From contig CATOTG010000009.1 of assembly GCA_951813015.1 (NCBI GenBank), positions 1 through 64,000 on the forward strand: a stretch of 64,000 nt of DNA, written 5' to 3'. The notes beneath the pieces were generated by a model. It was not told the origin of the DNA. It made no database searches and was given only the letters and a program-made list of their open reading frames with translations. The position numbers and the translations under genes were made by a program. This document shows, piece after piece, positions 1 through 64,000 of this stretch. The DNA comes from an uncultured Thermoanaerobaculia bacterium. Lineage in GTDB: Bacteria > Acidobacteriota > Thermoanaerobaculia > Multivoradales > Multivoraceae. The number at the start of each line of letters is the position of its first letter. Positions within the stretch are counted from its first letter, which is position 1.

Positions 1-979
1 TGTCGGGGTGACGGTGTCGCCACGCATCCCACGTTGTCAGCGTCATGGGCAGCATCTGGAGGACGACACCTTCGGCGGCGCGCTCGCCGAGGACAGCTTC
101 TCCCGTCAGATTGCTCCAAAGGCTGAGCGTGGCGCGGTCGAACATCAGCTTGTTCGATCGGTAGAGCAGACCCGAGGTGCCGAACCGCAGACGCTCGCCG
201 TTTTCGCCCACGGCCGAATAGAGGATGGCGGAACCGCACAGGGTGCAGAAGGAGATGGTGATCGGCTGACCGCCGACCGTGTCGTTCAGGAGTTCGTGCC
301 AGCTCAGCACCTTGACGGGATAGGCACGCCGCTCGCCGCCCAGGCTGACGCCGAACACGGTGTCGGCGCCGCGCATGAAGCGCGCCATGTCGGCGGGAAC
401 GGAGGCGGGGTCGTCGACCGCCGGGATTCCGTCCAGCGGCACGCCGCCCCACTGGACTTCCCGCAGTCGTAGCTTGACCGTTGCTTCAGGACTGAGAATG
501 CGGCCGTAGACGGGGTCGATGCGCGAGAACAGTCTCCCCTTCCATCCGACGTAGCCGGCCGGCGGCTCGAGATCCTGGCGGCTGCCGACGTAGCGAAGCC
601 AGTCCCGGTAGCGGCCGCCGGGCTGCGCGCCGGACAAACGCTCGAGGAGCTGCCTGACATCGCGTCTCGCCTCGCTCGGCGCGAAGAAGTACGTGTCGAC
701 CAGTGGTACCAGGGTCGAGGGATCCGCGTTGGCGAGTGCCTTTGCGGCTCTGCGCCTCGGCTTCTGCTTTTCCGCCGTCAAGGCCAGGAGGCGCTTGTAG
801 ATCTGGTTGCCCGAGTCGGCTCTGCCGGCGCTGCTGTCCGGGGTCGGAACCGTCGGAGGGCCGGCCGGCGGATCGTCCATCAGCCGCTCCTGCGCCGGGA
901 ATGCAGGCGCGCCGGCCGCTGTGGTCAGGCAGAAGACCGGCGCGGCCAACCGAAGGAACGCGGCTCTGATCATCCTCAT
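1..979 (-). CDS. DUF3179 domain protein, secreted (3' end outside window)
   Basis: Reading the minus strand from ATG at 979 gives an open frame of at least 326 codons that runs off the window edge. The N-terminus starts MRMIRAAFLRLAAPVFCL, a plausible signal peptide; a second ATG lies two codons downstream. The C-terminal half has the DUF3179 hallmarks: WGGVPLDGIPAVDDP, then AYPVKVLSWHELLNDTVGG, then SFCTLCGSAILYSA with two cysteines in a CxxC. DUF3179 proteins are exported proteins of unknown biochemical role. The gene is divergent from the small secreted protein at 1007, with only 27 bases between the two starts. Family assignment is secure; function is unknown. Confidence 0.85.
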   Translation of the reverse strand, partial: MRMIRAAFLRLAAPVFCLTTAAGAPAFPAQERLMDDPPAGPPTVPTPDSSAGRADSGNQIYKRLLALTAEKQKPRRRAAKALANADPSTLVPLVDTYFFAPSEARRDVRQLLERLSGAQPGGRYRDWLRYVGSRQDLEPPAGYVGWKGRLFSRIDPVYGRILSPEATVKLRLREVQWGGVPLDGIPAVDDPASVPADMARFMRGADTVFGVSLGGERRAYPVKVLSWHELLNDTVGGQPITISFCTLCGSAILYSAVGENGERLRFGTSGLLYRSNKLMFDRATLSLWSNLTGEAVLGERAAEGVVLQMLPMTLTTWDAWRHRHPD

Positions 980-993
980 GAGAGACCTGTCGA

Positions 994-999
994 TACTAT
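994..999 (+). promoter_or_regulatory. Putative -10 element for a leaderless transcript
   Basis: TACTAT lies 7 bases upstream of the ATG at 1007, a spacing that would put the transcription start at or next to the start codon. No ribosome binding site is visible between them. No convincing -35 is seen. Confidence 0.35.
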
Positions 1000-1006
1000 C
1001 CGTGCC

Positions 1007-1549
1007 ATGTTGAACGCGAGGCCCGGCACCGGAACTTCCGGTGTCGGAACCAGGTCACGGTTGGTTTCAGCCGCGTCAGCCGCCGCCATCGCGTGGTTCC
1101 TGTTCAGTGTTCTCGCGGTCGGTGCGCGGGCACAGGAGTCGGATGTCCTCCTCGAGAGGATCGAGATCACGCCTGCAACGCCGGGCCCGCGCACCCTGTG
1201 CCGGTTGACCGCGCGCGTCAGGAACGCCGGCGACCGGGATGTCTACAGTTTCGGCTTCGATGTGGAGCTGAACGGCCAGGCCTTGCGCGTCTACGAGAAC
1301 CAGCTGTTTCTTCAGGTGATCGAAGCCGGCGAGTCGGATGGCGTGGCGCTCTACAGTTTCTGGACCTCGGAAACCGGGCGTCCCGTACCGGCCGACGGCA
1401 ATCTGGAGGTGCGGGTCCGGCTACGTGAAGCGCGGTGGGTCAGAGTGTCCGAGGTCAAGGAGGATGGCGAGACGGTGGAGGTGTGGACCCCGGACGGCGC
1501 GGTCTCCGGCCTGCCGCAGGTCGTCAGCCGAACTCTGAAGCTGAAGTGA
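1007..1549 (+). CDS. Small secreted protein, possible CARDB-like beta domain
   Basis: A 180-residue protein with an N-terminal hydrophobic segment (about residues 21-43, ending ...VLAVGARA-QE) typical of a signal peptide. The remainder reads like a single beta-sandwich: LLERIEITPATPGPRTLCRL, then LTARVRNAGDRDVYSFGFDVELNG. This resembles the CARDB/APHP class of adhesion-type domains, in which a protein partner is often displayed; that is a resemblance only. Its stop overlaps the GTG start of the following lipoprotein (GTGA at 1546-1549), so the two are probably co-translated. No catalytic motif is seen. Confidence 0.7.
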   Translation: MLNARPGTGTSGVGTRSRLVSAASAAAIAWFLFSVLAVGARAQESDVLLERIEITPATPGPRTLCRLTARVRNAGDRDVYSFGFDVELNGQALRVYENQLFLQVIEAGESDGVALYSFWTSETGRPVPADGNLEVRVRLREARWVRVSEVKEDGETVEVWTPDGAVSGLPQVVSRTLKLK

Positions 1550-3739
1550 AGGCGGCTCGCGTACTCTTCGCCGCGGTCGCGGGCGGGTTGGCGCTTCTCG
1601 TGTCGGGGTGCTCGCCGGGCCCCGAAGCGACCTCGGGAGCAGCCGCCGAGTCGCCTCGCCCGCCGGTCGTCATGATCTCGATCGACACGTTGCGTTCGGA
1701 CCGGCTTCCCGCTTACGGATACGGCGCGGTCGAGACCCCCGCCATCGACCGCCTGGCGGCCGATGGCGTGCTGTTCGAGCGTGCCTTCACGCATGTGAAC
1801 GTGACCTTGCCCGCCCACGCCAGCCTGTTCACGGGTCTGCTGCCGGCGGTGCACGGCGTACGCGACAACGCCGGCTACCGGCTGGGCGAGAGCATCCCGA
1901 CGCTGGCGGCCGAGCTGAACCGGCACGGCTATGCCACCGGCGGTTTCGTGTCCTCCTGGGTCCTGCGCGCCTGGACTGGAATCGACCGCGGTTTCGACGT
2001 GTACGACGACGGCGTCCGATTCGAAACGGGACGTCAACTGGGCGATTTGCAGCGGGCGGGGCCGGAGACCCTTGCGGCCGCCTCGGGTTGGTTGGACGGC
2101 GTGGCGGACGTTCCTTTCTTCCTGTTTCTGCACCTCTACGAGCCTCATGCGCCCTATCAGCCGCCGGCGCCGTTCGCGGGCCGCTACGAGGACGCTTACG
2201 ACGGCGAGGTGGCGGCAGCCGACCGCGTCGTCGGCGATCTGCTCCGGCGCCTGGAACGGCTCGGGCTCTACGACGAAGCCCTCGTCATCCTGCTCTCCGA
2301 TCACGGCGAGGGCCTGATGGATCATGCGAGATGGACCACCTGGTCTTCATCTACCGCGAAGTGCTGCAGGTGCCCCTGATCGTGAAACTGCCGGGCGGGA
2401 AGCGCGCCGGCGAGAGGGTTGGCGTCAACGTCCAACTCGCCGACGTCGCGCGGACCCTCTATTCGTTCCTGGATCTCGAGGAGCCGGCCGGGCTGGCGGG
2501 GGCCGATCTCCTGGACCTGCAGTCGGCCGTGTCGGCCGGGAGGCCGAGGCAGATCGTCTCCGAGAGCGTGTATCCCCGAATCCACTTCGGTTGGAGCGAT
2601 CTTGCTTCGATCATCGAGGGCGACCTGCACTTCATCGACTCGCCCGACCCGGAGCTGTACCGGCTCTCCGAGGACCCGGAGGAGCTGAACAACGTCATCC
2701 GGGAGGAGCGGACGGCTGCGCGACGGCTGCGCGAGGCGTTGGCCGGAATCGACCGTACGCTGGCTTCGCCGGCGGAGGAGGATCCCGAAACCCGCCGGCG
2801 TCTGCAGTCGCTGGGGTACCTTTCCGGCGGAGCTCGTGTGCGGGAAGGTCCGCTTCCCGACCCCAAGAGTCGGATTGGCGTCGTCGCCGCCCTGGACCGC
2901 GCCGCGGAGCAGGTGGCCGGTGGTCGCCTGGCTGAGGCCGAGACGCTGCTTCGGAGGGTGCTGGAGAGGGACCCTCAGCTCATCCACGCCTGGGAACTGC
3001 TGGGGGCGTGATGGAGCGGAGAAGCCAGCCATCGGCTGCGCTCGGGCCTACCGGAGCGCGTTCGAGGCTTCCGGAGGGGGCGCCGTCACCGCGGGTCTCA
3101 AGGTGGCGGAGCTCCTCCTCCGCAAGGGGCGGGTGGCAGAGGCGCGGGAGCACGCTCTCGCGTTCGTGGACCGGTCGCCGCTGGCCCATCAGATTCTGGC
3201 CGAGGCGGCGTTGATCGACGGCGCCGTGGAAGAGGCCGGAGAACACCTGGAGAGGGGCGGTCGCCGAACGCGGTCCACGGTTGACGCCATTGATCGTCCG
3301 GGCGGGTTGGCTGAACGTGCAGGGACGGTTCGAGGAAGCTCTGGCGCAGACCGACGAAGTTCTCGCCGAGTTCGGCGGCCGCGGCGAGCGGACGGTTCTC
3401 GCACGTCTCTTCCTTCACCGCGGCATGGCGCTCGGGGCCCTGGAGCGGATGGCAGAGGCGGAACGTTCGTACCGCGAGGCCATCGACCTGGACAGTGAGC
3501 TGCTTGGGGCGTACTCCTCGCTGGCTTTCCTGCTCGCGCTGCAGGGCCGGGCCGCCGAGGTGGGCAATGCCCTGCGGGAGATGGTGACGGCGAACCCGCA
3601 GCCCGCCGCCTACGCCGAGGCGGTGCGGACGCTGCGGGCGATGAACGACGAAGCGTCCGCGGCACGATTGCTGGCGCAGGCACTCGACCGCTGGCCGGAG
3701 AGTTCGGAACTCCTCCTGCACGTCGGGTCTTCGGGGTAG
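1546..3739 (+). pseudogene. Sulfatase-fold lipoprotein with C-terminal TPRs, three frameshifts
   Basis: From GTG 1546 the product begins with a lipoprotein signal (lipobox LVSGC) followed by a sulfatase/alkaline-phosphatase-fold domain: MISIDTLRSDRLPAYGYG, VNVTLPAHASLFTGLLP and LLSDHGEGL. The frame breaks near 2326, where cat-gcg-ag lacks one G expected from HGEMDH, and continues one frame over through VFIYREVLQVPLIVKLPGG to RRRLQSLGYLSGG. Two more shifts (about 3010 and 3260) interrupt the TPR tail, which ends at 3739. Joined, it matches the intact paralogue at 24728-26983. Either a decayed gene or uncorrected sequencing indels; several neighbours show the same kind of break. The usual sulfatase Cys/Ser position is Thr (TLPAH), so true sulfatase activity is doubtful. 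Confidence 0.8.
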
Positions 3740-3748
3740 GCTTTCCGG

Positions 3749-5606
3749 GTGGCTGGGACGAAGCAACCCGTGGGGCGCCGTTCGCCAGCGCGCGCGCGGC
3801 ATCGGATGATGGCGGGTCCGCTGGCGACGGCCTGCATCCTGTTGAGCCTCCAGTCCGACACACCGCTGACGGCTCAGCAGGTGGCAGCCGGGAGCGAACG
3901 GGTATCGGGTCCGGTGTTCATCGAGACCGTCGAAGTCGAGGTCATCGACATAGACGTCTACGTCACGGACGCCGACGGTCAGCCCGTGCACGGCTTGACG
4001 CTGGACGACTTCGAACTGCTGGTGGACGATCGGCGGGTGGCGATCAGCAACTTCTACGCGGTCGAAGAGCGTGGCGACGAGCTGTGGGTGCGACGTGGCG
4101 GCGCCGGCGCCGAACCCCTGGCCGCGCCCGCGCTTGACGATCCGCTGGCGCCGGGCCTCCCCGGGCGGGCGCGCCCGGTCGTGTCGCCCGAACAGGCGCT
4201 CCACGTTGTGGTCTACATCGACAACCTGAACCTGACGCCGTTCAACCGGAACCGGGTGCTGCGCGAACTGCGGAGCTTCATCCGCGAGCAGCTCCAGCCC
4301 GAAGACAACGTGATGCTGGTCAGTTACAACCGCTCCATTGACCTCTTGATGCCGTTCACGAACGATCGCGATAAGTTGAACCGGGCCCTGCTGGAACTCG
4401 AGGAGACCACCGGGAACCGCGTGCATCGCAACAACGAACGCCGCGACATCGTCGCGCTGATCAACGACGTGAACCTGGAGACGGCGGGCCGCCGGGGGAG
4501 CGAGCAGTTCCAACAGGGTGTGCGCGAAGGCCGGGTCATCGGCGGTCCTGTCGGCCTGGCGCGGAACCAGTTGATCGCCTACGCCGGTTCGGTGCGCAAC
4601 GATACCCACCTGTCCATCGACGGCCTCGGCAGCTTGGTGGAGAACCTGTCCGGGTTGCCAGGGCGCAAAGCGGTCGTCTACGTGGCCGAGGGTCTGCCGA
4701 TGATCGCCGCCGAGGACATGTTCCACTTCATCCGCGATGCCTACGAGGACGCGGTCTCGCTGGTGGAGATGACGTCCTACGACATGTCGCGGCGCTTCCA
4801 GCAGCTCGCGGCGGCTGCAAACGCGAACCGGACGAGCTTCTACACCATCGATGCCCGGGGTCTGACCGTGTACTCCCAGGGCACCGTGGAACAGCACGCT
4901 GCCGGCTTGCCGGGACAAGGGTTGCTCATCGACCAGATCAGGGTGACCAACCTGCAGAGCCCGCTCCGCCTGATGGCGCGGGAGACGGGCGGTCGTTCGA
5001 TCTTCAATGCGAACCGCGTGATGCCCGACCTTCTGAAGATCGCCCGCGACTTCCGCAACTACTACTCGCTCGGGTACATGCCCGCGAGCGCCGGCGCCGG
5101 TCGCCTGCACACGATCGAAGTCCGCCTGAAGAACCGACCTCGGGGTGTCGACGTGAACTACCGACGCGGCTATCGCACCAAGACGGTCGAGTCGCGCATG
5201 GCGAGGGCACACTCTCTGCTCTCCATCTGAACGTGTACGAGAACCGCTGGGCGTCAGGGTGCAGAATCTGTCTTTGAAGCGGCGATCGGATGGGCACTAC
5301 GACGTGCGACTGGTCGTCGATGTCGCCTGGGATGAGTTGGTGCTGGTTCCGCGAGAAGGCGTGCACCACGGCCGGATCCGGCTCTGGTTGGCGGCCAAGG
5401 ACGAAAAGGACCGTGCGACCGAGCCCAGGCTCAGCGAGTTGAACATCGCGGTGCCGCAGGATCGCCTGGCCGAGATCGAAGGCCGCAGATGGCGGTATGG
5501 CCTGGAGCTGACGATGGAAGCCGGATACCACGACATCGGGATCGGGCTGCGGGATGACGTCGGAGGCCGTCAGTCGTTCCTGCGCCATGGGGTGAACGTC
5601 CGATGA
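3749..5606 (+). CDS. VWFA-related acidobacterial domain protein (frameshift near 5225)
   Basis: From GTG 3749 the product has a signal-like segment ending ...TPLTAQQ, a VIDIDVYVTDADGQPVHGLT strand typical of the N-terminal domain of this family, and a von Willebrand A-like region (VVYIDNLNLTPFNRNRVL; later GRKAVVYVAEGLPM and YYSLGYMPASAG). The frame ends at 5230, but the next frame immediately continues with the usual C-terminal domain (EPLGVRVQNLSLKRRSDG up to 5606), so one base is gained or lost near 5225. These proteins are exported and thought to bind or scaffold other proteins; no enzyme activity is known. It follows the sulfatase-TPR gene by 9 bases, suggesting one operon. Confidence 0.85.
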
Positions 5607-5705
5607 ACCACCGGGCAACCTGTTCGTCCGATCCGGGCTGAGTTTCCTTCGAAGCGGGGCCTGAGAGGTGGGGAGTTGTCCCGGGCGAGTGCGGCGGACA
5701 GCGGC

Positions 5706-5711
5706 TATAGT
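5706..5711 (+). promoter_or_regulatory. Putative -10 element for a leaderless metalloprotease mRNA
   Basis: TATAGT is 8 bases upstream of ATG 5720, with no Shine-Dalgarno-like run between. The spacing fits transcription starting at the A of the start codon. A matching -35 is not obvious. Confidence 0.4.
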
Positions 5712-5719
5712 GAACGGCC

Positions 5720-8273
5720 ATGACTCCATCCATGCAAGGGACGCGGGCCAATCGTCCCTCTTCACTTTGTTCCGGTCGGCTTTGGCCAGTTCTGCCGGCC
5801 GTAGTACTTCTCCTGTTCGCAGCGGCTGGCGCGAGCGGACAGCGACTGCTTGATCTGGGTCCCGCCATCGAGGTTGCCCCGACAGCTTCGGAGGGTCTTG
5901 AGACCTTCGCGGTCGAACTGGACATCGATTTCGTTCGCTCCGCTCCGCCGCTCGTGGAACTCCCCACACCGGACGGACGGGTTCTCGCCGCGGAGATGAC
6001 GGTCTTCGAGGACCGCGGCGCTGGCGACGCCATGTGGGCGGGTACTCTTCCCGGCGCCGCGTACGAGAGCGTCGTGTTCACGGTCAAGGACGGCTATCTG
6101 GCTGGGCGCTTCGGTGAGCCGGGAGGCGCCAAGTACCTGATCAGCGCCGGTCCCGACGGCCGCGGTCAGATCGTCGATACGTCCGTCCGCGCGCCGGATT
6201 CCGAGGAGCGGACCTGTCCCGGCGGCGTGGTTCCGCCCGGGGAGTCTCCCGCCCGGCTGCCTCTGGCGCAGCGTGACGGACCTCCGGGCGGCGTGGCGTC
6301 CGAGTCGAACCACGATGTGCTCGACATCCTGGCCGTCTACACGCCCGAATCCGAGGAGCGGTGGAGCCGCCGCAATCTGACGCCGGGAGCGGCGATTCAA
6401 GGGTCCATGGACTACCTGGCCCAGGTGTTTCGGAACGGTCGGCTGGGTGTGACGCCGAACCTGGTGCACTTCGAGGAGGCGCCGCCACTCTACGGAGAAC
6501 ACGAACCGCAGGACGGCGAGGACAGCGAGTGGTCCTGCAGCCACATTCTTGGCCATATGCCTGGGGATCCGGACCTGGCGCGGCTCCGGGCGGAGCACGG
6601 CGCGGACATGGTCCACCTGTTCGTCTGGGGCGCCCAGGGTTGCAGCGGCATCGCCTACCTCCTGACCAAGGGGGTTTCCGCTCAGTCGTTTTCGGGCGCG
6701 GCCTTCGGTCTGACCTTGCCCCGCGGCGACTACGACGGAACGTTTGCCCACGAGATCGGTCACAACATGGGCGCCAACCATGATCCGCAGAACGTGAGCA
6801 TTCGCGACAGGACCTTTGAACAGCATCGCAACGAGGTTGCCGTCTATCCCTACGCCTACGGCCACACGGACTTCGCGCCGGTACCCAACATCGATACGAT
6901 CATGAGTTACGGCTCTGGCCGGGTCGAGCCCTACTTCTCGACGGTGCGGTTCCGGCCGCGGGGCTGGAACATCGGCATCGCCGGAGAGCGCGAGAACGAG
7001 CGGGCAATGCAACAGACGATCCACCTTGCCGTCCAGTACAGCGACTTCATCGGCAGTACACCGGACCCGGAACCTCCTCCTCCTCCTCCCGGTGACGTGC
7101 CGACGGCGCCGGGCAATCTGGCCGCCACGCCGACCGGCGCCACCAGCGTCCGTTTGACCTGGTCGGACGAGTCCGACAACGAGAACGGCTTCGAGGTGCA
7201 GTATCGCCCGGCCGGCGGCCGCTGGCAGGCGGCCACGAGGTTGCCGGCGAACACGACATCGGCTGATGTGACCGGACTGGATGCCGGCGGCCGCTACGAG
7301 TTTCGCGTGCGGGCCTACAACCGCGCCGGCGGCGCGAACAGCGGCGTCGTAACCGTCGTGCTGGGGGCGGCGGAGTACACGGACTGCGTGCCCTCGGCGC
7401 CGCTGATCGTCTTCGAGCACGGCTACAAGGTGAGCATGTGCATCGAGTACGAGAAGGACGGTGAGATGGTCCAGGCCGACGCGGTCGACTACGGACTCGC
7501 ATCGCGCGAGTCGGGGCTGCTCTATTTCTTCGACCGCGACAACTCCGAAGTGCTGGTCAAGGTGCTTGATGCCTGCAGCGTCAACGGGTACCGGTGGGTG
7601 TTCGTGGCGCCGGTGACCACGCTGGCGTTCAACCTGTACGTCGATGAGACGGCCACGGGGGGAGCGATGGCCCCACCGGAACCCTCGCGGCGGTGCGACG
7701 GCGACGACGAAGAGCGACATCAGGGCGTTCCCCTGCGGAGCTGCTGCGTCATCGACGGCCGTTGCGGATGGTGTTGGCAGTATTCGCGGAGTCGACCTCG
7801 TCGATGTGGGCTTCCCGGCGTTGCCGGCTCCACCGACGTCGCCGGCGCGTGTTGAACCGATGTCGGCCCGGCCGCCGGTCACCGTCTCTCTGCCGGTCGC
7901 CGCCGGGGGAGAGGCGGAGTGCGAGCCGCAGCCGGTGAAGACGCTTCGCGGCGGCTACACCGTCAACATGTGCGTCGAGCACCTGCGGGACGGCGAGACG
8001 ATCGTCGAGGAGGTTGAGGACTACGAACTGGACTCCGAGCAGTCGGCGATCCTCTACTTCTTCGATCGCGGCAACGCCGAGGTGCTGATCAAGGTACTGG
8101 ATGGCTGCGGAGTCAACGGTTACCGGTGGGTGTTCGTGGCGCCGGTAACGACGCTGGCGTTCAATCTGTCGATCGAGCCTCCCGGCGGCGGCCAGGCCTG
8201 GACTCACGAGAACCGTCTCAACCAGACCGCCGCGGCAAAGAGCGACATCACGGCGTTCGCCTGCAGCCAGTAG
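5720..8273 (+). CDS. Secreted reprolysin-like zinc metalloprotease with Fn3 and two WFFD-type C-terminal repeats (frameshift near 7660)
   Basis: A signal peptide (about residues 25-41) precedes a propeptide-like region. The catalytic domain carries the metzincin zinc site HEIGHNMGANHD (first His about residue 344) and a downstream Met-turn, TIMSYGSG. A proline-rich linker (PDPEPPPPPPG) leads to a fibronectin type III domain (APGNLAATPTGATSVRLTWS). Then come two copies of a Cys-containing module with the core YFFDRxNxEVLxKVLDxC and VNGYRWVFVAP. The frame breaks in a run of six G near 7658 inside the end of copy 1 and continues one frame over to 8273; read through, about 850 residues. The homopolymer break suggests a sequence error. 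The same module occurs twice in the metalloprotease at 40388. Extracellular protease; substrate unknown. Confidence 0.85.
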
Positions 8274-8295
8274 TTTTCGGCAGGCGCCGAGGGCG

Positions 8296-8439
8296 CACGC
8301 CCTGGTCGTCGCCGGCCAGGGCGTGTTCTGCGGCCAGCAGTTCGGACCCTGAGGCCTTGATGTGCACCCTCGTTGCGTGGAGGGCCGGGAGGGAACCAGG
8401 TTCTATCCCCCGGCCCTCCGCGGCTCGGGCGAGCCGCGG
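8296..8439. terminator. Three stacked hairpins between convergent genes
   Basis: Perfect 10-bp stems: CACGCCCTGG/CCAGGGCGTG (8296-8325), GAGGGCCGGG/CCCGGCCCTC (8380-8418) and CCGCGGCTCG/CGAGCCGCGG (8418-8439, directly beyond the stop of the minus-strand gene). No long T-run, so they may be bidirectional or factor-assisted terminators. Confidence 0.6.
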
Positions 8440-10610
8440 TTACATTACGCGGAGCAACGTCGAGGACGAGTGCTGGCCGTTGGCGCCGTCGCTCACGGTG
8501 ACGACCAGGATGTAGTCGCCGCTGGCAAGCTTCTTTCCGGCCACGAACGTCCCTGACAACTGCGAGACGCCTGATCCGGCCCGGGCGCCGGGCGACAGGA
8601 CAACCTCGCCGCCCTCGACCACCGGCTCGCCGTTCGGGCGGAGCACCTGCGTTCGGACGGACACGGCCCCCGCGCCGAGATTCGTGGCGGCGAGGCTGAT
8701 CGGCGTTTCGCCACCGGCGGTAACCACCGGCCTGGCGGCAGGGATGAACGGATTGCCGTCCATCAGGAACGGGAAGCCGACGTCCAGCCGCTGCTCCGAT
8801 TCCTCCTCGCGGAGCAGAACCCACTTTTGATGCGGTTCCGGGAACAGCGGCGGCTGGAGCGTCGGCGTCTCGCCCGGCACCGTGAGCACGGTTGTCGCGA
8901 GAGCCCGGCGTCCGGTGGCGTCGTTGCGGATCAGTACGCGAACGGAGTAGTCGCCGGGGTCCAGATCGAAATGGCCCCAGTACTTGATCCCGCTCTGGCG
9001 GATCGCGGGGCCGGCCTGGGCCGTGTCCAGGCCCATGGAGCGGACGAAGAAGTCCCGCACGATCCCGAGGTCGTCCAGGGCGTACGCGTAGATTTGCAAG
9101 GGCAGGGTTCCGCCCTGGAGGCCGGCCAGAAGATCCTCGCCCCGCGCCTCCACGAGCACCGGTGCGTAGGCCTTGCCGCTGTCGGCGGGAAGGCGGCGGC
9201 GAGCACGGAGGTGTCGATCTCGCCCGCTTCCACTCCTCCCATGACCTGCTGCGCTGAGGTCAGAGCCCGTTCGAAGGGGTTGGTCTGTTCATAGGGCTTC
9301 GGGGCGTAGTAGCCGGGTCGGTGGACGACCCGTGTTCCCCGGGGAGCCTTCTTGAGCCGTACCCGCAGTTTGCGGAAGCGGCCGTCGTTCTTCAGGTCCC
9401 TGGGGTAGAAGGAGAGCAGGTAGGTGACACTGGTCTGCTCCAGCATGTCGGACATCGCTTCACCCAGGTCGCTGAAGTTGGCGAACAGTTCGCCGCCCGT
9501 GTCGTTCGCCATCAGAGATAACGAGGCCCTGTTGCTCTGGCCCTGGGTCTGGATCTGGCCGCTCACGTCCACAGCCTGGATCGTGCAGTTCGCCTCGCGG
9601 AAGCGCTCCAGCATGTTGTTCACCGACCTCTGGGCGGCGGTACTGCCGAAGAGTTCTTCGTTGTCCACCTGTTCGAAGTTGCCGTCTGCCAGCCTCTGCT
9701 GACGGTCCAGGATCTCCTCCTGCTGCTCCAGCGTCACGCCCTGTTGACCGACGAGGATGGAGTCGTCGAAGCCCTCGGACAGGAAGACGACGTGCTTGCG
9801 CCCCTGAATGGACTGCATCCAATTGGCCAGTTCGCTCATCCCGGACGCCAGCGCGTCGACCTCGCTTGCCGCGCGTCCGCGCGCCGCGGCGTCTTGCAGC
9901 ACCTGCAACTGCTGTTGTTGTTGTTGCAGCTCGGCCTGCACATCGAAGGGCCGCTCGCTGGAACCGTCGCCGATGTCTGAGCTCGTGGGGAGTTCGCCGC
10001 TCAGATCGCCGATCACGAGACCCAGGGGGTCGCGGATCACGTCGGACTCTCTTCCGCCGAATCCGAGGCTGCGGATCGCCTCGCGGATCTGACTGCGGTC
10101 CGAGGTGAAGCCGAGCACGAGGCGGGGCCGGTTGGCGAACACCGCGAGGGCCACCAGGTCTGTGGGGTGCAGTTCCCGCAGGACGAGGTCGGCGGCGGCC
10201 TGTTGGGCGCGGCCGACCGCATCGGGCGGGGTGAAGAAGAGATCGAACAACAGCAGAAAGTGCCGCCGTGCGGCGACCGGTACCGGTTCCTCGGTCGCCT
10301 TCCCTTCGATGGTCGCCAGATCGACGACGTCGAAGCCGACGATCTCGACCGTCTTCCGGTTGTCCTGGAGTTCGAAGTCGGCGGCCGTGAGATCGCGGAG
10401 GGGGGCGCCGGCACGGCTGACCTGCACCGGCACTTCAACCATGAAGACTGTGGTCGTGTCGCTGAATTCGGCCTGTGCCTGCCGGGCGCTGCGCCCGCGT
10501 TGGGCGTCGGCCGCAGCCGCTGAGAGCAGCAGTGCGACGGCGCAGAGAAATGCTCCCGTTCGGCCGGCTGGATGCGAGATCTGTTGATCGAGAGGTCGGT
10601 GATCGTCCAT
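8440..10610 (-). CDS. VWFA-related acidobacterial domain protein (frameshift near 9187)
   Basis: Start chosen at ATG 10610 because GGGAGAG lies just upstream; the frame is open a little further. The signal peptide ends ...SAAAADAQ. The N-terminal domain reads VFMVEVPVQVSRAGAPLRDLT, and the VWA-like part includes HFLLLFDLFFTPPDAVGRAQ, GRKHVVFLSEGFDDS and YLLSFYPRDLKNDGRF. A glutamine run encoded by CAA/CAG repeats sits near 9915-9932. The frame breaks near 9187, one base short in the FPADSGKAYAPVL region, and the C-terminal domain (MLVEARGEDLLAGLQ onward) continues in the next frame to 8440. Read through, about 723 residues, close to its neighbour at 10688. The two minus-strand VWFA genes lie in tandem and likely arose by duplication. 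Confidence 0.85.
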
Positions 10611-10687
10611 CGCAAGCTCTCCCTTGATTCTTCGGTGCAAAGATGTCGCCTTGTTGTCCCGGCGACGCGTCGACTCGGCCGCCCCGG

Positions 10688-12922
10688 TCAGTTCAGCACC
10701 TTCACGGGGATCGAGTTGGCGGATCTGGCCTGCGTTGCCTGATTGACAACCGCGACGCTCAGAGTGTAGTCGCCCGGCTCGAGACCGGTGGGCTGGAAGG
10801 CCGCAATCAGCTTGTCGAGACCGGCGATTCCGGTCACGGTCCGCTCGCGCAGACTGAGCCTGCCCCCGGCCATCGCCTCGCCCTCGAGGTTGGTCACGGT
10901 TGCCTGCAGCGTCAGGTCGCCTGAGCCGAGGTTGTAGCCAACCAGGCAGAGTGCTGCGCCTTCCGGATCATCGGTCAGCGGCAGCAGCGGCACGGCCGAC
11001 GGGACATAGGGTTCTCCGTTCACCGTGAACGGATAGACCGTCGTTCTGGCGTACTGGTCGCCGGCCTGCTCGCGGACCAGGAACCAGCTTCCCGGCTCCT
11101 CGAGGAAGAAAGGCGGCAGGAGAACCGGCTGCCCGTTTGTGTACATGGGGACCTCCAACTCGACTGTCGCGACGCCGGTCCTGCCGGAGACGGCGTTGCG
11201 GACGAGGACCCTCACGAGGTAGGCGCCGGGGCCGAGGTTCAGGTGGCCGTAGTACTTCAGACCGGTGTTGGCGAAGGTATCCTCACGCCCGGCCAGGTCG
11301 AGGGTCACGACCCTGCTGAAGAAATCGCGCATCTGGGCCGTGTCGTCGGTGACGTAGGCGTAGATCTCGACGGGAAGATGCCCGTTCTCATGCCCTTGCA
11401 GCAGCTCGTTGCCGCCGACCTCGATGATCACGGGTACATACGCTTCGGCTTCAGCGGCCTGGAACGGCGCCGCCAACACGTCGACATGCAGGCCGTCCGT
11501 CTCCGTTGCGGTGGCGATCAGGTCCGAGGCGAGGAGGCGCTTTTCCATCGGGTGCAGGTCCCCGAATGGCCGGGGGGTGACGTACCCCATGCGGTGCGAG
11601 ACCTGTGACCCCCGGGGCGCTCTGGAGCGTACCGAAAGCCGGTGCCGCTCGCCCGGCGGTCCCGGTGCGGAGGGCTCGAAGGACAACAGGTACGTGACGT
11701 TGGAGGATTCCAGTACTGCGCGGAGCTCTTTGCCGAAGTCGTTGGCGTCTTCGTGGAATCCTCCGCCGGTCTCGTTGGAGATGTAGAAGAGCGCGTCCCG
11801 CCCAACGATGCGCGCCCGGTTCTCTTCCGGGAGGTCCGCCCGCAGTCCCGAGATGTCGACCGCGTGGATCACGGCGTTGGCGCGGCCGAACTCGCGCACC
11901 ATCTGATTGATCAGGACCTGGAGTTGCGTGTTGCCGTAGCGGTCGTCCGTGTCGACCTCGGCGTACCGGCCGTCCTGGATGGCCCGGATCTCACGTTGCA
12001 TGTCTTCGTCGAAGAAGTCCGGCTGGCGACCGAAGAGCAGTCGGCCGTCGAATCCCTCCGAGAACAGGATGACATGCTTGCGGCCCTCGATGCTGCCAAG
12101 AACCTGCGCCATCTTCTGGAGAGTGTCGGCCCAACTCGAGATTCGGCCACGGGCGAAGCTCTTCTCGTATCTGGCCATCTGATTGCCGATGATCCGCAGG
12201 TAGCTGCTGACGCTGCGTTCCATCTCGCTGATGCTCTGGTTCACGCCGCCCGCGTCCAGGGAGGACGCGATACCGGGGCCCGGGGCGTCGATCAGGAAGC
12301 CGAGAGGATCCCTGGTGACGAGCTTCAGGAGACGCGGATTGCCGAGCGTGGCGATGGCCCGGGCCAACTGCGTCCTGTCCGGCGTGAACGTGACCAGGAG
12401 TTGGGACCCGGACTCGGCGGTATGCACGGCCACGGCGCCAAGATCGGTGGGATGCATCTCGTTCAGGACGAAGTCCTGCGCGGCGACGCGCGCCCGCGCA
12501 ACCGACGTGGGCGTCGAGAACGTGAGGTCGAACAGCAGCAGGAAGTGCCGCCGAACGGCCGGCGGCAGACCATGGCCCGCATCCATCACGCGTCGTTCGT
12601 CCGGCGCGAGAAGATCGAGGTCCACGACCTGGAAGCCGGACAACTCCTGAAGCCGGCCCTCGTCGAGGATCTGGAAGTCCTCAATGGTCAGGCCGCGCAC
12701 CGGCTCGCCGTTCCTGGTGACCACGTTGACCGGTACCTGGACTTCGAAGACGGAGGTTTCTTCGTCGAACTGCCGCAGATTCTCGGGGTCTTGTGCCGGG
12801 ACCGGCAAGACGGCGGAGAACGCCGCGATCATGGCGGGAACGACGACGCCCGCGAGTCGGCCGCCTCGCGGATGTCCCCGACCGGGGAGGCGGCGGGCGG
12901 CAGACGACGTTTCGGGTTTCAT
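10688..12922 (-). CDS. VWFA-related acidobacterial domain protein, intact
   Basis: An intact 744-residue frame from ATG 12922 (the open frame extends 12 codons further upstream). It has a signal peptide ending near PVPAQDPEN, then the paired beta and VWA-like regions of the family: VFEVQVPVNVVTRNGEPVRG, HFLLLFDLTFSTPTSVARAR, GRKHVILFSEGFDGRLLFGR and YLLSFEPSAPGPPGERHRL. The C-terminal domain ends with YTLSVAVVNQATQARSANSI. It serves as the intact reference for the frameshifted paralogue downstream. The family is largely confined to Acidobacteria and is exported; molecular role unknown. The 80-bp gap to the downstream gene allows co-transcription. Confidence 0.9.
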   Translation of the reverse strand: MKPETSSAARRLPGRGHPRGGRLAGVVVPAMIAAFSAVLPVPAQDPENLRQFDEETSVFEVQVPVNVVTRNGEPVRGLTIEDFQILDEGRLQELSGFQVVDLDLLAPDERRVMDAGHGLPPAVRRHFLLLFDLTFSTPTSVARARVAAQDFVLNEMHPTDLGAVAVHTAESGSQLLVTFTPDRTQLARAIATLGNPRLLKLVTRDPLGFLIDAPGPGIASSLDAGGVNQSISEMERSVSSYLRIIGNQMARYEKSFARGRISSWADTLQKMAQVLGSIEGRKHVILFSEGFDGRLLFGRQPDFFDEDMQREIRAIQDGRYAEVDTDDRYGNTQLQVLINQMVREFGRANAVIHAVDISGLRADLPEENRARIVGRDALFYISNETGGGFHEDANDFGKELRAVLESSNVTYLLSFEPSAPGPPGERHRLSVRSRAPRGSQVSHRMGYVTPRPFGDLHPMEKRLLASDLIATATETDGLHVDVLAAPFQAAEAEAYVPVIIEVGGNELLQGHENGHLPVEIYAYVTDDTAQMRDFFSRVVTLDLAGREDTFANTGLKYYGHLNLGPGAYLVRVLVRNAVSGRTGVATVELEVPMYTNGQPVLLPPFFLEEPGSWFLVREQAGDQYARTTVYPFTVNGEPYVPSAVPLLPLTDDPEGAALCLVGYNLGSGDLTLQATVTNLEGEAMAGGRLSLRERTVTGIAGLDKLIAAFQPTGLEPGDYTLSVAVVNQATQARSANSIPVKVLN

Positions 12923-13040
12923 GACCTTGGCTGTCCTGATCCCGGGGCAGCGCGACAAGGCTAGCAGCAGAGAGTGGTTGCTTCTCCCGGGCTGTTGCCG
13001 CTGGCCGGGAGAGCGGCGCCAGCAGGCCGCCCGGCCGATG

Positions 13041-14210
13041 TCAGGGCGGCCCCCGTTCGATCAGTGCCGCGTACTTGCGTGCTTCTTCGTGCGTTGCATC
13101 GAGGCGCAGGGCCCGCTCCACGTGGTGCCTTGCTTCGCGCACCCGGCCGGTCGCGATGTAGACCCGGACGAGGCCGACATGGACTTCCGGAAGTTCGGAG
13201 TCGGCGCGAAAGGCCCTGCGCATGTACTCCAGCGCCAGGGCCGAATCGCCGGCTGCCAGAGCGGCGTCGCCCCGGTAGACGTAGAAGAACGGGCTCGCCA
13301 TGTTCAGGTCTTCGAGGACGTCGAGAAGCTCGCCGGCGCGGCCATGTCGGCCCTGAACCTGGTAGGAGCGGACCAGGTTCGTCAGCAGAGGAATGCTCTG
13401 CGGATGAAGCTCCAGGCCTTCCTCGTAGACCCGCACAGCTTCGTCGACCTGGTTGCGCCGGAGCAGGAGGATGCCGCGGTTGTTGATCGCCTTGTCGAAG
13501 TCGGGCGCCAGCCGGACGGCGACGTCGAGCCACTTCTCGGCGGCGTCGAGTTCGTTCTCCATCAGGGCCTCCGCCCCCAGGTTGTTGTAGTAGTGGCCGG
13601 CGGCGGCCAGATCGGTGATCGGCTCGAAGTCGCGATAGGACTTGGGGCGGTAGGGAAGAAAGTCGTAGGTCGCCATCTCCCCGTCCACGTACATGCCGGC
13701 GACGATGTGGCCCCGGCTGATCACCACGCCGTCCTGGTAGTTCCAGCGCTGGTAGTCCTCGACCTCGACAAAGAACGGGTTCAGCCGGCGTTCGCGCCCC
13801 ACCGCCACGAACAGGTTGACGAAGGACAGGCAGTTGCCTTGTCCGTAGGTAAACGTCTCGCCAGCTGTGCGGGTCGGTGCAAGGGCGTACTGAAGGTCGA
13901 CCCAGCCGAAGATGAAGTCGAGCACGGCGTCGCGGCGGCGGGTCTCGCTGCCAGCCGGACTGACACGCTCATCGACGGCGGCGCGCAATTCGTCGGTGAC
14001 GGCGAACGGAACGACCACCCCGTCCCTCCAGCCGCCTCCGAGGCGGCGGTCGAACTCGGACGTCAGTAGCTGCCGATCGTCCAGCGGCGCGTAGCCGGCA
14101 CACGCAGCGCCCAAGGTCAGCGCCAACAGGAGCGCGCCTCTCCGCGCCCTGGCTGCGCCGGGAAGCTCGAAGCCTGTCCGATGTCCGTGGGTCCGGAGAG
14201 TCAGGATCAT
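13041..14210 (-). CDS. Lipoprotein with transglutaminase-like domain and TPRs; 5' end taken from an IS
   Basis: A 389-residue product. The lipoprotein signal has lipobox LGAAC (LLLALTLGAACAGYAP). A middle region resembles a transglutaminase-like cysteine peptidase fold, with GQGNCLSFVNLFVAVGRE around the candidate cysteine and GHIVAGMYVDGE around a His. TPR repeats follow to the C-terminus. The first dozen codons, MILTLRTHGHRT, and the GGAGG before them are nearly identical to the start of the IS transposase remnant at 28667, so the translation start appears captured from an IS end. The GGAGG abuts the ATG, so initiation a little downstream is possible. Role unknown; probably a cell-envelope protein. 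Confidence 0.75.
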   Translation of the reverse strand: MILTLRTHGHRTGFELPGAARARRGALLLALTLGAACAGYAPLDDRQLLTSEFDRRLGGGWRDGVVVPFAVTDELRAAVDERVSPAGSETRRRDAVLDFIFGWVDLQYALAPTRTAGETFTYGQGNCLSFVNLFVAVGRERRLNPFFVEVEDYQRWNYQDGVVISRGHIVAGMYVDGEMATYDFLPYRPKSYRDFEPITDLAAAGHYYNNLGAEALMENELDAAEKWLDVAVRLAPDFDKAINNRGILLLRRNQVDEAVRVYEEGLELHPQSIPLLTNLVRSYQVQGRHGRAGELLDVLEDLNMASPFFYVYRGDAALAAGDSALALEYMRRAFRADSELPEVHVGLVRVYIATGRVREARHHVERALRLDATHEEARKYAALIERGPP

Positions 14211-14299
14211 CCTCCGATGATCGCCGATCCCACCCGGCTCACGTTCGCCTCTCGCTGGATTCACCCTCACCGCTCACCCTCACTTCTCGCTGGACAGCA
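14178..14299. mobile_element. Solo IS end (remnant)
   Basis: This stretch matches, in reverse orientation, the left end of the decayed IS at 28580: two CTCGCTGGA motifs 35 bp apart (14251 and 14286), then the GATCATCCTCCGATGATC block and the first codons of the transposase. No rest of the element follows; the sequence continues straight into the lipoprotein gene. Confidence 0.75.
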
Positions 14300-14824
14300 C
14301 CCTGGACAGCTTCAGGTGGACAACCACTCTCCTCTTGATGTACGATGCCTTCATTCAACAGGTTGATCCGCCGGATTCCTGTCAGGGTTTGGCCTGACGG
14401 GAGGTCCTTCGTCAGTCACATGTTGACAGCAACGGCGGTTTGATTCCAGGACAAGCCGGTCATGTGTCAGTCGGACCACGAGCCAATGAAGGTCACCGGT
14501 GCGGCGGCAACAGCCAGAGGTTATTCAAAATCATGGACAGCGTACCGTCTCTTGGATGGGTGGAGGATTCGGGTTCGCGCCAAAATGGCGCGGCTCGACC
14601 TTCTTCCACACGCGGGTTCGCATGGAGACAGGGTTTTGTCCGATTGGCCGAACTGGCCGGATCCTGGTCGCTTTGGCACAAGCCTTGCGGCGTCTCAAGA
14701 TCGTCAGCAGAGCCGAGAGGCTCTCGTCAAACTGCGGGAGGTTGCATGCGGCGTCGCGCAAGCCAGCGCGGCGCGGACGTGAATCTCCCGTACCAACACT
14801 CACTTCGGAGGGAGTATTGAACGC
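14300..14824. other. Long upstream region of the TonB receptor gene
   Basis: No convincing coding region on either strand. It contains the sigma-54-type promoter at 14673-14688 and, directly before the receptor ATG, the Shine-Dalgarno-like GGAGGGAG at about 14808-14815. The first part adjoins the IS end and may include IS-derived sequence. Confidence 0.5.
14673..14688 (+). promoter_or_regulatory. Sigma-54 (-24/-12) promoter match
   Basis: TTGGCACAAGCCTTGC has the invariant GG and GC separated by exactly ten bases, plus the preferred TGGCAC and TTGC blocks. It points at the TonB receptor, whose ATG is 137 bases downstream. An RpoN activator would be needed; none is encoded in the window. Confidence 0.6.
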
Positions 14825-17728
14825 ATGAGCAGACGCACCGTTTCTACGTTCGGCGTCATCCTTTTGCTGCTCGTTGGCGGCATCGCCTGGGGTCAGCAGA
14901 CCACCGGCAATCTCTACGGCACGGTGGTCGACGAGTCCGGCGCCGCCTTGCCGGGCGTCAAGGTCACCGTGACCGGCATCGGCGCCGCGCGCGAGCAGTT
15001 CACCGATGAGGGCGGGAACTTCCGGTTCCCCGCGCTCGACCCGGGCTTTTACGACGTAGCTGCCGAGCTTGATGGCTTCGGCGGACTGGAGTATCCGGAT
15101 GTCAGCATTCGTCTGGGGCGCAGCACGGATCTGCCGTTGACCTTGACGGCGGCCCTGGAAGAGACGATCACCGTCACGTCCGAGAGCCCGCTGCTTGACG
15201 AACGCCAGATCAGGCCCGGCACCAACGTCACGCAGGTCGAGTTGGAGAAGATCCCGACCGCACGCGATCCCTGGGCCATCCTGAGCCAGACGCCGGGCGT
15301 CCTCGTGGACCGGATCAACGTGGCCGGCAGCGAATCCGGCCAGCAGTCCGTCTTCAGGGCTCAGGGCGTTTCGAGCAGCCAGAACACCTTCCAGCTCGAC
15401 GGCACGGAGATCACCGACATGCGCGCCACCGGCGCGTCGCCGACGTACTACGACTTCGACCAGTTCGCCGAAATGTCGTTCACGACCGGCGGGTCCGACG
15501 TCACGAAGAGCACCTCGGGCGTTGCGGTCAACCTCGTGACGAAACGGGGAACCAACGAGTTCCGCGGTTCGGCTCGCTTCTACAACACTCAGGCCACCGG
15601 CTACTTCGGCGGCCTGCTGGAGGGTGCCGAGCCGAACATCGACAGCCAGCTCAACCAGGCGAATGGCCAGACGGCGCTGCCGGGCGCCCGGGTCCGCAAG
15701 ATCGAGGACTTCGGCTTCGAGGCCGGCGGCGCCGCGATCCAGGACCGCCTGTGGATGTGGGGAAGCTGGGGCCAGCAGGACATCGGCCAGAACAACGCTA
15801 CCGGTACCGCCGACGACACCCTGCTCGAGAACACGGTGATCAAGGTGAACGGCCAGCTATCAAGCGACAACGCGATGGTCGCCTCCTACAACAACGGCGA
15901 CAAGCTGAAGTTCGGTCGTGGTGGAGGGGGCAACCGGCCACCCCCAACGACCTGGAATCAGCGCGGACCGTCGGCCCAGTATCGGCTGGAGGATCAGCAC
16001 ATCTTCTCGCCGAACTTCTACCTCACCGGCGTCTACTCGCATGGCGACTTCGGATTCGCGCTGCTTGCCCGTGGAAACCTGTCGAACCAGAACGGTCTTG
16101 ACCAGGATGCAGTGGATCCAATGCGCGATTTCCCGGTGTGGTACGGCAACTACTTCTCCGGCTCGGCGGCGTCTCCGAACGACCTCTGGCAGGCAGACGC
16201 CAGCTACTTCTTCAGCAGCGGCGCCACGGTCAACCACGAGCTGAAGCTCGGCGGCCGGTTCCGGACCTACGAGAACCGCTCCGCGTTCTACGCCGGGCCC
16301 CGGGATACGTGGCACGAGGCGGGTCGTTCCTGGACCATCTACACTCGGGATGATAAAGGCGCCCTCGCCGCCGACTACAACTCGCTCTACGCGCAGGACA
16401 CGATCACGTTCGGGCGCATGACGCTGAACGTCGGCGCGCGCTGGGACGACCAGGGCGGTGCCAACGGCCAGTACGAGCTGCCCGCACATCCAACGCGCCC
16501 CGACCTGATGCCGGCGATCACCTTCGAGGGATCCGAAGCGGGCTTCGGCTGGACGTCGATCGTGCCGCGGCTCGGGGCGACCTACGCTCTTGGCGAAGGC
16601 CGCACCACGTTGCTGCGCGCGAGCCTTTCCCAGTTCGCCAACCAGTTGCCCACCAACACGGTGACCCGGAACTCGCCTCTCGGCTACAACTATGTCTACG
16701 TCGTCTGCGACGACCTGAGCGTCGCGGACCAGACCTGCTACTCGCCGGGCAATGTCCTGTTCACCAACCTGGATCTCGACGATCCGTTCAACATTCTTGA
16801 CACGACGGATCCGAACTTCGATCCGCCGGTCACGACCGAGCTCATCCTCGGGGTTGAGCACGAGTTCATGCCGGAGCTCGTCGCCGGATTCGGCATCACG
16901 ATGCGGAACGTGGACGACATCGCGGAAGAAGTCGGTTACGTCGAGGATGAGGACGGCAACGTGCGTCTGCCGCGCCGTTCGGACTTCATGCTTTCCCATG
17001 TCGCCACCGGCACCGTGCCGCGCGGCAATGGCAGCTACCGGGTCCAGGTGTACGACCTGGTCGATGGGGTCGACTTCACGGGCGGTGACCACCTGATGAA
17101 CGGTGTCCGCTCCCGCGACTTCCTCGGTTACAACGTCAGCCTCACGAAGCGGCTGTCGCACGGTTGGATGGCTCGTGGCTTTTTCCAGTACGGCGATGCC
17201 GAATGGAATGTGCCCGACGAGTACTACAACCACTTCAGCCGGAATGCCGGCCGCGGCGGCGGAGACGTGGACGGGCAGATCTACATGCAGAGATCGACCG
17301 GCTCCGGCAAGGGCCAGCGCTACCTGCAGTCGACCTGGTCGTACAATCTGAACGGCATGTATCAGGTTGCCCCCGACAGGGGTTGGGGTTTCAATCTGTC
17401 GGCCAACCTGACCGGTCGCGAGGGTTCCCCCGCTGCCTTCTACGTAACCGAAGACGTCCCGAACCTGGAAAGTGCGAGCCTCAACGTCGTTGAGGACCTC
17501 GGTTCCGTACGACTGCCTGACATCCACACGATGGACGTGCGGATCGAGAAGGAGTTCGCAGTGTCGGGTCCGATGAACCTGACGTTCGGCATCGACATCT
17601 TCAACGTGATGAACAGAGGTACGGCTCTGTCCTGGATCGACGGTATTGGCGGATCCAACGCTGGCAACCTGGACGATCACATCGCACCGCGCGTGTATCG
17701 CCTTGGTGTCCGTCTGAGCTGGCGATAG
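14825..17728 (+). CDS. TonB-dependent receptor, Oar-like, with carboxypeptidase-regulatory domain
   Basis: A 967-residue outer-membrane receptor. The signal peptide ends at GGIAWGQQ. Residues about 25-110 form a carboxypeptidase regulatory-like domain (GNLYGTVVDESGAALPGVKV). A plug domain follows (ITVTSESPLLDERQIRPGTN, IPTARDPWAILSQTPGV), then a long beta-barrel ending YRLGVRLSWR. Such receptors import large or polymeric nutrients using TonB energy. A Shine-Dalgarno GGAGGGAG lies about ten bases upstream of the ATG. It stands alone between a sigma-54 promoter match and a strong terminator, so it appears to be a separately regulated single-gene unit. Substrate unknown. Confidence 0.92.
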   Translation: MSRRTVSTFGVILLLLVGGIAWGQQTTGNLYGTVVDESGAALPGVKVTVTGIGAAREQFTDEGGNFRFPALDPGFYDVAAELDGFGGLEYPDVSIRLGRSTDLPLTLTAALEETITVTSESPLLDERQIRPGTNVTQVELEKIPTARDPWAILSQTPGVLVDRINVAGSESGQQSVFRAQGVSSSQNTFQLDGTEITDMRATGASPTYYDFDQFAEMSFTTGGSDVTKSTSGVAVNLVTKRGTNEFRGSARFYNTQATGYFGGLLEGAEPNIDSQLNQANGQTALPGARVRKIEDFGFEAGGAAIQDRLWMWGSWGQQDIGQNNATGTADDTLLENTVIKVNGQLSSDNAMVASYNNGDKLKFGRGGGGNRPPPTTWNQRGPSAQYRLEDQHIFSPNFYLTGVYSHGDFGFALLARGNLSNQNGLDQDAVDPMRDFPVWYGNYFSGSAASPNDLWQADASYFFSSGATVNHELKLGGRFRTYENRSAFYAGPRDTWHEAGRSWTIYTRDDKGALAADYNSLYAQDTITFGRMTLNVGARWDDQGGANGQYELPAHPTRPDLMPAITFEGSEAGFGWTSIVPRLGATYALGEGRTTLLRASLSQFANQLPTNTVTRNSPLGYNYVYVVCDDLSVADQTCYSPGNVLFTNLDLDDPFNILDTTDPNFDPPVTTELILGVEHEFMPELVAGFGITMRNVDDIAEEVGYVEDEDGNVRLPRRSDFMLSHVATGTVPRGNGSYRVQVYDLVDGVDFTGGDHLMNGVRSRDFLGYNVSLTKRLSHGWMARGFFQYGDAEWNVPDEYYNHFSRNAGRGGGDVDGQIYMQRSTGSGKGQRYLQSTWSYNLNGMYQVAPDRGWGFNLSANLTGREGSPAAFYVTEDVPNLESASLNVVEDLGSVRLPDIHTMDVRIEKEFAVSGPMNLTFGIDIFNVMNRGTALSWIDGIGGSNAGNLDDHIAPRVYRLGVRLSWR

Positions 17729-17798
17729 GGGGGCGCCCCTCCCTTCACCGCTCAGTTCTCTGACGACGGCGTCGGCTTGTCGTCACGGGAATAGGGAG

Positions 17799-17831
17799 AG
17801 CCCCGGTCCGGTATCCGGATCGGGGCTTTTC
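17799..17831 (+). terminator. Rho-independent terminator of the TonB receptor gene
   Basis: A 13-bp stem, AGCCCCGGTCCGG with CCGGATCGGGGCT (one G-T wobble), closed by a TAT loop and followed by TTTT. It lies 71 bases after the receptor stop codon. Confidence 0.85.
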
Positions 17832-17969
17832 CTGTTCCAGACTGCCAGACACCGCCGCCTCAACCCTGCCGACGGGCGCCGCGCCAGTGCTCAGATCGCC
17901 TGGTTGCTCCTGAGAGGCGCGTCGATTCCGCCGGGACAGAGGTTCTCTGCGGGACACGAGCTGCTCGAC

Positions 17970-18112
17970 GGGAACACCGCCACATCCGCCACGTCCGTGC
18001 GCGTCGGCCCGGTACGAAGCAATGCACCGCCTGCGGCAGAGCACACAACAGGAGTCGTTGTCGTCCAGCGCGGCCACCGGATCGATGCCCGCCCTCCGGA
18101 TCCGCCCGAGAA
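17970..18112 (-). pseudogene. Glycerate 2-kinase C-terminal fragment
   Basis: On the minus strand GRIRRAGIDPVAALDDNDSC is encoded, followed by degenerate sequence aligning with the last codons of the glycerate kinase copies at 32997 and 40338. The homology begins abruptly at about 18112, next to a transposase fragment, so the gene was truncated there. Confidence 0.8.
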
Positions 18113-18115
18113 ATC

Positions 18116-18202
18116 GAGGATCGGCGCCGGGGTCCGAAGCGCTTGTTTTCCCGGCGTTACACGAAGGCGGACATCGGTTTGCTGGTGGAGCGGCGGGCAC
18201 GA
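18116..18202 (+). mobile_element. IS transposase fragment
   Basis: About 85 bases match the coding strand of the intact transposase at 29716-30975, covering the region RRRGPKRPFPQRYTKADI; here it reads FSRRYTKADIGLLVE in one frame. It abuts the truncated glycerate kinase fragment, suggesting that an IS insertion caused the truncation. Confidence 0.75.
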
Positions 18203-18279
18203 TCATTTCCCGTTGGACAGCTCTTCGGGCTGCTGGAGGGACGTCCGGGCGGGTACAATGGCCGTACAGAGGGGGTGCC

Positions 18280-18452
18280 ATGGACTTCGCTCAACAGCCG
18301 TTTTCCGTTGCCGGCAGGATCGGATGGCAGTCGGCGGCGCCGGTACCCGCCGGCTACCGGCTCAACCCCTTTCTCGAAGGGACCGGAGGCCGGCTGCATC
18401 CTTCCCGGGCACACGACCGAGGACGTGCTGCACCATCCGGGATATGGTCTTC
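18280..18452 (+). pseudogene. Arginine decarboxylase-like remnant: N- and C-termini only
   Basis: ATG 18280 opens MDFAQQPFSVAGRIGWQSAA, matching the N-terminus of the decarboxylase at 39012 (MDFSQATSVASRIGCQSPAP). After about 40 codons the sequence jumps, in another frame, to ILPGHTTEDVLHHPGYG, which matches that protein's C-terminus. Everything between is deleted. The upstream stretch with a TACAAT and an AGAGGGGG-type ribosome site is conserved too. The ATG frame runs on without a stop into the CRTAC1 gene downstream. Confidence 0.8.
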
Positions 18453-18504
18453 CATCGGCAGAACGGCCGGCGGGCGTGGCGCGGGTTCCGCTCGACTGAG
18501 CACA

Positions 18505-20334
18505 GTGCCTGCTTCCTGTTCATCGCCTGCTCATGCCGGGCGTCGCGCGACGTTTCCGATCCGTGCAGCGCTCGCGGCAGTCGCCGTCGCGGGGTCTCTC
18601 GCCGCCGAGGACCCGAAGCCGGTGTTCGTCGACCGAGCCGCCGAACTCGGCGTCGACTTCGTCCACTACAACGGAATGACCGGCGAGCTGTACTACGCGG
18701 AGCACATGGGCGGCGCGGCCGCCCTGTTCGATTACGACAACGATGGCGACCTTGATCTCTACCTGGGGCAGGGCCACCTGCTCGCGCCCGAGGGGGACTC
18801 GGGATCTTCGTCTGGGGCCGCGCCAGGGGAGGAAGGGGTCATGCAGGATCGACTGTTTCGCAACGAACTGGAAACGGGTGCGTTGCACTTCACCGACATC
18901 ACCGCGAAGAGCGGTCTCCGCGCACGGGGCTACGCCATGGGCGCCACCGTCGGCGACATCGACAACGACGGCGACCCCGATCTCTACATTCTCAATCTCG
19001 GGCCCAACGAGCTCTGGCGCAACGACTCGGCGCCGGGCACCCCCCGTTTCACGAATATCACGGAGGGGAGCCACGCCGCCGACCCTCGCTGGAGCGCGGC
19101 CGCGAGCTTCCTTGATCTGGACAACGACGGGCTGCTCGACCTCTTCGTCGGCAACTACGTGGAGTTCCGGGTCGCTACCCACAAGCCCTGCTCCTCCCCT
19201 CAGGGGATCTTGGATTACTGTGGACCGAAGGCCTTTCGCGGCGAGGCGAACCGCGTGCTGCGCAACCAGGGCGGCGGCGAGTTCGCGGACTGGACCTTCC
19301 GGCTGGGCATCGCCGACCACATTGCCGGAACGCTCGGAACCGTGGCCACGGACCTGAACGGCGATGGCTGGACCGACATCTACGTCGCCAACGACCAGAA
19401 GCCCAACGCACTTTTCCTGAACGATGGCGGCAAGGCCCTCGTCGACGAAGCGGTGATGGCCGGAGCGGCGGTCAACGCCTCCGGCGAACCCGAAGCGACC
19501 ATGGGGATCGTGGTCCAGGACTTCAACGACGACGGTCTCGCGGACCTGTTCATGACGCACGTCCACCGGGAGACGAACACGCTGTACCTCAATCTGGGCG
19601 ACGGCATGTGGGAGGACGCCACGCGCGCCAGCGGCCTGGGTCCCCCCAGCTTTCGCTACACCGGGTTCGGCGTCGCCGCCATGGACTACGACCTGGATGG
19701 AGTGCTCGACCTCTATACGGCGAACGGCGCCGTTACCCGCATCGAGGAGCAGTTCCGTGCCGGCGACCCGTTCCCCCTGCGACAGCGGAATCAGCTCTTC
19801 CGAGGACGGGGCGGCGGCCGGTTCGAGGAAGTCACCGACTTCGCGCATCCCGGGACCGCAGAGGTCGGCCGCGGCGTGGCGCGGGGAGATCTGGACAACG
19901 ACGGCGATCCGGACCTCGTCGTGGTGAACAACATGGGACCTGTCTGGTTGCTGATGAACGAGGCCGAACCTTCCTCCAGCGAATGGGTCGGCATCGACCT
20001 GCGCCTGCCCAGCCAGGGCATGAATGGGGACGGCAGTCATGACGACGCGAAGACACCGTTCGGACGGCGGCCACTTGGCGCCTGGGTGGGGCTCAAGCGG
20101 GGCGGGAAGGAGACAAGGGCGACCTGGCGACGCTTTCATACGGATGGTTCCTATGCCGTCGGCAACGATCCCAGAGTCCTGTTCGCCGTCCACGGCGCCG
20201 CATCGCGCTCGGTCGTCGTTGCCTGGCCGGACGGCGAGCAGGAGTCGTTCCTTCTCGATCAGGTCGGCCGCTATCACACGCTGGTCCGCGGTCGCGGGGC
20301 GCCGTCCGGGAACGAGCACTCGTCAGCACCGTGA
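18505..20334 (+). CDS. CRTAC1-family protein: FG-GAP repeats with ASPIC/UnbV C-terminus
   Basis: From GTG 18505 (609 residues) the product has a short signal-like segment (IRAALAAVAVAGSLAAEDP) and then FG-GAP/VCBS-type calcium-binding repeats: ALFDYDNDGDLDLYLGQGHL, VGDIDNDGDPDLYILNLG, TDLNGDGWTDIYVANDQ and GDLDNDGDPDLVVVNNMG. The C-terminus is the ASPIC/UnbV domain (SVVVAWPDGEQESFLLDQ). It folds as a beta-propeller in the periplasm or outside the cell. The frame is also open upstream to ATG 18280 in the decarboxylase remnant, so the true start is uncertain. The following TPR gene begins 31 bases after the stop; these two families often travel together. A paralogue lies at 34507. Confidence 0.85.
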   Translation: MPASCSSPAHAGRRATFPIRAALAAVAVAGSLAAEDPKPVFVDRAAELGVDFVHYNGMTGELYYAEHMGGAAALFDYDNDGDLDLYLGQGHLLAPEGDSGSSSGAAPGEEGVMQDRLFRNELETGALHFTDITAKSGLRARGYAMGATVGDIDNDGDPDLYILNLGPNELWRNDSAPGTPRFTNITEGSHAADPRWSAAASFLDLDNDGLLDLFVGNYVEFRVATHKPCSSPQGILDYCGPKAFRGEANRVLRNQGGGEFADWTFRLGIADHIAGTLGTVATDLNGDGWTDIYVANDQKPNALFLNDGGKALVDEAVMAGAAVNASGEPEATMGIVVQDFNDDGLADLFMTHVHRETNTLYLNLGDGMWEDATRASGLGPPSFRYTGFGVAAMDYDLDGVLDLYTANGAVTRIEEQFRAGDPFPLRQRNQLFRGRGGGRFEEVTDFAHPGTAEVGRGVARGDLDNDGDPDLVVVNNMGPVWLLMNEAEPSSSEWVGIDLRLPSQGMNGDGSHDDAKTPFGRRPLGAWVGLKRGGKETRATWRRFHTDGSYAVGNDPRVLFAVHGAASRSVVVAWPDGEQESFLLDQVGRYHTLVRGRGAPSGNEHSSAP

Positions 20335-20364
20335 GACGTGGAACGCTGAATCGCTCCTGCGTTC

Positions 20365-22314
20365 GTGCCGCCTTCGCGGCGGCTTGCCGTTGCCGTTGCA
20401 CTGCCGCTGACCGGCTGGGCCGTCCCTGCCGGACAGGATCCGGAAGCGGTTCCCCGGCCCCGGATCGACCACTACGAACAGATCGTGCAGGACCAGATCA
20501 GGGCGGCGCATGACAACGTGGATCGGCTTCGCAACGACCCGGAGGTGAAGCGAGCTGAACTGGCCGACGCGTTCGGCCAGCTCGGGCAGCTCTACCTGCT
20601 CTACGACTTCCCCGGCGCCGCCGGGGCCAGCCTGCGGAACGCCGTGGCGCTCGATGGCGAAGATCCCCGCTGGCCTTACTACCTCGCCGACCTGGCGGCG
20701 ACCGAGGGGGACCATGTCGAGGCTGTCGCAGCCTTTGACCGTGTTCTGTCCCTTGATCCCGAGTACCTGGCAGCCCGCATCCGCCGGGGCAACGCGCTCT
20801 TCGAGTTGGGCCGCATCGCCGACGCCGAAAGAGATTATCTTGGCGTGCTCGACGGCGTTCCCGGCCAATCGGCAGCGCGCTACGGTCTCGGTCGAATCGA
20901 CTACGACAGCGGCGAGTTCGATCAGGCCCTTCAGCACTTCGAGGCGGCGATTGCAGGCCAACCGGAAGGCTCCGTCATCCATCACCAGCTCGGCCTGACC
21001 TTGCGTCGGCTCGGACGGCACGACGAAGCAACAGCCCACCTGGAGCGAAACGAGCATCGGCGCGTGGTCTTCCCCGATCCACTGCGCGAACTGGTCAATG
21101 GCCTGAACGTCAGTTCCGAAGCCCACTTTTTTCGCGGGACGGCAGCGATACGGCGCGGCGACGCCAGGGGCGCCCTGGACGCCTTCTTGCGCGCGCTCGA
21201 AGCGCAACCGGGGAGCGCTCGGACCACCTTCAGCGTGGGGCTTGCCCAGATTGAACTCGGCGACAAGGAAGCGGCCGAAGCACGCATGCGCCAGGCGATC
21301 GCACTCGACGAGGACTACCGCGAGCCTCACTTCAACCTGGCCCTGATCCTGGCGGAGAGAGCCGACTACGAAGCGGCAGAACGGCACTTCAGGCGGGCGA
21401 CGGAGATCGACCCGTCCGACTTCGAAGCGTCGGCCCGCCGCGCTGACGCGCTGACGCGCCTCGGGCGAACGGAGGAGGCGATCGAGATTGCAAACCAGGT
21501 GCTGGAGGCAGAACCGGCGATGCCAGTTGCTCAGCTCACGCTGGGCGCCGCATACCAGGCGGCCGGTCAACCGGAGAAGGCCTGGGCGACGTTGCAGCAG
21601 GTCCTCGCTGCCGCACCCGGCGCACCCCGGGAGCGGGCGGAGGCACACTACCGTCTGGCAGTGATCGCCGCCGGGAATCAGGCAGCCACAGTCAGCGAAG
21701 CCTCGGCGAAGGAAGCCGCGGGCCGGAACGACAACGCCCTGGCCCACCTGCAGAACGCGGTAGAACTCGACCCCGGCTTCACTGAGGCGCACGCCCTGTT
21801 TGGCCGGCTGCTGGCGCGACAGGGACGCTACGAGAAGGCTGTTCGGCACTTCGCCCGGGCAATCTCCCGCGACCCCGCGAACGCCGGCTGGCACCGCGAC
21901 CGCGCCATGGCGTTGATCCTCGACCGTCGCTACGCAGCGGCGCGGGGCGCGCTGACGAGCGGACTCGGCGCCTTGGCGCGTTCAAGGCCCCCTGCTTCAG
22001 AAGAGGCAGCCGACCATCTTCGCCTGCTTCTCTCACGGCTGCTGGCAACATGCCCCGACCCACAGATCCGCGACGGCCGGCAGGCCCTGGAGCTGGCCCG
22101 GCGACTCATGGCCGATCGCCCCTCCGTCGAACACGCGGAGACGTTGGCGATGGCGCTCGCCGAGACAGGGAACCACGTACAGGCCGCAAGCGTTCAGCGG
22201 CAGGTGGTGGCCGACCTGGAGCGCCGGGGCGCCGCCCCCTCCACCGGCCAGCGGCAAAGGCTGCAATCGTACCTTGACGGCAAGCCCGCGCGGGAACCAT
22301 GGTTCACTCCCTGA
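20365..22314 (+). CDS. Secreted TPR protein
   Basis: A 649-residue protein from GTG 20365. The signal peptide ends about VPAGQDPEAV. The rest is nearly all TPR and TPR-like pairs, for example LYLLYDFPGAAGASLRNAVA, GNALFELGRIADAERDYLGV and ALFGRLLARQGRYEKAVRHF. TPR arrays are helical scaffolds for protein contacts. It follows the CRTAC1 gene closely and precedes another TPR protein, forming a three-gene run on the plus strand. The next gene's open frame overlaps its stop, but the better start is further down. No enzymatic motif is seen. Confidence 0.85.
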   Translation: MPPSRRLAVAVALPLTGWAVPAGQDPEAVPRPRIDHYEQIVQDQIRAAHDNVDRLRNDPEVKRAELADAFGQLGQLYLLYDFPGAAGASLRNAVALDGEDPRWPYYLADLAATEGDHVEAVAAFDRVLSLDPEYLAARIRRGNALFELGRIADAERDYLGVLDGVPGQSAARYGLGRIDYDSGEFDQALQHFEAAIAGQPEGSVIHHQLGLTLRRLGRHDEATAHLERNEHRRVVFPDPLRELVNGLNVSSEAHFFRGTAAIRRGDARGALDAFLRALEAQPGSARTTFSVGLAQIELGDKEAAEARMRQAIALDEDYREPHFNLALILAERADYEAAERHFRRATEIDPSDFEASARRADALTRLGRTEEAIEIANQVLEAEPAMPVAQLTLGAAYQAAGQPEKAWATLQQVLAAAPGAPRERAEAHYRLAVIAAGNQAATVSEASAKEAAGRNDNALAHLQNAVELDPGFTEAHALFGRLLARQGRYEKAVRHFARAISRDPANAGWHRDRAMALILDRRYAAARGALTSGLGALARSRPPASEEAADHLRLLLSRLLATCPDPQIRDGRQALELARRLMADRPSVEHAETLAMALAETGNHVQAASVQRQVVADLERRGAAPSTGQRQRLQSYLDGKPAREPWFTP

Positions 22315-22499
22315 CGCAGATGGCGGCCCGATTCGAGCCGGCGACTCGCCGCCGACCCCGCTTCTTCCGAACACGACGTCTCCGCCTCCATGTCAAGGCG
22401 CCTTGGCCAATGGATGAACGTCTGCGACTTGCGAACGTGGCGAGAGACCGGCAGCCGAGATCGGTTCGCGGACCTTTGAGCGCTAACATCCTGGCTGCA

Positions 22500-24710
22500 A
22501 TGAAACGTGCTGCGCGAACCGGCCTGCTTCGCCCCGCGGTGGCCGGCGCCCTGCTCCTGGCCCTGCTCGCAGCACCCCGCCTGGCGGAATCCCAGGAGGC
22601 TTCCGCACCGATATCGAATGCGATGGAGTTGGCGCAGAGCGGCAATCTTCGCGCCGCCATCAAGGTCCTGGAGGCGTTCTGTGCCGGTGGAGATGCGCCC
22701 GATGCCGCCTTCGGCGCGCTCGGCGCGCTGCACGTTGAGGACGGGCGCCCCGAGAAGGCGCTGGAGATCCTCCTGCCACTGACGCAAACGGAGGAACTCG
22801 ACCCGGCTGTCCTCTACAACGCCGGGAGAGCCTCCGAAGCACTCGGACGTTTCACCGACGCGGTTGGCTTCTACCGGATCTCCATCTCGGTCGACGGCTT
22901 CTCTCCGGCGGTCCGAGCGCTCGGAATGCTGCTCGGACGCCTTGAGCGTTCCGGGGAGTCGTACGAGCTCCTGGCGACCTGGCTCGAAGCGAACTCCAAC
23001 GACTACGCAGCCCGCATCGCGGCGGCAGCAGGCGCCGTGGACCTCGAGCTGGCCGACGAGGCCGAGTCGTTGATTCAGGGTCTGCCGCCCGACGCGCCAG
23101 CGATCCGGCTGCTCCAGGGCAGGATCCACCTGCTGCGCAACGACCCGTGGGGCGCTCTCGGCAAACTCCAACCCTTGGCTGACCAACCGCCGCCGGCTCT
23201 TGAACTCGACCTCCGGCGGAGCCTCGCCGACGCCTGGCTCCAGGTGGGCGACCCGGAGGCCGCCATCGAGCAGATCGAGTTGATTCCACCCGGAAACCCC
23301 TCCGACACGGTCCAGCTGGCGAATGCCTACTCTCAGTCGGGACGGATCCGGAAGGCGGTCGAGACCTTGGCGCCGCTGGCCGAACCCCTGATCGGCAGCG
23401 CACCACCGACCGATCCCGGGAAGCTGGCGCTCGGCGTTCTCATCGACTTTGGCCGCTATCTGCAGGCGGCGGGCGATTCGCGGCGCGCCCTTTCCTTTCT
23501 CCAACTTGCCGCCGAGATCGGTCCGGATTTCCCTGAGGCGTTCAAGACCCTGGCCGACGTGTTGGAGGCGAATGGTCGGTCCAACGAGGCGGCGACGGCC
23601 CGCGCGCGCTACGAGACGCTGACAACAACGACGCCACCGGGTCCAACCCGGTTCGACATTGCGGCCGACGCGGACGATCAGATCAGCCGGGCGATCCGCG
23701 AGGCATTGGAGTTGGCCTTCTCAGGCGAGACCTACAAGGCTCTTGAACGACTTGATCAACAGCTTGACCAGGCGCCAGGCGATCCGCGCCCGGCCTACGT
23801 CAAGTCGTCGATCCTGCTTCAGGGCGGCCACACGGAGGAAGCCCTCGCGGCTGCTGACCGGGCCCTTGAGATCGCTCCGGGGCACGCCGACGGCCTGTAT
23901 CAACGAGGTGTTGTCCTGTTGGCGCTTCAGCGCATCGCCGAGGCCGAGGATCTCTTCCTCAGCGCTCTCGAAGCCGCGCCGGAGCACCCCGCCGCACTCG
24001 CGGACTACGCGGCGCTGCTGATGAGTTCCGGGCGAAGTGACGAAGCCGCCGACCTGCTCACCCGATTGGTCGAACAGAGACCGAACGATTCACGGCTTCT
24101 CGCAATGCTGGGGCGTTCCCTTCTTGACGCCCGGAGGTTCAAGGAGGCCGAGGCGCCGCTGCGCCGCGCGGCAAGCCTGGATCCCCGGAACGCGGTGATT
24201 CTGCTCGACCTCGCTTCGGCGCTCTGGGAGGCGAACCGGCCCGACGAAGCGGAACGGCAGGCCCGCGAAGCCACGGCGCTGATTCCCCACGCTCCGGCCG
24301 GCCACCGCCTGCTGGGAGCTCTTCTCCTCTGGCGCGGCGACTACCTGGAGGCGGCGGCATCCCTCGAGAAGGCGATCGCCAACGGAGGCGAAGACGCCGC
24401 TCTGCACCTGGAACTGGCCCGCGCCTGGGAGGGCGGCGCCGGAGGGACCGGGGACCCAAGCGAAGAACAGACCCGGTTGGAGCGAGCCGAGGCCGCGTAT
24501 CGCCGGGCGGGAGAACTTGAACCCGAGCATGCGGGCGCCGCCTACGGCCTCGCCCAGGTCTTGCGAAAACTCGGTCGCCATGACGAAGCTACGGCACAGA
24601 TGGACCGCTATCGCGAACTCTACGAGCGGGATCAGCGGGAGACGCGCGAGCAGGGACTCGGGCCGTCGGCGCCCGACGACCGCCAGCAACTCGACCCGTT
24701 GGAGAGATGA
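22500..24710 (+). CDS. Secreted TPR protein
   Basis: The start is placed at ATG 22500 because a clear signal peptide follows (KRAARTGLLRPAVAGALLLALLAAPRLAESQ). The frame is open back to GTG 22299, but the extra residues are arginine-rich and unlike a signal. The mature protein, about 700 residues, is a chain of TPRs (LYQRGVVLLALQRIAEAEDL, LLGALLLWRGDYLEAAASLE and AYGLAQVLRKLGRHDEATAQ). It is convergent with the sulfatase-TPR gene, with 17 bases between stops. Role unknown; a periplasmic scaffold is likely. Confidence 0.85.
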   Translation: MKRAARTGLLRPAVAGALLLALLAAPRLAESQEASAPISNAMELAQSGNLRAAIKVLEAFCAGGDAPDAAFGALGALHVEDGRPEKALEILLPLTQTEELDPAVLYNAGRASEALGRFTDAVGFYRISISVDGFSPAVRALGMLLGRLERSGESYELLATWLEANSNDYAARIAAAAGAVDLELADEAESLIQGLPPDAPAIRLLQGRIHLLRNDPWGALGKLQPLADQPPPALELDLRRSLADAWLQVGDPEAAIEQIELIPPGNPSDTVQLANAYSQSGRIRKAVETLAPLAEPLIGSAPPTDPGKLALGVLIDFGRYLQAAGDSRRALSFLQLAAEIGPDFPEAFKTLADVLEANGRSNEAATARARYETLTTTTPPGPTRFDIAADADDQISRAIREALELAFSGETYKALERLDQQLDQAPGDPRPAYVKSSILLQGGHTEEALAAADRALEIAPGHADGLYQRGVVLLALQRIAEAEDLFLSALEAAPEHPAALADYAALLMSSGRSDEAADLLTRLVEQRPNDSRLLAMLGRSLLDARRFKEAEAPLRRAASLDPRNAVILLDLASALWEANRPDEAERQAREATALIPHAPAGHRLLGALLLWRGDYLEAAASLEKAIANGGEDAALHLELARAWEGGAGGTGDPSEEQTRLERAEAAYRRAGELEPEHAGAAYGLAQVLRKLGRHDEATAQMDRYRELYERDQRETREQGLGPSAPDDRQQLDPLER

Positions 24711-24727
24711 CGCACCGCCGAGCCTGA

Positions 24728-26983
24728 CTACAGTCGGCTCAACAGCGACCTCGCCGTTGCCACCTCGGCTGAATACCGACCTCGGAGCTTCGGAGCTGAC
24801 GCCTCCCGCACGAAGCGCTCCAGCGCCTGGCGGGCGAGTTCCGACCGGCCCGTACGAGCGGCGACGCCGCCCAGGTTGTACACCACGTCGAGATCTCCCG
24901 GATCGAGTTCCACCGCACGGCGCCATGCGTCGATCGCCTCGCCTGCGCGGCGCTGGTTGAACACGGCGATCCCCAGGGTGTTCCACGACAGCGGAAGCTC
25001 CGGGTTCAGCGCCAAAGCCAGGCGTGACTCCTCCTCGCAGAGCCGCCAGTCGCCGGCGTGACAGGCCGCCAGGGCCAGATTCTGGCGAGCCACGGGATTG
25101 TCCTGATCGACCTCGACCGACTGCAGGAGAACCTCCCGCGCCCGCGCCGGCGCCCCCGCCTCGGCCAGCACGAGTCCCAGCACGTTCAGAGTGTCCGGAT
25201 CCCGCGAGTCCGCGTGCCGCTCCATCAGCCGCACGGCTTCGGCGGCCCGGCCGACTTCGGCCAGCGTCAGCGCCAACTGCCGCTGCAGGGAAACCGGCGC
25301 AACGAGGTCGCGCTGAACCCGAATCATCATCGCCAGCGCCTCGTCCACCTTGCCCTGCTCGAGCAGGACCTGGGCCAGGTTGGAGTAGCCGATCGCCATC
25401 TGCGGCCGACGTGACACGACATCCCGGGCGAGCTGTTCCGCGCGCTCCAGGCGGCCATTCTGGTAGGCCTCGGAGAATTCCTGGATCGTCCGGTCCAGCT
25501 CGACCAGCGCTTTCGGATCGTCCTCGCGGTCGTAGTCGTCTCGGGTCGGCCCGCCGCCCGCCGCACTCAGATAACCCAGGCTCTGAAGCGCCCTTCGTTC
25601 CTCGTCCGTCACGCTCCCTGCGGCAGGCGGCCATTCGGACTCGGAAGGCAACAGCGAAGCGAGTGCGGTCGAAATGCCGTCATCGGCATGGAGGTTTCGG
25701 GCCTCGGCCGGGTCAGCCAGCAGGTCGTACCGCTCCGGGATCGGGAGCGCGATGTACTTCAGCAGCCGGGCGCCGTTCCCTCCCGCCCCGTCCTCGGCCC
25801 GAGCCGGCAGCCGGGCGTCGGACCCTTCCAGCGGATAGGCCGTGATCACGCCGCGCAGGGGCGCCCAGCCACGCTGGAGGTTGGTGTGCAGAGCTTCGAA
25901 GTAGATCGGCGCCGTGACCCGGCTTGCTGCACGGAAACCGGCATCGCCCGCGGGCGTTCTCCACAGGCTGCGGCCCGCAAGGTCCGGCAAGGCGTGCGTT
26001 CCGACCCCTGCCGCCTCGAGCATCGTGGGCAAGACGTCGATGTGGCGAACCGGCGCTTGGACCCGGGCCGACTTCAGGCGTTCGGCCCAGAGCACAAGCG
26101 GCACGGCAAGCGTCGCCTCGTACGCGAACAGCCCGTGCGTCCTCTCTCCATGCTCGCCCAGGGCCTCGCCGTGATCGGATGTCACCACGATCAGGGGTTC
26201 GGAGTCGGCGATCCTTGGGGCGACAACCTCCAGCAACCGGCCCACGTAGAGGTCGACGGCCGCGACCTCCCCCAGGTAGGGGTTCCCGACGAAGCGATCG
26301 GCCAGGATTGGAGGCGGTTCATAGGGCGCGTGGGGCTCGTAGAGATGAACCCACAGAAAGCGGCGTTCCCCTTCGTGCCGCTGCCACCACTCGGACGCTG
26401 CGCGAACCACGTCGGCGCCGCTTCGCTCGGCAACGGCAAAGCCATGCGTCGAGCCCTCGGGATACGAGTCGTCATAGACCTCGAAACCCCGGTCGAGCCC
26501 GTAGCGCGCGTCCAGCGGAAACGCCGCCACGAAGGCGGCCGTCCGGAACCCGGCGGCGGCGAACGCCTCGGCCGCCGTTGGGACGGCTGCCGGCAACACG
26601 AAGCCGGCGTTGTCCCGCACGCCGTGCTGGTACGGCAGTTGGCCGGTCAACAGGTTCGCGTGCGACGGCAGCGTCATCACGCTGTGCCCGTACGCCCGTT
26701 CGAACACCCAGCCCGAGGCGGCGAGTTCGTCGAGCCGCGGCGTTTCCGCTTGCGGGTTGCCGGCGAAGCCGAGCGCGTCTGCGCGCAGCGTGTCGATCGT
26801 GATCAGCACGAGGTCATCCGCGAACCCCGGCGCCGGCGCCTCAAGCCAGTACGGGTACTGCCGCTCCGAGATTGCCGGCGCTTCCTCGGGCCGGGCCTGG
26901 CAGGCCGCCATGCCGACCGTGGCGAGGAGCAGAAGGCCGGCTGCCCGGGCCTGTGCTGCGGGCTCGCCGGCGTCCCTGATCAA
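24728..26983 (-). CDS. Sulfatase-fold lipoprotein with C-terminal TPRs, intact
   Basis: A 751-residue product starting at TTG 26983. The lipoprotein-type signal is LLLLATVGMAACQARP. The alkaline-phosphatase/sulfatase fold shows LVLITIDTLRADALGFAG with metal-ligand Asp 64, MTLPSHANLLTG with Thr 104 where sulfatases have the modified Cys or Ser, HLYEPHAPYEPP, and VTSDHGEALGEHGE with the second metal site. TPRs fill the last 250 residues. A Thr nucleophile is usual in phosphodiesterases and phosphatases of this superfamily rather than sulfatases, so hydrolysis of a phosphoester is as likely. Its TTG overlaps the stop of the upstream gene by four bases (TTGA), implying translational coupling. Confidence 0.88.
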   Translation of the reverse strand: MIRDAGEPAAQARAAGLLLLATVGMAACQARPEEAPAISERQYPYWLEAPAPGFADDLVLITIDTLRADALGFAGNPQAETPRLDELAASGWVFERAYGHSVMTLPSHANLLTGQLPYQHGVRDNAGFVLPAAVPTAAEAFAAAGFRTAAFVAAFPLDARYGLDRGFEVYDDSYPEGSTHGFAVAERSGADVVRAASEWWQRHEGERRFLWVHLYEPHAPYEPPPILADRFVGNPYLGEVAAVDLYVGRLLEVVAPRIADSEPLIVVTSDHGEALGEHGERTHGLFAYEATLAVPLVLWAERLKSARVQAPVRHIDVLPTMLEAAGVGTHALPDLAGRSLWRTPAGDAGFRAASRVTAPIYFEALHTNLQRGWAPLRGVITAYPLEGSDARLPARAEDGAGGNGARLLKYIALPIPERYDLLADPAEARNLHADDGISTALASLLPSESEWPPAAGSVTDEERRALQSLGYLSAAGGGPTRDDYDREDDPKALVELDRTIQEFSEAYQNGRLERAEQLARDVVSRRPQMAIGYSNLAQVLLEQGKVDEALAMMIRVQRDLVAPVSLQRQLALTLAEVGRAAEAVRLMERHADSRDPDTLNVLGLVLAEAGAPARAREVLLQSVEVDQDNPVARQNLALAACHAGDWRLCEEESRLALALNPELPLSWNTLGIAVFNQRRAGEAIDAWRRAVELDPGDLDVVYNLGGVAARTGRSELARQALERFVREASAPKLRGRYSAEVATARSLLSRL

Positions 26984-28002
26984 AGCGATTCCAGATACTC
27001 CGCGAACTGTTTCGCCTCCTCGGCTCTGTCTCCCTCGGGTTCCAGTTCAAGCAACCGGCGGAAGTCGGCGAGCGCTGCCGCGTTCTCACCAGCGGCCAGG
27101 AACGCCAGTCCCCGGAAATAGTAGGCCTCCGCCCACTCCGGCTCGCTCTTGATCACTGCATCGAACTTGGCCAGGGCGCCTGCGATGTCGTTCTCGTTGT
27201 AGAGCTCAAGGCCCTCTCGCAGAAAGACCTCGGGATCCGCGCGCTGGTCCTCGGGGAGACGCTGGAGGTACTCCTGTGCCTCCTCACTGCGCCCCAGGGC
27301 TGTCAGCCGGCGGCTCATCAGCTTCAAGGCGCCGACGTTCGTGGGAGCATGGCCGAGTGCCTTCTCCAGGCTGCTCAGCGCCTCTTCGTCCTGGTCCAGT
27401 TGCACCTGAGCCTGGGCGATCGCGACCAGGACGGCCGCCTTGCCGCTATCCCCCAAAGACGGAAGCGCCTCGTTGAAGAGTGCGATGGCGCCTTCGAAGT
27501 CCCCCGTTCGCAGGAGGTCGTTGCCACGCTCCAGCGACTCTCGCGCCACCTGGCCTGCTTCGCCATCGTCCAGCGCAGCCGCCGAGCCGTCGGTCGCCGC
27601 CTCGCCACCCGGTTCGAGGGCAGTCTTGACGAAGGGCCTTTCCGAGGCTGCGGCGTATTCGTTGACGCGCACCGTGTGTTGGGTCGGAATGTATCCCGCC
27701 TTGGAGACGAACACCTCCCAATTGCCGCCGGCCAGGCCGGCTCGCGCCCATCGCCCTTGCTTGTTCGTCAGCACCTCTTCTTCGGGTCCGTCGCCGTCAA
27801 GAGTCAACCTGACGCTGGCGCCTTCGACCGCATTGCCTTCCAGATCCGCCACGGCGCCGCTGAGTCGGCCCCGCCCCACCCAAGCCTGAGCCAGGAGCAT
27901 CGATGCCGCGAAGCTGCCCACCAGGACAATGGCCACGACGCGACAGCTCGCGAAGCCATCGCAGGCTGGTCTTCCCTCTCGTCCCGTCAATTCAACGCGC
28001 AT
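26980..28002 (-). CDS. TPR protein with N-terminal carboxypeptidase-regulatory-like domain
   Basis: Start set at ATG 28002, preceded by AAGGA four bases upstream; the frame is open 123 codons further but without protein character. The 340-residue product has a membrane or signal segment (VVAIVLVGSFAASMLLAQA), then a CarboxypepD_reg-like beta domain (GRLSGAVADLEGNAVEGASV, GRWARAGLAGGNWEVFVSKA), then TPRs (ALEKA-type repeats; FRGLAFLAAGENAAALADFR). It is coupled to the sulfatase-TPR lipoprotein by a four-base overlap, so the two are probably made together and may interact in the periplasm (inference). Confidence 0.82.
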   Translation of the reverse strand: MRVELTGREGRPACDGFASCRVVAIVLVGSFAASMLLAQAWVGRGRLSGAVADLEGNAVEGASVRLTLDGDGPEEEVLTNKQGRWARAGLAGGNWEVFVSKAGYIPTQHTVRVNEYAAASERPFVKTALEPGGEAATDGSAAALDDGEAGQVARESLERGNDLLRTGDFEGAIALFNEALPSLGDSGKAAVLVAIAQAQVQLDQDEEALSSLEKALGHAPTNVGALKLMSRRLTALGRSEEAQEYLQRLPEDQRADPEVFLREGLELYNENDIAGALAKFDAVIKSEPEWAEAYYFRGLAFLAAGENAAALADFRRLLELEPEGDRAEEAKQFAEYLESL

Positions 28003-28060
28003 TTCATCCTTGATTCCCTTCCGTTTCCGAGATCCGTCGGGCAACTCGCGTGCCGAAGGC

Positions 28061-28501
28061 TCAAAACTCGAAGCACAACTGCAGCCAGGGACTGACATCC
28101 TGACAGCATGAGGTCCCTGCAGGCGCAGTCTCGTAGCATGAGGATTCCGGTCCGCCGCGATCAGGCGGCTCCGTGCTCCTGCAGCGGTTGCGGCAGGCGC
28201 CGAACTCCCGGCGGCACCACCGGGCGGAGTCATCGCCGTCCGAGGCAGATCCCGCCAAGCACCGCTCAAGATCCGCTGAGCAGGACGCCACACAGTCGTC
28301 CATTGACGCGGCCGTGGCAAGTTCCAACTGTCGCCCACCGAGTGTCTTCGCGGGCAGTAGCAGATCCTCAAGGGGAAGGCTGCGCCCGAGGTTGAGGTTC
28401 GCGTGTTTCGGGGCTTGGTCCGCTTTCGGGGCTTGGTCCGCCAAGACCGTGACCGGCAACGCCAGCAACAGACATGAACAGATCAGTGGGAGGGGGTTCA
28501 T
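28061..28501 (-). CDS. Small secreted Cys-rich protein (paralogue of the one at 31201)
   Basis: A 146-residue product from ATG 28501, with GGAGG seven bases upstream. The signal peptide is MNPLPLICSCLLLALPVTVLA. A motif of regularly spaced cysteines follows: DDCVASCSADLERCL, then WCRREFGACRNRC, then SCYE and SCCQD near the end. The pattern CxxxCxxxLxxC ... CRxxFxxCxxxC is shared with the protein at 31201, so they form a small family of disulfide-stabilised exported proteins. A TTGACC-17-TAGCGT promoter match lies upstream. I do not recognise a named family. The gap to the downstream TPR gene is 58 bases. Confidence 0.75.
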   Translation of the reverse strand: MNPLPLICSCLLLALPVTVLADQAPKADQAPKHANLNLGRSLPLEDLLLPAKTLGGRQLELATAASMDDCVASCSADLERCLAGSASDGDDSARWCRREFGACRNRCRSTEPPDRGGPESSCYETAPAGTSCCQDVSPWLQLCFEF

Positions 28502-28542
28502 CGCATGTCCTCCAGATGAACTTAGGCACCGATTCCGCACCA

Positions 28543-28571
28543 ACGCTAGCAGCCCGCCGGGCTTTGGTCAA
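28543..28571 (-). promoter_or_regulatory. Sigma-70-type promoter for the Cys-rich protein gene
   Basis: On the minus strand, TTGACC (28571-28566), 17 bases, then TAGCGT (28548-28543), about 40 bases before the ATG. GGGCTGCTAGCGT is shared with the promoter region of the paralogue at 31201. The IS remnant starts nine bases upstream of the -35. Confidence 0.5.
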
Positions 28572-28579
28572 AGCTCAGC

Positions 28580-29485
28580 GCTGTCCAGCGAGAAGTGAGC
28601 GCGAGCGGGGCGGGCGAATCCAGCGAGAAGTGAGCGCGAGCGGGTGGGATCGGGGATCATCGGAGGATGATCTTGACTCTCCGGACACGCGGACATCGGA
28701 CACTTGAGGAGGTTCGCCGTTTCCTGTCGGGCAACGAGTCGGTGGACTTCGTGCTTTCCGACCGCCTTTCGGCCTACTCGTTCATCGTCGAGACGCTGGT
28801 CAAGCGCGCGCTGCCGCGGCGCGACAAGGGCTCGATCCGGGCTTGCCTGAACAACGCGCTGGTCGAGTCCAGGAACGGCAACGTGATCCGCCGGCACTTC
28901 GGCTACCGGCACATCCCCAAGCTCTTTGCCCGCGAGGTCAACGCGTTCGCCCGCGACACGCTCTCGCCCTTCCTCGACTTCCACCGCCCGTGCCTGTTTG
29001 CCACCGACGTCGTGGACCCGAAGGGACGCATCCGCAAGCGCTACCCCTAGCAGGATGTGATGACGCCGTTCGAGAAGCTCAAGTCCCTGCCGGACGTCGA
29101 GAAGCACCTCAGGCCCGGCATCACCATCGCCTCCCTCGAAGAACAGGCCAGGGCAATGAACGACCTCGACGCCGCGGTCGCCCTGAACCCGCGGTCGCCC
29201 TGAACAAGGCGCGCGCCAGACCCTTCGGACTCATCGACCGCGAGGCCGACCCGTGGCGCCGTCGCAGCGCCTGAAGCGACACCACCGCCGATGCCCTCGA
29301 TCGCCTCAGCCGCCAACACCGCCGCCACGCGCTACGAGCATCCCCACCCCCGGCACGAGCGCGCTACCCTTGGGGCGGCAGACGGTACAGGAACCGTCTG
29401 CCGCTTCCGGAAACCAACCCCTGAACTGACCCGGATCGAAGGCTCTCTAGCGCCCGCCCTCGACGCTCGCTTCTCGTGGACAGCA
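28580..29485. mobile_element. Decayed IS element with internal deletion
   Basis: The left end has two identical 25-bp motifs (TCCAGCGAGAAGTGAGCGCG...) 35 bp apart at 28584 and 28619. The right end has an imperfect inverted copy (CGCTCGCTTCTCGTGGACAG, 29464-29483). The transposase inside lost its middle and has a premature stop. Between the transposase remnant and the right end (29204-29460) nothing else is recognisable. The element abuts the intact IS at 29530. Confidence 0.75.
28667..29203 (+). pseudogene. DDE transposase, internally deleted
   Basis: The N-terminus (MILTLRTRGHRTLEEVRRFL) joins after about 50 codons directly to the C-terminal part of the catalytic domain (NNALVESRNGNVIRRHFGY, with the third acidic residue). 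That removes both Asp positions and the DNA-binding region. A TAG then interrupts RKRYP-QDVMTPFEKLKS, and the frame runs on to 29203. The intact relative is the 419-residue transposase at 29716-30975. Cannot be active; may be mobilised in trans only if its ends are still recognised. Confidence 0.85.
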
Positions 29486-29529
29486 CGTTGGACAGCAGCT
29501 CGCTGGACAGCACGGCTTGACAGAGCCTA

Positions 29530-31056
29530 GTCCCATACAGAGATGAGCCTGAACGGGGGTCTCATCGGCAGTGATGGCGAGAGGGGTGTGGGGTGTTGTT
29601 TCAGGTCTGCTGATTGGAGCGAAGCGGAGATCAGCACCAAGGACCAACGGTAGCGCGGGGACCGCGAGGCCGCGGCCGACGTGCACTGAAGGCGAGATGC
29701 GGTTCGCGGTTCCGCTCATGCGACGGTTGCATCGCGGCGTCGGATTTCGGCGAAGAGCGCGACCAGCGCGTCGTTGACGGTGCCCGCCGCGGCGAGGTCG
29801 TCGAGCGCCAGTGCCTCCTGGTCGAGTTGCTCGAAGGTGACGCCAGACCGCAGGCTGAGGGCAGCGCCGTCGAGCGACTTCAGCTTGAGGTAGGGCGTGG
29901 TCACGTTGTCGAAGGGGTAGGTCTTGCGGATGCGTCCCTTGGCGTTGGTCTTCTCGACGGGGAAGTGGCAGGGCCGGTGGTAGTTGAGGTAGGGAGCGAG
30001 CACGTCGCGCAGGAAGCCGTTGACGAGGGCGGCGTGATGCCGGGGAATGTGGTCGTAGCCGAGGTAGCGCCGGACCACCGAGGCATTCTTGCTCTCGACC
30101 AGGGCGTTGTCGTTGCAGCGTCTCGGGCGGGACTTGGTGAACTCCTTGACCTGGAGCTTGCGCAGCAGCGCGGCGACCCGGTGGTTGATGTACTCGGAGC
30201 CGTTGTCGGCGTGGAAACCCTGGACGACGAAGGGGAAGGCCTCGATCAACCCCTGAAGCGCCGGAACCAGAAAACGCTCCGAAATGCCTTCTACGGCGGC
30301 CACAAACTCGTACTGCGTGACCTCGTCCACGAGGTTGATCTCGTACAGACCCTTCTCCCCGTCAAGGTCGCCCTGATGGACGGAATCCACCCGCAGGAAG
30401 CCCGGGCGACCGGCGGGATGAGGCTTGCGCCGCTCTCCGATGCTCACCTGCGTCGCCCGGGTCCTGGTCACCGTCAGCCGGCGCCGGCGGTAGGTCACCG
30501 ACTGGCGAAGACGGTACAGATGGCTGTTGGAGAGTCCCGCCAAACGCTCGAACCGCGGATCGCCGAAGACCTCGTACTGGCGTTGCATCATGCGCCGGGT
30601 CACCGCGCCGCACAGACCGCCCAGGGTCTCGTCCACCTCAGCCAACAGACGGATGTCCGCCTTCGTGTAACGCTGGGGAAACGGGCGCTTCGGACCCCGG
30701 CGCCGATCCTCGATGCGCCCGGTCTCCCGGTACTGGGAAATCAGCCGCGACACCTGCGCTCGGCTGAAACCCGTCACCTTGATCAGAAACCGCCGGATCA
30801 GACCCTTGCCGGGCCTCGACAGCCGAACGTACCGAAAACGGACCAGAACCCGCCGCGCGAAGCCGTAGGCATCGGCGCGATCCAAGAATCGGAAGTCGAC
30901 CGGCGCGCTGCCGGCCATGAAGTCCCGGACCTCGTCCAGGCTGCGAAGGCGCTCGATGTCGAGTTGCAAGATCATCCTCCAATGATCCCCAACACGCGCT
31001 CAGGCTCATCTCTCGTGGGATTGACGTCGCCCCTTCAGGCTCATCTGTCATGGGAC
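29530..31056. mobile_element. Intact IS element, IS481-like
   Basis: About 1.53 kb bounded by inverted repeats: GTCCCATACAGAGATGAGCC (29530) and its imperfect complement GGCTCATCTGTCATGGGAC (31038-31056). A second copy of the right-end motif lies 35 bp inside (31000-31020). It contains one full-length transposase gene. A clear target-site duplication was not found. Confidence 0.8.
29716..30975 (-). CDS. IS transposase, DDE integrase-type (IS481-like)
   Basis: A full-length 419-residue transposase. The N-terminal helix-turn-helix region includes IRRFLIKVTGFSRAQVSRLI and RRRGPKRPFPQRYTKADI. The catalytic core has DDE residues in FLRVDSVHQGD, FHADNGSEYINH and NDNALVESKNASVVRRYLGY. It catalyses cut or copy and insertion of the element. 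GGAGG directly abuts the ATG, so initiation may really be at the TTG two codons downstream (30969), which would have normal spacing. Fragments of the same family occur at 14178, 18116 and 28667. Confidence 0.88.
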   Translation of the reverse strand: MILQLDIERLRSLDEVRDFMAGSAPVDFRFLDRADAYGFARRVLVRFRYVRLSRPGKGLIRRFLIKVTGFSRAQVSRLISQYRETGRIEDRRRGPKRPFPQRYTKADIRLLAEVDETLGGLCGAVTRRMMQRQYEVFGDPRFERLAGLSNSHLYRLRQSVTYRRRRLTVTRTRATQVSIGERRKPHPAGRPGFLRVDSVHQGDLDGEKGLYEINLVDEVTQYEFVAAVEGISERFLVPALQGLIEAFPFVVQGFHADNGSEYINHRVAALLRKLQVKEFTKSRPRRCNDNALVESKNASVVRRYLGYDHIPRHHAALVNGFLRDVLAPYLNYHRPCHFPVEKTNAKGRIRKTYPFDNVTTPYLKLKSLDGAALSLRSGVTFEQLDQEALALDDLAAAGTVNDALVALFAEIRRRDATVA

Positions 31057-31060
31057 AAGG

Positions 31061-31090
31061 CTGACAGGCTCAAGAAAGGGCTGCTAGCGT
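31061..31090 (+). promoter_or_regulatory. Sigma-70-type promoter for the second Cys-rich protein gene
   Basis: CTGACA (31061), 18 bases, TAGCGT (31085). It starts five bases outside the intact IS and shares GGGCTGCTAGCGT with the promoter of the paralogue at 28501. The leader would be about 105 nt. Confidence 0.45.
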
Positions 31091-31200
31091 CCGTCCTAGA
31101 AAAAACCAAGGTCGTTTGGGATTCGGCAGATGTGGTCAAGCGGCTCGGGGTTTGGCTCACGGCTCTCCGACGACCGCTACGATGTAGGAGAACGCAACTC

Positions 31201-31683
31201 ATGAAGCGTCTGTTCTTGTTTCTTGTGTTAGCTGCTCTCGTTATACCCGCATCTCTTGCGGCTGACGACACGGCGAATGGATGGGTTGAACCGGAGAGCC
31301 TGCTGTCCACGGCTCAGTCCTCGGAGGACGGCGCGAACATCGAGGATGGCGATGAAGTCCCGCCCGGTCCGAGCTGGCGGTTTCTGTCGATGCTCCCTGA
31401 TCCGTACGGCTACACGGGAGACGCGGCTGACTGCATAGTGTCGTGTGGCGTGGAACTCGACCGTTGCACTGTGGGCTGCGCCAACGATGACACAGCCTGC
31501 AATCGTAGTTGTCGACAGAATTTCGGCTCGTGTAGGCGAGGCTGCGCCGACGTGGGCTACTCGGCTATGTGCAGGTACGTAAGGATAGGTCGAGTCATCA
31601 TCACGGTCTGCCGCGGGGATCACCCCGAGCGCGGCGTCCCCACCCGGAGGAACCCTCGACGTCCCTCTCCCCGACTCAGATGA
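31201..31683 (+). CDS. Small secreted Cys-rich protein
   Basis: A 160-residue product from ATG 31201 with TAGGAGA upstream. The signal peptide is MKRLFLFLVLAALVIPASLA. The Cys pattern ADCIVSCGVELDRCTVGC then ACNRSCRQNFGSCRRGC matches the protein at 28501, with one additional cysteine pair. The tail is basic (RRNPRRPSPRLR). Eight or more cysteines in a short exported protein suggest a compact disulfide fold. I cannot assign it to a named family. It lies immediately beyond the intact IS and is followed by a decayed glycerate kinase that begins at its stop codon. Confidence 0.75.
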   Translation: MKRLFLFLVLAALVIPASLAADDTANGWVEPESLLSTAQSSEDGANIEDGDEVPPGPSWRFLSMLPDPYGYTGDAADCIVSCGVELDRCTVGCANDDTACNRSCRQNFGSCRRGCADVGYSAMCRYVRIGRVIITVCRGDHPERGVPTRRNPRRPSPRLR

Positions 31684-32997
31684 CTTTCGACCTGAGGAAG
31701 CGGGTGCAGGAGGTCTTCCTCGCAGATGTGGCGGTGGCGGACGCCGTTCGCACGACGAGGTCGTCCATACGGGAGTCGAATCTTGACGGTCGGGTCGGTG
31801 ACGCACGGCCGTGTTCGCGGTGTGCAAGGAGGCGTTCGGCATGTCGCAGGCCGTTGCTGGCGCGCTTGCCGAGTGCGTCCACGACGCGGACGTGCTGCTT
31901 GTGACTCACGATGAGGAGGTGCCCGCTCGGGCCGCGAGCGCGAGCACCAGATCGCCGTCGTAGAGACGCTCGAGCCCCCGCACTCGGAACACCCGCGGCC
32001 CGACGAGCGCGGTCTCGCCGCTGCGCGGCAGATGGAACGGCGGGCCGCGGAACCGGGCGCCGGCGACTTGGCCCTCGTTCTGATCTCCGGCGGCGCGTCC
32101 GCGCTGCTGCCGGCGCCGGCGCCGGGCATCGGACTGGGCGACAAGCTGGAGGTGACCCGGCTGCTCCTCCACGGCGGCGCCACGATCCACGAACTGAACG
32201 CCGTGCGCAAGCACCTGTCGACGATCAAGGGCGGCGGTCTGCAGCGCCAATTGCGTCCCGCGCGGGTGGTCACGCTGGCCCTGTCGGACGTGATCGACGA
32301 CGATCCGTCCGTGATCGGCAGCGGCCCGACGGCGCCCGATCCTTCCACGTTCGGCGATGCTCTCGTTGCGCTCGAACGTTGCGGAGCGTTGAAGAGGTGT
32401 CCGCCGCCGGTCCGCCAGCGCCTGGAAGCGGGCGCTCGCGGCGCGCTCGAGGAGACCCCGATGCCGGGCGATCCCATCTTCGACGAGGCGATCTACCGCA
32501 TCGTCGGCGGCAATCGGACGAGTGTCCTGGCGATGGCCGCGGCCTGCGGCGCCGATGTCGAAGTCGAAACGGAGCCGCTGGAAGGCGAGGCACGGGGCGT
32601 CGGCGCGATGCTGGCGAGACGTCTCGCCGCCGTGCCGCCCTGCGCCTGGGTCGCCGGCGGCGAAACGACGGTCACGGTCCGCGGCAGCGGCAGGGGCGGC
32701 CGCAACCAGGAACTTGCGCTCGCCTTCGCCCTGGAAGCAGCCGGGCGTCCGCTGGCCGACCGGGACGGCTGGGTCTTTCTGGCCGCCGGCACGGACGGTC
32801 GCGACGGCCCCACGGGCGCGGCCGGCGGCATCGTCGACGCGTCGACTCTCGGGCGGATCCGGAGGGCCGGCATCGATCCGGCGGCCGCCCTGGACGACAA
32901 CGACTCCTGTCGTGCGCTCGACGCGGGCAGTGCGTTGCTTCGACCCGGGGCAACGGGCACCAACGTGGCGGATGTGGCGGTGTTCCTGTCGGAGTGA
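31681..32997 (+). pseudogene. Glycerate 2-kinase, copy 1, damaged N-terminus
   Basis: The C-terminal three quarters are intact and clearly a type II glycerate 2-kinase (DUF4147/MOFRL): LALVLISGGASALLPAPAPG, NAVRKHLSTIKGGGLQRQLR, SDVIDDDPSVIGSGPTAPDP and GGETTVTVRGSGRGGRNQEL. Upstream, pieces of the N-terminus appear in different frames (TFDLRKRVQEVFLADVAVAD; EAFGMSQAVAG; DVLLVTHDEEVPARA; HPRPDERGLAAARQMERR), showing at least two frameshifts between about 31780 and 31990. The intact copy is at 39052. As read, an ORF starting at ATG 32032 would lack the N-terminal domain and is unlikely to be active. Confidence 0.82.
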
Positions 32998-33051
32998 TCC
33001 CGTTGCCGCGCTCCATGCCCGGTCCCGGCCTCACCAGGACCCTGCGCCGTG

Positions 33052-34506
<1,455 letters not shown>

Positions 34507-36144
34507 TCAACGGACCACCCGAAGCCGCCGACCGATTGGCAGACCCGGCAGCTGCAGGCTGCCTTGCCCGGGCCACTGCACTCGTAGTTCGACTGTCTCC
34601 GGGTCGTCTGCTTCGTTTGCCGAAGGCGCGATGCCGAAGGTCCGAGTCGTTGAACTCTGCGACAGGTAGGACGAACCGGCTCGGATTCCGCGACGTTGTA
34701 CCGCGGTGCGGGAGCGCATCTCAAGCACCGCGCCGATCGCTCGTGGATTCGCGGATTCGCGGTCGAGCAGGTCGACCTGAACCGCCTCGCCCTTGCGGGT
34801 GCTCTCGTTCCGGTAGACCTCTGCGCGCTGGTTGCAGTTGGATATGACGAGATCGGGATCGCCGTCGAGATCGAAGTCGGCGACAGCCAGCCCCCGGCTC
34901 ACCCGGTTCCCGGAGATGCCGCTGTCTTCGATCTCGGTAAAGCGGCCGCCCCGGTTCTCGAGCAGCTGATTCGGTTGTGCACCGAGCGCGTCGTTGCGGG
35001 TTTCCTGTGCGGAGATGTCGTGGATCACGTGGCCGTTGGCGATCGCCAGATCCAGGTCTCCATCAAGGTCGAAGTCCGCCAGGGCGACACCGAAACCGAC
35101 CCAAGGCAGGGACGGTTCGGCGATCCCTGCGACGAAGCGATGCTCGAGGAAGAGCCCATTGCCCTGATTCGAGTATAGGGCGTTCGTCTGTCTGTCGAGG
35201 TGCGTGACGACCAGGTCCTCGAAGCCGTTGCCGTCGATGTCGCCGACGGCGATGCCCATGCCCGCTTCTGCTTCGCCGCGGCGTGACAGCGCGGTGCCTG
35301 CCAGCAGGGCATCGTCCGCGAAACGGAGGCCGTTGCCGGTGCTTCGGTTCAGGAAGAGAAGATTGGGGTCCATGTCGTTGGCCACGTAGATGTCGGGCCT
35401 GCGGTCGTCATTCAGGTCGGTGATGACGACGCCGAGACCGGCGCCGCGGGCTTCGCCGAGGCCAAACTCGGCCGTCGCATCGACGAAGAGCCGCTCGCCG
35501 CGGCGCCGATGCTCGTTGCGGTAGAACCGGTCCGCCAGGCCGTTGTAGACATCGGGGTGGCAGTAGGAGCGCAGGCCGCTCTTGGGCCGCCCGCACGCCA
35601 CATTGTTGTCGTGGCTGAAGTCCACGTAGTTCGCCACGTACAGGTCGAGATCGCCGTCGAGATCAACGTCTCCAAGGGCGGCGGATGTGCTCCACGACGG
35701 ATCGGCGGCGCCGGTCTCCTGCTGAGCGGCGGTGAACGTGCCGTCACCCTCGTTGAGGAAGAGGCGGTTCGGCCCGAAAGCGGTCAGGTAGAGATCCGGG
35801 TCGCCGTCACCGTCCACGTCACCCGTGACGGCGCCCATGCCGTAGCTGTCGAGTTGGACGCCGGAGGCTTCGGTCACGTCGACGAAACGACCGCCATCGT
35901 TGCGCAACAGAGTGGTCCGGCCCGGCTTGCCCCCGTGGGGCGATGGCTCGCCGCTGTCGACGAACAGCAGATCGTCGTCGCCGTCGCCGTCGTAGTCGAA
36001 CGCGGCTACCCCGCTTCCCACCGTCTCGATCATGTAGAACTCACCCTGGCCGCCATGGCGGTGGTGGAAACCGACGCCCCAGGCGTCGGCCGTGTCCGCG
36101 AATCGAATGCCGTCACCTGCGGATGCGGTCTCTGCGGGGTTCAC
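34507..36144 (-). CDS. CRTAC1-family protein: FG-GAP repeats with ASPIC/UnbV C-terminus
   Basis: The open frame starts at GTG 36144 (545 residues), but the signal peptide is upstream in another frame. From ATG 36191, removing one base in a CCCC run would give MVLALIPVLAATLAAVNPAE, continuous with the ORF, so a frameshift near 36175 is likely. The body has calcium-binding FG-GAP repeats (AAFDYDGDGDDDLLFVDSGE, TGDVDGDGDPDLYLTAFGPN, ADFDLDGDPDLVISNCN) and a C-terminal ASPIC/UnbV domain (VELRVQWPGQGSLQLPGLPI). Probably an exported beta-propeller. It sits between enolase copy 1 and the PQQ dehydrogenase remnant; the matching interval of the second module lacks it. Confidence 0.85.
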   Translation of the reverse strand: MNPAETASAGDGIRFADTADAWGVGFHHRHGGQGEFYMIETVGSGVAAFDYDGDGDDDLLFVDSGEPSPHGGKPGRTTLLRNDGGRFVDVTEASGVQLDSYGMGAVTGDVDGDGDPDLYLTAFGPNRLFLNEGDGTFTAAQQETGAADPSWSTSAALGDVDLDGDLDLYVANYVDFSHDNNVACGRPKSGLRSYCHPDVYNGLADRFYRNEHRRRGERLFVDATAEFGLGEARGAGLGVVITDLNDDRRPDIYVANDMDPNLLFLNRSTGNGLRFADDALLAGTALSRRGEAEAGMGIAVGDIDGNGFEDLVVTHLDRQTNALYSNQGNGLFLEHRFVAGIAEPSLPWVGFGVALADFDLDGDLDLAIANGHVIHDISAQETRNDALGAQPNQLLENRGGRFTEIEDSGISGNRVSRGLAVADFDLDGDPDLVISNCNQRAEVYRNESTRKGEAVQVDLLDRESANPRAIGAVLEMRSRTAVQRRGIRAGSSYLSQSSTTRTFGIAPSANEADDPETVELRVQWPGQGSLQLPGLPIGRRLRVVR

Positions 36145-36261
36145 GGCTGCCAGGGTTGCCGCGAGAACCGGGATCAGGGGCGAGAACCATGGCGTCCGTT
36201 GACGCTACCAGTGGATGGCGCGCAGTAGGATGCGCCGTTCAACCCGCAGAGGGGATGGCGC

Positions 36262-37347
36262 ATGTTGAGTCTCGATCCGAGGGTCGTTCCAGGTCTCCGT
36301 GTTCTCCTGGCCGCCGTGGCCGCCGTGGCCGCCGTGGCCGCCGTGGCCGCCGCCGCGCCGGCGGTTGCCCAGCACGGCGCGCAGGGCGGGGAGTGGCGGC
36401 ATCTCGGTGGTGACCGCGGCGCCACCCGCTACTCGCCGCTCGACCAGATCGACCGGGACAACTTCTCGGAGCTGGGTGTCGCCTGGCGCTGGGATTCGGC
36501 CGACGTTCTGCTGAAAGAGGTGTCCGACCTGGCGCCCGGGCCCTTTCGGGGCATGCCGTTGATGATCGACGGCGTGGTCTACATCGCGACCAACCTGGGC
36601 CAGGTTGCGGCGCTCGACCCGGCGACCGGCGTCACGCTCTGGCGGCGGAGAACGCGTGTGGCCAATCGTCGAGGCGCCGGTCGACCATCACACGCGGATT
36701 CCGGGCGAGAAGCTCTCGCGCACTCAGCCGTTCACGACGCGGCGTGTTCCGACTGGCGGTACTCGATCAACCGCCGGGCCATGCCGAAGGTCCGGGGCCT
36801 GCCCCTGCTCAAGCCGCCCTACCGGCGGATCACCGCGTTCGACATGAACCGCGGCGAGATGCTGTGGCAGGTTCCGCTGGGGGAGGGGCCCCGCGACCAC
36901 CCGGCGATCAGGCGCCTGAACCTGGGCCGGCTCGGCACGCCGCTGCAGGACGGCATCGTAACCGAAGGCGGCGTCCTGGTAACGAAGATCCTCGTCGTCT
37001 CGATCGAACCGATCGTCAACAAACCCGGCGCGAGGGAACGAGCGAGACGCGACCCAGTCCGATCGCCCGTCCGCGGGCGGTCGGATGGCGACGGGAGACC
37101 GTCGGCTGACGGCAGCTATCTCGTCGCCTTCGACAAGGCGACCGGCGAACTCCTGGCCCGGGTCGAAGTCGACCGCAGCCTCCACGGCGGCCCGATGACC
37201 TACATGCATGAAGGCCGCCAGTACATCCTGATTGCCGGCGGCGGCGAATGCCCGGGCCCCGGCGCTTCCGTCGCCGTCGCGACGCGCCCGGCGCCCCGCC
37301 AGCCGCCCCGCAAGTCCGATCTCCTCGCCTTCGCCCTGCCCGAGTAG
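36262..37347 (+). pseudogene. PQQ-dependent dehydrogenase, two large internal deletions
   Basis: From ATG 36262 the product starts with a signal peptide and HGAQGGEWRHLGGDRGATRY, matching the intact enzyme at 45637. After LDPATG the sequence jumps over about 200 codons and changes frame; GERVWPIVEAPVDHHTRIPG can be read in the shifted frame. A second jump then restores the frame at SDWRYSINRRAMPKVRGLPL. The C-terminal propeller blades are intact to 37347. The frame stays open by chance (361 codons), but most propeller blades and the PQQ site are missing. A short insertion near 37020-37050 also differs from the intact copy. Confidence 0.88.
36311..36346 (+). repeat. Four perfect 9-bp repeats in a signal peptide
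   Basis: Four tandem copies of CCGCCGTGG lengthen the hydrophobic core of the PQQ dehydrogenase remnant's signal peptide (AAVAAVAAVAAVAAA). The intact paralogue at 45637 has no such repeat. Confidence 0.85.
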
Positions 37348-37457
37348 CGGCCACAACTTGGCCACGACCCGGGTCTCGGGAAGATGGCATGAGGCGGGGA
37401 CCGCTACGCGCCGCCTCGGCCTGCCCGGAACGTCACCGTGCAGCTGTGCCAGCGCGG

Positions 37458-37532
37458 CTACGCCCGCAGTCCCGCGAGTGGGCCCGCCAGGTCGATGTAG
37501 TCGCCGCGCTGGCCGTAGGCGTGGCGGAGGCC
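37458..37532 (-). pseudogene. C-terminal tail of a DUF1552 protein
   Basis: The last 24 codons (GLRHAYGQRGDYIDLAGPLAG plus LRA and stop) are identical to the end of the DUF1552 protein at 47869. They now form the 3' end of the decarboxylase reading frame, so a deletion fused the two genes. Confidence 0.8.
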
Positions 37533-39012
37533 GACGGTTGGCCCGTAGCCCAGATTGTCGAGCACGTCCTCGGTTGTATGCCCGGGAAGGATGTCGCACG
37601 AAAGGCCGCCTTCCCCGTCGTCGTCGATCAGGATCTCCGTCGCCTCGGGCAGGACGCAGTGCTTGCTGCGCGCGCACGCCGCCGAGCATCTCCTGGTAGG
37701 CGCCGACCGAGAAGAACCCGAGATAAAGCGGCGCCTCGCGCAGGGCCGTGGCGTCCAGGTCGGGCACAAAGAGCGGGACCGCGCTGCCGCGGGGCGGGTA
37801 CACGTCGTCCCGGTCGCAAGTGATGCCGCCCAGGCGCACGCGGCGGAAGCGACGGTCGAGGTGGTTGAGCGGCAGGCAGATGAAGTGTTCGCCGAGGGCC
37901 CAGGTGTCCGGGAAGGAGGTCATGATCGAGCCGTCGACCAGGTACCAGGGGAGTTCCGAGCCGTTCTCCTTGACCGTGATGACCCGGAACAGGTGCGCCG
38001 CGTGCTCGGACACCGTGTAGCGGCCGAACTCGCCGACGAGCGCCGGCGGCTCTGTGCCGTGGGCGGCGCAGAGCGCGAGCGCCCGCTGAAGCAGGAGGCG
38101 GGCGAAGCGGTCGTAGTCGAAACCGGGGTCGAGCGTGGTTCTGCCGGGCACGCCGCCTCCGAAGTCGAAGAAGCGGAGGTGGGGGTGGCTTCGCCCCAAC
38201 CTGGCGTAGAGGTCGAGGCCCGGCTCGAGAGCGTCGACGAAGGCCCCCTCGTCGCTGCTGGCAGACCCGAACATCGCGTGCAGGAGGACGAAGCGCGAGC
38301 CGGGGGTCTCATTGATGCGCGCCGCGAGACGCCGCGCCTCGGCTTCGTTGACGCCGAAGCGCGAATCCCTGTCGGCGACCCCGTGCTCTTCCCTCGGCCG
38401 CCTGAACCGAATGCCGAACTCGAAGTCCACCCCGCTGCCGGTCAGGGCTCTCAGTTCCGTCGCGTCCTCGAGAATGGGGATCACGCGGGGATGTTCTGCC
38501 CGCAGCGCCACGAGGTTTCGCGCGTAGGCGCTGGCCGGACCCTTGAAGCCGTTCGCCAGCACCATCCGGTCCGGCGGCAGCAGACCGGTCCGGATCATGC
38601 GGCGGGCGATCTCTACGTCGACGTCCGACGACATCTCGTGGTGGGCGCCGGCGGCCAGCGTCGAACGGACGACTTCCTCGGCGGTGTTCGCCTTCGAAGC
38701 GAAGGCGAAGTGAAAGGGGGCGGGGTAGCCGACGTCGTCGATGGCGCGGCGGAAGCGGCGCACCATCGCTGTGACCTGGGCGCGGATGTTCGGCAGGAAG
38801 GCGATCTCCAGTGGGCTGGGCATCGCCTCCCCCGGAAGCCCGCTGGCGGGAGACGGGCCGGTCTCGAAGAAAGCCGCAAGGTCGAGCCCGTGCGCACGCA
38901 GGCGTCCACGACGGACATCGAGGAAGTGGTTGAAGCGGTGGCCGTCGGGGACCGGCGCGGGGGACTGACAGCCGATCCTGCTGGCTACGGAAGTCGCTTG
39001 ACTGAAATCCAT
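37458..39012 (-). CDS. Arginine decarboxylase-like PLP enzyme (SpeA-like), frameshift near 37670, fused tail
   Basis: From ATG 39012 the product is a fold-III PLP-dependent decarboxylase: the likely PLP lysine is in FHFAFASKANTAEEVVRS, with VLANGFKGPASAYARNLVAL, LRFFDFGGGVPGRTTLD, VGEFGRYTVSEHAAHLF and SIMTSFPDTWALGEHFICLP. The C-terminal GITCDRDDVYPP and YLGFFSVGAYQEMLGGV match biosynthetic arginine decarboxylases, though at about 520 residues it is shorter than SpeA (over 600). A shift in a GCGCGC run near 37670 moves to the frame of SKHCVLPEATEILIDDDGEG. The end is fused to a DUF1552 tail. Predicted role: arginine to agmatine for polyamines; substrate not certain. It is divergent from the intact glycerate kinase. 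Confidence 0.78.
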
Positions 39013-39036
39013 GGCGGCCCCTCTGCTCCGGGCGGT

Positions 39037-39045
39037 CTATTCTAC
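39037..39045. promoter_or_regulatory. Shared divergent -10 region between decarboxylase and glycerate kinase
   Basis: CTATTCTAC contains TATTCT eight bases before GTG 39052 on the plus strand and TAGAAT on the minus strand upstream of ATG 39012. The two -10-like hexamers overlap almost completely, so only one direction could be occupied at a time. Confidence 0.4.
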
Positions 39046-39051
39046 CGGCAG

Positions 39052-40338
39052 GTGACGGGCGGACTGAGACGGCGGGCTGAGGAGATCTTCAACGCGGGCG
39101 TGGCGGCGGCCGATCCCGTGGCGTCGACCGCCTCAGCGCTCGCGGAACTCGACTTGGGCGTTGGAGCGGGCGGGCGCGTTGCCGTGCTGGCGGCAGGGAA
39201 GGCCGCCTTCGGCATGGCGGAGGCGGCGGTGCGTGCCGTCGGCAACCGACTGTGGCCGGTCGACCTGTTGCTCGTTACCCACGACGAGGCGGTTGCTTCG
39301 GCCGGGCTTCGGGCGCTCCGCTCGGGTCATCCGTTGCCGGACGAGCGGGGAATCGAGGCGGCGCGGGAGATCGAGCGCCGCGCCGGCGCGCTCGGCGCGG
39401 ACGACCTGGCGCTGGTGCTGATCTCGGGCGGCGCGTCGGCGCTGCTGCCCGCGCCGGCGCCGGACATCGGATTGGACGAGAAACTGGAGGTGACCCGGCA
39501 GCTTCTTGGCGCCGGCGCCACGATCCATCAGCTGAACGCGGTGCGCAAGCACCTCTCGACGACCAAGGGCGGCGGTCTGCTGCGGCAGTTGCGCCCGGCA
39601 CGGGTGATCACTCTCGCGCTCTCGGACGTGATCGACGACGATTTGTCCGTCATCGGCAGTGGGCCGACCGCACCCGATCCGTCGACGTTCGGGGATGCGG
39701 TCGGCGTGCTGGAGCGATGCGGCGCGCTGGAGTCGTGCCCGGCGTCCGTTCGGGCACGGTTCGAGGCCGGGGTACGGGGCGAGGTCGAGGAGACGCCCAA
39801 GTCCGGCGACCCCGTCTTCGACGGCGCGATCTACCGGATCGTCGGCGGCAACCGGACCAGCGTTCGGGCAATGGCCGCGGCGTGCGGCTCGGCCGTGGAG
39901 GTCGAACCGCAGCCCCTGGAGGGCGAGGCGCGCGAGGTCGCAGCGACGCTCGCAGGACGTTTCGCTGCCGCGGCGCCCCGCGCCTTCGTCGGCGGCGGCG
40001 AGACGACCGTGACGGTCCGCGGCGCGGGCAAGGGCGGCCGGAACCAGGAGCTTGCCCTGGCCTTCGCGCTCGACGCGGCCGGGGGGCCGCTTGCTGACCG
40101 CCGCGACTGGGTGTTCCTCGCCGCCGGCACGGACGGCCGCGACGGCCCCACCGATGCCGCCGGCGGCCTGGTCGACGCCTCGACGGTGGCTCGCATCCGG
40201 CGTGCCGGCATCGACCCTGCCGCCGCGCTCGCGGACAACGATTCGCACCACGCCCTTGACGCTGCCGGCGCGTTGATGCGCACTGGCGCCACGGGCACCA
40301 ACGTCGCCGATTTGGTCCTTTTCCTGTCAGGTCTGTAG
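39052..40338 (+). CDS. gckA: Glycerate 2-kinase, type II (MOFRL family), intact copy
   Basis: A 428-residue intact enzyme from GTG 39052, phosphorylating D-glycerate to 2-phosphoglycerate with ATP. Signatures: VAVLAAGKAAFGMAEAA in the N-terminal DUF4147 domain, LLVTHDEAVASAGLRALRSG, LALVLISGGASALLPAPAPD, NAVRKHLSTTKGGGLLRQLR, SDVIDDDLSVIGSGPTAPDP and the C-terminal MOFRL part GGNRTSV ... GGGETTVTVRGAGKGGRNQE and LAAGTDGRDGPTDAAGG. The start has no ribosome site but a TATTCT eight bases upstream, suggesting a leaderless message. Its product is the substrate of the enolase encoded at 44191. Damaged relatives lie at 31681 and 17970. Confidence 0.92.
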   Translation: MTGGLRRRAEEIFNAGVAAADPVASTASALAELDLGVGAGGRVAVLAAGKAAFGMAEAAVRAVGNRLWPVDLLLVTHDEAVASAGLRALRSGHPLPDERGIEAAREIERRAGALGADDLALVLISGGASALLPAPAPDIGLDEKLEVTRQLLGAGATIHQLNAVRKHLSTTKGGGLLRQLRPARVITLALSDVIDDDLSVIGSGPTAPDPSTFGDAVGVLERCGALESCPASVRARFEAGVRGEVEETPKSGDPVFDGAIYRIVGGNRTSVRAMAAACGSAVEVEPQPLEGEAREVAATLAGRFAAAAPRAFVGGGETTVTVRGAGKGGRNQELALAFALDAAGGPLADRRDWVFLAAGTDGRDGPTDAAGGLVDASTVARIRRAGIDPAAALADNDSHHALDAAGALMRTGATGTNVADLVLFLSGL

Positions 40339-40370
40339 TCTTGACCGATCCGTTCCTCGTTTGACCCCTT

Positions 40371-40414
40371 CTGTGGAGGGAAGTGACTTGAAGAGTGTAA
40401 GAGCGTGGCGCCTT
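40371..40414 (+). repeat. 44-bp dispersed repeat, copy 1
   Basis: This segment, starting CTGTGGAGGGAAGTGA, recurs at 55147-55190 with three mismatches. Here it supplies the GGAGGG ribosome site and the TTG start of the LRR metalloprotease gene. Confidence 0.8.
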
Positions 40415-43400
40415 GCAGGTGGCGGTCGTCGAGGGCCTTGTGGTCTTCTTCGGCGGTTGGGATTGGCCGGGGCTTTGCTGGCGGTGTCGGTGACCGCGCC
40501 GGCTGGCGGCATCATCTACGTCGCGCCCAGCGACGAGGTGATGGTGGACCGGACACCGATCATCGTCTTCGGAGAGGTGCGGTCGGTGATGGCGACCGCC
40601 GGAGCGCGGTTCCCGTCCACGGACGCGCTGTTCGAGGTGGAGGCGGTGTTGAAGGGGAACGTCCCGGGCGGCACGGTCCTGGTCCGGCAGCCGGGCGGCG
40701 CGAGCGAGGACGGCGTCGTCTCGGTCATCTACGGCCTGCCGATGTTGACGGCCGGCGACCGGTTGCTGCTGTTCCTCGAAGAGGTTCCGGAAGCCGTCGG
40801 CGACGGCGTCTACCGCACCGTGGAGTTGTCGCTGGGCATGTTCTTCGAGTCGTCGTCGGCCGCGGGCAATCTGCTCAGGCGCGAGGCGGCACTCCATCAA
40901 GCGGCGCCGGGGTCGAACGACGGAGCGGACTCCGATCCGTCGAGTCATTTGCCCCGCAACAGTGGCGACTTTCGCCGCTGGATCGCTGACCGCGTGCGCG
41001 GCGTGGAGCGAGAGGCGGACTACTTCGCCGTCGCCGCGCCGGCCGACAGTCCGGTCGCCCTGGTTTCTCCGTACCGCTTCCTCACAAGTCCTTCCAGGTG
41101 CGCGGTACCCGACCTGCGGATCCGGTGGCGGCAGTTCGACCGCGGCAACGGGGTCGGGTTCACAATCCAGGCGGACGGGCAGCCCGGCGTCCCGGGCGGC
41201 GGAATCGCCGAGGTGGTGCGCGCGATGCGGGCCTGGAACGACGATCCGGCGAGCAGCGTTCAACTCGAGAATCTGGGCACGACGAACGCAAGGGCCGAAA
41301 TTGCCCGGAGTGACGGTGTGAACTCGATCCTCTTCGAGGACCCGTACGACGTGCTTGCAGGCTACTTCGAGGCCAGCAGGGGAGGCGTTCTGGCCGTCGC
41401 CCTGGTGCGCTTTTCTTGTGCGGAGGAGTACAGGCACAAGATCCCTGGCAATACACCGCACGAAGGGCTTCCGATCCTGGAAGCCGACATCCTGACCCAG
41501 GACGGCTACGGTCCGAGTTGGGCGGCCCGGACCCTGAACGCCAGCAAGGCGCATGAGCATGTGATCGCTCACGAACTGGGCCATGCACTCGGCCTGGCTC
41601 ACTCCTGCGCTCAGGGATTTGCCGATACCTGCAGCGCGCTGACCGCGGACTCCCTGATGAAGGCGACAGCCAGCGGCAAGCAAATCTACCGTGGCGGTGT
41701 GCCCGCGGCCGACGACCTGGCCGCGGTGCGCTTTCTCTATCCTGCGCACGGCGGACCGGCCAGCCCGTCCGATCTGACCGCCAGGACGATCGATCAACAC
41801 AGCATCGAACTCGGTTGGAAGGACAACTCGAGTGACGAAACGGCCTTCGACATCTTCGAGCGGTCGATCAACGAGACGGACTTCAGGCCGATTGCCAGCG
41901 TTGGGAGCAACACGACCTCGTTCGTCGTCGAGGGACTGCCGCCGGCGACCTACCGTGCCTACCGGGTGGCCTCGAGCAGCGCGGGTGGACGTTCGTCGGC
42001 GACCAGTGAAGCCAGCGCGGTCACACTCGGCGAGGTACGCAAGTGCGTCGAGGACGACCGGACACTTTGCCTGAATGAAGGCAGGTTCCAGGTGACCGCG
42101 GAGTGGGCGACCGCGTCCGGGGCCACCGGTCCGGGCGGCTCGGTGACCCTGACGAAGGATACCGGGGCCTTCTGGTTCTTCGATCGCGCCAACGTCGAAA
42201 TGGTGGTCAAGCTGCTCGACGGATGCGCCCTGAACGAGCACTTCTGGGTCTTCTCGGGTGGTCTGACGGACACCGAGGTTCAGTTGACGGTGATCGATAC
42301 CGAGACTGGCTTGGCCCGGACCTGGTTCAATCCGGAAGGAACGCTCCTGCGACCGGTTCAGGACAGCGAGGCCTTCGAGACCTGCAGCCCCGACACGAGC
42401 GTCGCCGCGGCGCGGAGCGCCGGCCCCGCGAAACCCTCGCCGTTGGCCAGACGCCCGCTGGATCCCGACCGGGACGTCCGACTCGCCCTGGAGCGCTACC
42501 GCGCCGCTCGGGTCGAGACTCCCGTGGCCGCCCCCGGCGGGTGCACCGCCGACGAACGGACGCTATGTCTCGAGAACGGCCGCTTTCGCGTCCGCCTCGA
42601 CTGGGAAACCGAAGACGAGAGGACGGGCGCAGGGAAGGCGATGCCGCTTACCGGCGACACCGGCCTGTTCTGGTTCTTCGATCCCGCCAACATCGAGATC
42701 GTGATCAAGGTGCTCGACGGCTGTGCGGTGAACGGCAACCGATGGGTGTTCGCCGGGGGCCTGACGAACGTGGCGGTCGAGATGACCGTGGTCGATTCCC
42801 AGACCGGCGCCGCGAGAACCTACGGCAACCGTCTGGGCAGTCCGTTCCGCCCGATCAAGGACACAACGACCTTCGCGTGCTCCGCTACGGACGATCACGG
42901 CGGCACGCGGGACGAGGCGACCGATATCCCGCTGGAAGCTTCGCGGGCCGGCTTTCTGGACGCTGCCGACGCCGACTTCTTCCTCTTCCGGATTCCGCGT
43001 GCCGGCAGGGTGCAGCTGCGGACGACGGGCTCGACCGATACCGAGGGCGTCCTGATGGATGCCGCTGGGACGATTCTGGCCAGCGACTCGGACTCGGGCG
43101 CCGAGGAGAACTTCCGTCTTGTCGCATCGGTGGGCCCGGGTACCTACTACGTACGCGTTACGGGGAAGGACACGGAAGCGACCGGCGCCTACGAGCTGCA
43201 CACCGGGTTTGCGGTCAGGGCCGCCATCTCGAAGCGGGACCGGGATGCGTTGATCGCGCTCTACCGGGCGACCGGTGGCGCGAACTGGACGAACAAGGAG
43301 AACTGGCTGAGCAACCGTCCGCTCGACGAGTGGTACGGCGTGACGACGGGCGAGGGCGGCCGCGTGACCTGGGTGGAGTTGAGCGACAACGGGCTGACGG

Positions 43401-44090
43401 GCAGCTTGCCCGCAGCAATCGGCGATCTGGATCAACTCCAGGTTCTGTTACTCGACGGGAACGAGTTGACCGGGCCGATTCCGACCGACGTGGGCAAACT
43501 TGGCGAACTCGTGTATCTGGTTCTGTCGTCGAACGAGTTGACCGGCGGAATACCGTCCGAACTGGCCAGCCTCCGCGACCTGAGGTACCTCGTTCTGCAC
43601 TTCAACCAACTGACCGGCCGAATCCCGCCGGAACTGGGGCGCCTGCGCGACCTGATCTTCCTGCGGCTGGGCTTCAACAACCTGACCGGCGGGATTCCCG
43701 CCTCGTTCCGTAGCCTGAACCGGCTCACCTTCCTTGACGTGCGGGATAATCAGTTGACCGGTTCGATTCCTGCCTGGTTGGGAGATCTGACGGCCATGAG
43801 CGCGCTCTGGCTCGGAGATAACGGGTTCTCGGGCGGCATACCGCCGGCACTGGGGAACCTGACCGACCTGGTGTCATTGCGTCTCTGGTCAAACGACCTG
43901 ACGGGCCCGGTGCCGCCCGAGATCGGTCGCCTCACGGCGTTGCAGGACCTGTACGTCCACAGTACGAACCTGTCGGGCGCGTTGCCCGACGAACTGCTCG
44001 ATATCGGTGGACTCGACTTCTTCTGGTTCCACTTCAGTGAGCTGTGCGCACCGTCGACCGCCGCCTTCGACGAGTGGCTCGAGGGCATCG

Positions 44091-44119
<29 letters not shown>
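40388..44119 (+). CDS. Secreted zinc metalloprotease with Fn3, two WFFD-type repeats, PPC-like and LRR domains
   Basis: A 1243-residue protein from TTG 40388 (GGAGGG seven bases upstream; frame open to TTG 40361). The signal segment is GLAGALLAVSVTAPAGG. The metzincin-type zinc site HELGHALGLAH is at about residue 395. Then come a fibronectin III domain (PSDLTARTIDQHSIELGWKD), two Cys-bearing modules with FWFFDRANVEMVVKLLDGC and FWFFDPANIEIVIKVLDGC, a pre-peptidase C-terminal-like domain (DAADADFFLFRIPRAGRVQL) and about eight plant-type LRRs (LSSNELTGGIPSELASLRDL). It probably acts outside the cell as an adhesive protease. It sits between the glycerate kinase and enolase genes of module 2, where module 1 has nothing. 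Confidence 0.88.
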
Positions 44120-45582
<1,463 letters not shown>

Positions 45583-45636
45583 CTAGCCGATGACGCCGCA
45601 GTAAGATGCGCCGGTTCCAACAAGAGGGGATGGCGG

Positions 45637-47697
45637 ATGGCGAGGGCGCTGACAGGTCTTTCGGTTCTGCTGCTGGTGTCCGTGGCTGCGCCTGCTGTAG
45701 CCCAGCACGGCGCACAGGGCGGCCAGTGGCGGCACTTCGGCGCCGACAGCGGCTCGACCCGGTACTCGCCCCTGGACCAGATCGACCGGGACAACTTCGA
45801 CCAACTGGAGGTCGCCTGGCGGTGGGAGTCGGCCGATGTCCTGCTGAAGGACGTGACCGACAAGACGCCCGGACCGTACCGAAGCATGCCGTTGATGATC
45901 GACGGCGTCGTCTACGTCGCGACCAACCTGGGGCAGGTCGCGGCGCTCGATCCGGCAACAGGGGAAGAGCTTTGGCGGCACGATCCCAGGGACTGGGAGA
46001 TCGATCAGCGAGGTTCGCTGGTCCAGATCCGCGGCATCGAGTCCTGGACCGACGGCGAAGCGGAGCGCGTCCTGATCGCGACCCGCGGCGGCCGGCTGGT
46101 GTCCATCGACACGAAGACCGGCAGGCCGGACCCCGAGTTCGGCGAGGAGGGCGTCGTCGACCTGATGCAGGGCCTCCTGCCGGGGCGTGCGAACCGGAAC
46201 ATGAACTGGACGGCGCCGGTGACCGTCGTCGCCGACACGATCGTGGTCGGCGGGACGATCTTCGACTTCCCGCTGCGCAACAACAACCCGCCCGGTGACG
46301 TGCGCGGTTTCGACATCCGCACGGGAAAGCTGAAGTGGACGTTCCACGCCGTGCCGCGCGAGGGCGAGCCCTACATCGAGACCTGGGAGAACGAGTCCTG
46401 GCGGAAGATGGGCAACACGAACGTGTGGTCGATGATGAGCGCCGACCAGGAGCTCGGCTACGTCTACCTGCCGTTCGGCACGCCGACCAACGACTACTAC
46501 GGCGGCGACAGGCACGGTGACAACGTCTACGCGGAGTCGATCGTCTGCCTCGATGCCCGCAACGGCGAGGTCGTCTGGCACTTCCAGACGATCCACCACG
46601 GTGTCTGGGACTATGACCTGGCGTCGGCCCCGAACCTGATCGACATCACGGTCGACGGCTTGGAGATCAAGGCGGTTGCCGTCGTCTCGAAGGTTGCGAT
46701 GACCTACGTGTTCGACCGGGCGACGGGGGAACACGTCTGGCCGATCATCGAGGCGCCGGTCAACCACCACTCGCGCGTTCCGGGCGAGAAGCTCTCGCGG
46801 ACGCAGCCGTTCACGACGCGGCCGCCGCCGTTCGAGACGCTTGGCATCGACTACGACGACCTGATCGACTTCACGCCGGAGCTGCGGGCCGAGGCACTCG
46901 AGGTGATCCGGGACTACGTGATCGGCCCGGTCTTCACGCCGCCGATCGTCCACGGCGAGGACGGCAAGCGCGCCTACGTCCAGAACCCGGGGCCCGGCGG
47001 CGGCGCGAACTGGACCGGCGCCTCCTTCGATCCGGAGACGAACATCCTCTACGTGCCTTCACTGACGCGGCCGGGCGCCATCTCGCTCTCGGCGCCCGAC
47101 CCGGCACGGTCCGACTGGCGCTACTCGATCAACCGCCGGCCCACGCCCCTGGTCCAGGGCCTGCCCCTGCTCAAGCCGCCCTACCGGCGGATCACGGCCT
47201 TCGACATGAACCGCGGCGAGATGCTGTGGCAGGCGCCGCTCGGTGAGGGACCCCGCGACCACCCCGCGATCAAGCACTTGAACCTCGGCCGGCTCGGCAC
47301 GCCGCCCCAGGACGGCATCGTCACGGAAGGCGGCGTCCTGGTAACGAAGACCCTCGTCGTCTCGATCGAACCGATCATCGACGCGACCCGGTCCGATCGC
47401 CCGTCTTCGGGCGGTCGGATGGCGACGGGAGACCGTTCGGCTGACGGCAGCTATCTCGTCGCATTCGACAAGGCGACCGGCGAACTCCTGGCCCAGCTCG
47501 AAGTCGACCGCAGCCTCCACGGCGGTCCGATGACCTACATGCACGAAGGCCGCCAGTACATCGTCATCGCCGGCGGCGGCGAACGGCCGGGCCCCGGCCC
47601 CTCCATCGCAACGACCGCTATCGCCGACGCGCCGCCCCGGCCCCGGCGTCTGCCGCCCCGCAAGGCCGAACTGCTCGCCTTCGCCCTGCCGGATTAG
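45637..47697 (+). CDS. PQQ-dependent dehydrogenase (quinoprotein), intact
   Basis: A 686-residue periplasmic quinoprotein from ATG 45637, with GAGGGG upstream. The signal peptide ends SVAAPAVAQ. Eight-bladed propeller features include WRHFGADSGSTRYSPLDQID at the start, DPATGEELWRHDPRDW, DIRTGKLKWTFHAVPREGEP, DARNGEVVWHFQTIHHGVWD and YVFDRATGEHVWPIIEAPVN. It has neither a cytochrome domain nor membrane helices, and I see no adjacent-cysteine pair as in methanol/ethanol dehydrogenases, so it is closer to the glucose-dehydrogenase-like group. It oxidises an alcohol or sugar; substrate unknown. A truncated paralogue is at 36262. DUF1552 and DUF1592 genes lie convergently downstream. Confidence 0.9.
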   Translation: MARALTGLSVLLLVSVAAPAVAQHGAQGGQWRHFGADSGSTRYSPLDQIDRDNFDQLEVAWRWESADVLLKDVTDKTPGPYRSMPLMIDGVVYVATNLGQVAALDPATGEELWRHDPRDWEIDQRGSLVQIRGIESWTDGEAERVLIATRGGRLVSIDTKTGRPDPEFGEEGVVDLMQGLLPGRANRNMNWTAPVTVVADTIVVGGTIFDFPLRNNNPPGDVRGFDIRTGKLKWTFHAVPREGEPYIETWENESWRKMGNTNVWSMMSADQELGYVYLPFGTPTNDYYGGDRHGDNVYAESIVCLDARNGEVVWHFQTIHHGVWDYDLASAPNLIDITVDGLEIKAVAVVSKVAMTYVFDRATGEHVWPIIEAPVNHHSRVPGEKLSRTQPFTTRPPPFETLGIDYDDLIDFTPELRAEALEVIRDYVIGPVFTPPIVHGEDGKRAYVQNPGPGGGANWTGASFDPETNILYVPSLTRPGAISLSAPDPARSDWRYSINRRPTPLVQGLPLLKPPYRRITAFDMNRGEMLWQAPLGEGPRDHPAIKHLNLGRLGTPPQDGIVTEGGVLVTKTLVVSIEPIIDATRSDRPSSGGRMATGDRSADGSYLVAFDKATGELLAQLEVDRSLHGGPMTYMHEGRQYIVIAGGGERPGPGPSIATTAIADAPPRPRRLPPRKAELLAFALPD

Positions 47698-47782
47698 GCT
47701 GCTAGCGCTGGTGTCGCAGAAACCGGATGCGCCGGCGTGCCATCCGACCGCCCGCTGACGGGCGCACGGACTGGTTCGCTTG

Positions 47783-47845
47783 TGGCGCGGGTCCGCGCCA
47801 CCCGGGTTCCCGCCGGCATCCGGCGCAAAGCGCCGGCATCCGGTT
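47783..47845. repeat. REP-like palindromic repeat, copy 1
   Basis: GGCGCG/CGCGCC hairpin followed by CCACCCGGGTTCCCGCCGGC, then ATCCGGCGC and its near-inverse. A closely similar unit is at 52560-52627. It lies between the convergent PQQ dehydrogenase and DUF1552 genes. Confidence 0.6.
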
Positions 47846-47868
47846 GCCTGCTGCGTCAGGGAAAGGCG

Positions 47869-49272
47869 CTACGCCCGCAGTCCCGCGAGCGGGCCTGCCA
47901 GGTCGATGTAGTCGCCGCGCTGGCCGTAGGCGTGGCGGAGGCCGACGTGGTTGGTGTCGAGGCCCATCGCCTGGGCGACGCTGACGAGGAGGTGCTGGTG
48001 GGGAACGCCGGCGAACTTCGTCAGACCGCCGGGAGCGAGCTGTGCCGGGACGCGCATCCGGGCCGGTGTCTCGTGGGGCCAGTACATGTAGCGGCCGGTG
48101 TCGAAGGCCCAGGAGCCGCCGATGAGGACGGGGCAGTAGTTGCGGTAGCCGTGCCAGCCGTCGCCGAGTTCGGAGCCCCAGACGATCAGGGTGTTGTCCA
48201 TCAGGGAGCCGCCGCCCGCGTCCGGGATCGACTCCAGGGTGCTGACGAGGCGGGCGACCTGCCGGCCGTGGTACTCCACGTAGTGCGTCATCGCGTCGTG
48301 CTTGCGGACATCGTCGTGGATGTAGTGGGCGATGCCCTTGTGCACCTTGTCGCTGATGTGGTCGGCGCCGAACTCGGCGGTCGGCATCTCGCCGAGCGAG
48401 AAGGAGACGACCCGCGTGATGTCGCAACTGAAAGCGGCGGCGATGATGTCGACGAAGGCATCGAACTGCAGGTCGTAGCGGTCGAACGAGCTGGCGGGCC
48501 GGGCCGGGGCTTCGCAGGAGAGTGTCGCCAGGCCTTCGAGCCGGTGGCCGAGCCGGTCGACGAGGCCGAAGTGGGACTCGAGCCGGGCGCGATCGTTCGC
48601 GTCGAAGCGCGCTGCGACCGCCCGGTACTCCTGGTACGCGAAGTCCAGCGTACTGCGCCGGTACGCGCCCACCGTGTCGCCCGAGGATGCCGGCCCGAAG
48701 ACCCGGTTCCAGGCCCGCAGCGGCGTGTTCTCGGCCGGCAGCCGCATGCCGCCGATGTTGTAGCTGATCGGCCGGCCGGCTTCGAGCGCGGCGTCGACCG
48801 AGACCTCCAGCGACGGCAGCCGGTCGGCCCGGGCCACGTGGGCCGCGACAATCTGGTCCAGGGAGGCCGAGGTGGAGCGGGTGTCGCGGCCGGCGAAGTC
48901 CGCGTTGTCGCCGGTCCAGGCGTGGACCCAGCCGCGATCGTGCCGGTTGCCGCCGGCGTCGAGTTCCGCGGTGGCCAGGGACAGGCCGTCCAGGGCGAGG
49001 ATGCGGCGACGGTGCTCGTGCAGCGGGGCCAGCGGTCTGCTGAAGGCGCTCTCCGGCAGTTGCTCCAGGTCGACCGACCAGGGTTCGCTCTCGGAGACGC
49101 CGTCGGGGCGCATCTTCCAGGTGGCGTAGGGCCAGCCGTGGCAGTGGCTGATCAGGATCAGGCGCCGGACTTGAGCGGGGCTCCGGGCGAGGGCCCGCAG
49201 GGCGCCGCCCGGCCAGCCGGCGCCGAGTGCCGTGAGCCCTCCGAGTTGCAGCAGTTGGCGTCTTGAGATCAT
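47869..49272 (-). CDS. DUF1552 family protein, Tat-exported
   Basis: A 467-residue protein with a twin-arginine signal (MISRRQLLQLGGLTALGAGW). The DUF1552 body includes RLILISHCHGWPYATWKMRP, SLDQIVAAHVARADRLPSLE, SYNIGGMRLPAENTP and LMDNTLIVWGSELGDGWHG, the last resembling the metal-site region of the alkaline phosphatase superfamily. Function is unknown; in Planctomycetes and Acidobacteria it is typically paired with DUF1592-type proteins, as here. Its ATG overlaps the upstream gene's stop (ATGA), so they are translationally coupled. Its last 24 residues also occur as a remnant at 37458. Confidence 0.9.
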   Translation of the reverse strand: MISRRQLLQLGGLTALGAGWPGGALRALARSPAQVRRLILISHCHGWPYATWKMRPDGVSESEPWSVDLEQLPESAFSRPLAPLHEHRRRILALDGLSLATAELDAGGNRHDRGWVHAWTGDNADFAGRDTRSTSASLDQIVAAHVARADRLPSLEVSVDAALEAGRPISYNIGGMRLPAENTPLRAWNRVFGPASSGDTVGAYRRSTLDFAYQEYRAVAARFDANDRARLESHFGLVDRLGHRLEGLATLSCEAPARPASSFDRYDLQFDAFVDIIAAAFSCDITRVVSFSLGEMPTAEFGADHISDKVHKGIAHYIHDDVRKHDAMTHYVEYHGRQVARLVSTLESIPDAGGGSLMDNTLIVWGSELGDGWHGYRNYCPVLIGGSWAFDTGRYMYWPHETPARMRVPAQLAPGGLTKFAGVPHQHLLVSVAQAMGLDTNHVGLRHAYGQRGDYIDLAGPLAGLRA

Positions 49273-51104
49273 CCGTCGACTCCGGCGCCTGGTTCGGTTG
49301 CGCGTGTGCGGAAGAGGTCGCTGGTCGCGATGGAAACGAGGAGTGCCTTGACCGAGTCGTTCTCGCGGAAGCGCAGCTGAATCGGTTCCAGGCCGGGCGC
49401 GTTCCGCTCAAGGCGGCTTCCGAGTGCGTAGCGCGTCCAGTGTAGTGCGTAGCAGTCCCGGACCCGGCGGCTCGCGGCCAGTTCGTGCGCGAACTCGACT
49501 CCGTCGGCGAACGAGAGCACTTCGGCGCCGGGCAGTCGGAGCGAGCCGCTGGCGTCGACCGGCTGGCCGTTGTCCTCGGCTCGCCAGGCGCCCATCGCGT
49601 CGTAGTGCTCGAACGCGAACCCTGCCGGGTTGATCCGGCGATGGCACGTGTGGCATTCGGCCGGTCTGGTCGCGGCGGCCGTCCGTTCGCGATTCGACCT
49701 CTCGACACCGAGCGTGTCGGGCGGCAGCGCACTCTCGACGCCTTCGACCGGCTCGCCGAGGTCCATGCAGGCGATTCGCTCCAGGATGCGCACGCCCCGG
49801 GGGATCGGGCCGGGCTGCACCGCGTACGCGCCGACCGCCAGCACCGACGGCAGGGTCAACACGCCGGCTCGCAGGGTGGGGTCGAACTTCACGGGCATCA
49901 GGGTGAGCGGCTTCCTTCGTCCGACCGAGGCGGTGACGTACTCGATCTTCCGGGTCACGGCGGCACGCCCTTCGTCCGGGGTCGTCGTCTCACCGTAGAC
50001 CGGCCTGGTGTTGCGCGACATGTAGCCGTGGTTGCCGGTCATCAGCTCGGTGAAGGTTCCCGCGCGCTCGAAGATCGCCTCCTCGACGAACAGCTCCGTC
50101 TCGAGTTTCATCGAGTGGCGGATGGGCCCAATGATCGCCGGCCACTTCGTGTCGTCGTCGCGGGCGTTGTGCACCTGGGTGGAGAGGCCGAACCGGGGGC
50201 CGAAAGCGCGGCGCGCCGGAGCGATCAGGAGGACCTGTTCCGTGCCGAGCCATTGATGGTGGAAGTGGACGACGGCCGGCCGTGCCAACGGGTCGTCGAG
50301 CATGCGCTCAGCCTGGCGTTCGAGGCCTTCCGGGGTGTCGAGTTCGCCGGTTCGGGCCGCCCGGAACAACTCGTCGTCCGGCATCGAGTCCCAGAGGAAG
50401 TACGACAGCCGCGTGGCGAGTTGCCACGGATCCAGCGTTGTCGCGGCGTTCGCGCCCGGCTCGAGCTTGAAGTGGAACGCCGGGGCCTGGAGGATGCCGG
50501 CGACGGTGAGGGCCACCGCCTCGTCGATCGGTTCGGATTCGCGCTGCGCCAGCCAGAACGCCTCGATCCGGTCGCGCTCCCCGTCGCGCAAGGGCCGGCG
50601 CCAGGCGCGCTCGGCGAACCGGAGGATGCTCGTTGCGGCGCAGGCCTCACGCTCCGCGGACGGGAGTTCGGACCATCCCGAGCAGTCGAAGAAGGTCGGC
50701 GACAGCAGGGCGAAGGATCCGAAGTGCATCCCGGCGAGGTGCAGTTCCTCGACCTGGTAGGAGGACGGATTCTGGCCCTGTGCGATGCCCTCGAAGCCAT
50801 CGGCGCCTGGCTCGGCCGGAAAATGCCACGGCCACGGGTCGGGTGGCGGCGGCGGCGAGAACACGCCCTTGCTGGCGGCGCGCCGCGGGCTGATCCGGTC
50901 GGCAACGGGCGGTCGCTGCGGCCACAGTTCGCCGTCTCGGGGGAAGCCGAGCAGGTCGGCGACCGTGTTGTTGTACTCGGCCGGCGTGAGCGCCAGGGGC
51001 GCTGTTTCGCTCGCTGCGCCCGGATCTTCGGACCCGCCCGCTGCCGGCGGCACGAGGGCGGCGGCGCAGAGAAAGGCCAGGACGGTCCCGAGGTCGAGTT
51101 TCAT
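49269..51104 (-). CDS. DUF1592/DUF1588-type exported protein
   Basis: A 611-residue protein from ATG 51104; the frame is open 200 codons further upstream without protein character, overlapping the divergent gene. The signal peptide is LGTVLAFLCAAALVPPAAGG. Domains in order: a DUF1587-like LTPAEYNNTVADLLGFPRD; DUF1595-like FAERAWRRPLRDGERDRIEA; DUF1592-like TRLSYFLWDSMPDDELFRAA; DUF1588 with CHTCHRRINPAGFAFEHYDA (a CxxCH that could bind heme); and a C-terminal DUF1585 (SFADGVEFAHELAASRRVRD). Members of this family usually carry a cytochrome domain at the N-terminus; here that is absent. Coupled by ATGA to the DUF1552 gene. Confidence 0.88.
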   Translation of the reverse strand: MKLDLGTVLAFLCAAALVPPAAGGSEDPGAASETAPLALTPAEYNNTVADLLGFPRDGELWPQRPPVADRISPRRAASKGVFSPPPPPDPWPWHFPAEPGADGFEGIAQGQNPSSYQVEELHLAGMHFGSFALLSPTFFDCSGWSELPSAEREACAATSILRFAERAWRRPLRDGERDRIEAFWLAQRESEPIDEAVALTVAGILQAPAFHFKLEPGANAATTLDPWQLATRLSYFLWDSMPDDELFRAARTGELDTPEGLERQAERMLDDPLARPAVVHFHHQWLGTEQVLLIAPARRAFGPRFGLSTQVHNARDDDTKWPAIIGPIRHSMKLETELFVEEAIFERAGTFTELMTGNHGYMSRNTRPVYGETTTPDEGRAAVTRKIEYVTASVGRRKPLTLMPVKFDPTLRAGVLTLPSVLAVGAYAVQPGPIPRGVRILERIACMDLGEPVEGVESALPPDTLGVERSNRERTAAATRPAECHTCHRRINPAGFAFEHYDAMGAWRAEDNGQPVDASGSLRLPGAEVLSFADGVEFAHELAASRRVRDCYALHWTRYALGSRLERNAPGLEPIQLRFRENDSVKALLVSIATSDLFRTRATEPGAGVDG

Positions 51105-51302
51105 CGCGATGGCGTAGTGGCTGGAGCTCCGTACTCTGCGAACTTGTAACACTGTATCAGTTCGGCCTATTCCCGGGCGGCGACGCAGATCAGGGCAAGA
51201 GCCGGTCTGGCTGCGGCGAGCAGCCGGAGGACGGAGAACTCCATCAGGTTGGCGTATTGTAGACCGTCGCCGCAAAACTGCCGGACGACGAGAGGGAGGA
51301 CC

Positions 51303-52323
51303 ATGAGACACGCTCTTCGACTGACGATTCGTACCGCGCTCGTCGCGGCCACGGTGTTCGCGGCGGGTTCGCTGTGGGCGCAGGAATGGACGACGACGAC
51401 GGACACCCACCGCTTCATGGAGGTCCGCAACGGCATCTGGCTGACCCAGACCACGGCGCAGGTGTTCAACAGCAACGCGCTCGTCATCGTCAACGACGAG
51501 GACGTCGTCATCGTGGATTCCCACGTGACGCCGTCCAAGGCGCGGGACCTGATCGCTTCGATTCCGGCGATCACGGACAAGCCTGTCACGGCCCTGATCA
51601 ACTCCCACTACCACTGGGACCACGCCCACGGCAACCAGGAGTTCGCCGACATTCCGATCATCGGCCACGAGTACACGCGGATGAAGATGGCGACCGGCGC
51701 TCACGAGGAGGCGACCTACCAGCGTGGGCTGGCCGAGAACGCGGAGACGCTGGAGCGGCTTGCGGGGCGAAATCGAGGCGGCCGAGGACGACGAGGAGCG
51801 CGAACGGCTTGAGGCCTACCGCGCGATGTTCGCCGCCCATGCCGCGGACTTCGACGAGATCGTCCCGCTGCCGCCCGACGTGACGATGAACGAGAAGATG
51901 ACCCTGTTCCGGGGCGGCCGCGAGATCGAGGTCATCTTCCTGGGCCGCGCCCACACCGGCGGGGACGTCGTTGTCTACTTCCCGCAGGACAAGCTCGTCT
52001 TCACCGGCGACATCCTGTTCGGTGGACGGTCGTTCCTCGGCGACGGCTATGTCGACGACTGGCCCCGGACGCTGGAGAACCTGAAGGCGCTCGACTTCGA
52101 CATCGTGGTTCCCGGGCATGGGCCGCCGATGACTGACCTGAGTCCGATCGAGAAGTCGCAGGACTATTACCGGGCTCTGTGGGAGCGAACCGCGGCGAAG
52201 CACGCGGCCGGGGTCTCGGTCGAGGAGGCGACCGAGACGATCGACATGTCGGACACCGGTTTTAGCAACCCCTCCGTTGTGGATGTCCAGCGGATGTACG
52301 ACCGGCTCGAGAACCCGGACTGA
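51303..52323 (+). CDS. Exported metallo-beta-lactamase-fold hydrolase (frameshift near 51770)
   Basis: From ATG 51303, with GGGAGGA directly upstream, the product has a signal peptide (ALVAATVFAAGSLWAQ) and an MBL fold: VVIVDSHVTPSKARDLIASI, the zinc motif INSHYHWDHAHGNQEF, then FLGRAHTGGDVVVYFPQDKL, VFTGDILFGGRSFLGDG and VVPGHGPPM. The frame breaks near 51770 in the stretch encoding ERLRGEIEAAEDDEERERLE, where one T appears inserted, and resumes to 52323. Read through, about 340 residues. Likely a single-gene hydrolase unit with a divergent promoter region shared with the DUF1592 gene; TATTGT at 51254 could be its -10. Confidence 0.85.
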
Positions 52324-52662
52324 AGCAGGGTTCGCTGGCCCTGCGGTCCAGCGTCGCCTGGAACTGGCACGGCCCCAGAACTCCGAGCACGCAGCCGCCG
52401 GTGCGGAAGACTCCCGATGGCTGCGTCGGCCTTCGGCGCTTGGCAGCCCGTGGGAAATCCGCGTGGCGCCGAGAGCGGTCAGGCGCGCGTCCAGCAAGGC
52501 TCGCCGAGGGAGATATCGGGCCGCCTGCAATCCCGGGAACAAGGGCGACCGAGGAGCAACCCGGGTGGCGCGGCTCTTCGCCACCCGGGTTCCGGCCGGC
52601 ATCCGGCGCGAAGCGGCGGCCTCCGGTTAGTCTCCGCATAGACCCATGAGACAAGTCGGCCC
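52324..52662. other. Non-coding gap with a palindromic repeat
   Basis: No convincing gene on either strand. The only structure seen is the REP-like element at 52560-52627 just before phosphofructokinase. Confidence 0.5.
52560..52627. repeat. REP-like palindromic repeat, copy 2
   Basis: CCCGGGTGGCG and CGCCACCCGGG form a perfect 11-bp stem with an 8-base loop, followed by GGCCGGCATCCGGCGCGAAG as in copy 1 at 47783. Confidence 0.7.
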
Positions 52663-53745
52663 ATGAAACGCATCGGCATCAGCACCGGGGGCGGCGACGC
52701 GCCCGGACTCAACGCGGTGATCCGGGCCGTCACCCTGGCCTCCATTCGCCGCGGCTGGGAGGTCTTCGGCCTGCTGCGCGGCTACGGCGCGTTCTTCGAT
52801 CCAGGCCAGGTCCGCGTCCTCGACCGCGACGCGGTGCGCGGCACGACCCATCTCGGCGGCACGATCCTGGGCACGCGCAGCGGCGCGAACCCCTTCGAGC
52901 GCCGGGTCGAGCAGGAGGACGGCTCGGTCGTCGTGGAGGACCTGACGGAGGAAGCGATCGCAGGTTTCCATCGGCTCGGCCTGGACGCGCTCGTCGCGGT
53001 CGGCGGCGATGGCTCCATGCGGCTTGCCCTCAAGCTGCACGGACTCGGCGTACCAGTCGTCGGTGTGCCGAAGACGATCGACAACGACCTTGCCGGCACC
53101 AACGTGACCTTCGGCTTCCACACCGCGGTCGATGTAGCGACGGCGGCCATCGAGCGGCTGCACTCGACCGCCGAGGCGCACGACCGCATTTTCGTCGTCG
53201 AGCTGATGGGCCGCTACGCGGGCTGGATCGCCCTCTTTGCCGGCGTCGCGGCGACGGCCCAGGTCATCCTGATCCCCGAGATCCCGTACGACATGGACCA
53301 AGTCTGCGATCACCTGATGGCGCGTGAGCGGCGGGGACGACACTTCGCGGTCGTCGTCGCGGCAGAGGGAGCGCGACCGGTCGGCGGCGACTTCACCTGG
53401 TCGAAGAGCGTCGGCGGCGGTCCGGTCGAGCGCCTCGGCGGTGTCGCCGAGCGGGTGGCGGCCGAGATTCACGAACGCACCGGCAAGGAGACCCGCACCG
53501 TCACCCTCGGCCACCTCCAGCGCGGCGGCCAGCCGATCCCCTACGACCGCTTGATCGCCCTGCGCTTCGGCGCCGCGGCCGTCCGCCAGATCGAAGAAGG
53601 GAAGTTTGGCGTGATGGTCGCCCTCGACCCGCCCACCGTGCGGGCAGTGCCGCTCGAGCGTGCGGTCAGCCGGATGAAGAGCGTTCCCCTCGAAGCAGAC
53701 GTCGTCGCCACCGCCCGCGACCTCGGCATCTGCCTCGGCGAGTAG
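52663..53745 (+). CDS. pfkA: 6-phosphofructokinase
   Basis: A 360-residue phosphofructokinase that phosphorylates fructose 6-phosphate. Signatures: GISTGGGDAPGLNAVIRA, LGTRSGANPF, VAVGGDGSMRLALKL, VPKTIDNDLAGTNVTFGFHT, VVELMGRYAGWIALFAGVA and TVTLGHLQRGGQPIPYDRL. The phosphate-donor positions are Gly (GGDGS) and Lys (PKTIDND), the combination seen in some actinobacterial-type ATP enzymes. Classic ATP enzymes have Gly-Gly and pyrophosphate enzymes Asp-Lys, so the donor is not certain. It is a monocistronic plus-strand gene. A GC-rich palindrome (GGCCGG/CCGGCC) follows about 10 bases after the stop and may aid termination. Confidence 0.93.
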   Translation: MKRIGISTGGGDAPGLNAVIRAVTLASIRRGWEVFGLLRGYGAFFDPGQVRVLDRDAVRGTTHLGGTILGTRSGANPFERRVEQEDGSVVVEDLTEEAIAGFHRLGLDALVAVGGDGSMRLALKLHGLGVPVVGVPKTIDNDLAGTNVTFGFHTAVDVATAAIERLHSTAEAHDRIFVVELMGRYAGWIALFAGVAATAQVILIPEIPYDMDQVCDHLMARERRGRHFAVVVAAEGARPVGGDFTWSKSVGGGPVERLGGVAERVAAEIHERTGKETRTVTLGHLQRGGQPIPYDRLIALRFGAAAVRQIEEGKFGVMVALDPPTVRAVPLERAVSRMKSVPLEADVVATARDLGICLGE

Positions 53746-53857
53746 GGGCAGATCGGCCGGGCCGGCCTCCGGCCGGCATGACGAGTGACGCGGAATGGCC
53801 ATCGACCAGTATGACCATGTGGTACGGTTGTCTGCGCCAAATGAGACGGACTTCGCG

Positions 53858-54049
53858 GGGTCGCATGTTCCATGGCTGAGCACGAGCAAGCACAACCTTC
53901 CAGACTGTCGGCGAGTTCGGCGAGTTCAACCGCGGGTCGCATGTTTCGTGGCTGAGCACCAGCAAGCACAACCTTCCAGACTGTCGGCGAGCTCGGCGAG
54001 TTCAACTGCGGGTCGGATGTTCCATGGCTGAGCACGAGCAAGCACAACC
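53858..54049 (+). repeat. Tandem 76-bp repeats upstream of and into the antitoxin gene
   Basis: Two full 76-bp units (53858-53933, 53934-54009) and a partial third (54010-54049) that contains the antitoxin start. Each unit starts GGGTCG(C/G)ATGTT and carries an ATG or GTG start followed by GCTGAGCAC. Units 1 and 2 each encode a 27-codon peptide (MAEHEQAQPSRLSASSASST...) whose TGA overlaps the next unit's first codons. Confidence 0.85.
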
Positions 54050-54422
54050 GTTGGGCATCCCCGATCTCGAGGAGATCCGGGGCGGGGCATCCGCCAGCAT
54101 CCTTGCCGAGCTCAAGCGGCTGCTTCAGGTCTCCGACCTGGAACTCGTTGCAGTCGTCGGCATTCCGCGCCAGACCATGCTCCGCCGGCTGAAGCAGGGC
54201 CGGCTCACCCGGCACGAAAGCGACCGTGCGGCGCGGCTGGCGCGGGTCTACAACGCTGCGCTCGAGTTCTTCGACTACAGCCACGACAGCGCCGTTTGCT
54301 GGCTCAAGCACCGCAATCCCGCGTTGGCCGGCGAAACGCCCCTGGAGCATTCCGACACGGAGGTTGGTGCGGAGGAGGTCCTGACGGTCCTCCACCGGCT
54401 CGCCCACGGCATTCCCCTGTGA
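54024..54422 (+). CDS. Xre/ParS-type antitoxin of a RES toxin-antitoxin pair
   Basis: A 132-residue protein with an Xre-like N-terminal helical region (LQVSDLELVAVVGIPRQTML, RRLKQGRLTRHESDRAARLA) and a C-terminal toxin-binding domain of the MbcA/ParS/Xre type (AVCWLKHRNPALAGETPLEH, then AEEVLTVLHRLAHGI). The antitoxin covers the RES toxin's active site and usually represses its own operon. The first nine codons are part of the third 76-bp repeat. The toxin GTG follows the stop by seven bases. DNA-binding sites are expected upstream, where the repeats lie. Confidence 0.9.
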   Translation: MAEHEQAQPLGIPDLEEIRGGASASILAELKRLLQVSDLELVAVVGIPRQTMLRRLKQGRLTRHESDRAARLARVYNAALEFFDYSHDSAVCWLKHRNPALAGETPLEHSDTEVGAEEVLTVLHRLAHGIPL

Positions 54423-54429
54423 GCGCCGC

Positions 54430-54861
54430 GTGAGGGTCTGGCGACTCGCCCGGACGCAGTGGGCGCCGGACGTGGCCACGATCCTGGACGGTGGCGGTGC
54501 GGCCGGCAGAGGCGGCAGATGGAGCCCACCGGGGATGCGGGCCGTCTACTGCAGCGAAACCTCTTCCCTCGCCTTGTTGGAGATTCTGACGGGTTTGCCG
54601 TTCGGAGTGGGTCACCCGGCGTATCTGATTGTCGATCTGACCGTCCCGGACGGTTCGATCGCTCACCTGGAGGTCGAACCGGGCGACCCGGACAGTCAGC
54701 GGCTCGGCGCAGCCGCCCTGAATCGCCACCTGGCGGTCGCCGTTCCCAGTGTCGTCAACCCGCTGGAGCGCAACGTCGTGATCAACCCGCTTCATCGGGA
54801 CTTCGACCGAGTGAAGCCGGGCAGGTTGCGGCCGTTCCGGCTTGACTCCCGGCTTGGCTGA
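54430..54861 (+). CDS. RES-domain toxin (NAD-degrading)
   Basis: A 143-residue RES-domain protein: RVWRLARTQWA at the N-terminus, GGRWSPPGMRAVYCSETSSL with the conserved Arg and Glu region, ALLEILTGLPF, and the C-terminal NPLHRDFDRVKPGRLRPFRL. Characterised RES toxins (for example the MbcT group) degrade NAD+ by phosphorolysis or hydrolysis; this member would be neutralised by the adjacent antitoxin. The gene starts with GTG 54430. Full length, with no visible inactivating change. Confidence 0.9.
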   Translation: MRVWRLARTQWAPDVATILDGGGAAGRGGRWSPPGMRAVYCSETSSLALLEILTGLPFGVGHPAYLIVDLTVPDGSIAHLEVEPGDPDSQRLGAAALNRHLAVAVPSVVNPLERNVVINPLHRDFDRVKPGRLRPFRLDSRLG

Positions 54862-54964
54862 TTCAGGCTGAGGCTTCGGCTGAGGCTTCGAGGGTCGCTC
54901 GATCTCGCGGGAGGAGAGCTCGGCGGTAGACGTCGAGATTCTCGGGCAGGACGACGTCCGGCGC

Positions 54965-55042
54965 CGGTCGAACCCGCCGGGCCGGCCGGTCAGAACGACG
55001 GCCCTGGCTTCGTCCGCGGCACGGTCAAGCGCGGCGTTGACC
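54965..55042 (-). pseudogene. Possible enoyl-CoA hydratase (crotonase) fragment
   Basis: On the minus strand VNAALDRAADEARAVVLTGR is readable, resembling the N-terminal core of crotonases (the A-x-V-V-L-T-G strand). Frame is lost on both sides. Too short to be certain. Confidence 0.35.
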
Positions 55043-55085
55043 GCGGGGCGGCTTCCCGCGTTCCTTCCTGGCCGCCCCTCACGAC

Positions 55086-55146
55086 CATCAACATCGGCAG
55101 GCCGTAGATGACCGAGACGACGCCGTCCTCGCTCACGCCGCCCGGC
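55086..55146 (-). pseudogene. Inverted fragment of the LRR metalloprotease gene
   Basis: About 60 bases encode PGGVSEDGVVSVIYGLPML, nearly identical to an internal part of the 40388 gene (plus strand, about 40690-40750). It stops on both sides. It abuts the 44-bp repeat, which comes from the same gene's start but lies in the opposite orientation, so this is rearranged debris. Confidence 0.7.
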
Positions 55147-55188
55147 CTGTGGAGGGAAGTGAATTGAAGAGTGAAAGAGCGTGGCCCC

Positions 55189-55190
<2 letters not shown>
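55147..55190 (+). repeat. 44-bp dispersed repeat, copy 2
   Basis: Matches 40371-40414 with three mismatches. The last bases overlap the stop codon of pntB on the opposite strand. Confidence 0.8.
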
Positions 55191-56613
<1,423 letters not shown>

Positions 56614-56617
<4 letters not shown>

Positions 56618-56928
56618 GATGCGGCATCTCCCGCCGCGTCAGCCTTCGGGTCCTGCTTCTTGAACATCCGCAGCATGCGGTCGGTGATCCAGAAGCCGCC
56701 GACGACGTTGATCGTCGCGCAGAGCACGGCGATTGCGCCGAGCACGGTGCTCACGTCGTTGTAGTGAGCGCCGGCCGCGACCAGGGAGCCGACCAGGGAG
56801 ATGCCGGAGATCGCGTTCGTGAACGCCATCAGCGGAGTGTGGAGCAGGGCCGGTACACCCTTGATCACGCCGTAGCCGACGAAGGCCGCGAGCATGAAGA
56901 TGTACAGCCCAAGGAAGATCTCTAGCAT
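56614..56928 (-). CDS. pntA2: NAD(P) transhydrogenase alpha subunit, membrane part
   Basis: A 104-residue protein with three or four membrane helices: FLGLYIFMLAAFVGYGVIKG, LMAFTNAISGISLVGSLVAA, and VLGAIAVLCATINVVGGFWI, ending in RMLRMFKKQ. This is the separate C-terminal part of PntA found in split-subunit transhydrogenases. It lies between pntA1 and pntB and overlaps the pntB start by four bases. Confidence 0.93.
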
Positions 56929-56967
56929 TCTGGTGGTCCTCCTTGCGCGCGGCGCTGGCCGGTGGGC

Positions 56968-58095
56968 TCAGGCCAGGGCTTCAGCGACCTGTGTGTCGAC
57001 GATTTCGCCGTCGTGGGTGACGACGCAACCCTTGACGATCTCGTTGTCGAAGTCGTAGCTCAGCTCGCCGTCGTTCAGCAGATAGAGCACGAGCTTCTCG
57101 GCGTTGCGCGAGAACATGCGGCTGGCGTCAGCCGCCAGATCGCTGGCCAGGTTGAGCGGGCCGAGCACGGTGACGCCGTTCACGGTGACTTCCTCGCCGG
57201 GCTTCGTCAGCTCGCAGTTGCCGCCCTGCTCGGCCGCCAGGTCGACGACGAGGGCGCCGTTCGGCATCCCCTCGACCATTTCGGCCGTGATCAGGCGCGG
57301 CGCGGGACGGCCCGGAATCAGCGCCGTCGTGATGCAGGCGTCGGTCGATCGCAGCCGCTCGGCGATCACCTCGTTCGCCCGCCGCTGGCTCTCCTCGGAC
57401 ACCTCGCGGGCGTAACCGCCCTGTGTCTCTGCGTCTTCGATCGCCGGCACGTCGACGAAGCTGGCGCCAAGGCTCTCGACCTGCTCCTTGACCACGGCGC
57501 GGACATCGTAGGCCTCGACCACGGCGCCCAGCCGGCGGGCGGTGGCAATCGCCTGCAGTCCGGCCACGCCGGCGCCGAGGACCAGAACGCGAGCCGGGTT
57601 GATGCGGCCCGCGGCCGTCATCAGCAGCGGAAAGAACTGCGGCAGGCGGTAGGCGGCGAGGACGGCGGCCCGGTAGCCGGCGACGGTGCTCTGGGAACTC
57701 AAGACGTCCATCGACTGCGCGAGCGTGACGCGGGGAATCCGGTCCAGCGCGATGGCGGTGAGCTTCGCGTCCCGCAACTGACGCACCATCAAGCCGGCGG
57801 TCAAAGGGAAGAGCAGGCCGATAACCGAGGCGCCGGCCTTCGAGGCTTCGATCTCGCTCGATTCGGGCGCCTGAACGCGGACGACGAGATCGGCGGAGGC
57901 CAAAACCTCGCCGGCCGTCGCTGCGATTCGGGCGCCGGCTTCGCGGTAGGCGTCGTCGTCGAAACCGGCGTCGGCGCCGGCGCCCGCTTCGACAAGAAAG
58001 TCAACGCCCTTGGCGTGAATTCGGGCGACGCTTTCGGGTACGAGCGCGACCCTACGCTCTCCCGGGCTTCTCTCGCGTACGACTCCGGCTTTCAT
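56968..58095 (-). CDS. pntA1: NAD(P) transhydrogenase alpha subunit, NAD-binding part
   Basis: A 375-residue protein homologous to domain I of PntA and to alanine dehydrogenase: VVRERSPGERRVALVPESVA, TLAQSMDVLSSQSTVAGYRA, the Rossmann motif RVLVLGAGVAGLQAIATARR, AYDVRAVVKEQVESLGASFV, LIPGRPAPRLITAEMVEGMP and VVDLAAEQGGNCELTKPGEE. It binds NAD(H) in the cytoplasm. First gene of the pntA1-pntA2-pntB operon, with 39 bases to pntA2. Intact. Confidence 0.95.
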   Translation of the reverse strand: MKAGVVRERSPGERRVALVPESVARIHAKGVDFLVEAGAGADAGFDDDAYREAGARIAATAGEVLASADLVVRVQAPESSEIEASKAGASVIGLLFPLTAGLMVRQLRDAKLTAIALDRIPRVTLAQSMDVLSSQSTVAGYRAAVLAAYRLPQFFPLLMTAAGRINPARVLVLGAGVAGLQAIATARRLGAVVEAYDVRAVVKEQVESLGASFVDVPAIEDAETQGGYAREVSEESQRRANEVIAERLRSTDACITTALIPGRPAPRLITAEMVEGMPNGALVVDLAAEQGGNCELTKPGEEVTVNGVTVLGPLNLASDLAADASRMFSRNAEKLVLYLLNDGELSYDFDNEIVKGCVVTHDGEIVDTQVAEALA

Positions 58096-58169
58096 GTTCG
58101 CGCGCGAAGGTTATGTCCGGGAGGGCGTCGCGTGCAAACTGGCAGTGTGCTCTCGACGCGCCGGATGGC

Positions 58170-59444
58170 TCAGGGGGTTCCGAAGCCCGCGTCCTGGACG
58201 GCCTCGCGGAGCGTCGCGGCGGCCGCCACGCCCCATATCGTTGCGGTGCCGCCAACCAGATCGACCCGCGCGGCGTTGACCCCCGGCGCTGCGAGCAGGG
58301 CGGACTCGACCGCGTCCGCGCAGTTGCCGCAAGTCATGCCGGTCACCGCGATCTCGACTGCCCTGCCGCCGGGTTCGTCGTCCGCGACCTGGCCCGCCGA
58401 CCACCGATCCGCTTTCGCGTTGCGCCGCCAGCGCCGGAATTCCTGCACGGCGAACCAGCCGAACATCAGCAGGAGCAGGATCGCGGAAATCGCGGCCCAC
58501 CAGGGGACGCCGTGTTCGTGCGCGGGTCCGACCTGCAGCCCGCCGCCGCCGACCAGGGTCTCGAACAGCACGGCGAAGCCGAGGCTGCCGACGATGACGG
58601 TTGTCAGGTAGACCGCCGTGACCTTGCGGCCGAAGCCGCGGTAGACGGCCCCCACGGTGGCGACGTTGGTCGCGGGCCCGGCCATCAGGAAGACGAGGGC
58701 GGCGCCCAGCGGCAGTCCGTTGGCGACCAGGGCGGCAGCGATCGGCACCGAAGCCGTCGCGCAAACGTAGAGCGGCAGGGAGATGACCAGCGCCGCCGCC
58801 GCCGCGCCGAAGGTCCCCAGCGCGGCCAGGTCGAGCCACGCCTGTTGCGGCAGCAGGACCTCGATCGCTGCGGACACGAGGATGCCGACCGCGACCCAGC
58901 GCCAGATGCTCTGCAGGAGTTCCGCGCCGTGGTCGACCATTTCGGAGATCTTCGCAAGGACCGTGCCGCCGAACCGATCTCCGGCGCCCGGCTCGCCGCC
59001 TTTGTCCTCAAGCGGAGCTTCTTCCTCGACAGGCGCGCCGTCGTCCTTCATCCCCTCGATCCACCAGCCGCCGGCCACGCCGGTCACCGCTGCGGCCGCG
59101 ACCTTGAACAGGGCGAAGGGCCAGCCGAGGAAGGTCGCGCTGACCAGAATCGAGTCGACGCCCGTCTGCGGCGTACTGATCAGGAAGCCCATCGCCGAGC
59201 CGTTGCTGGCGCCGGTGCGCTTGAGGCCGATGCCGGCCGGGATCACGCCGCAGGAGCACAGCGGCAGCGGAACGCCCAGGACGACCGCCTTGATCGCGCC
59301 GCTGTAACCGCTGAGCTGGCGCCGGATCAGGTTGCGGGGCAGCAGAACGTGCAACAGCGCGGCGAGCAGAGCGCCGAACAGCAGCCACGGCGCCAGCTCA
59401 GCGAGCACGCTCCACGTTGCCTGTACCAAGCCCGTCATCAGCAT
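58170..59444 (-). CDS. SO_0444-type Cu/Zn efflux permease with C-terminal HMA domain
   Basis: A 424-residue multi-spanning permease of the YraQ/ArsP-like superfamily. The transport motif PLPLCSCGVIPAGIGLKRTG and the second-half VFLMAGPATNVATVGAVYRG are characteristic. A charged cytoplasmic loop (DGAPVEEEAPLEDKGGEPG) separates the halves. The C-terminus is a heavy-metal-associated domain with TGMTCGNCADAV carrying the metal-binding CxxC. The frame also opens at GTG 59447; ATG 59438 is a further possibility. It is divergent from the DtxR-like regulator and feoB, with a DtxR-box-like site between, suggesting metal-responsive control. Likely exports copper or zinc; specificity unproven. Confidence 0.87.
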   Translation of the reverse strand: MLMTGLVQATWSVLAELAPWLLFGALLAALLHVLLPRNLIRRQLSGYSGAIKAVVLGVPLPLCSCGVIPAGIGLKRTGASNGSAMGFLISTPQTGVDSILVSATFLGWPFALFKVAAAAVTGVAGGWWIEGMKDDGAPVEEEAPLEDKGGEPGAGDRFGGTVLAKISEMVDHGAELLQSIWRWVAVGILVSAAIEVLLPQQAWLDLAALGTFGAAAAALVISLPLYVCATASVPIAAALVANGLPLGAALVFLMAGPATNVATVGAVYRGFGRKVTAVYLTTVIVGSLGFAVLFETLVGGGGLQVGPAHEHGVPWWAAISAILLLLMFGWFAVQEFRRWRRNAKADRWSAGQVADDEPGGRAVEIAVTGMTCGNCADAVESALLAAPGVNAARVDLVGGTATIWGVAAAATLREAVQDAGFGTP

Positions 59445-59568
59445 CACTCTATCGTCGGAGAACGCTCCAGCGTTCAGGCCGATTCCAGATCGTCCAAGGA
59501 TAGCGCCTTCGTCGTTTCGTGCCCCGCCGCGCTGCCGTGTGCCCCGGGTTCGGCTGCCCGGAGGAAAC

Positions 59569-59582
59569 TTAGTGTAGGCTAA
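59569..59582. promoter_or_regulatory. DtxR/IdeR-box-like operator
   Basis: TTAGTGTAGGCTAA matches the first 14 positions of the classic iron box TTAGGTTAGGCTAACCTAA except for a TG for GT swap. It lies between the divergent permease and DtxR-FeoA genes, 54 bases before ATG 59636. Confidence 0.5.
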
Positions 59583-59635
59583 AACTCCGATTCGCGGAAA
59601 CGAATCACCCGTTCGCTGGCTTTCCTTTGAAGTTC

Positions 59636-60682
59636 ATGAGCCCTCTTCTCGCACTGGTTGTTCTTGCCGCGGTCATGGGCCTGGCCGCCGTTGTCGCGTG
59701 GCCGGACCGCGGCTGGCTGTCGCGCTGGCGTTCCGGCGGGCGCATTCTGCGGCGCACCCGCATCGAAGACGCGCTCAAGCACGTCTTCGACTGCGAGTAC
59801 GAGGGACGCCAGGCCACGCACCAGAGTCTCGGCGGCGTGTTGCGGCTGCGGGGCCGACGCAGCACGGAGCTTGTCGCCGGCATGGAGAGGCTGGGACTCA
59901 TCGTGTCGGCGGAAGGGGGCTTCCGCCTGACCGCGGAAGGTCGCAGCGAAGCGCTGCGCGTGATCCGCATTCACCGGCTCTGGGAGCGCTACCTGGCGGA
60001 TGAAACCGGGCTGGAGCCGGAGCGCTGGCATCCGGAGGCGGAGCGCCTGGAGCACCGGACGTCCGCCGAACAGGCGGCGGCACTGTCGGTTCGGCTTGGC
60101 CACCCGCCGTTCGACCCGCACGGCGACCCGATTCCGACCGAGGAAGGCGACCTGCCGCCGCGAGCCGGCCGGACGTTGACGGACTTCGCGGCGGGCGACG
60201 AGGTTGAGGTGGTTCACGTCGAGGACGAGCCCGCCGCGGTCTACGCGCAGTTGGTCGCCGAGGGCGTTCATCCCGGCATGAAGTTGCGCGTGACGTCCGT
60301 GGCGCCCGAGCGCATCCGCTTCGAGGCCGATCTGGACGAGGTCGTGCTGGCGCCGGTCATCGCGGCGAACATCTTCGCCGTGCCGGCCGCGGAGGAGGCC
60401 TCCGACAGAACGGCAGCGGCGGCGGCTACGGGTTCGCTGTCGGACGTGGCCGTCGGCGAGCAGGCGCTGGTGGTCGGCTTCTCCCGCTTCTGCCGCGGGT
60501 TGGAGCGTCGCCGGCTGCTCGACCTGGGGCTGCTTCCGGGAACCCTGGTGGAAGCGAAGATGGCCAGCCCTTCGGGCGACCCCGTGGCCTACCTGGTCCG
60601 GGGCGCGGTGATCGCGCTTCGCCGGTCGCAGGCGGACCGGATCCAGGTTCGACAGTCACGCCGGCAGGCGGCTTCGGCATGA
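59636..60682 (+). CDS. Membrane-anchored DtxR-family regulator fused to two FeoA-like domains
   Basis: From ATG 59636 (348 residues; TTG 59627 is an in-frame alternative). Residues 1-25 form a membrane helix ([20 protein letters not shown]). A DtxR/MntR winged helix follows ([40 protein letters not shown]), then the dimerisation/metal part [10 protein letters not shown] and [13 protein letters not shown], where the usual CPHG is DPHG. Two SH3-like FeoA domains occupy about 168-240 and 258-335 ([16 protein letters not shown]). It probably represses or tunes metal uptake and efflux genes. Its stop overlaps the feoB start (ATGA). A transmembrane segment on a DtxR-type repressor is uncommon. Confidence 0.87.
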
Positions 60683-63135
60683 CGCAGCCCGCACTCGCAC
60701 AGGACTGCGTCAACTGCCCGGCGCATCACCTGGGCAACCTGGTCCGGCTCGGCGTCGACATGAGCAACTGGGACTACGTCGTCGCCCTGGCCGGAAACCC
60801 GAATACCGGCAAGAGCACGGTGTTCAACGCGCTCACCGGCCTGCGTCAGCACACCGGCAACTGGCCCGGCAAGACGGTGACCCGCGCCGAGGGCGGTTTC
60901 GAGTACGGCGGCGACCGCTACAAGCTGGTCGACCTGCCGGGGACCTACTCCCTGCTCTCGTCCAGTCTCGACGAGGAGACGGCCCGCGACTTCATTCTCT
61001 TCGGGCGCCCGGACGTGACCGTGATCGTCGTCGACGCGACCCGGCTGGAGCGGAACCTGAACCTGGCCCTCCAGGTGCTGGAGATCACGGATCGCGCCGT
61101 CGTCTGTCTCAACCTGATGGACGAGGCGCGCCGCAAGGGGCTGAGCGTGGACGTCCGGCGTCTGGCCCGTGATCTCGGCGTGCCGGTGGTCGCGACGGCG
61201 GCTCGCTCGGGCGAGGGGCTCGAGGAACTGAACCGCGTCGTCGCGGAGGTCGCCACAGGGTCCTTTCGTTGCCGCCCGCGACGCGTGGGCGGGCGATCCC
61301 CGGTGCTGAGCGAGGCGACCCGACGCTTGTCGGGCGCGATCGAGGACGCCTTCCCGGCGCTGCCGAATCCGCAGTGGGTCGCTCTCCGGTTGCTCGACGG
61401 CGACCGCACGCTGGCGGCGGCGGTGGAGAGCGGTTCGCTGGCGGAACTCGTCGATCTCGGCGTGCGGGAGGACGGCAGCGAGGCGGCGCGCTCCGCCGGC
61501 GATGGGGCCGGCCCGTCGGCGGTCGGCGTGCGGGAGGACGGCAGCGAGGCGGCGCGCTTTGCCGGCGATGGGGCCGGCCCGTCGGCGGTCGGCGGGCGGG
61601 AGGACGGCAGTGAGGCGGCGCGTTCCGCCGGCGATGGCGCCGGCCCGCCGGCGGTCGCCGAGCCGGACGCGACCCGGGCGGCCGCCGTCGAGCTGGCGGC
61701 GCCCTCGATTGCCGCCGAACCCGCGGCGCGCGCGGCGGTGCTCGAACTGGCGGGCCAACTGCGATGGGGCGTGGGCCGGAACTTCCACCAGGCGCTGACC
61801 GAGGCGGTATACGCGGAGGCCGCCCGGATTGCCGACCGCGCCGTCACCCGCGACGGCGAGCGCCGGCGTTTCGACCTCGACGCCAGGCTCGACCGCCTGG
61901 TCACGAGCCGGGTGTTCGGCTTCCCGCTCATGCTGCTCATGCTGACCGTCGTGTTCTGGCTAACGATCGCCGGCGCCAACGTGCCGTCGTCGATGCTTGC
62001 GTCGCTTCTGATCGACACCGTGCATCCGCTGATGAAGGACGTGGCCTCGGCCTTCGGTCTGGTCTGGTGGCTCGACGGCCTGCTGATCGACGGCGTGTAT
62101 CTGGCCACCGCCTGGGTCGTCGCGGTGATGCTGCCGCCGATGGCGATCTTCTTTCCGCTGTTCACCCTGCTCGAGGACTTCGGCTACCTGCCGCGGGTGG
62201 CGTTCAACCTCGACCGGATGTTCCACCGCGTCGGCGCCCACGGCAAGCAGTCGCTGACGATGGCGATGGGCTGGGGCTGCAACGCGGCGGCGATCGTCTC
62301 GACGCGGATCATCGACAGTCCGCGCGAACGCCTGATCGCGATCATCACGAACAACTTCTCGCTCTGCAACGGCCGCTGGCCGACCCAGATCCTCGTGGCC
62401 TCGATCTTCATCGGGGGCCTCGTGCCGGCGCACCTCGCAGGCCTCGTCTCGGCGCTTTCGGTCGTCGGGATCGCGGTGCTGGGCGTTCTGCTGACCTTCG
62501 CCGTCTCCTGGTTCCTGTCGCGCACGGTGCTGCGCGGCGAGGCGTCCGCCTTCTCGCTCGAGCTGCCGCCGTATCGGCCGCCGCGCGTGCTGCAGACGAT
62601 CTACACCTCGATCATCGACCGGACGCTGATCGTCCTCTGGCGCGCGGTGATCTTCGCGGCGCCGGCCGGGGCGGTCATCTGGCTGCTCAGCAACATCCGC
62701 ACCGGCGAGGCGTCGCTGGCCGAGAGCCTGGTCGGCGCCCTCGACCCCTTCGGCTTTGCTCTCGGCCTGACCGGGATCATCCTCGTCGCCTACATCATCG
62801 CGATCCCGGCGAACGAGATCGTGATCCCGACGATCCTCATGCTGACCGTGCTCGTTGCCGGCGTGCCGGGCGTCGGCGCCGGGGCCGGCGTCATGTTCGA
62901 GCTCGACTCCCAGGCCGCCACCGCCGGCGTCCTCGAGGCCGGCGGCTTCACGCTGCTCACCGCCGTCTGCCTGATGCTCTTCTCCCTCGTCCACAACCCC
63001 TGCTCGACCACGCTGTACACGATCTGGAAGGAGACCCGCAGCATCCGCTGGACCGCGGTCTCAGCCCTGCTGCCCGTGGCCCTCGGCTTCGTGCTCTGCT
63101 TCGCCGTCGCCCAGGTCTGGAGGGCGCTGACTTAG
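60679..63135 (+). CDS. feoB: Ferrous iron transporter FeoB
   Basis: An 818-residue FeoB. The N-terminus has a CxxC (DCVNCP, residues 10-13). The G domain carries G1 [14 protein letters not shown] (39-46), G3 DLPG (85-88) and G4 NLMD (145-148). The membrane part has the two Gate motifs, including [20 protein letters not shown] and [20 protein letters not shown], and [35 protein letters not shown]. It imports Fe2+ across the inner membrane, driven or gated by GTP. Between the G domain and the first helix lies an unusual insert of three 22-residue repeats. Coupled by ATGA to the DtxR-FeoA gene, which may supply the FeoA function in cis. Confidence 0.95.
61459..61656 (+). repeat. Three 66-bp tandem repeats inside feoB
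   Basis: Three in-frame 66-bp units encode G(V/G)[16 protein letters not shown] and PSAV-like ends, residues 261-326 of FeoB. Differences between units are few, so the expansion is recent. Confidence 0.92.
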
Positions 63136-63138
63136 CGA

Positions 63139-63194
63139 ACTGGCCGCGGACTGGGTGCGCCGGCCGTCAGGCCGGCGCCGCCCTGCGGCCAGTT
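63139..63194. terminator. Nested hairpin between convergent feoB and rpmE
   Basis: Outer stem AACTGGCCGC/GCGGCCAGTT (63139-63148 with 63185-63194) and inner stem GCGCCGGCC/GGCCGGCGC with a GTCA loop (63157-63178). No T-run on the plus strand. It overlaps the L31 stop and could stop both transcripts. Confidence 0.6.
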
Positions 63195-63435
63195 ACCTGC
63201 GCCCGTACCTGCGCTGGAACTTCTCGATCTGGCCGGCGCTATCGACGAAGTGCTGACGCCCGGTGTAGAAGGGGTGGGACGCGGACGAGATCTCCAGCCG
63301 GATCTCGTAGTGCTCGACACCGTCGATGTCCCGGGTCTTGTCGCTCGTCATCGTCGACTGGGAGATGAACTCGGCGTTGGCCGAGGGGTCGATGAACACG
63401 ACCGGGTGCAGCTCTGGGTGGATATCGCTCTTCAT
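63193..63435 (-). CDS. rpmE2: 50S ribosomal protein L31 type B
   Basis: An 80-residue protein: [40 protein letters not shown] and [20 protein letters not shown]. It lacks the CxxC zinc motifs of the type A form, so it is the zinc-free type B (YkgM-like) paralogue that often replaces L31A under zinc limitation. That is in keeping with the metal-transport genes next to it, although the link is only positional. The start at ATG 63435 gives the family's usual length. Confidence 0.93.
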
Positions 63436-63518
63436 GATGATCTCGCTCGGGTTGGGCTCAGGAGGGCAGGGAATGCGTGAAGTGGCCTCCGAGGGCTGGG
63501 CGATGATAACCGAATTTC

Positions 63519-64000
63519 CTAGACGACGATGTTGACCAGTCTCCCCGGCACGACGATCACCTTGCGCGGTTCCTTGCTGTCCATGAAGCGCCGGGCGTTC
63601 TCCGAGTTGAGTGCGAGTCGCTCCAGAGTCGCCTTGTCGGAGTCTGCAGGGACCTGGAGCACGTCGCGCTTCCTGCCCATCACCTGGACGACGACGTTGA
63701 TCGTCTCGTCGACGACCAGGGCCGGGTCGTAGGCGGGCCATTCCTGGTGGCAGATCAGGCCCTCGCAGCCGAGCCGTGACCACAGCTCCTCGGCAAGGTG
63801 CGGCGCGAAGGGCGACAGGATGCGCAGGAAGGCCGTGAGCGATTTGCGGGGCACGCGATCCGCCGCGGTCGCCGCGTTGACCCAGATCATCATCTGGGAG
63901 ATCGCGGTGTTCATGTCGAGGGTGTCGATGTCCTCGCCGACCTTGCGGATCGTCTTGTGGAGCAGGCGGTTCAGTTCGGCTGTGTCTTCGGCTGTGTTTG
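63519..64000 (-). CDS. leuS: Leucyl-tRNA synthetase, C-terminal end (5' end outside window)
   Basis: The minus-strand frame runs in from the window edge and ends at 63519, at least 160 codons. It matches the anticodon-binding and C-terminal part of Leu[74 protein letters not shown] and [18 protein letters not shown]. The enzyme charges tRNA-Leu. The catalytic HIGH and KMSKS regions are outside the window. It lies 83 bases upstream of the L31 start in the same direction. Confidence 0.93.

Follow-up and report, generated by a model that had tools for sequence, protein, structure and literature searches.

Thermoanaerobaculia and their relatives appear to append an unnamed all-beta module of about 113 residues to otherwise unrelated exoproteins, either as one copy or as a two-copy array of old origin. 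The module occurs four times in the 64,000-nucleotide stretch of DNA analysed here (the window) and belongs to a family far larger than these four copies. At about even chances, it is a non-catalytic attachment module that would retain exoproteins on a shared ligand of the envelope or matrix.

Four module copies in two metzincin proteins

The first host protein, host A, consists of a signal peptide, an M12B-like metzincin domain, a fibronectin type III (fn3) domain and two modules, and is divided between two open frames. The first frame (711 aa; 5720–7855, + strand) holds the signal peptide, the reprolysin-like metzincin domain (6503–6955, +; motif HEIGHNMGANHD in the translation; Reprolysin_4, E 1.6e-11), the fn3 domain (7106–7342, +; 1.3e-14) and most of module copy 1 (7385–7736, +). 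Inside copy 1, near a run of G at positions 7655–7664, the frame changes, leaving the last third of this copy in another frame. The second frame (7644–8273, +) carries the end of copy 1 and the whole of copy 2 (7920–8264, +). In nine congeneric loci, the relatives of host A are single open frames of 833–1186 aa with two intact modules, and the frame change in copy 1 is therefore attributed to an assembly or sequence error or to a recent mutation. The frames flanking host A, at 3749–5230 (+) and 8931–10640 (−), have translations similar to each other, which by eye resemble VWA-like acidobacterial exported proteins.

Host B (1252 aa; 40361–44119, +) has a signal-peptide-like N-terminus. It contains a matrixin-like (M10) metzincin domain (41306–41614, +) with HELGHALGLAH in the translation and a Peptidase_M10 match of 1.7e-4, under the Pfam cut-off, and an fn3 domain (41762–42016, +) whose match of 3e-4 is likewise under that cut-off. 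Copy 3 (42044–42385, +) and copy 4 (42539–42880, +) are followed by a PPC domain (PF04151; 42968–43165, +; 5.1e-6) and C-terminal leucine-rich repeats (43373–44017, +; LRR_1, 7.3e-25), so that 412 residues lie downstream of the last module. The same architecture recurs in seven relatives (L056–L062).

A preliminary description of this DNA had counted four copies in two unrelated metalloproteases. The count stands: all four copies lie on the + strand, and their alignment spans the whole length of the module, beyond the core motif. The hosts, on the other hand, are not unrelated as proteases. Both are metzincins with HExxHxxGxxH and a Met-turn, one M12B-like and the other M10-like, and fall into one clan. 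The C-terminal placement given in that description applies to host A, in which copy 2 ends two residues before the stop, and not to host B, in which the PPC domain and leucine-rich repeats come after the modules. The early cysteine pair is present, but it is not a single feature: in type II modules (copies 1 and 2) it is formed by C4 and a cysteine of the next strand, and in type I modules (copies 3 and 4) by C4 and the cysteine of ‘LCL’. Copy 2 thus combines C4–C24 with a pair joining the core to the C-terminal end. The final cysteine, described as lying about 60 residues on, is found 52 residues after the core cysteine.

Family identity, fold and cysteine pairing

The module was described as matching no named family, and this was borne out. 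A Pfam-A scan of 45 modules from the genome of the window (the own genome) and the 86 modules of a wider alignment (A4) yields scattered, weak, single-member matches only, and in an NCBIfam scan of hosts A and B and of A4 no model exceeds its curated cut-off across the module. A literature search found no description of the domain. Among solved structures, sequence search yields only partial matches, including chance ones to engineered repeat proteins.

AlphaFold2 models were obtained for both cysteine types. The type I model, from copy 4 (42533–42880, 86 rows), reaches a pLDDT of 97.0 and a pTM of 0.89; the type II model, from copy 2 (7911–8264, 30 rows), reaches 91.9 and 0.85. Both adopt one predicted all-beta fold, with ten short strands in the same order and the same single short helix. 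For type I, the best Foldseek match has an E of 0.076, with TM of at most 0.37 among the matches listed, and VIA gives a Z of 5.9 (72 residues, 3.7 Å). The corresponding values for type II are an E of 0.18 and a Z of 4.9. Beta-meander and Ig-like folds match at a middling level only and were rejected as relatives. A missing PDB neighbour of a predicted model is not proof of a new fold.

Across 164 non-redundant module copies, the cysteines covary. The second early cysteine occupies either C12 or C24 (127 versus 30 copies), with no copy having both (P about 2e-26). C64 and C116 behave as a unit: both are present in 155 copies and neither in 8, the single exception resembling an alignment shift (P about 8e-13). 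This covariation supports two predicted disulfides, an alternative first one between C4 and either C12 or C24, and a second between C64 and C116. Of the anticipated beta-sandwich with two disulfides, the all-beta character and the disulfides are thus supported; neither model has a clear PDB match by which the fold could be called a classical sandwich. Residues N53, E55, K59, N67 and W71 are strongly conserved across divergent hosts.

Accessory modules of exoproteins are an already known kind. The alternative disulfide, the copy number, the fusion, described below, to lectins diversified by a diversity-generating retroelement (DGR) and the family itself are absent from every library searched.

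Distribution of the module

In the own genome (4.32 Mb, 95.6% complete), the parts searched contain 55 module matches in 41 reading frames. With a module HMM from an iterated profile, complete copies score between E 1e-24 and 1e-48, and chance is thereby excluded. The profile search of acidobacterial genomes proposed in the preliminary description accordingly reveals a much larger family. In a sample of the phylum, the module is found in 17 of 149 genomes, and many relatives are without it. All six genomes of the same genus in this sample, the own genome included, carry at least 30 copies each, a genome of the same order carries 19, and ten others carry 1–6 each. A search of genome contigs in named records, with eight close module rows as the query, reached 18 other genomes, 17 of which hold 18–78 copies; the remaining one, soil by its title, holds a single copy. 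The named records with the module are mostly from Acidobacteriota, many of them Thermoanaerobaculia, and a MAG labelled ‘Deltaproteobacteria’ is among the genomes considered for presence outside Acidobacteriota.

Read by name, some carrier records resemble sponge or coral samples. Thermoanaerobaculia of f__UBA5704 have been found in a sponge metagenome (PMC12166358). Searches of plasmid and phage proteins with one module as the query gave no match, so that nothing points to carriage on plasmids or phages.

Partners, position and history

The module moves independently, as had been supposed. With the modules set aside, 117 hosts of other genomes fall into 29 mutually unrelated groups by their remaining sequence. 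Metalloproteases are among the partners, in line with the preliminary description, but the module is not protease-specific. The protease partners, drawn from several clans, include M9 (collagenase), M10, M12B, M14 and trypsin; the oxidoreductases include PQQ dehydrogenase, GSDH and Cu amine oxidase; alkaline phosphatase, sulfatase, GH8, MBL (beta-lactamase-family hydrolases) and spondin-N also occur. The module usually follows its partner domain and rarely precedes it, and the linkers ahead of it are flexible Pro-rich segments, fn3, Calx-beta or PKD.

In 29 of 35 own hosts and 106 of 118 other hosts (about 88%), at most 17 residues separate the last module from the stop. The exceptions are host B with its seven relatives, the DGR lectins, in which the module lies near the N-terminus, and L102, L120, L129 and L133. 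In a crude scan limited to ATG starts and including fragments, a signal peptide is detected in 20 of 41 own module frames, versus 59 of 400 control frames.

Across hosts with two modules, the copies group by position, first with first and second with second. The nearest relative lies within the same protein for only 9 of their 103 modules; recent tandem duplication was rejected on this count, and the two-copy array is therefore old. The module also exists by itself. A protein made of a signal peptide and a single module, related to own-genome C1:251349–251687, is encoded at syntenic loci in three genomes (L047:2841–3326, −; L105:5869–6354, +; L126:5827–6345, +), where the neighbouring genes encode an S41 tricorn-like peptidase and a TM7S3/TM198-like membrane protein.

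Fusion to DGR-diversified lectins

Several own-genome proteins consist of a signal peptide, the module and an FGE-sulfatase/C-type-lectin domain, the lectin end carrying variable positions. Apart from the lectin, no domain but the module was found in these DGR variable proteins. The template repeat lies at C6:169320–169445 (L152), and ten variable lectin copies are located on contigs C6 and C1 (L135–L144). Compared with the template repeat, the ten copies differ at 61% of A, 15% of C, 12% of G and 6% of T positions. Only a remnant of the reverse transcriptase remains beside the template repeat, and no RVT_1 match over the cut-off is seen in the own genome. An RT-like frame with a FADD motif (C2:4735–6246, −; L150) was rejected as the DGR enzyme, its RVT_1 match being weak and partial and its position away from the template repeat.

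A congener, G162, carries the same template repeat together with two intact reverse-transcriptase frames (RVT_1, 1.1e-16 and 8.2e-16) and two module–lectin genes. Within its DGR locus (L177; G162:C1:2187000–2206000), the reverse transcriptases are at 6107–7540 and 12568–13824 (both −), the template repeats (TR) at 17634–17509 and 6274–6149, and the module–lectin targets at 9449–10723 and 14135–15412 (both −). Mismatches between the variable repeat (VR) and TR affect 15 of 32 and 16 of 32 A positions, 1 of 44 and 3 of 47 C positions, and no G or T position. Judged from its sequence, this DGR is apparently intact, comprising reverse transcriptase, TR and module–FGE fusions whose VR differ almost only at template adenines. 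With all three elements in place, the hypervariable proteins of lectin fold have the module as their constant part.

DGR targets with a C-type-lectin fold are a known kind (PMC5006420, PMC6328139), and the variable proteins characterised in those papers share with the present ones the FGE/CLec C-terminal domain and adenine-specific mutagenesis from a template repeat. They differ in that the constant part here is the new module, and in that only a minority of the module hosts are DGR targets. The literature search found no description of the module as a DGR constant part.

M10-like proteins with fn3 and two Cys-less modules adjoin DGR lectin genes at L033:4947–7688 (−), L044:3578–5440 (−) and L177:2920–6744 (−). 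This neighbourhood of DGR lectin genes and Cys-less-module proteins seems to be conserved.

Proposed role and alternatives

For the attachment role, the following course is envisaged. The module protein would be exported by Sec, as the signal peptides of the crude scan suggest, and its disulfides would form after export. The module may then bind one common partner, in the cell envelope, the capsule or the extracellular matrix, and this binding would keep enzymes and lectins near the cell. In favour of this role are the high copy number, the unrelated partners, the flexible linkers ahead of the module, the stand-alone form, the part played in DGR lectins, the single predicted fold of both cysteine types with its disulfide covariation, and the separation of first from second copies. 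Such a role would require the same acceptor in genomes with one to six copies, which counts against it.

Substrate binding is the other role put forward in the preliminary description, and attachment is provisionally ranked ahead of it. A targeting module would bind an environmental glycan or protein, for instance in the sponge matrix, and bring enzymes to it in the manner of a carbohydrate-binding module. The linker and tandem layout is that of enzymes with binding modules, collagenase (M9), sulfatase and GH8 are among the partners, and the fusion to a DGR-diversified lectin-fold domain is in keeping with targeting. Like carbohydrate-binding and fn3-linked accessory modules of exoenzymes, the module is attached by linkers, often repeated and mobile among enzymes; however, it matches no CBM family, and many of its partners do not act on polymers. 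PQQ dehydrogenase, alkaline phosphatase and amine oxidase have no polymer substrate, and the module core is the same in genomes with soil or groundwater in their record titles. Because several partners have small substrates, a general retention tag is favoured over targeting, which is considered unlikely. PPC (PF04151), which adjoins the module in host B, is likewise a non-catalytic beta domain of secreted proteases, but is a separate known family, and the module has no PPC match in Pfam.

The predominance of C-terminal positions, the very diverse cargo and the dozens of copies per genome are also features of a sorting signal at the C-terminus that would direct proteins into a dedicated route of secretion or anchoring. 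The T9SS C-terminal domain (Por_Secre_tail, TIGR04183) is similarly short, all-beta, placed at the extreme C-terminus of unrelated secreted proteins and present in many copies per genome. The module, however, has no sequence match to it, and also occurs internally (host B and its seven relatives), in tandem, near the N-terminus (DGR lectins) and alone; no hydrophobic segment or basic tail trails it. TIGR04183 matches neither the module nor anything in the own genome, while controls were detected. SprA_N, of the T9SS translocon, has no match in the own genome, and the control genomes are likewise without a match. A secretin is present, which is compatible with type II secretion and is not a test of it. 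A sorting signal is on this evidence improbable. Still less probable is a disulfide-locked stability or folding cap that would shield the exoprotein C-terminus and have no ligand. In its favour, the predicted disulfides clamp both module ends and the position is usually C-terminal; against it, the conservation of N53, E55, K59, N67 and W71 and the stand-alone version suggest a function of the module's own.

Retention by attachment may be extended to a bolder picture, which is offered tentatively and is rather doubtful: a new fold acting as the shared docking tag of acidobacterial secretomes, through which one envelope or matrix acceptor would display dozens of enzymes, the stand-alone module and DGR-hypervariable lectins on the surface of an animal symbiont. 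In conclusion, an unnamed domain at 18–78 copies in most genomes checked constitutes a large annotation blind spot in the secreted proteins of acidobacteria, many of which come from samples with sponge or coral names. A name would connect dozens of exoproteins now labelled ‘hypothetical’, and its fusion to DGR-diversified lectins would offer a direct test of the display of variable binding proteins by such symbionts.
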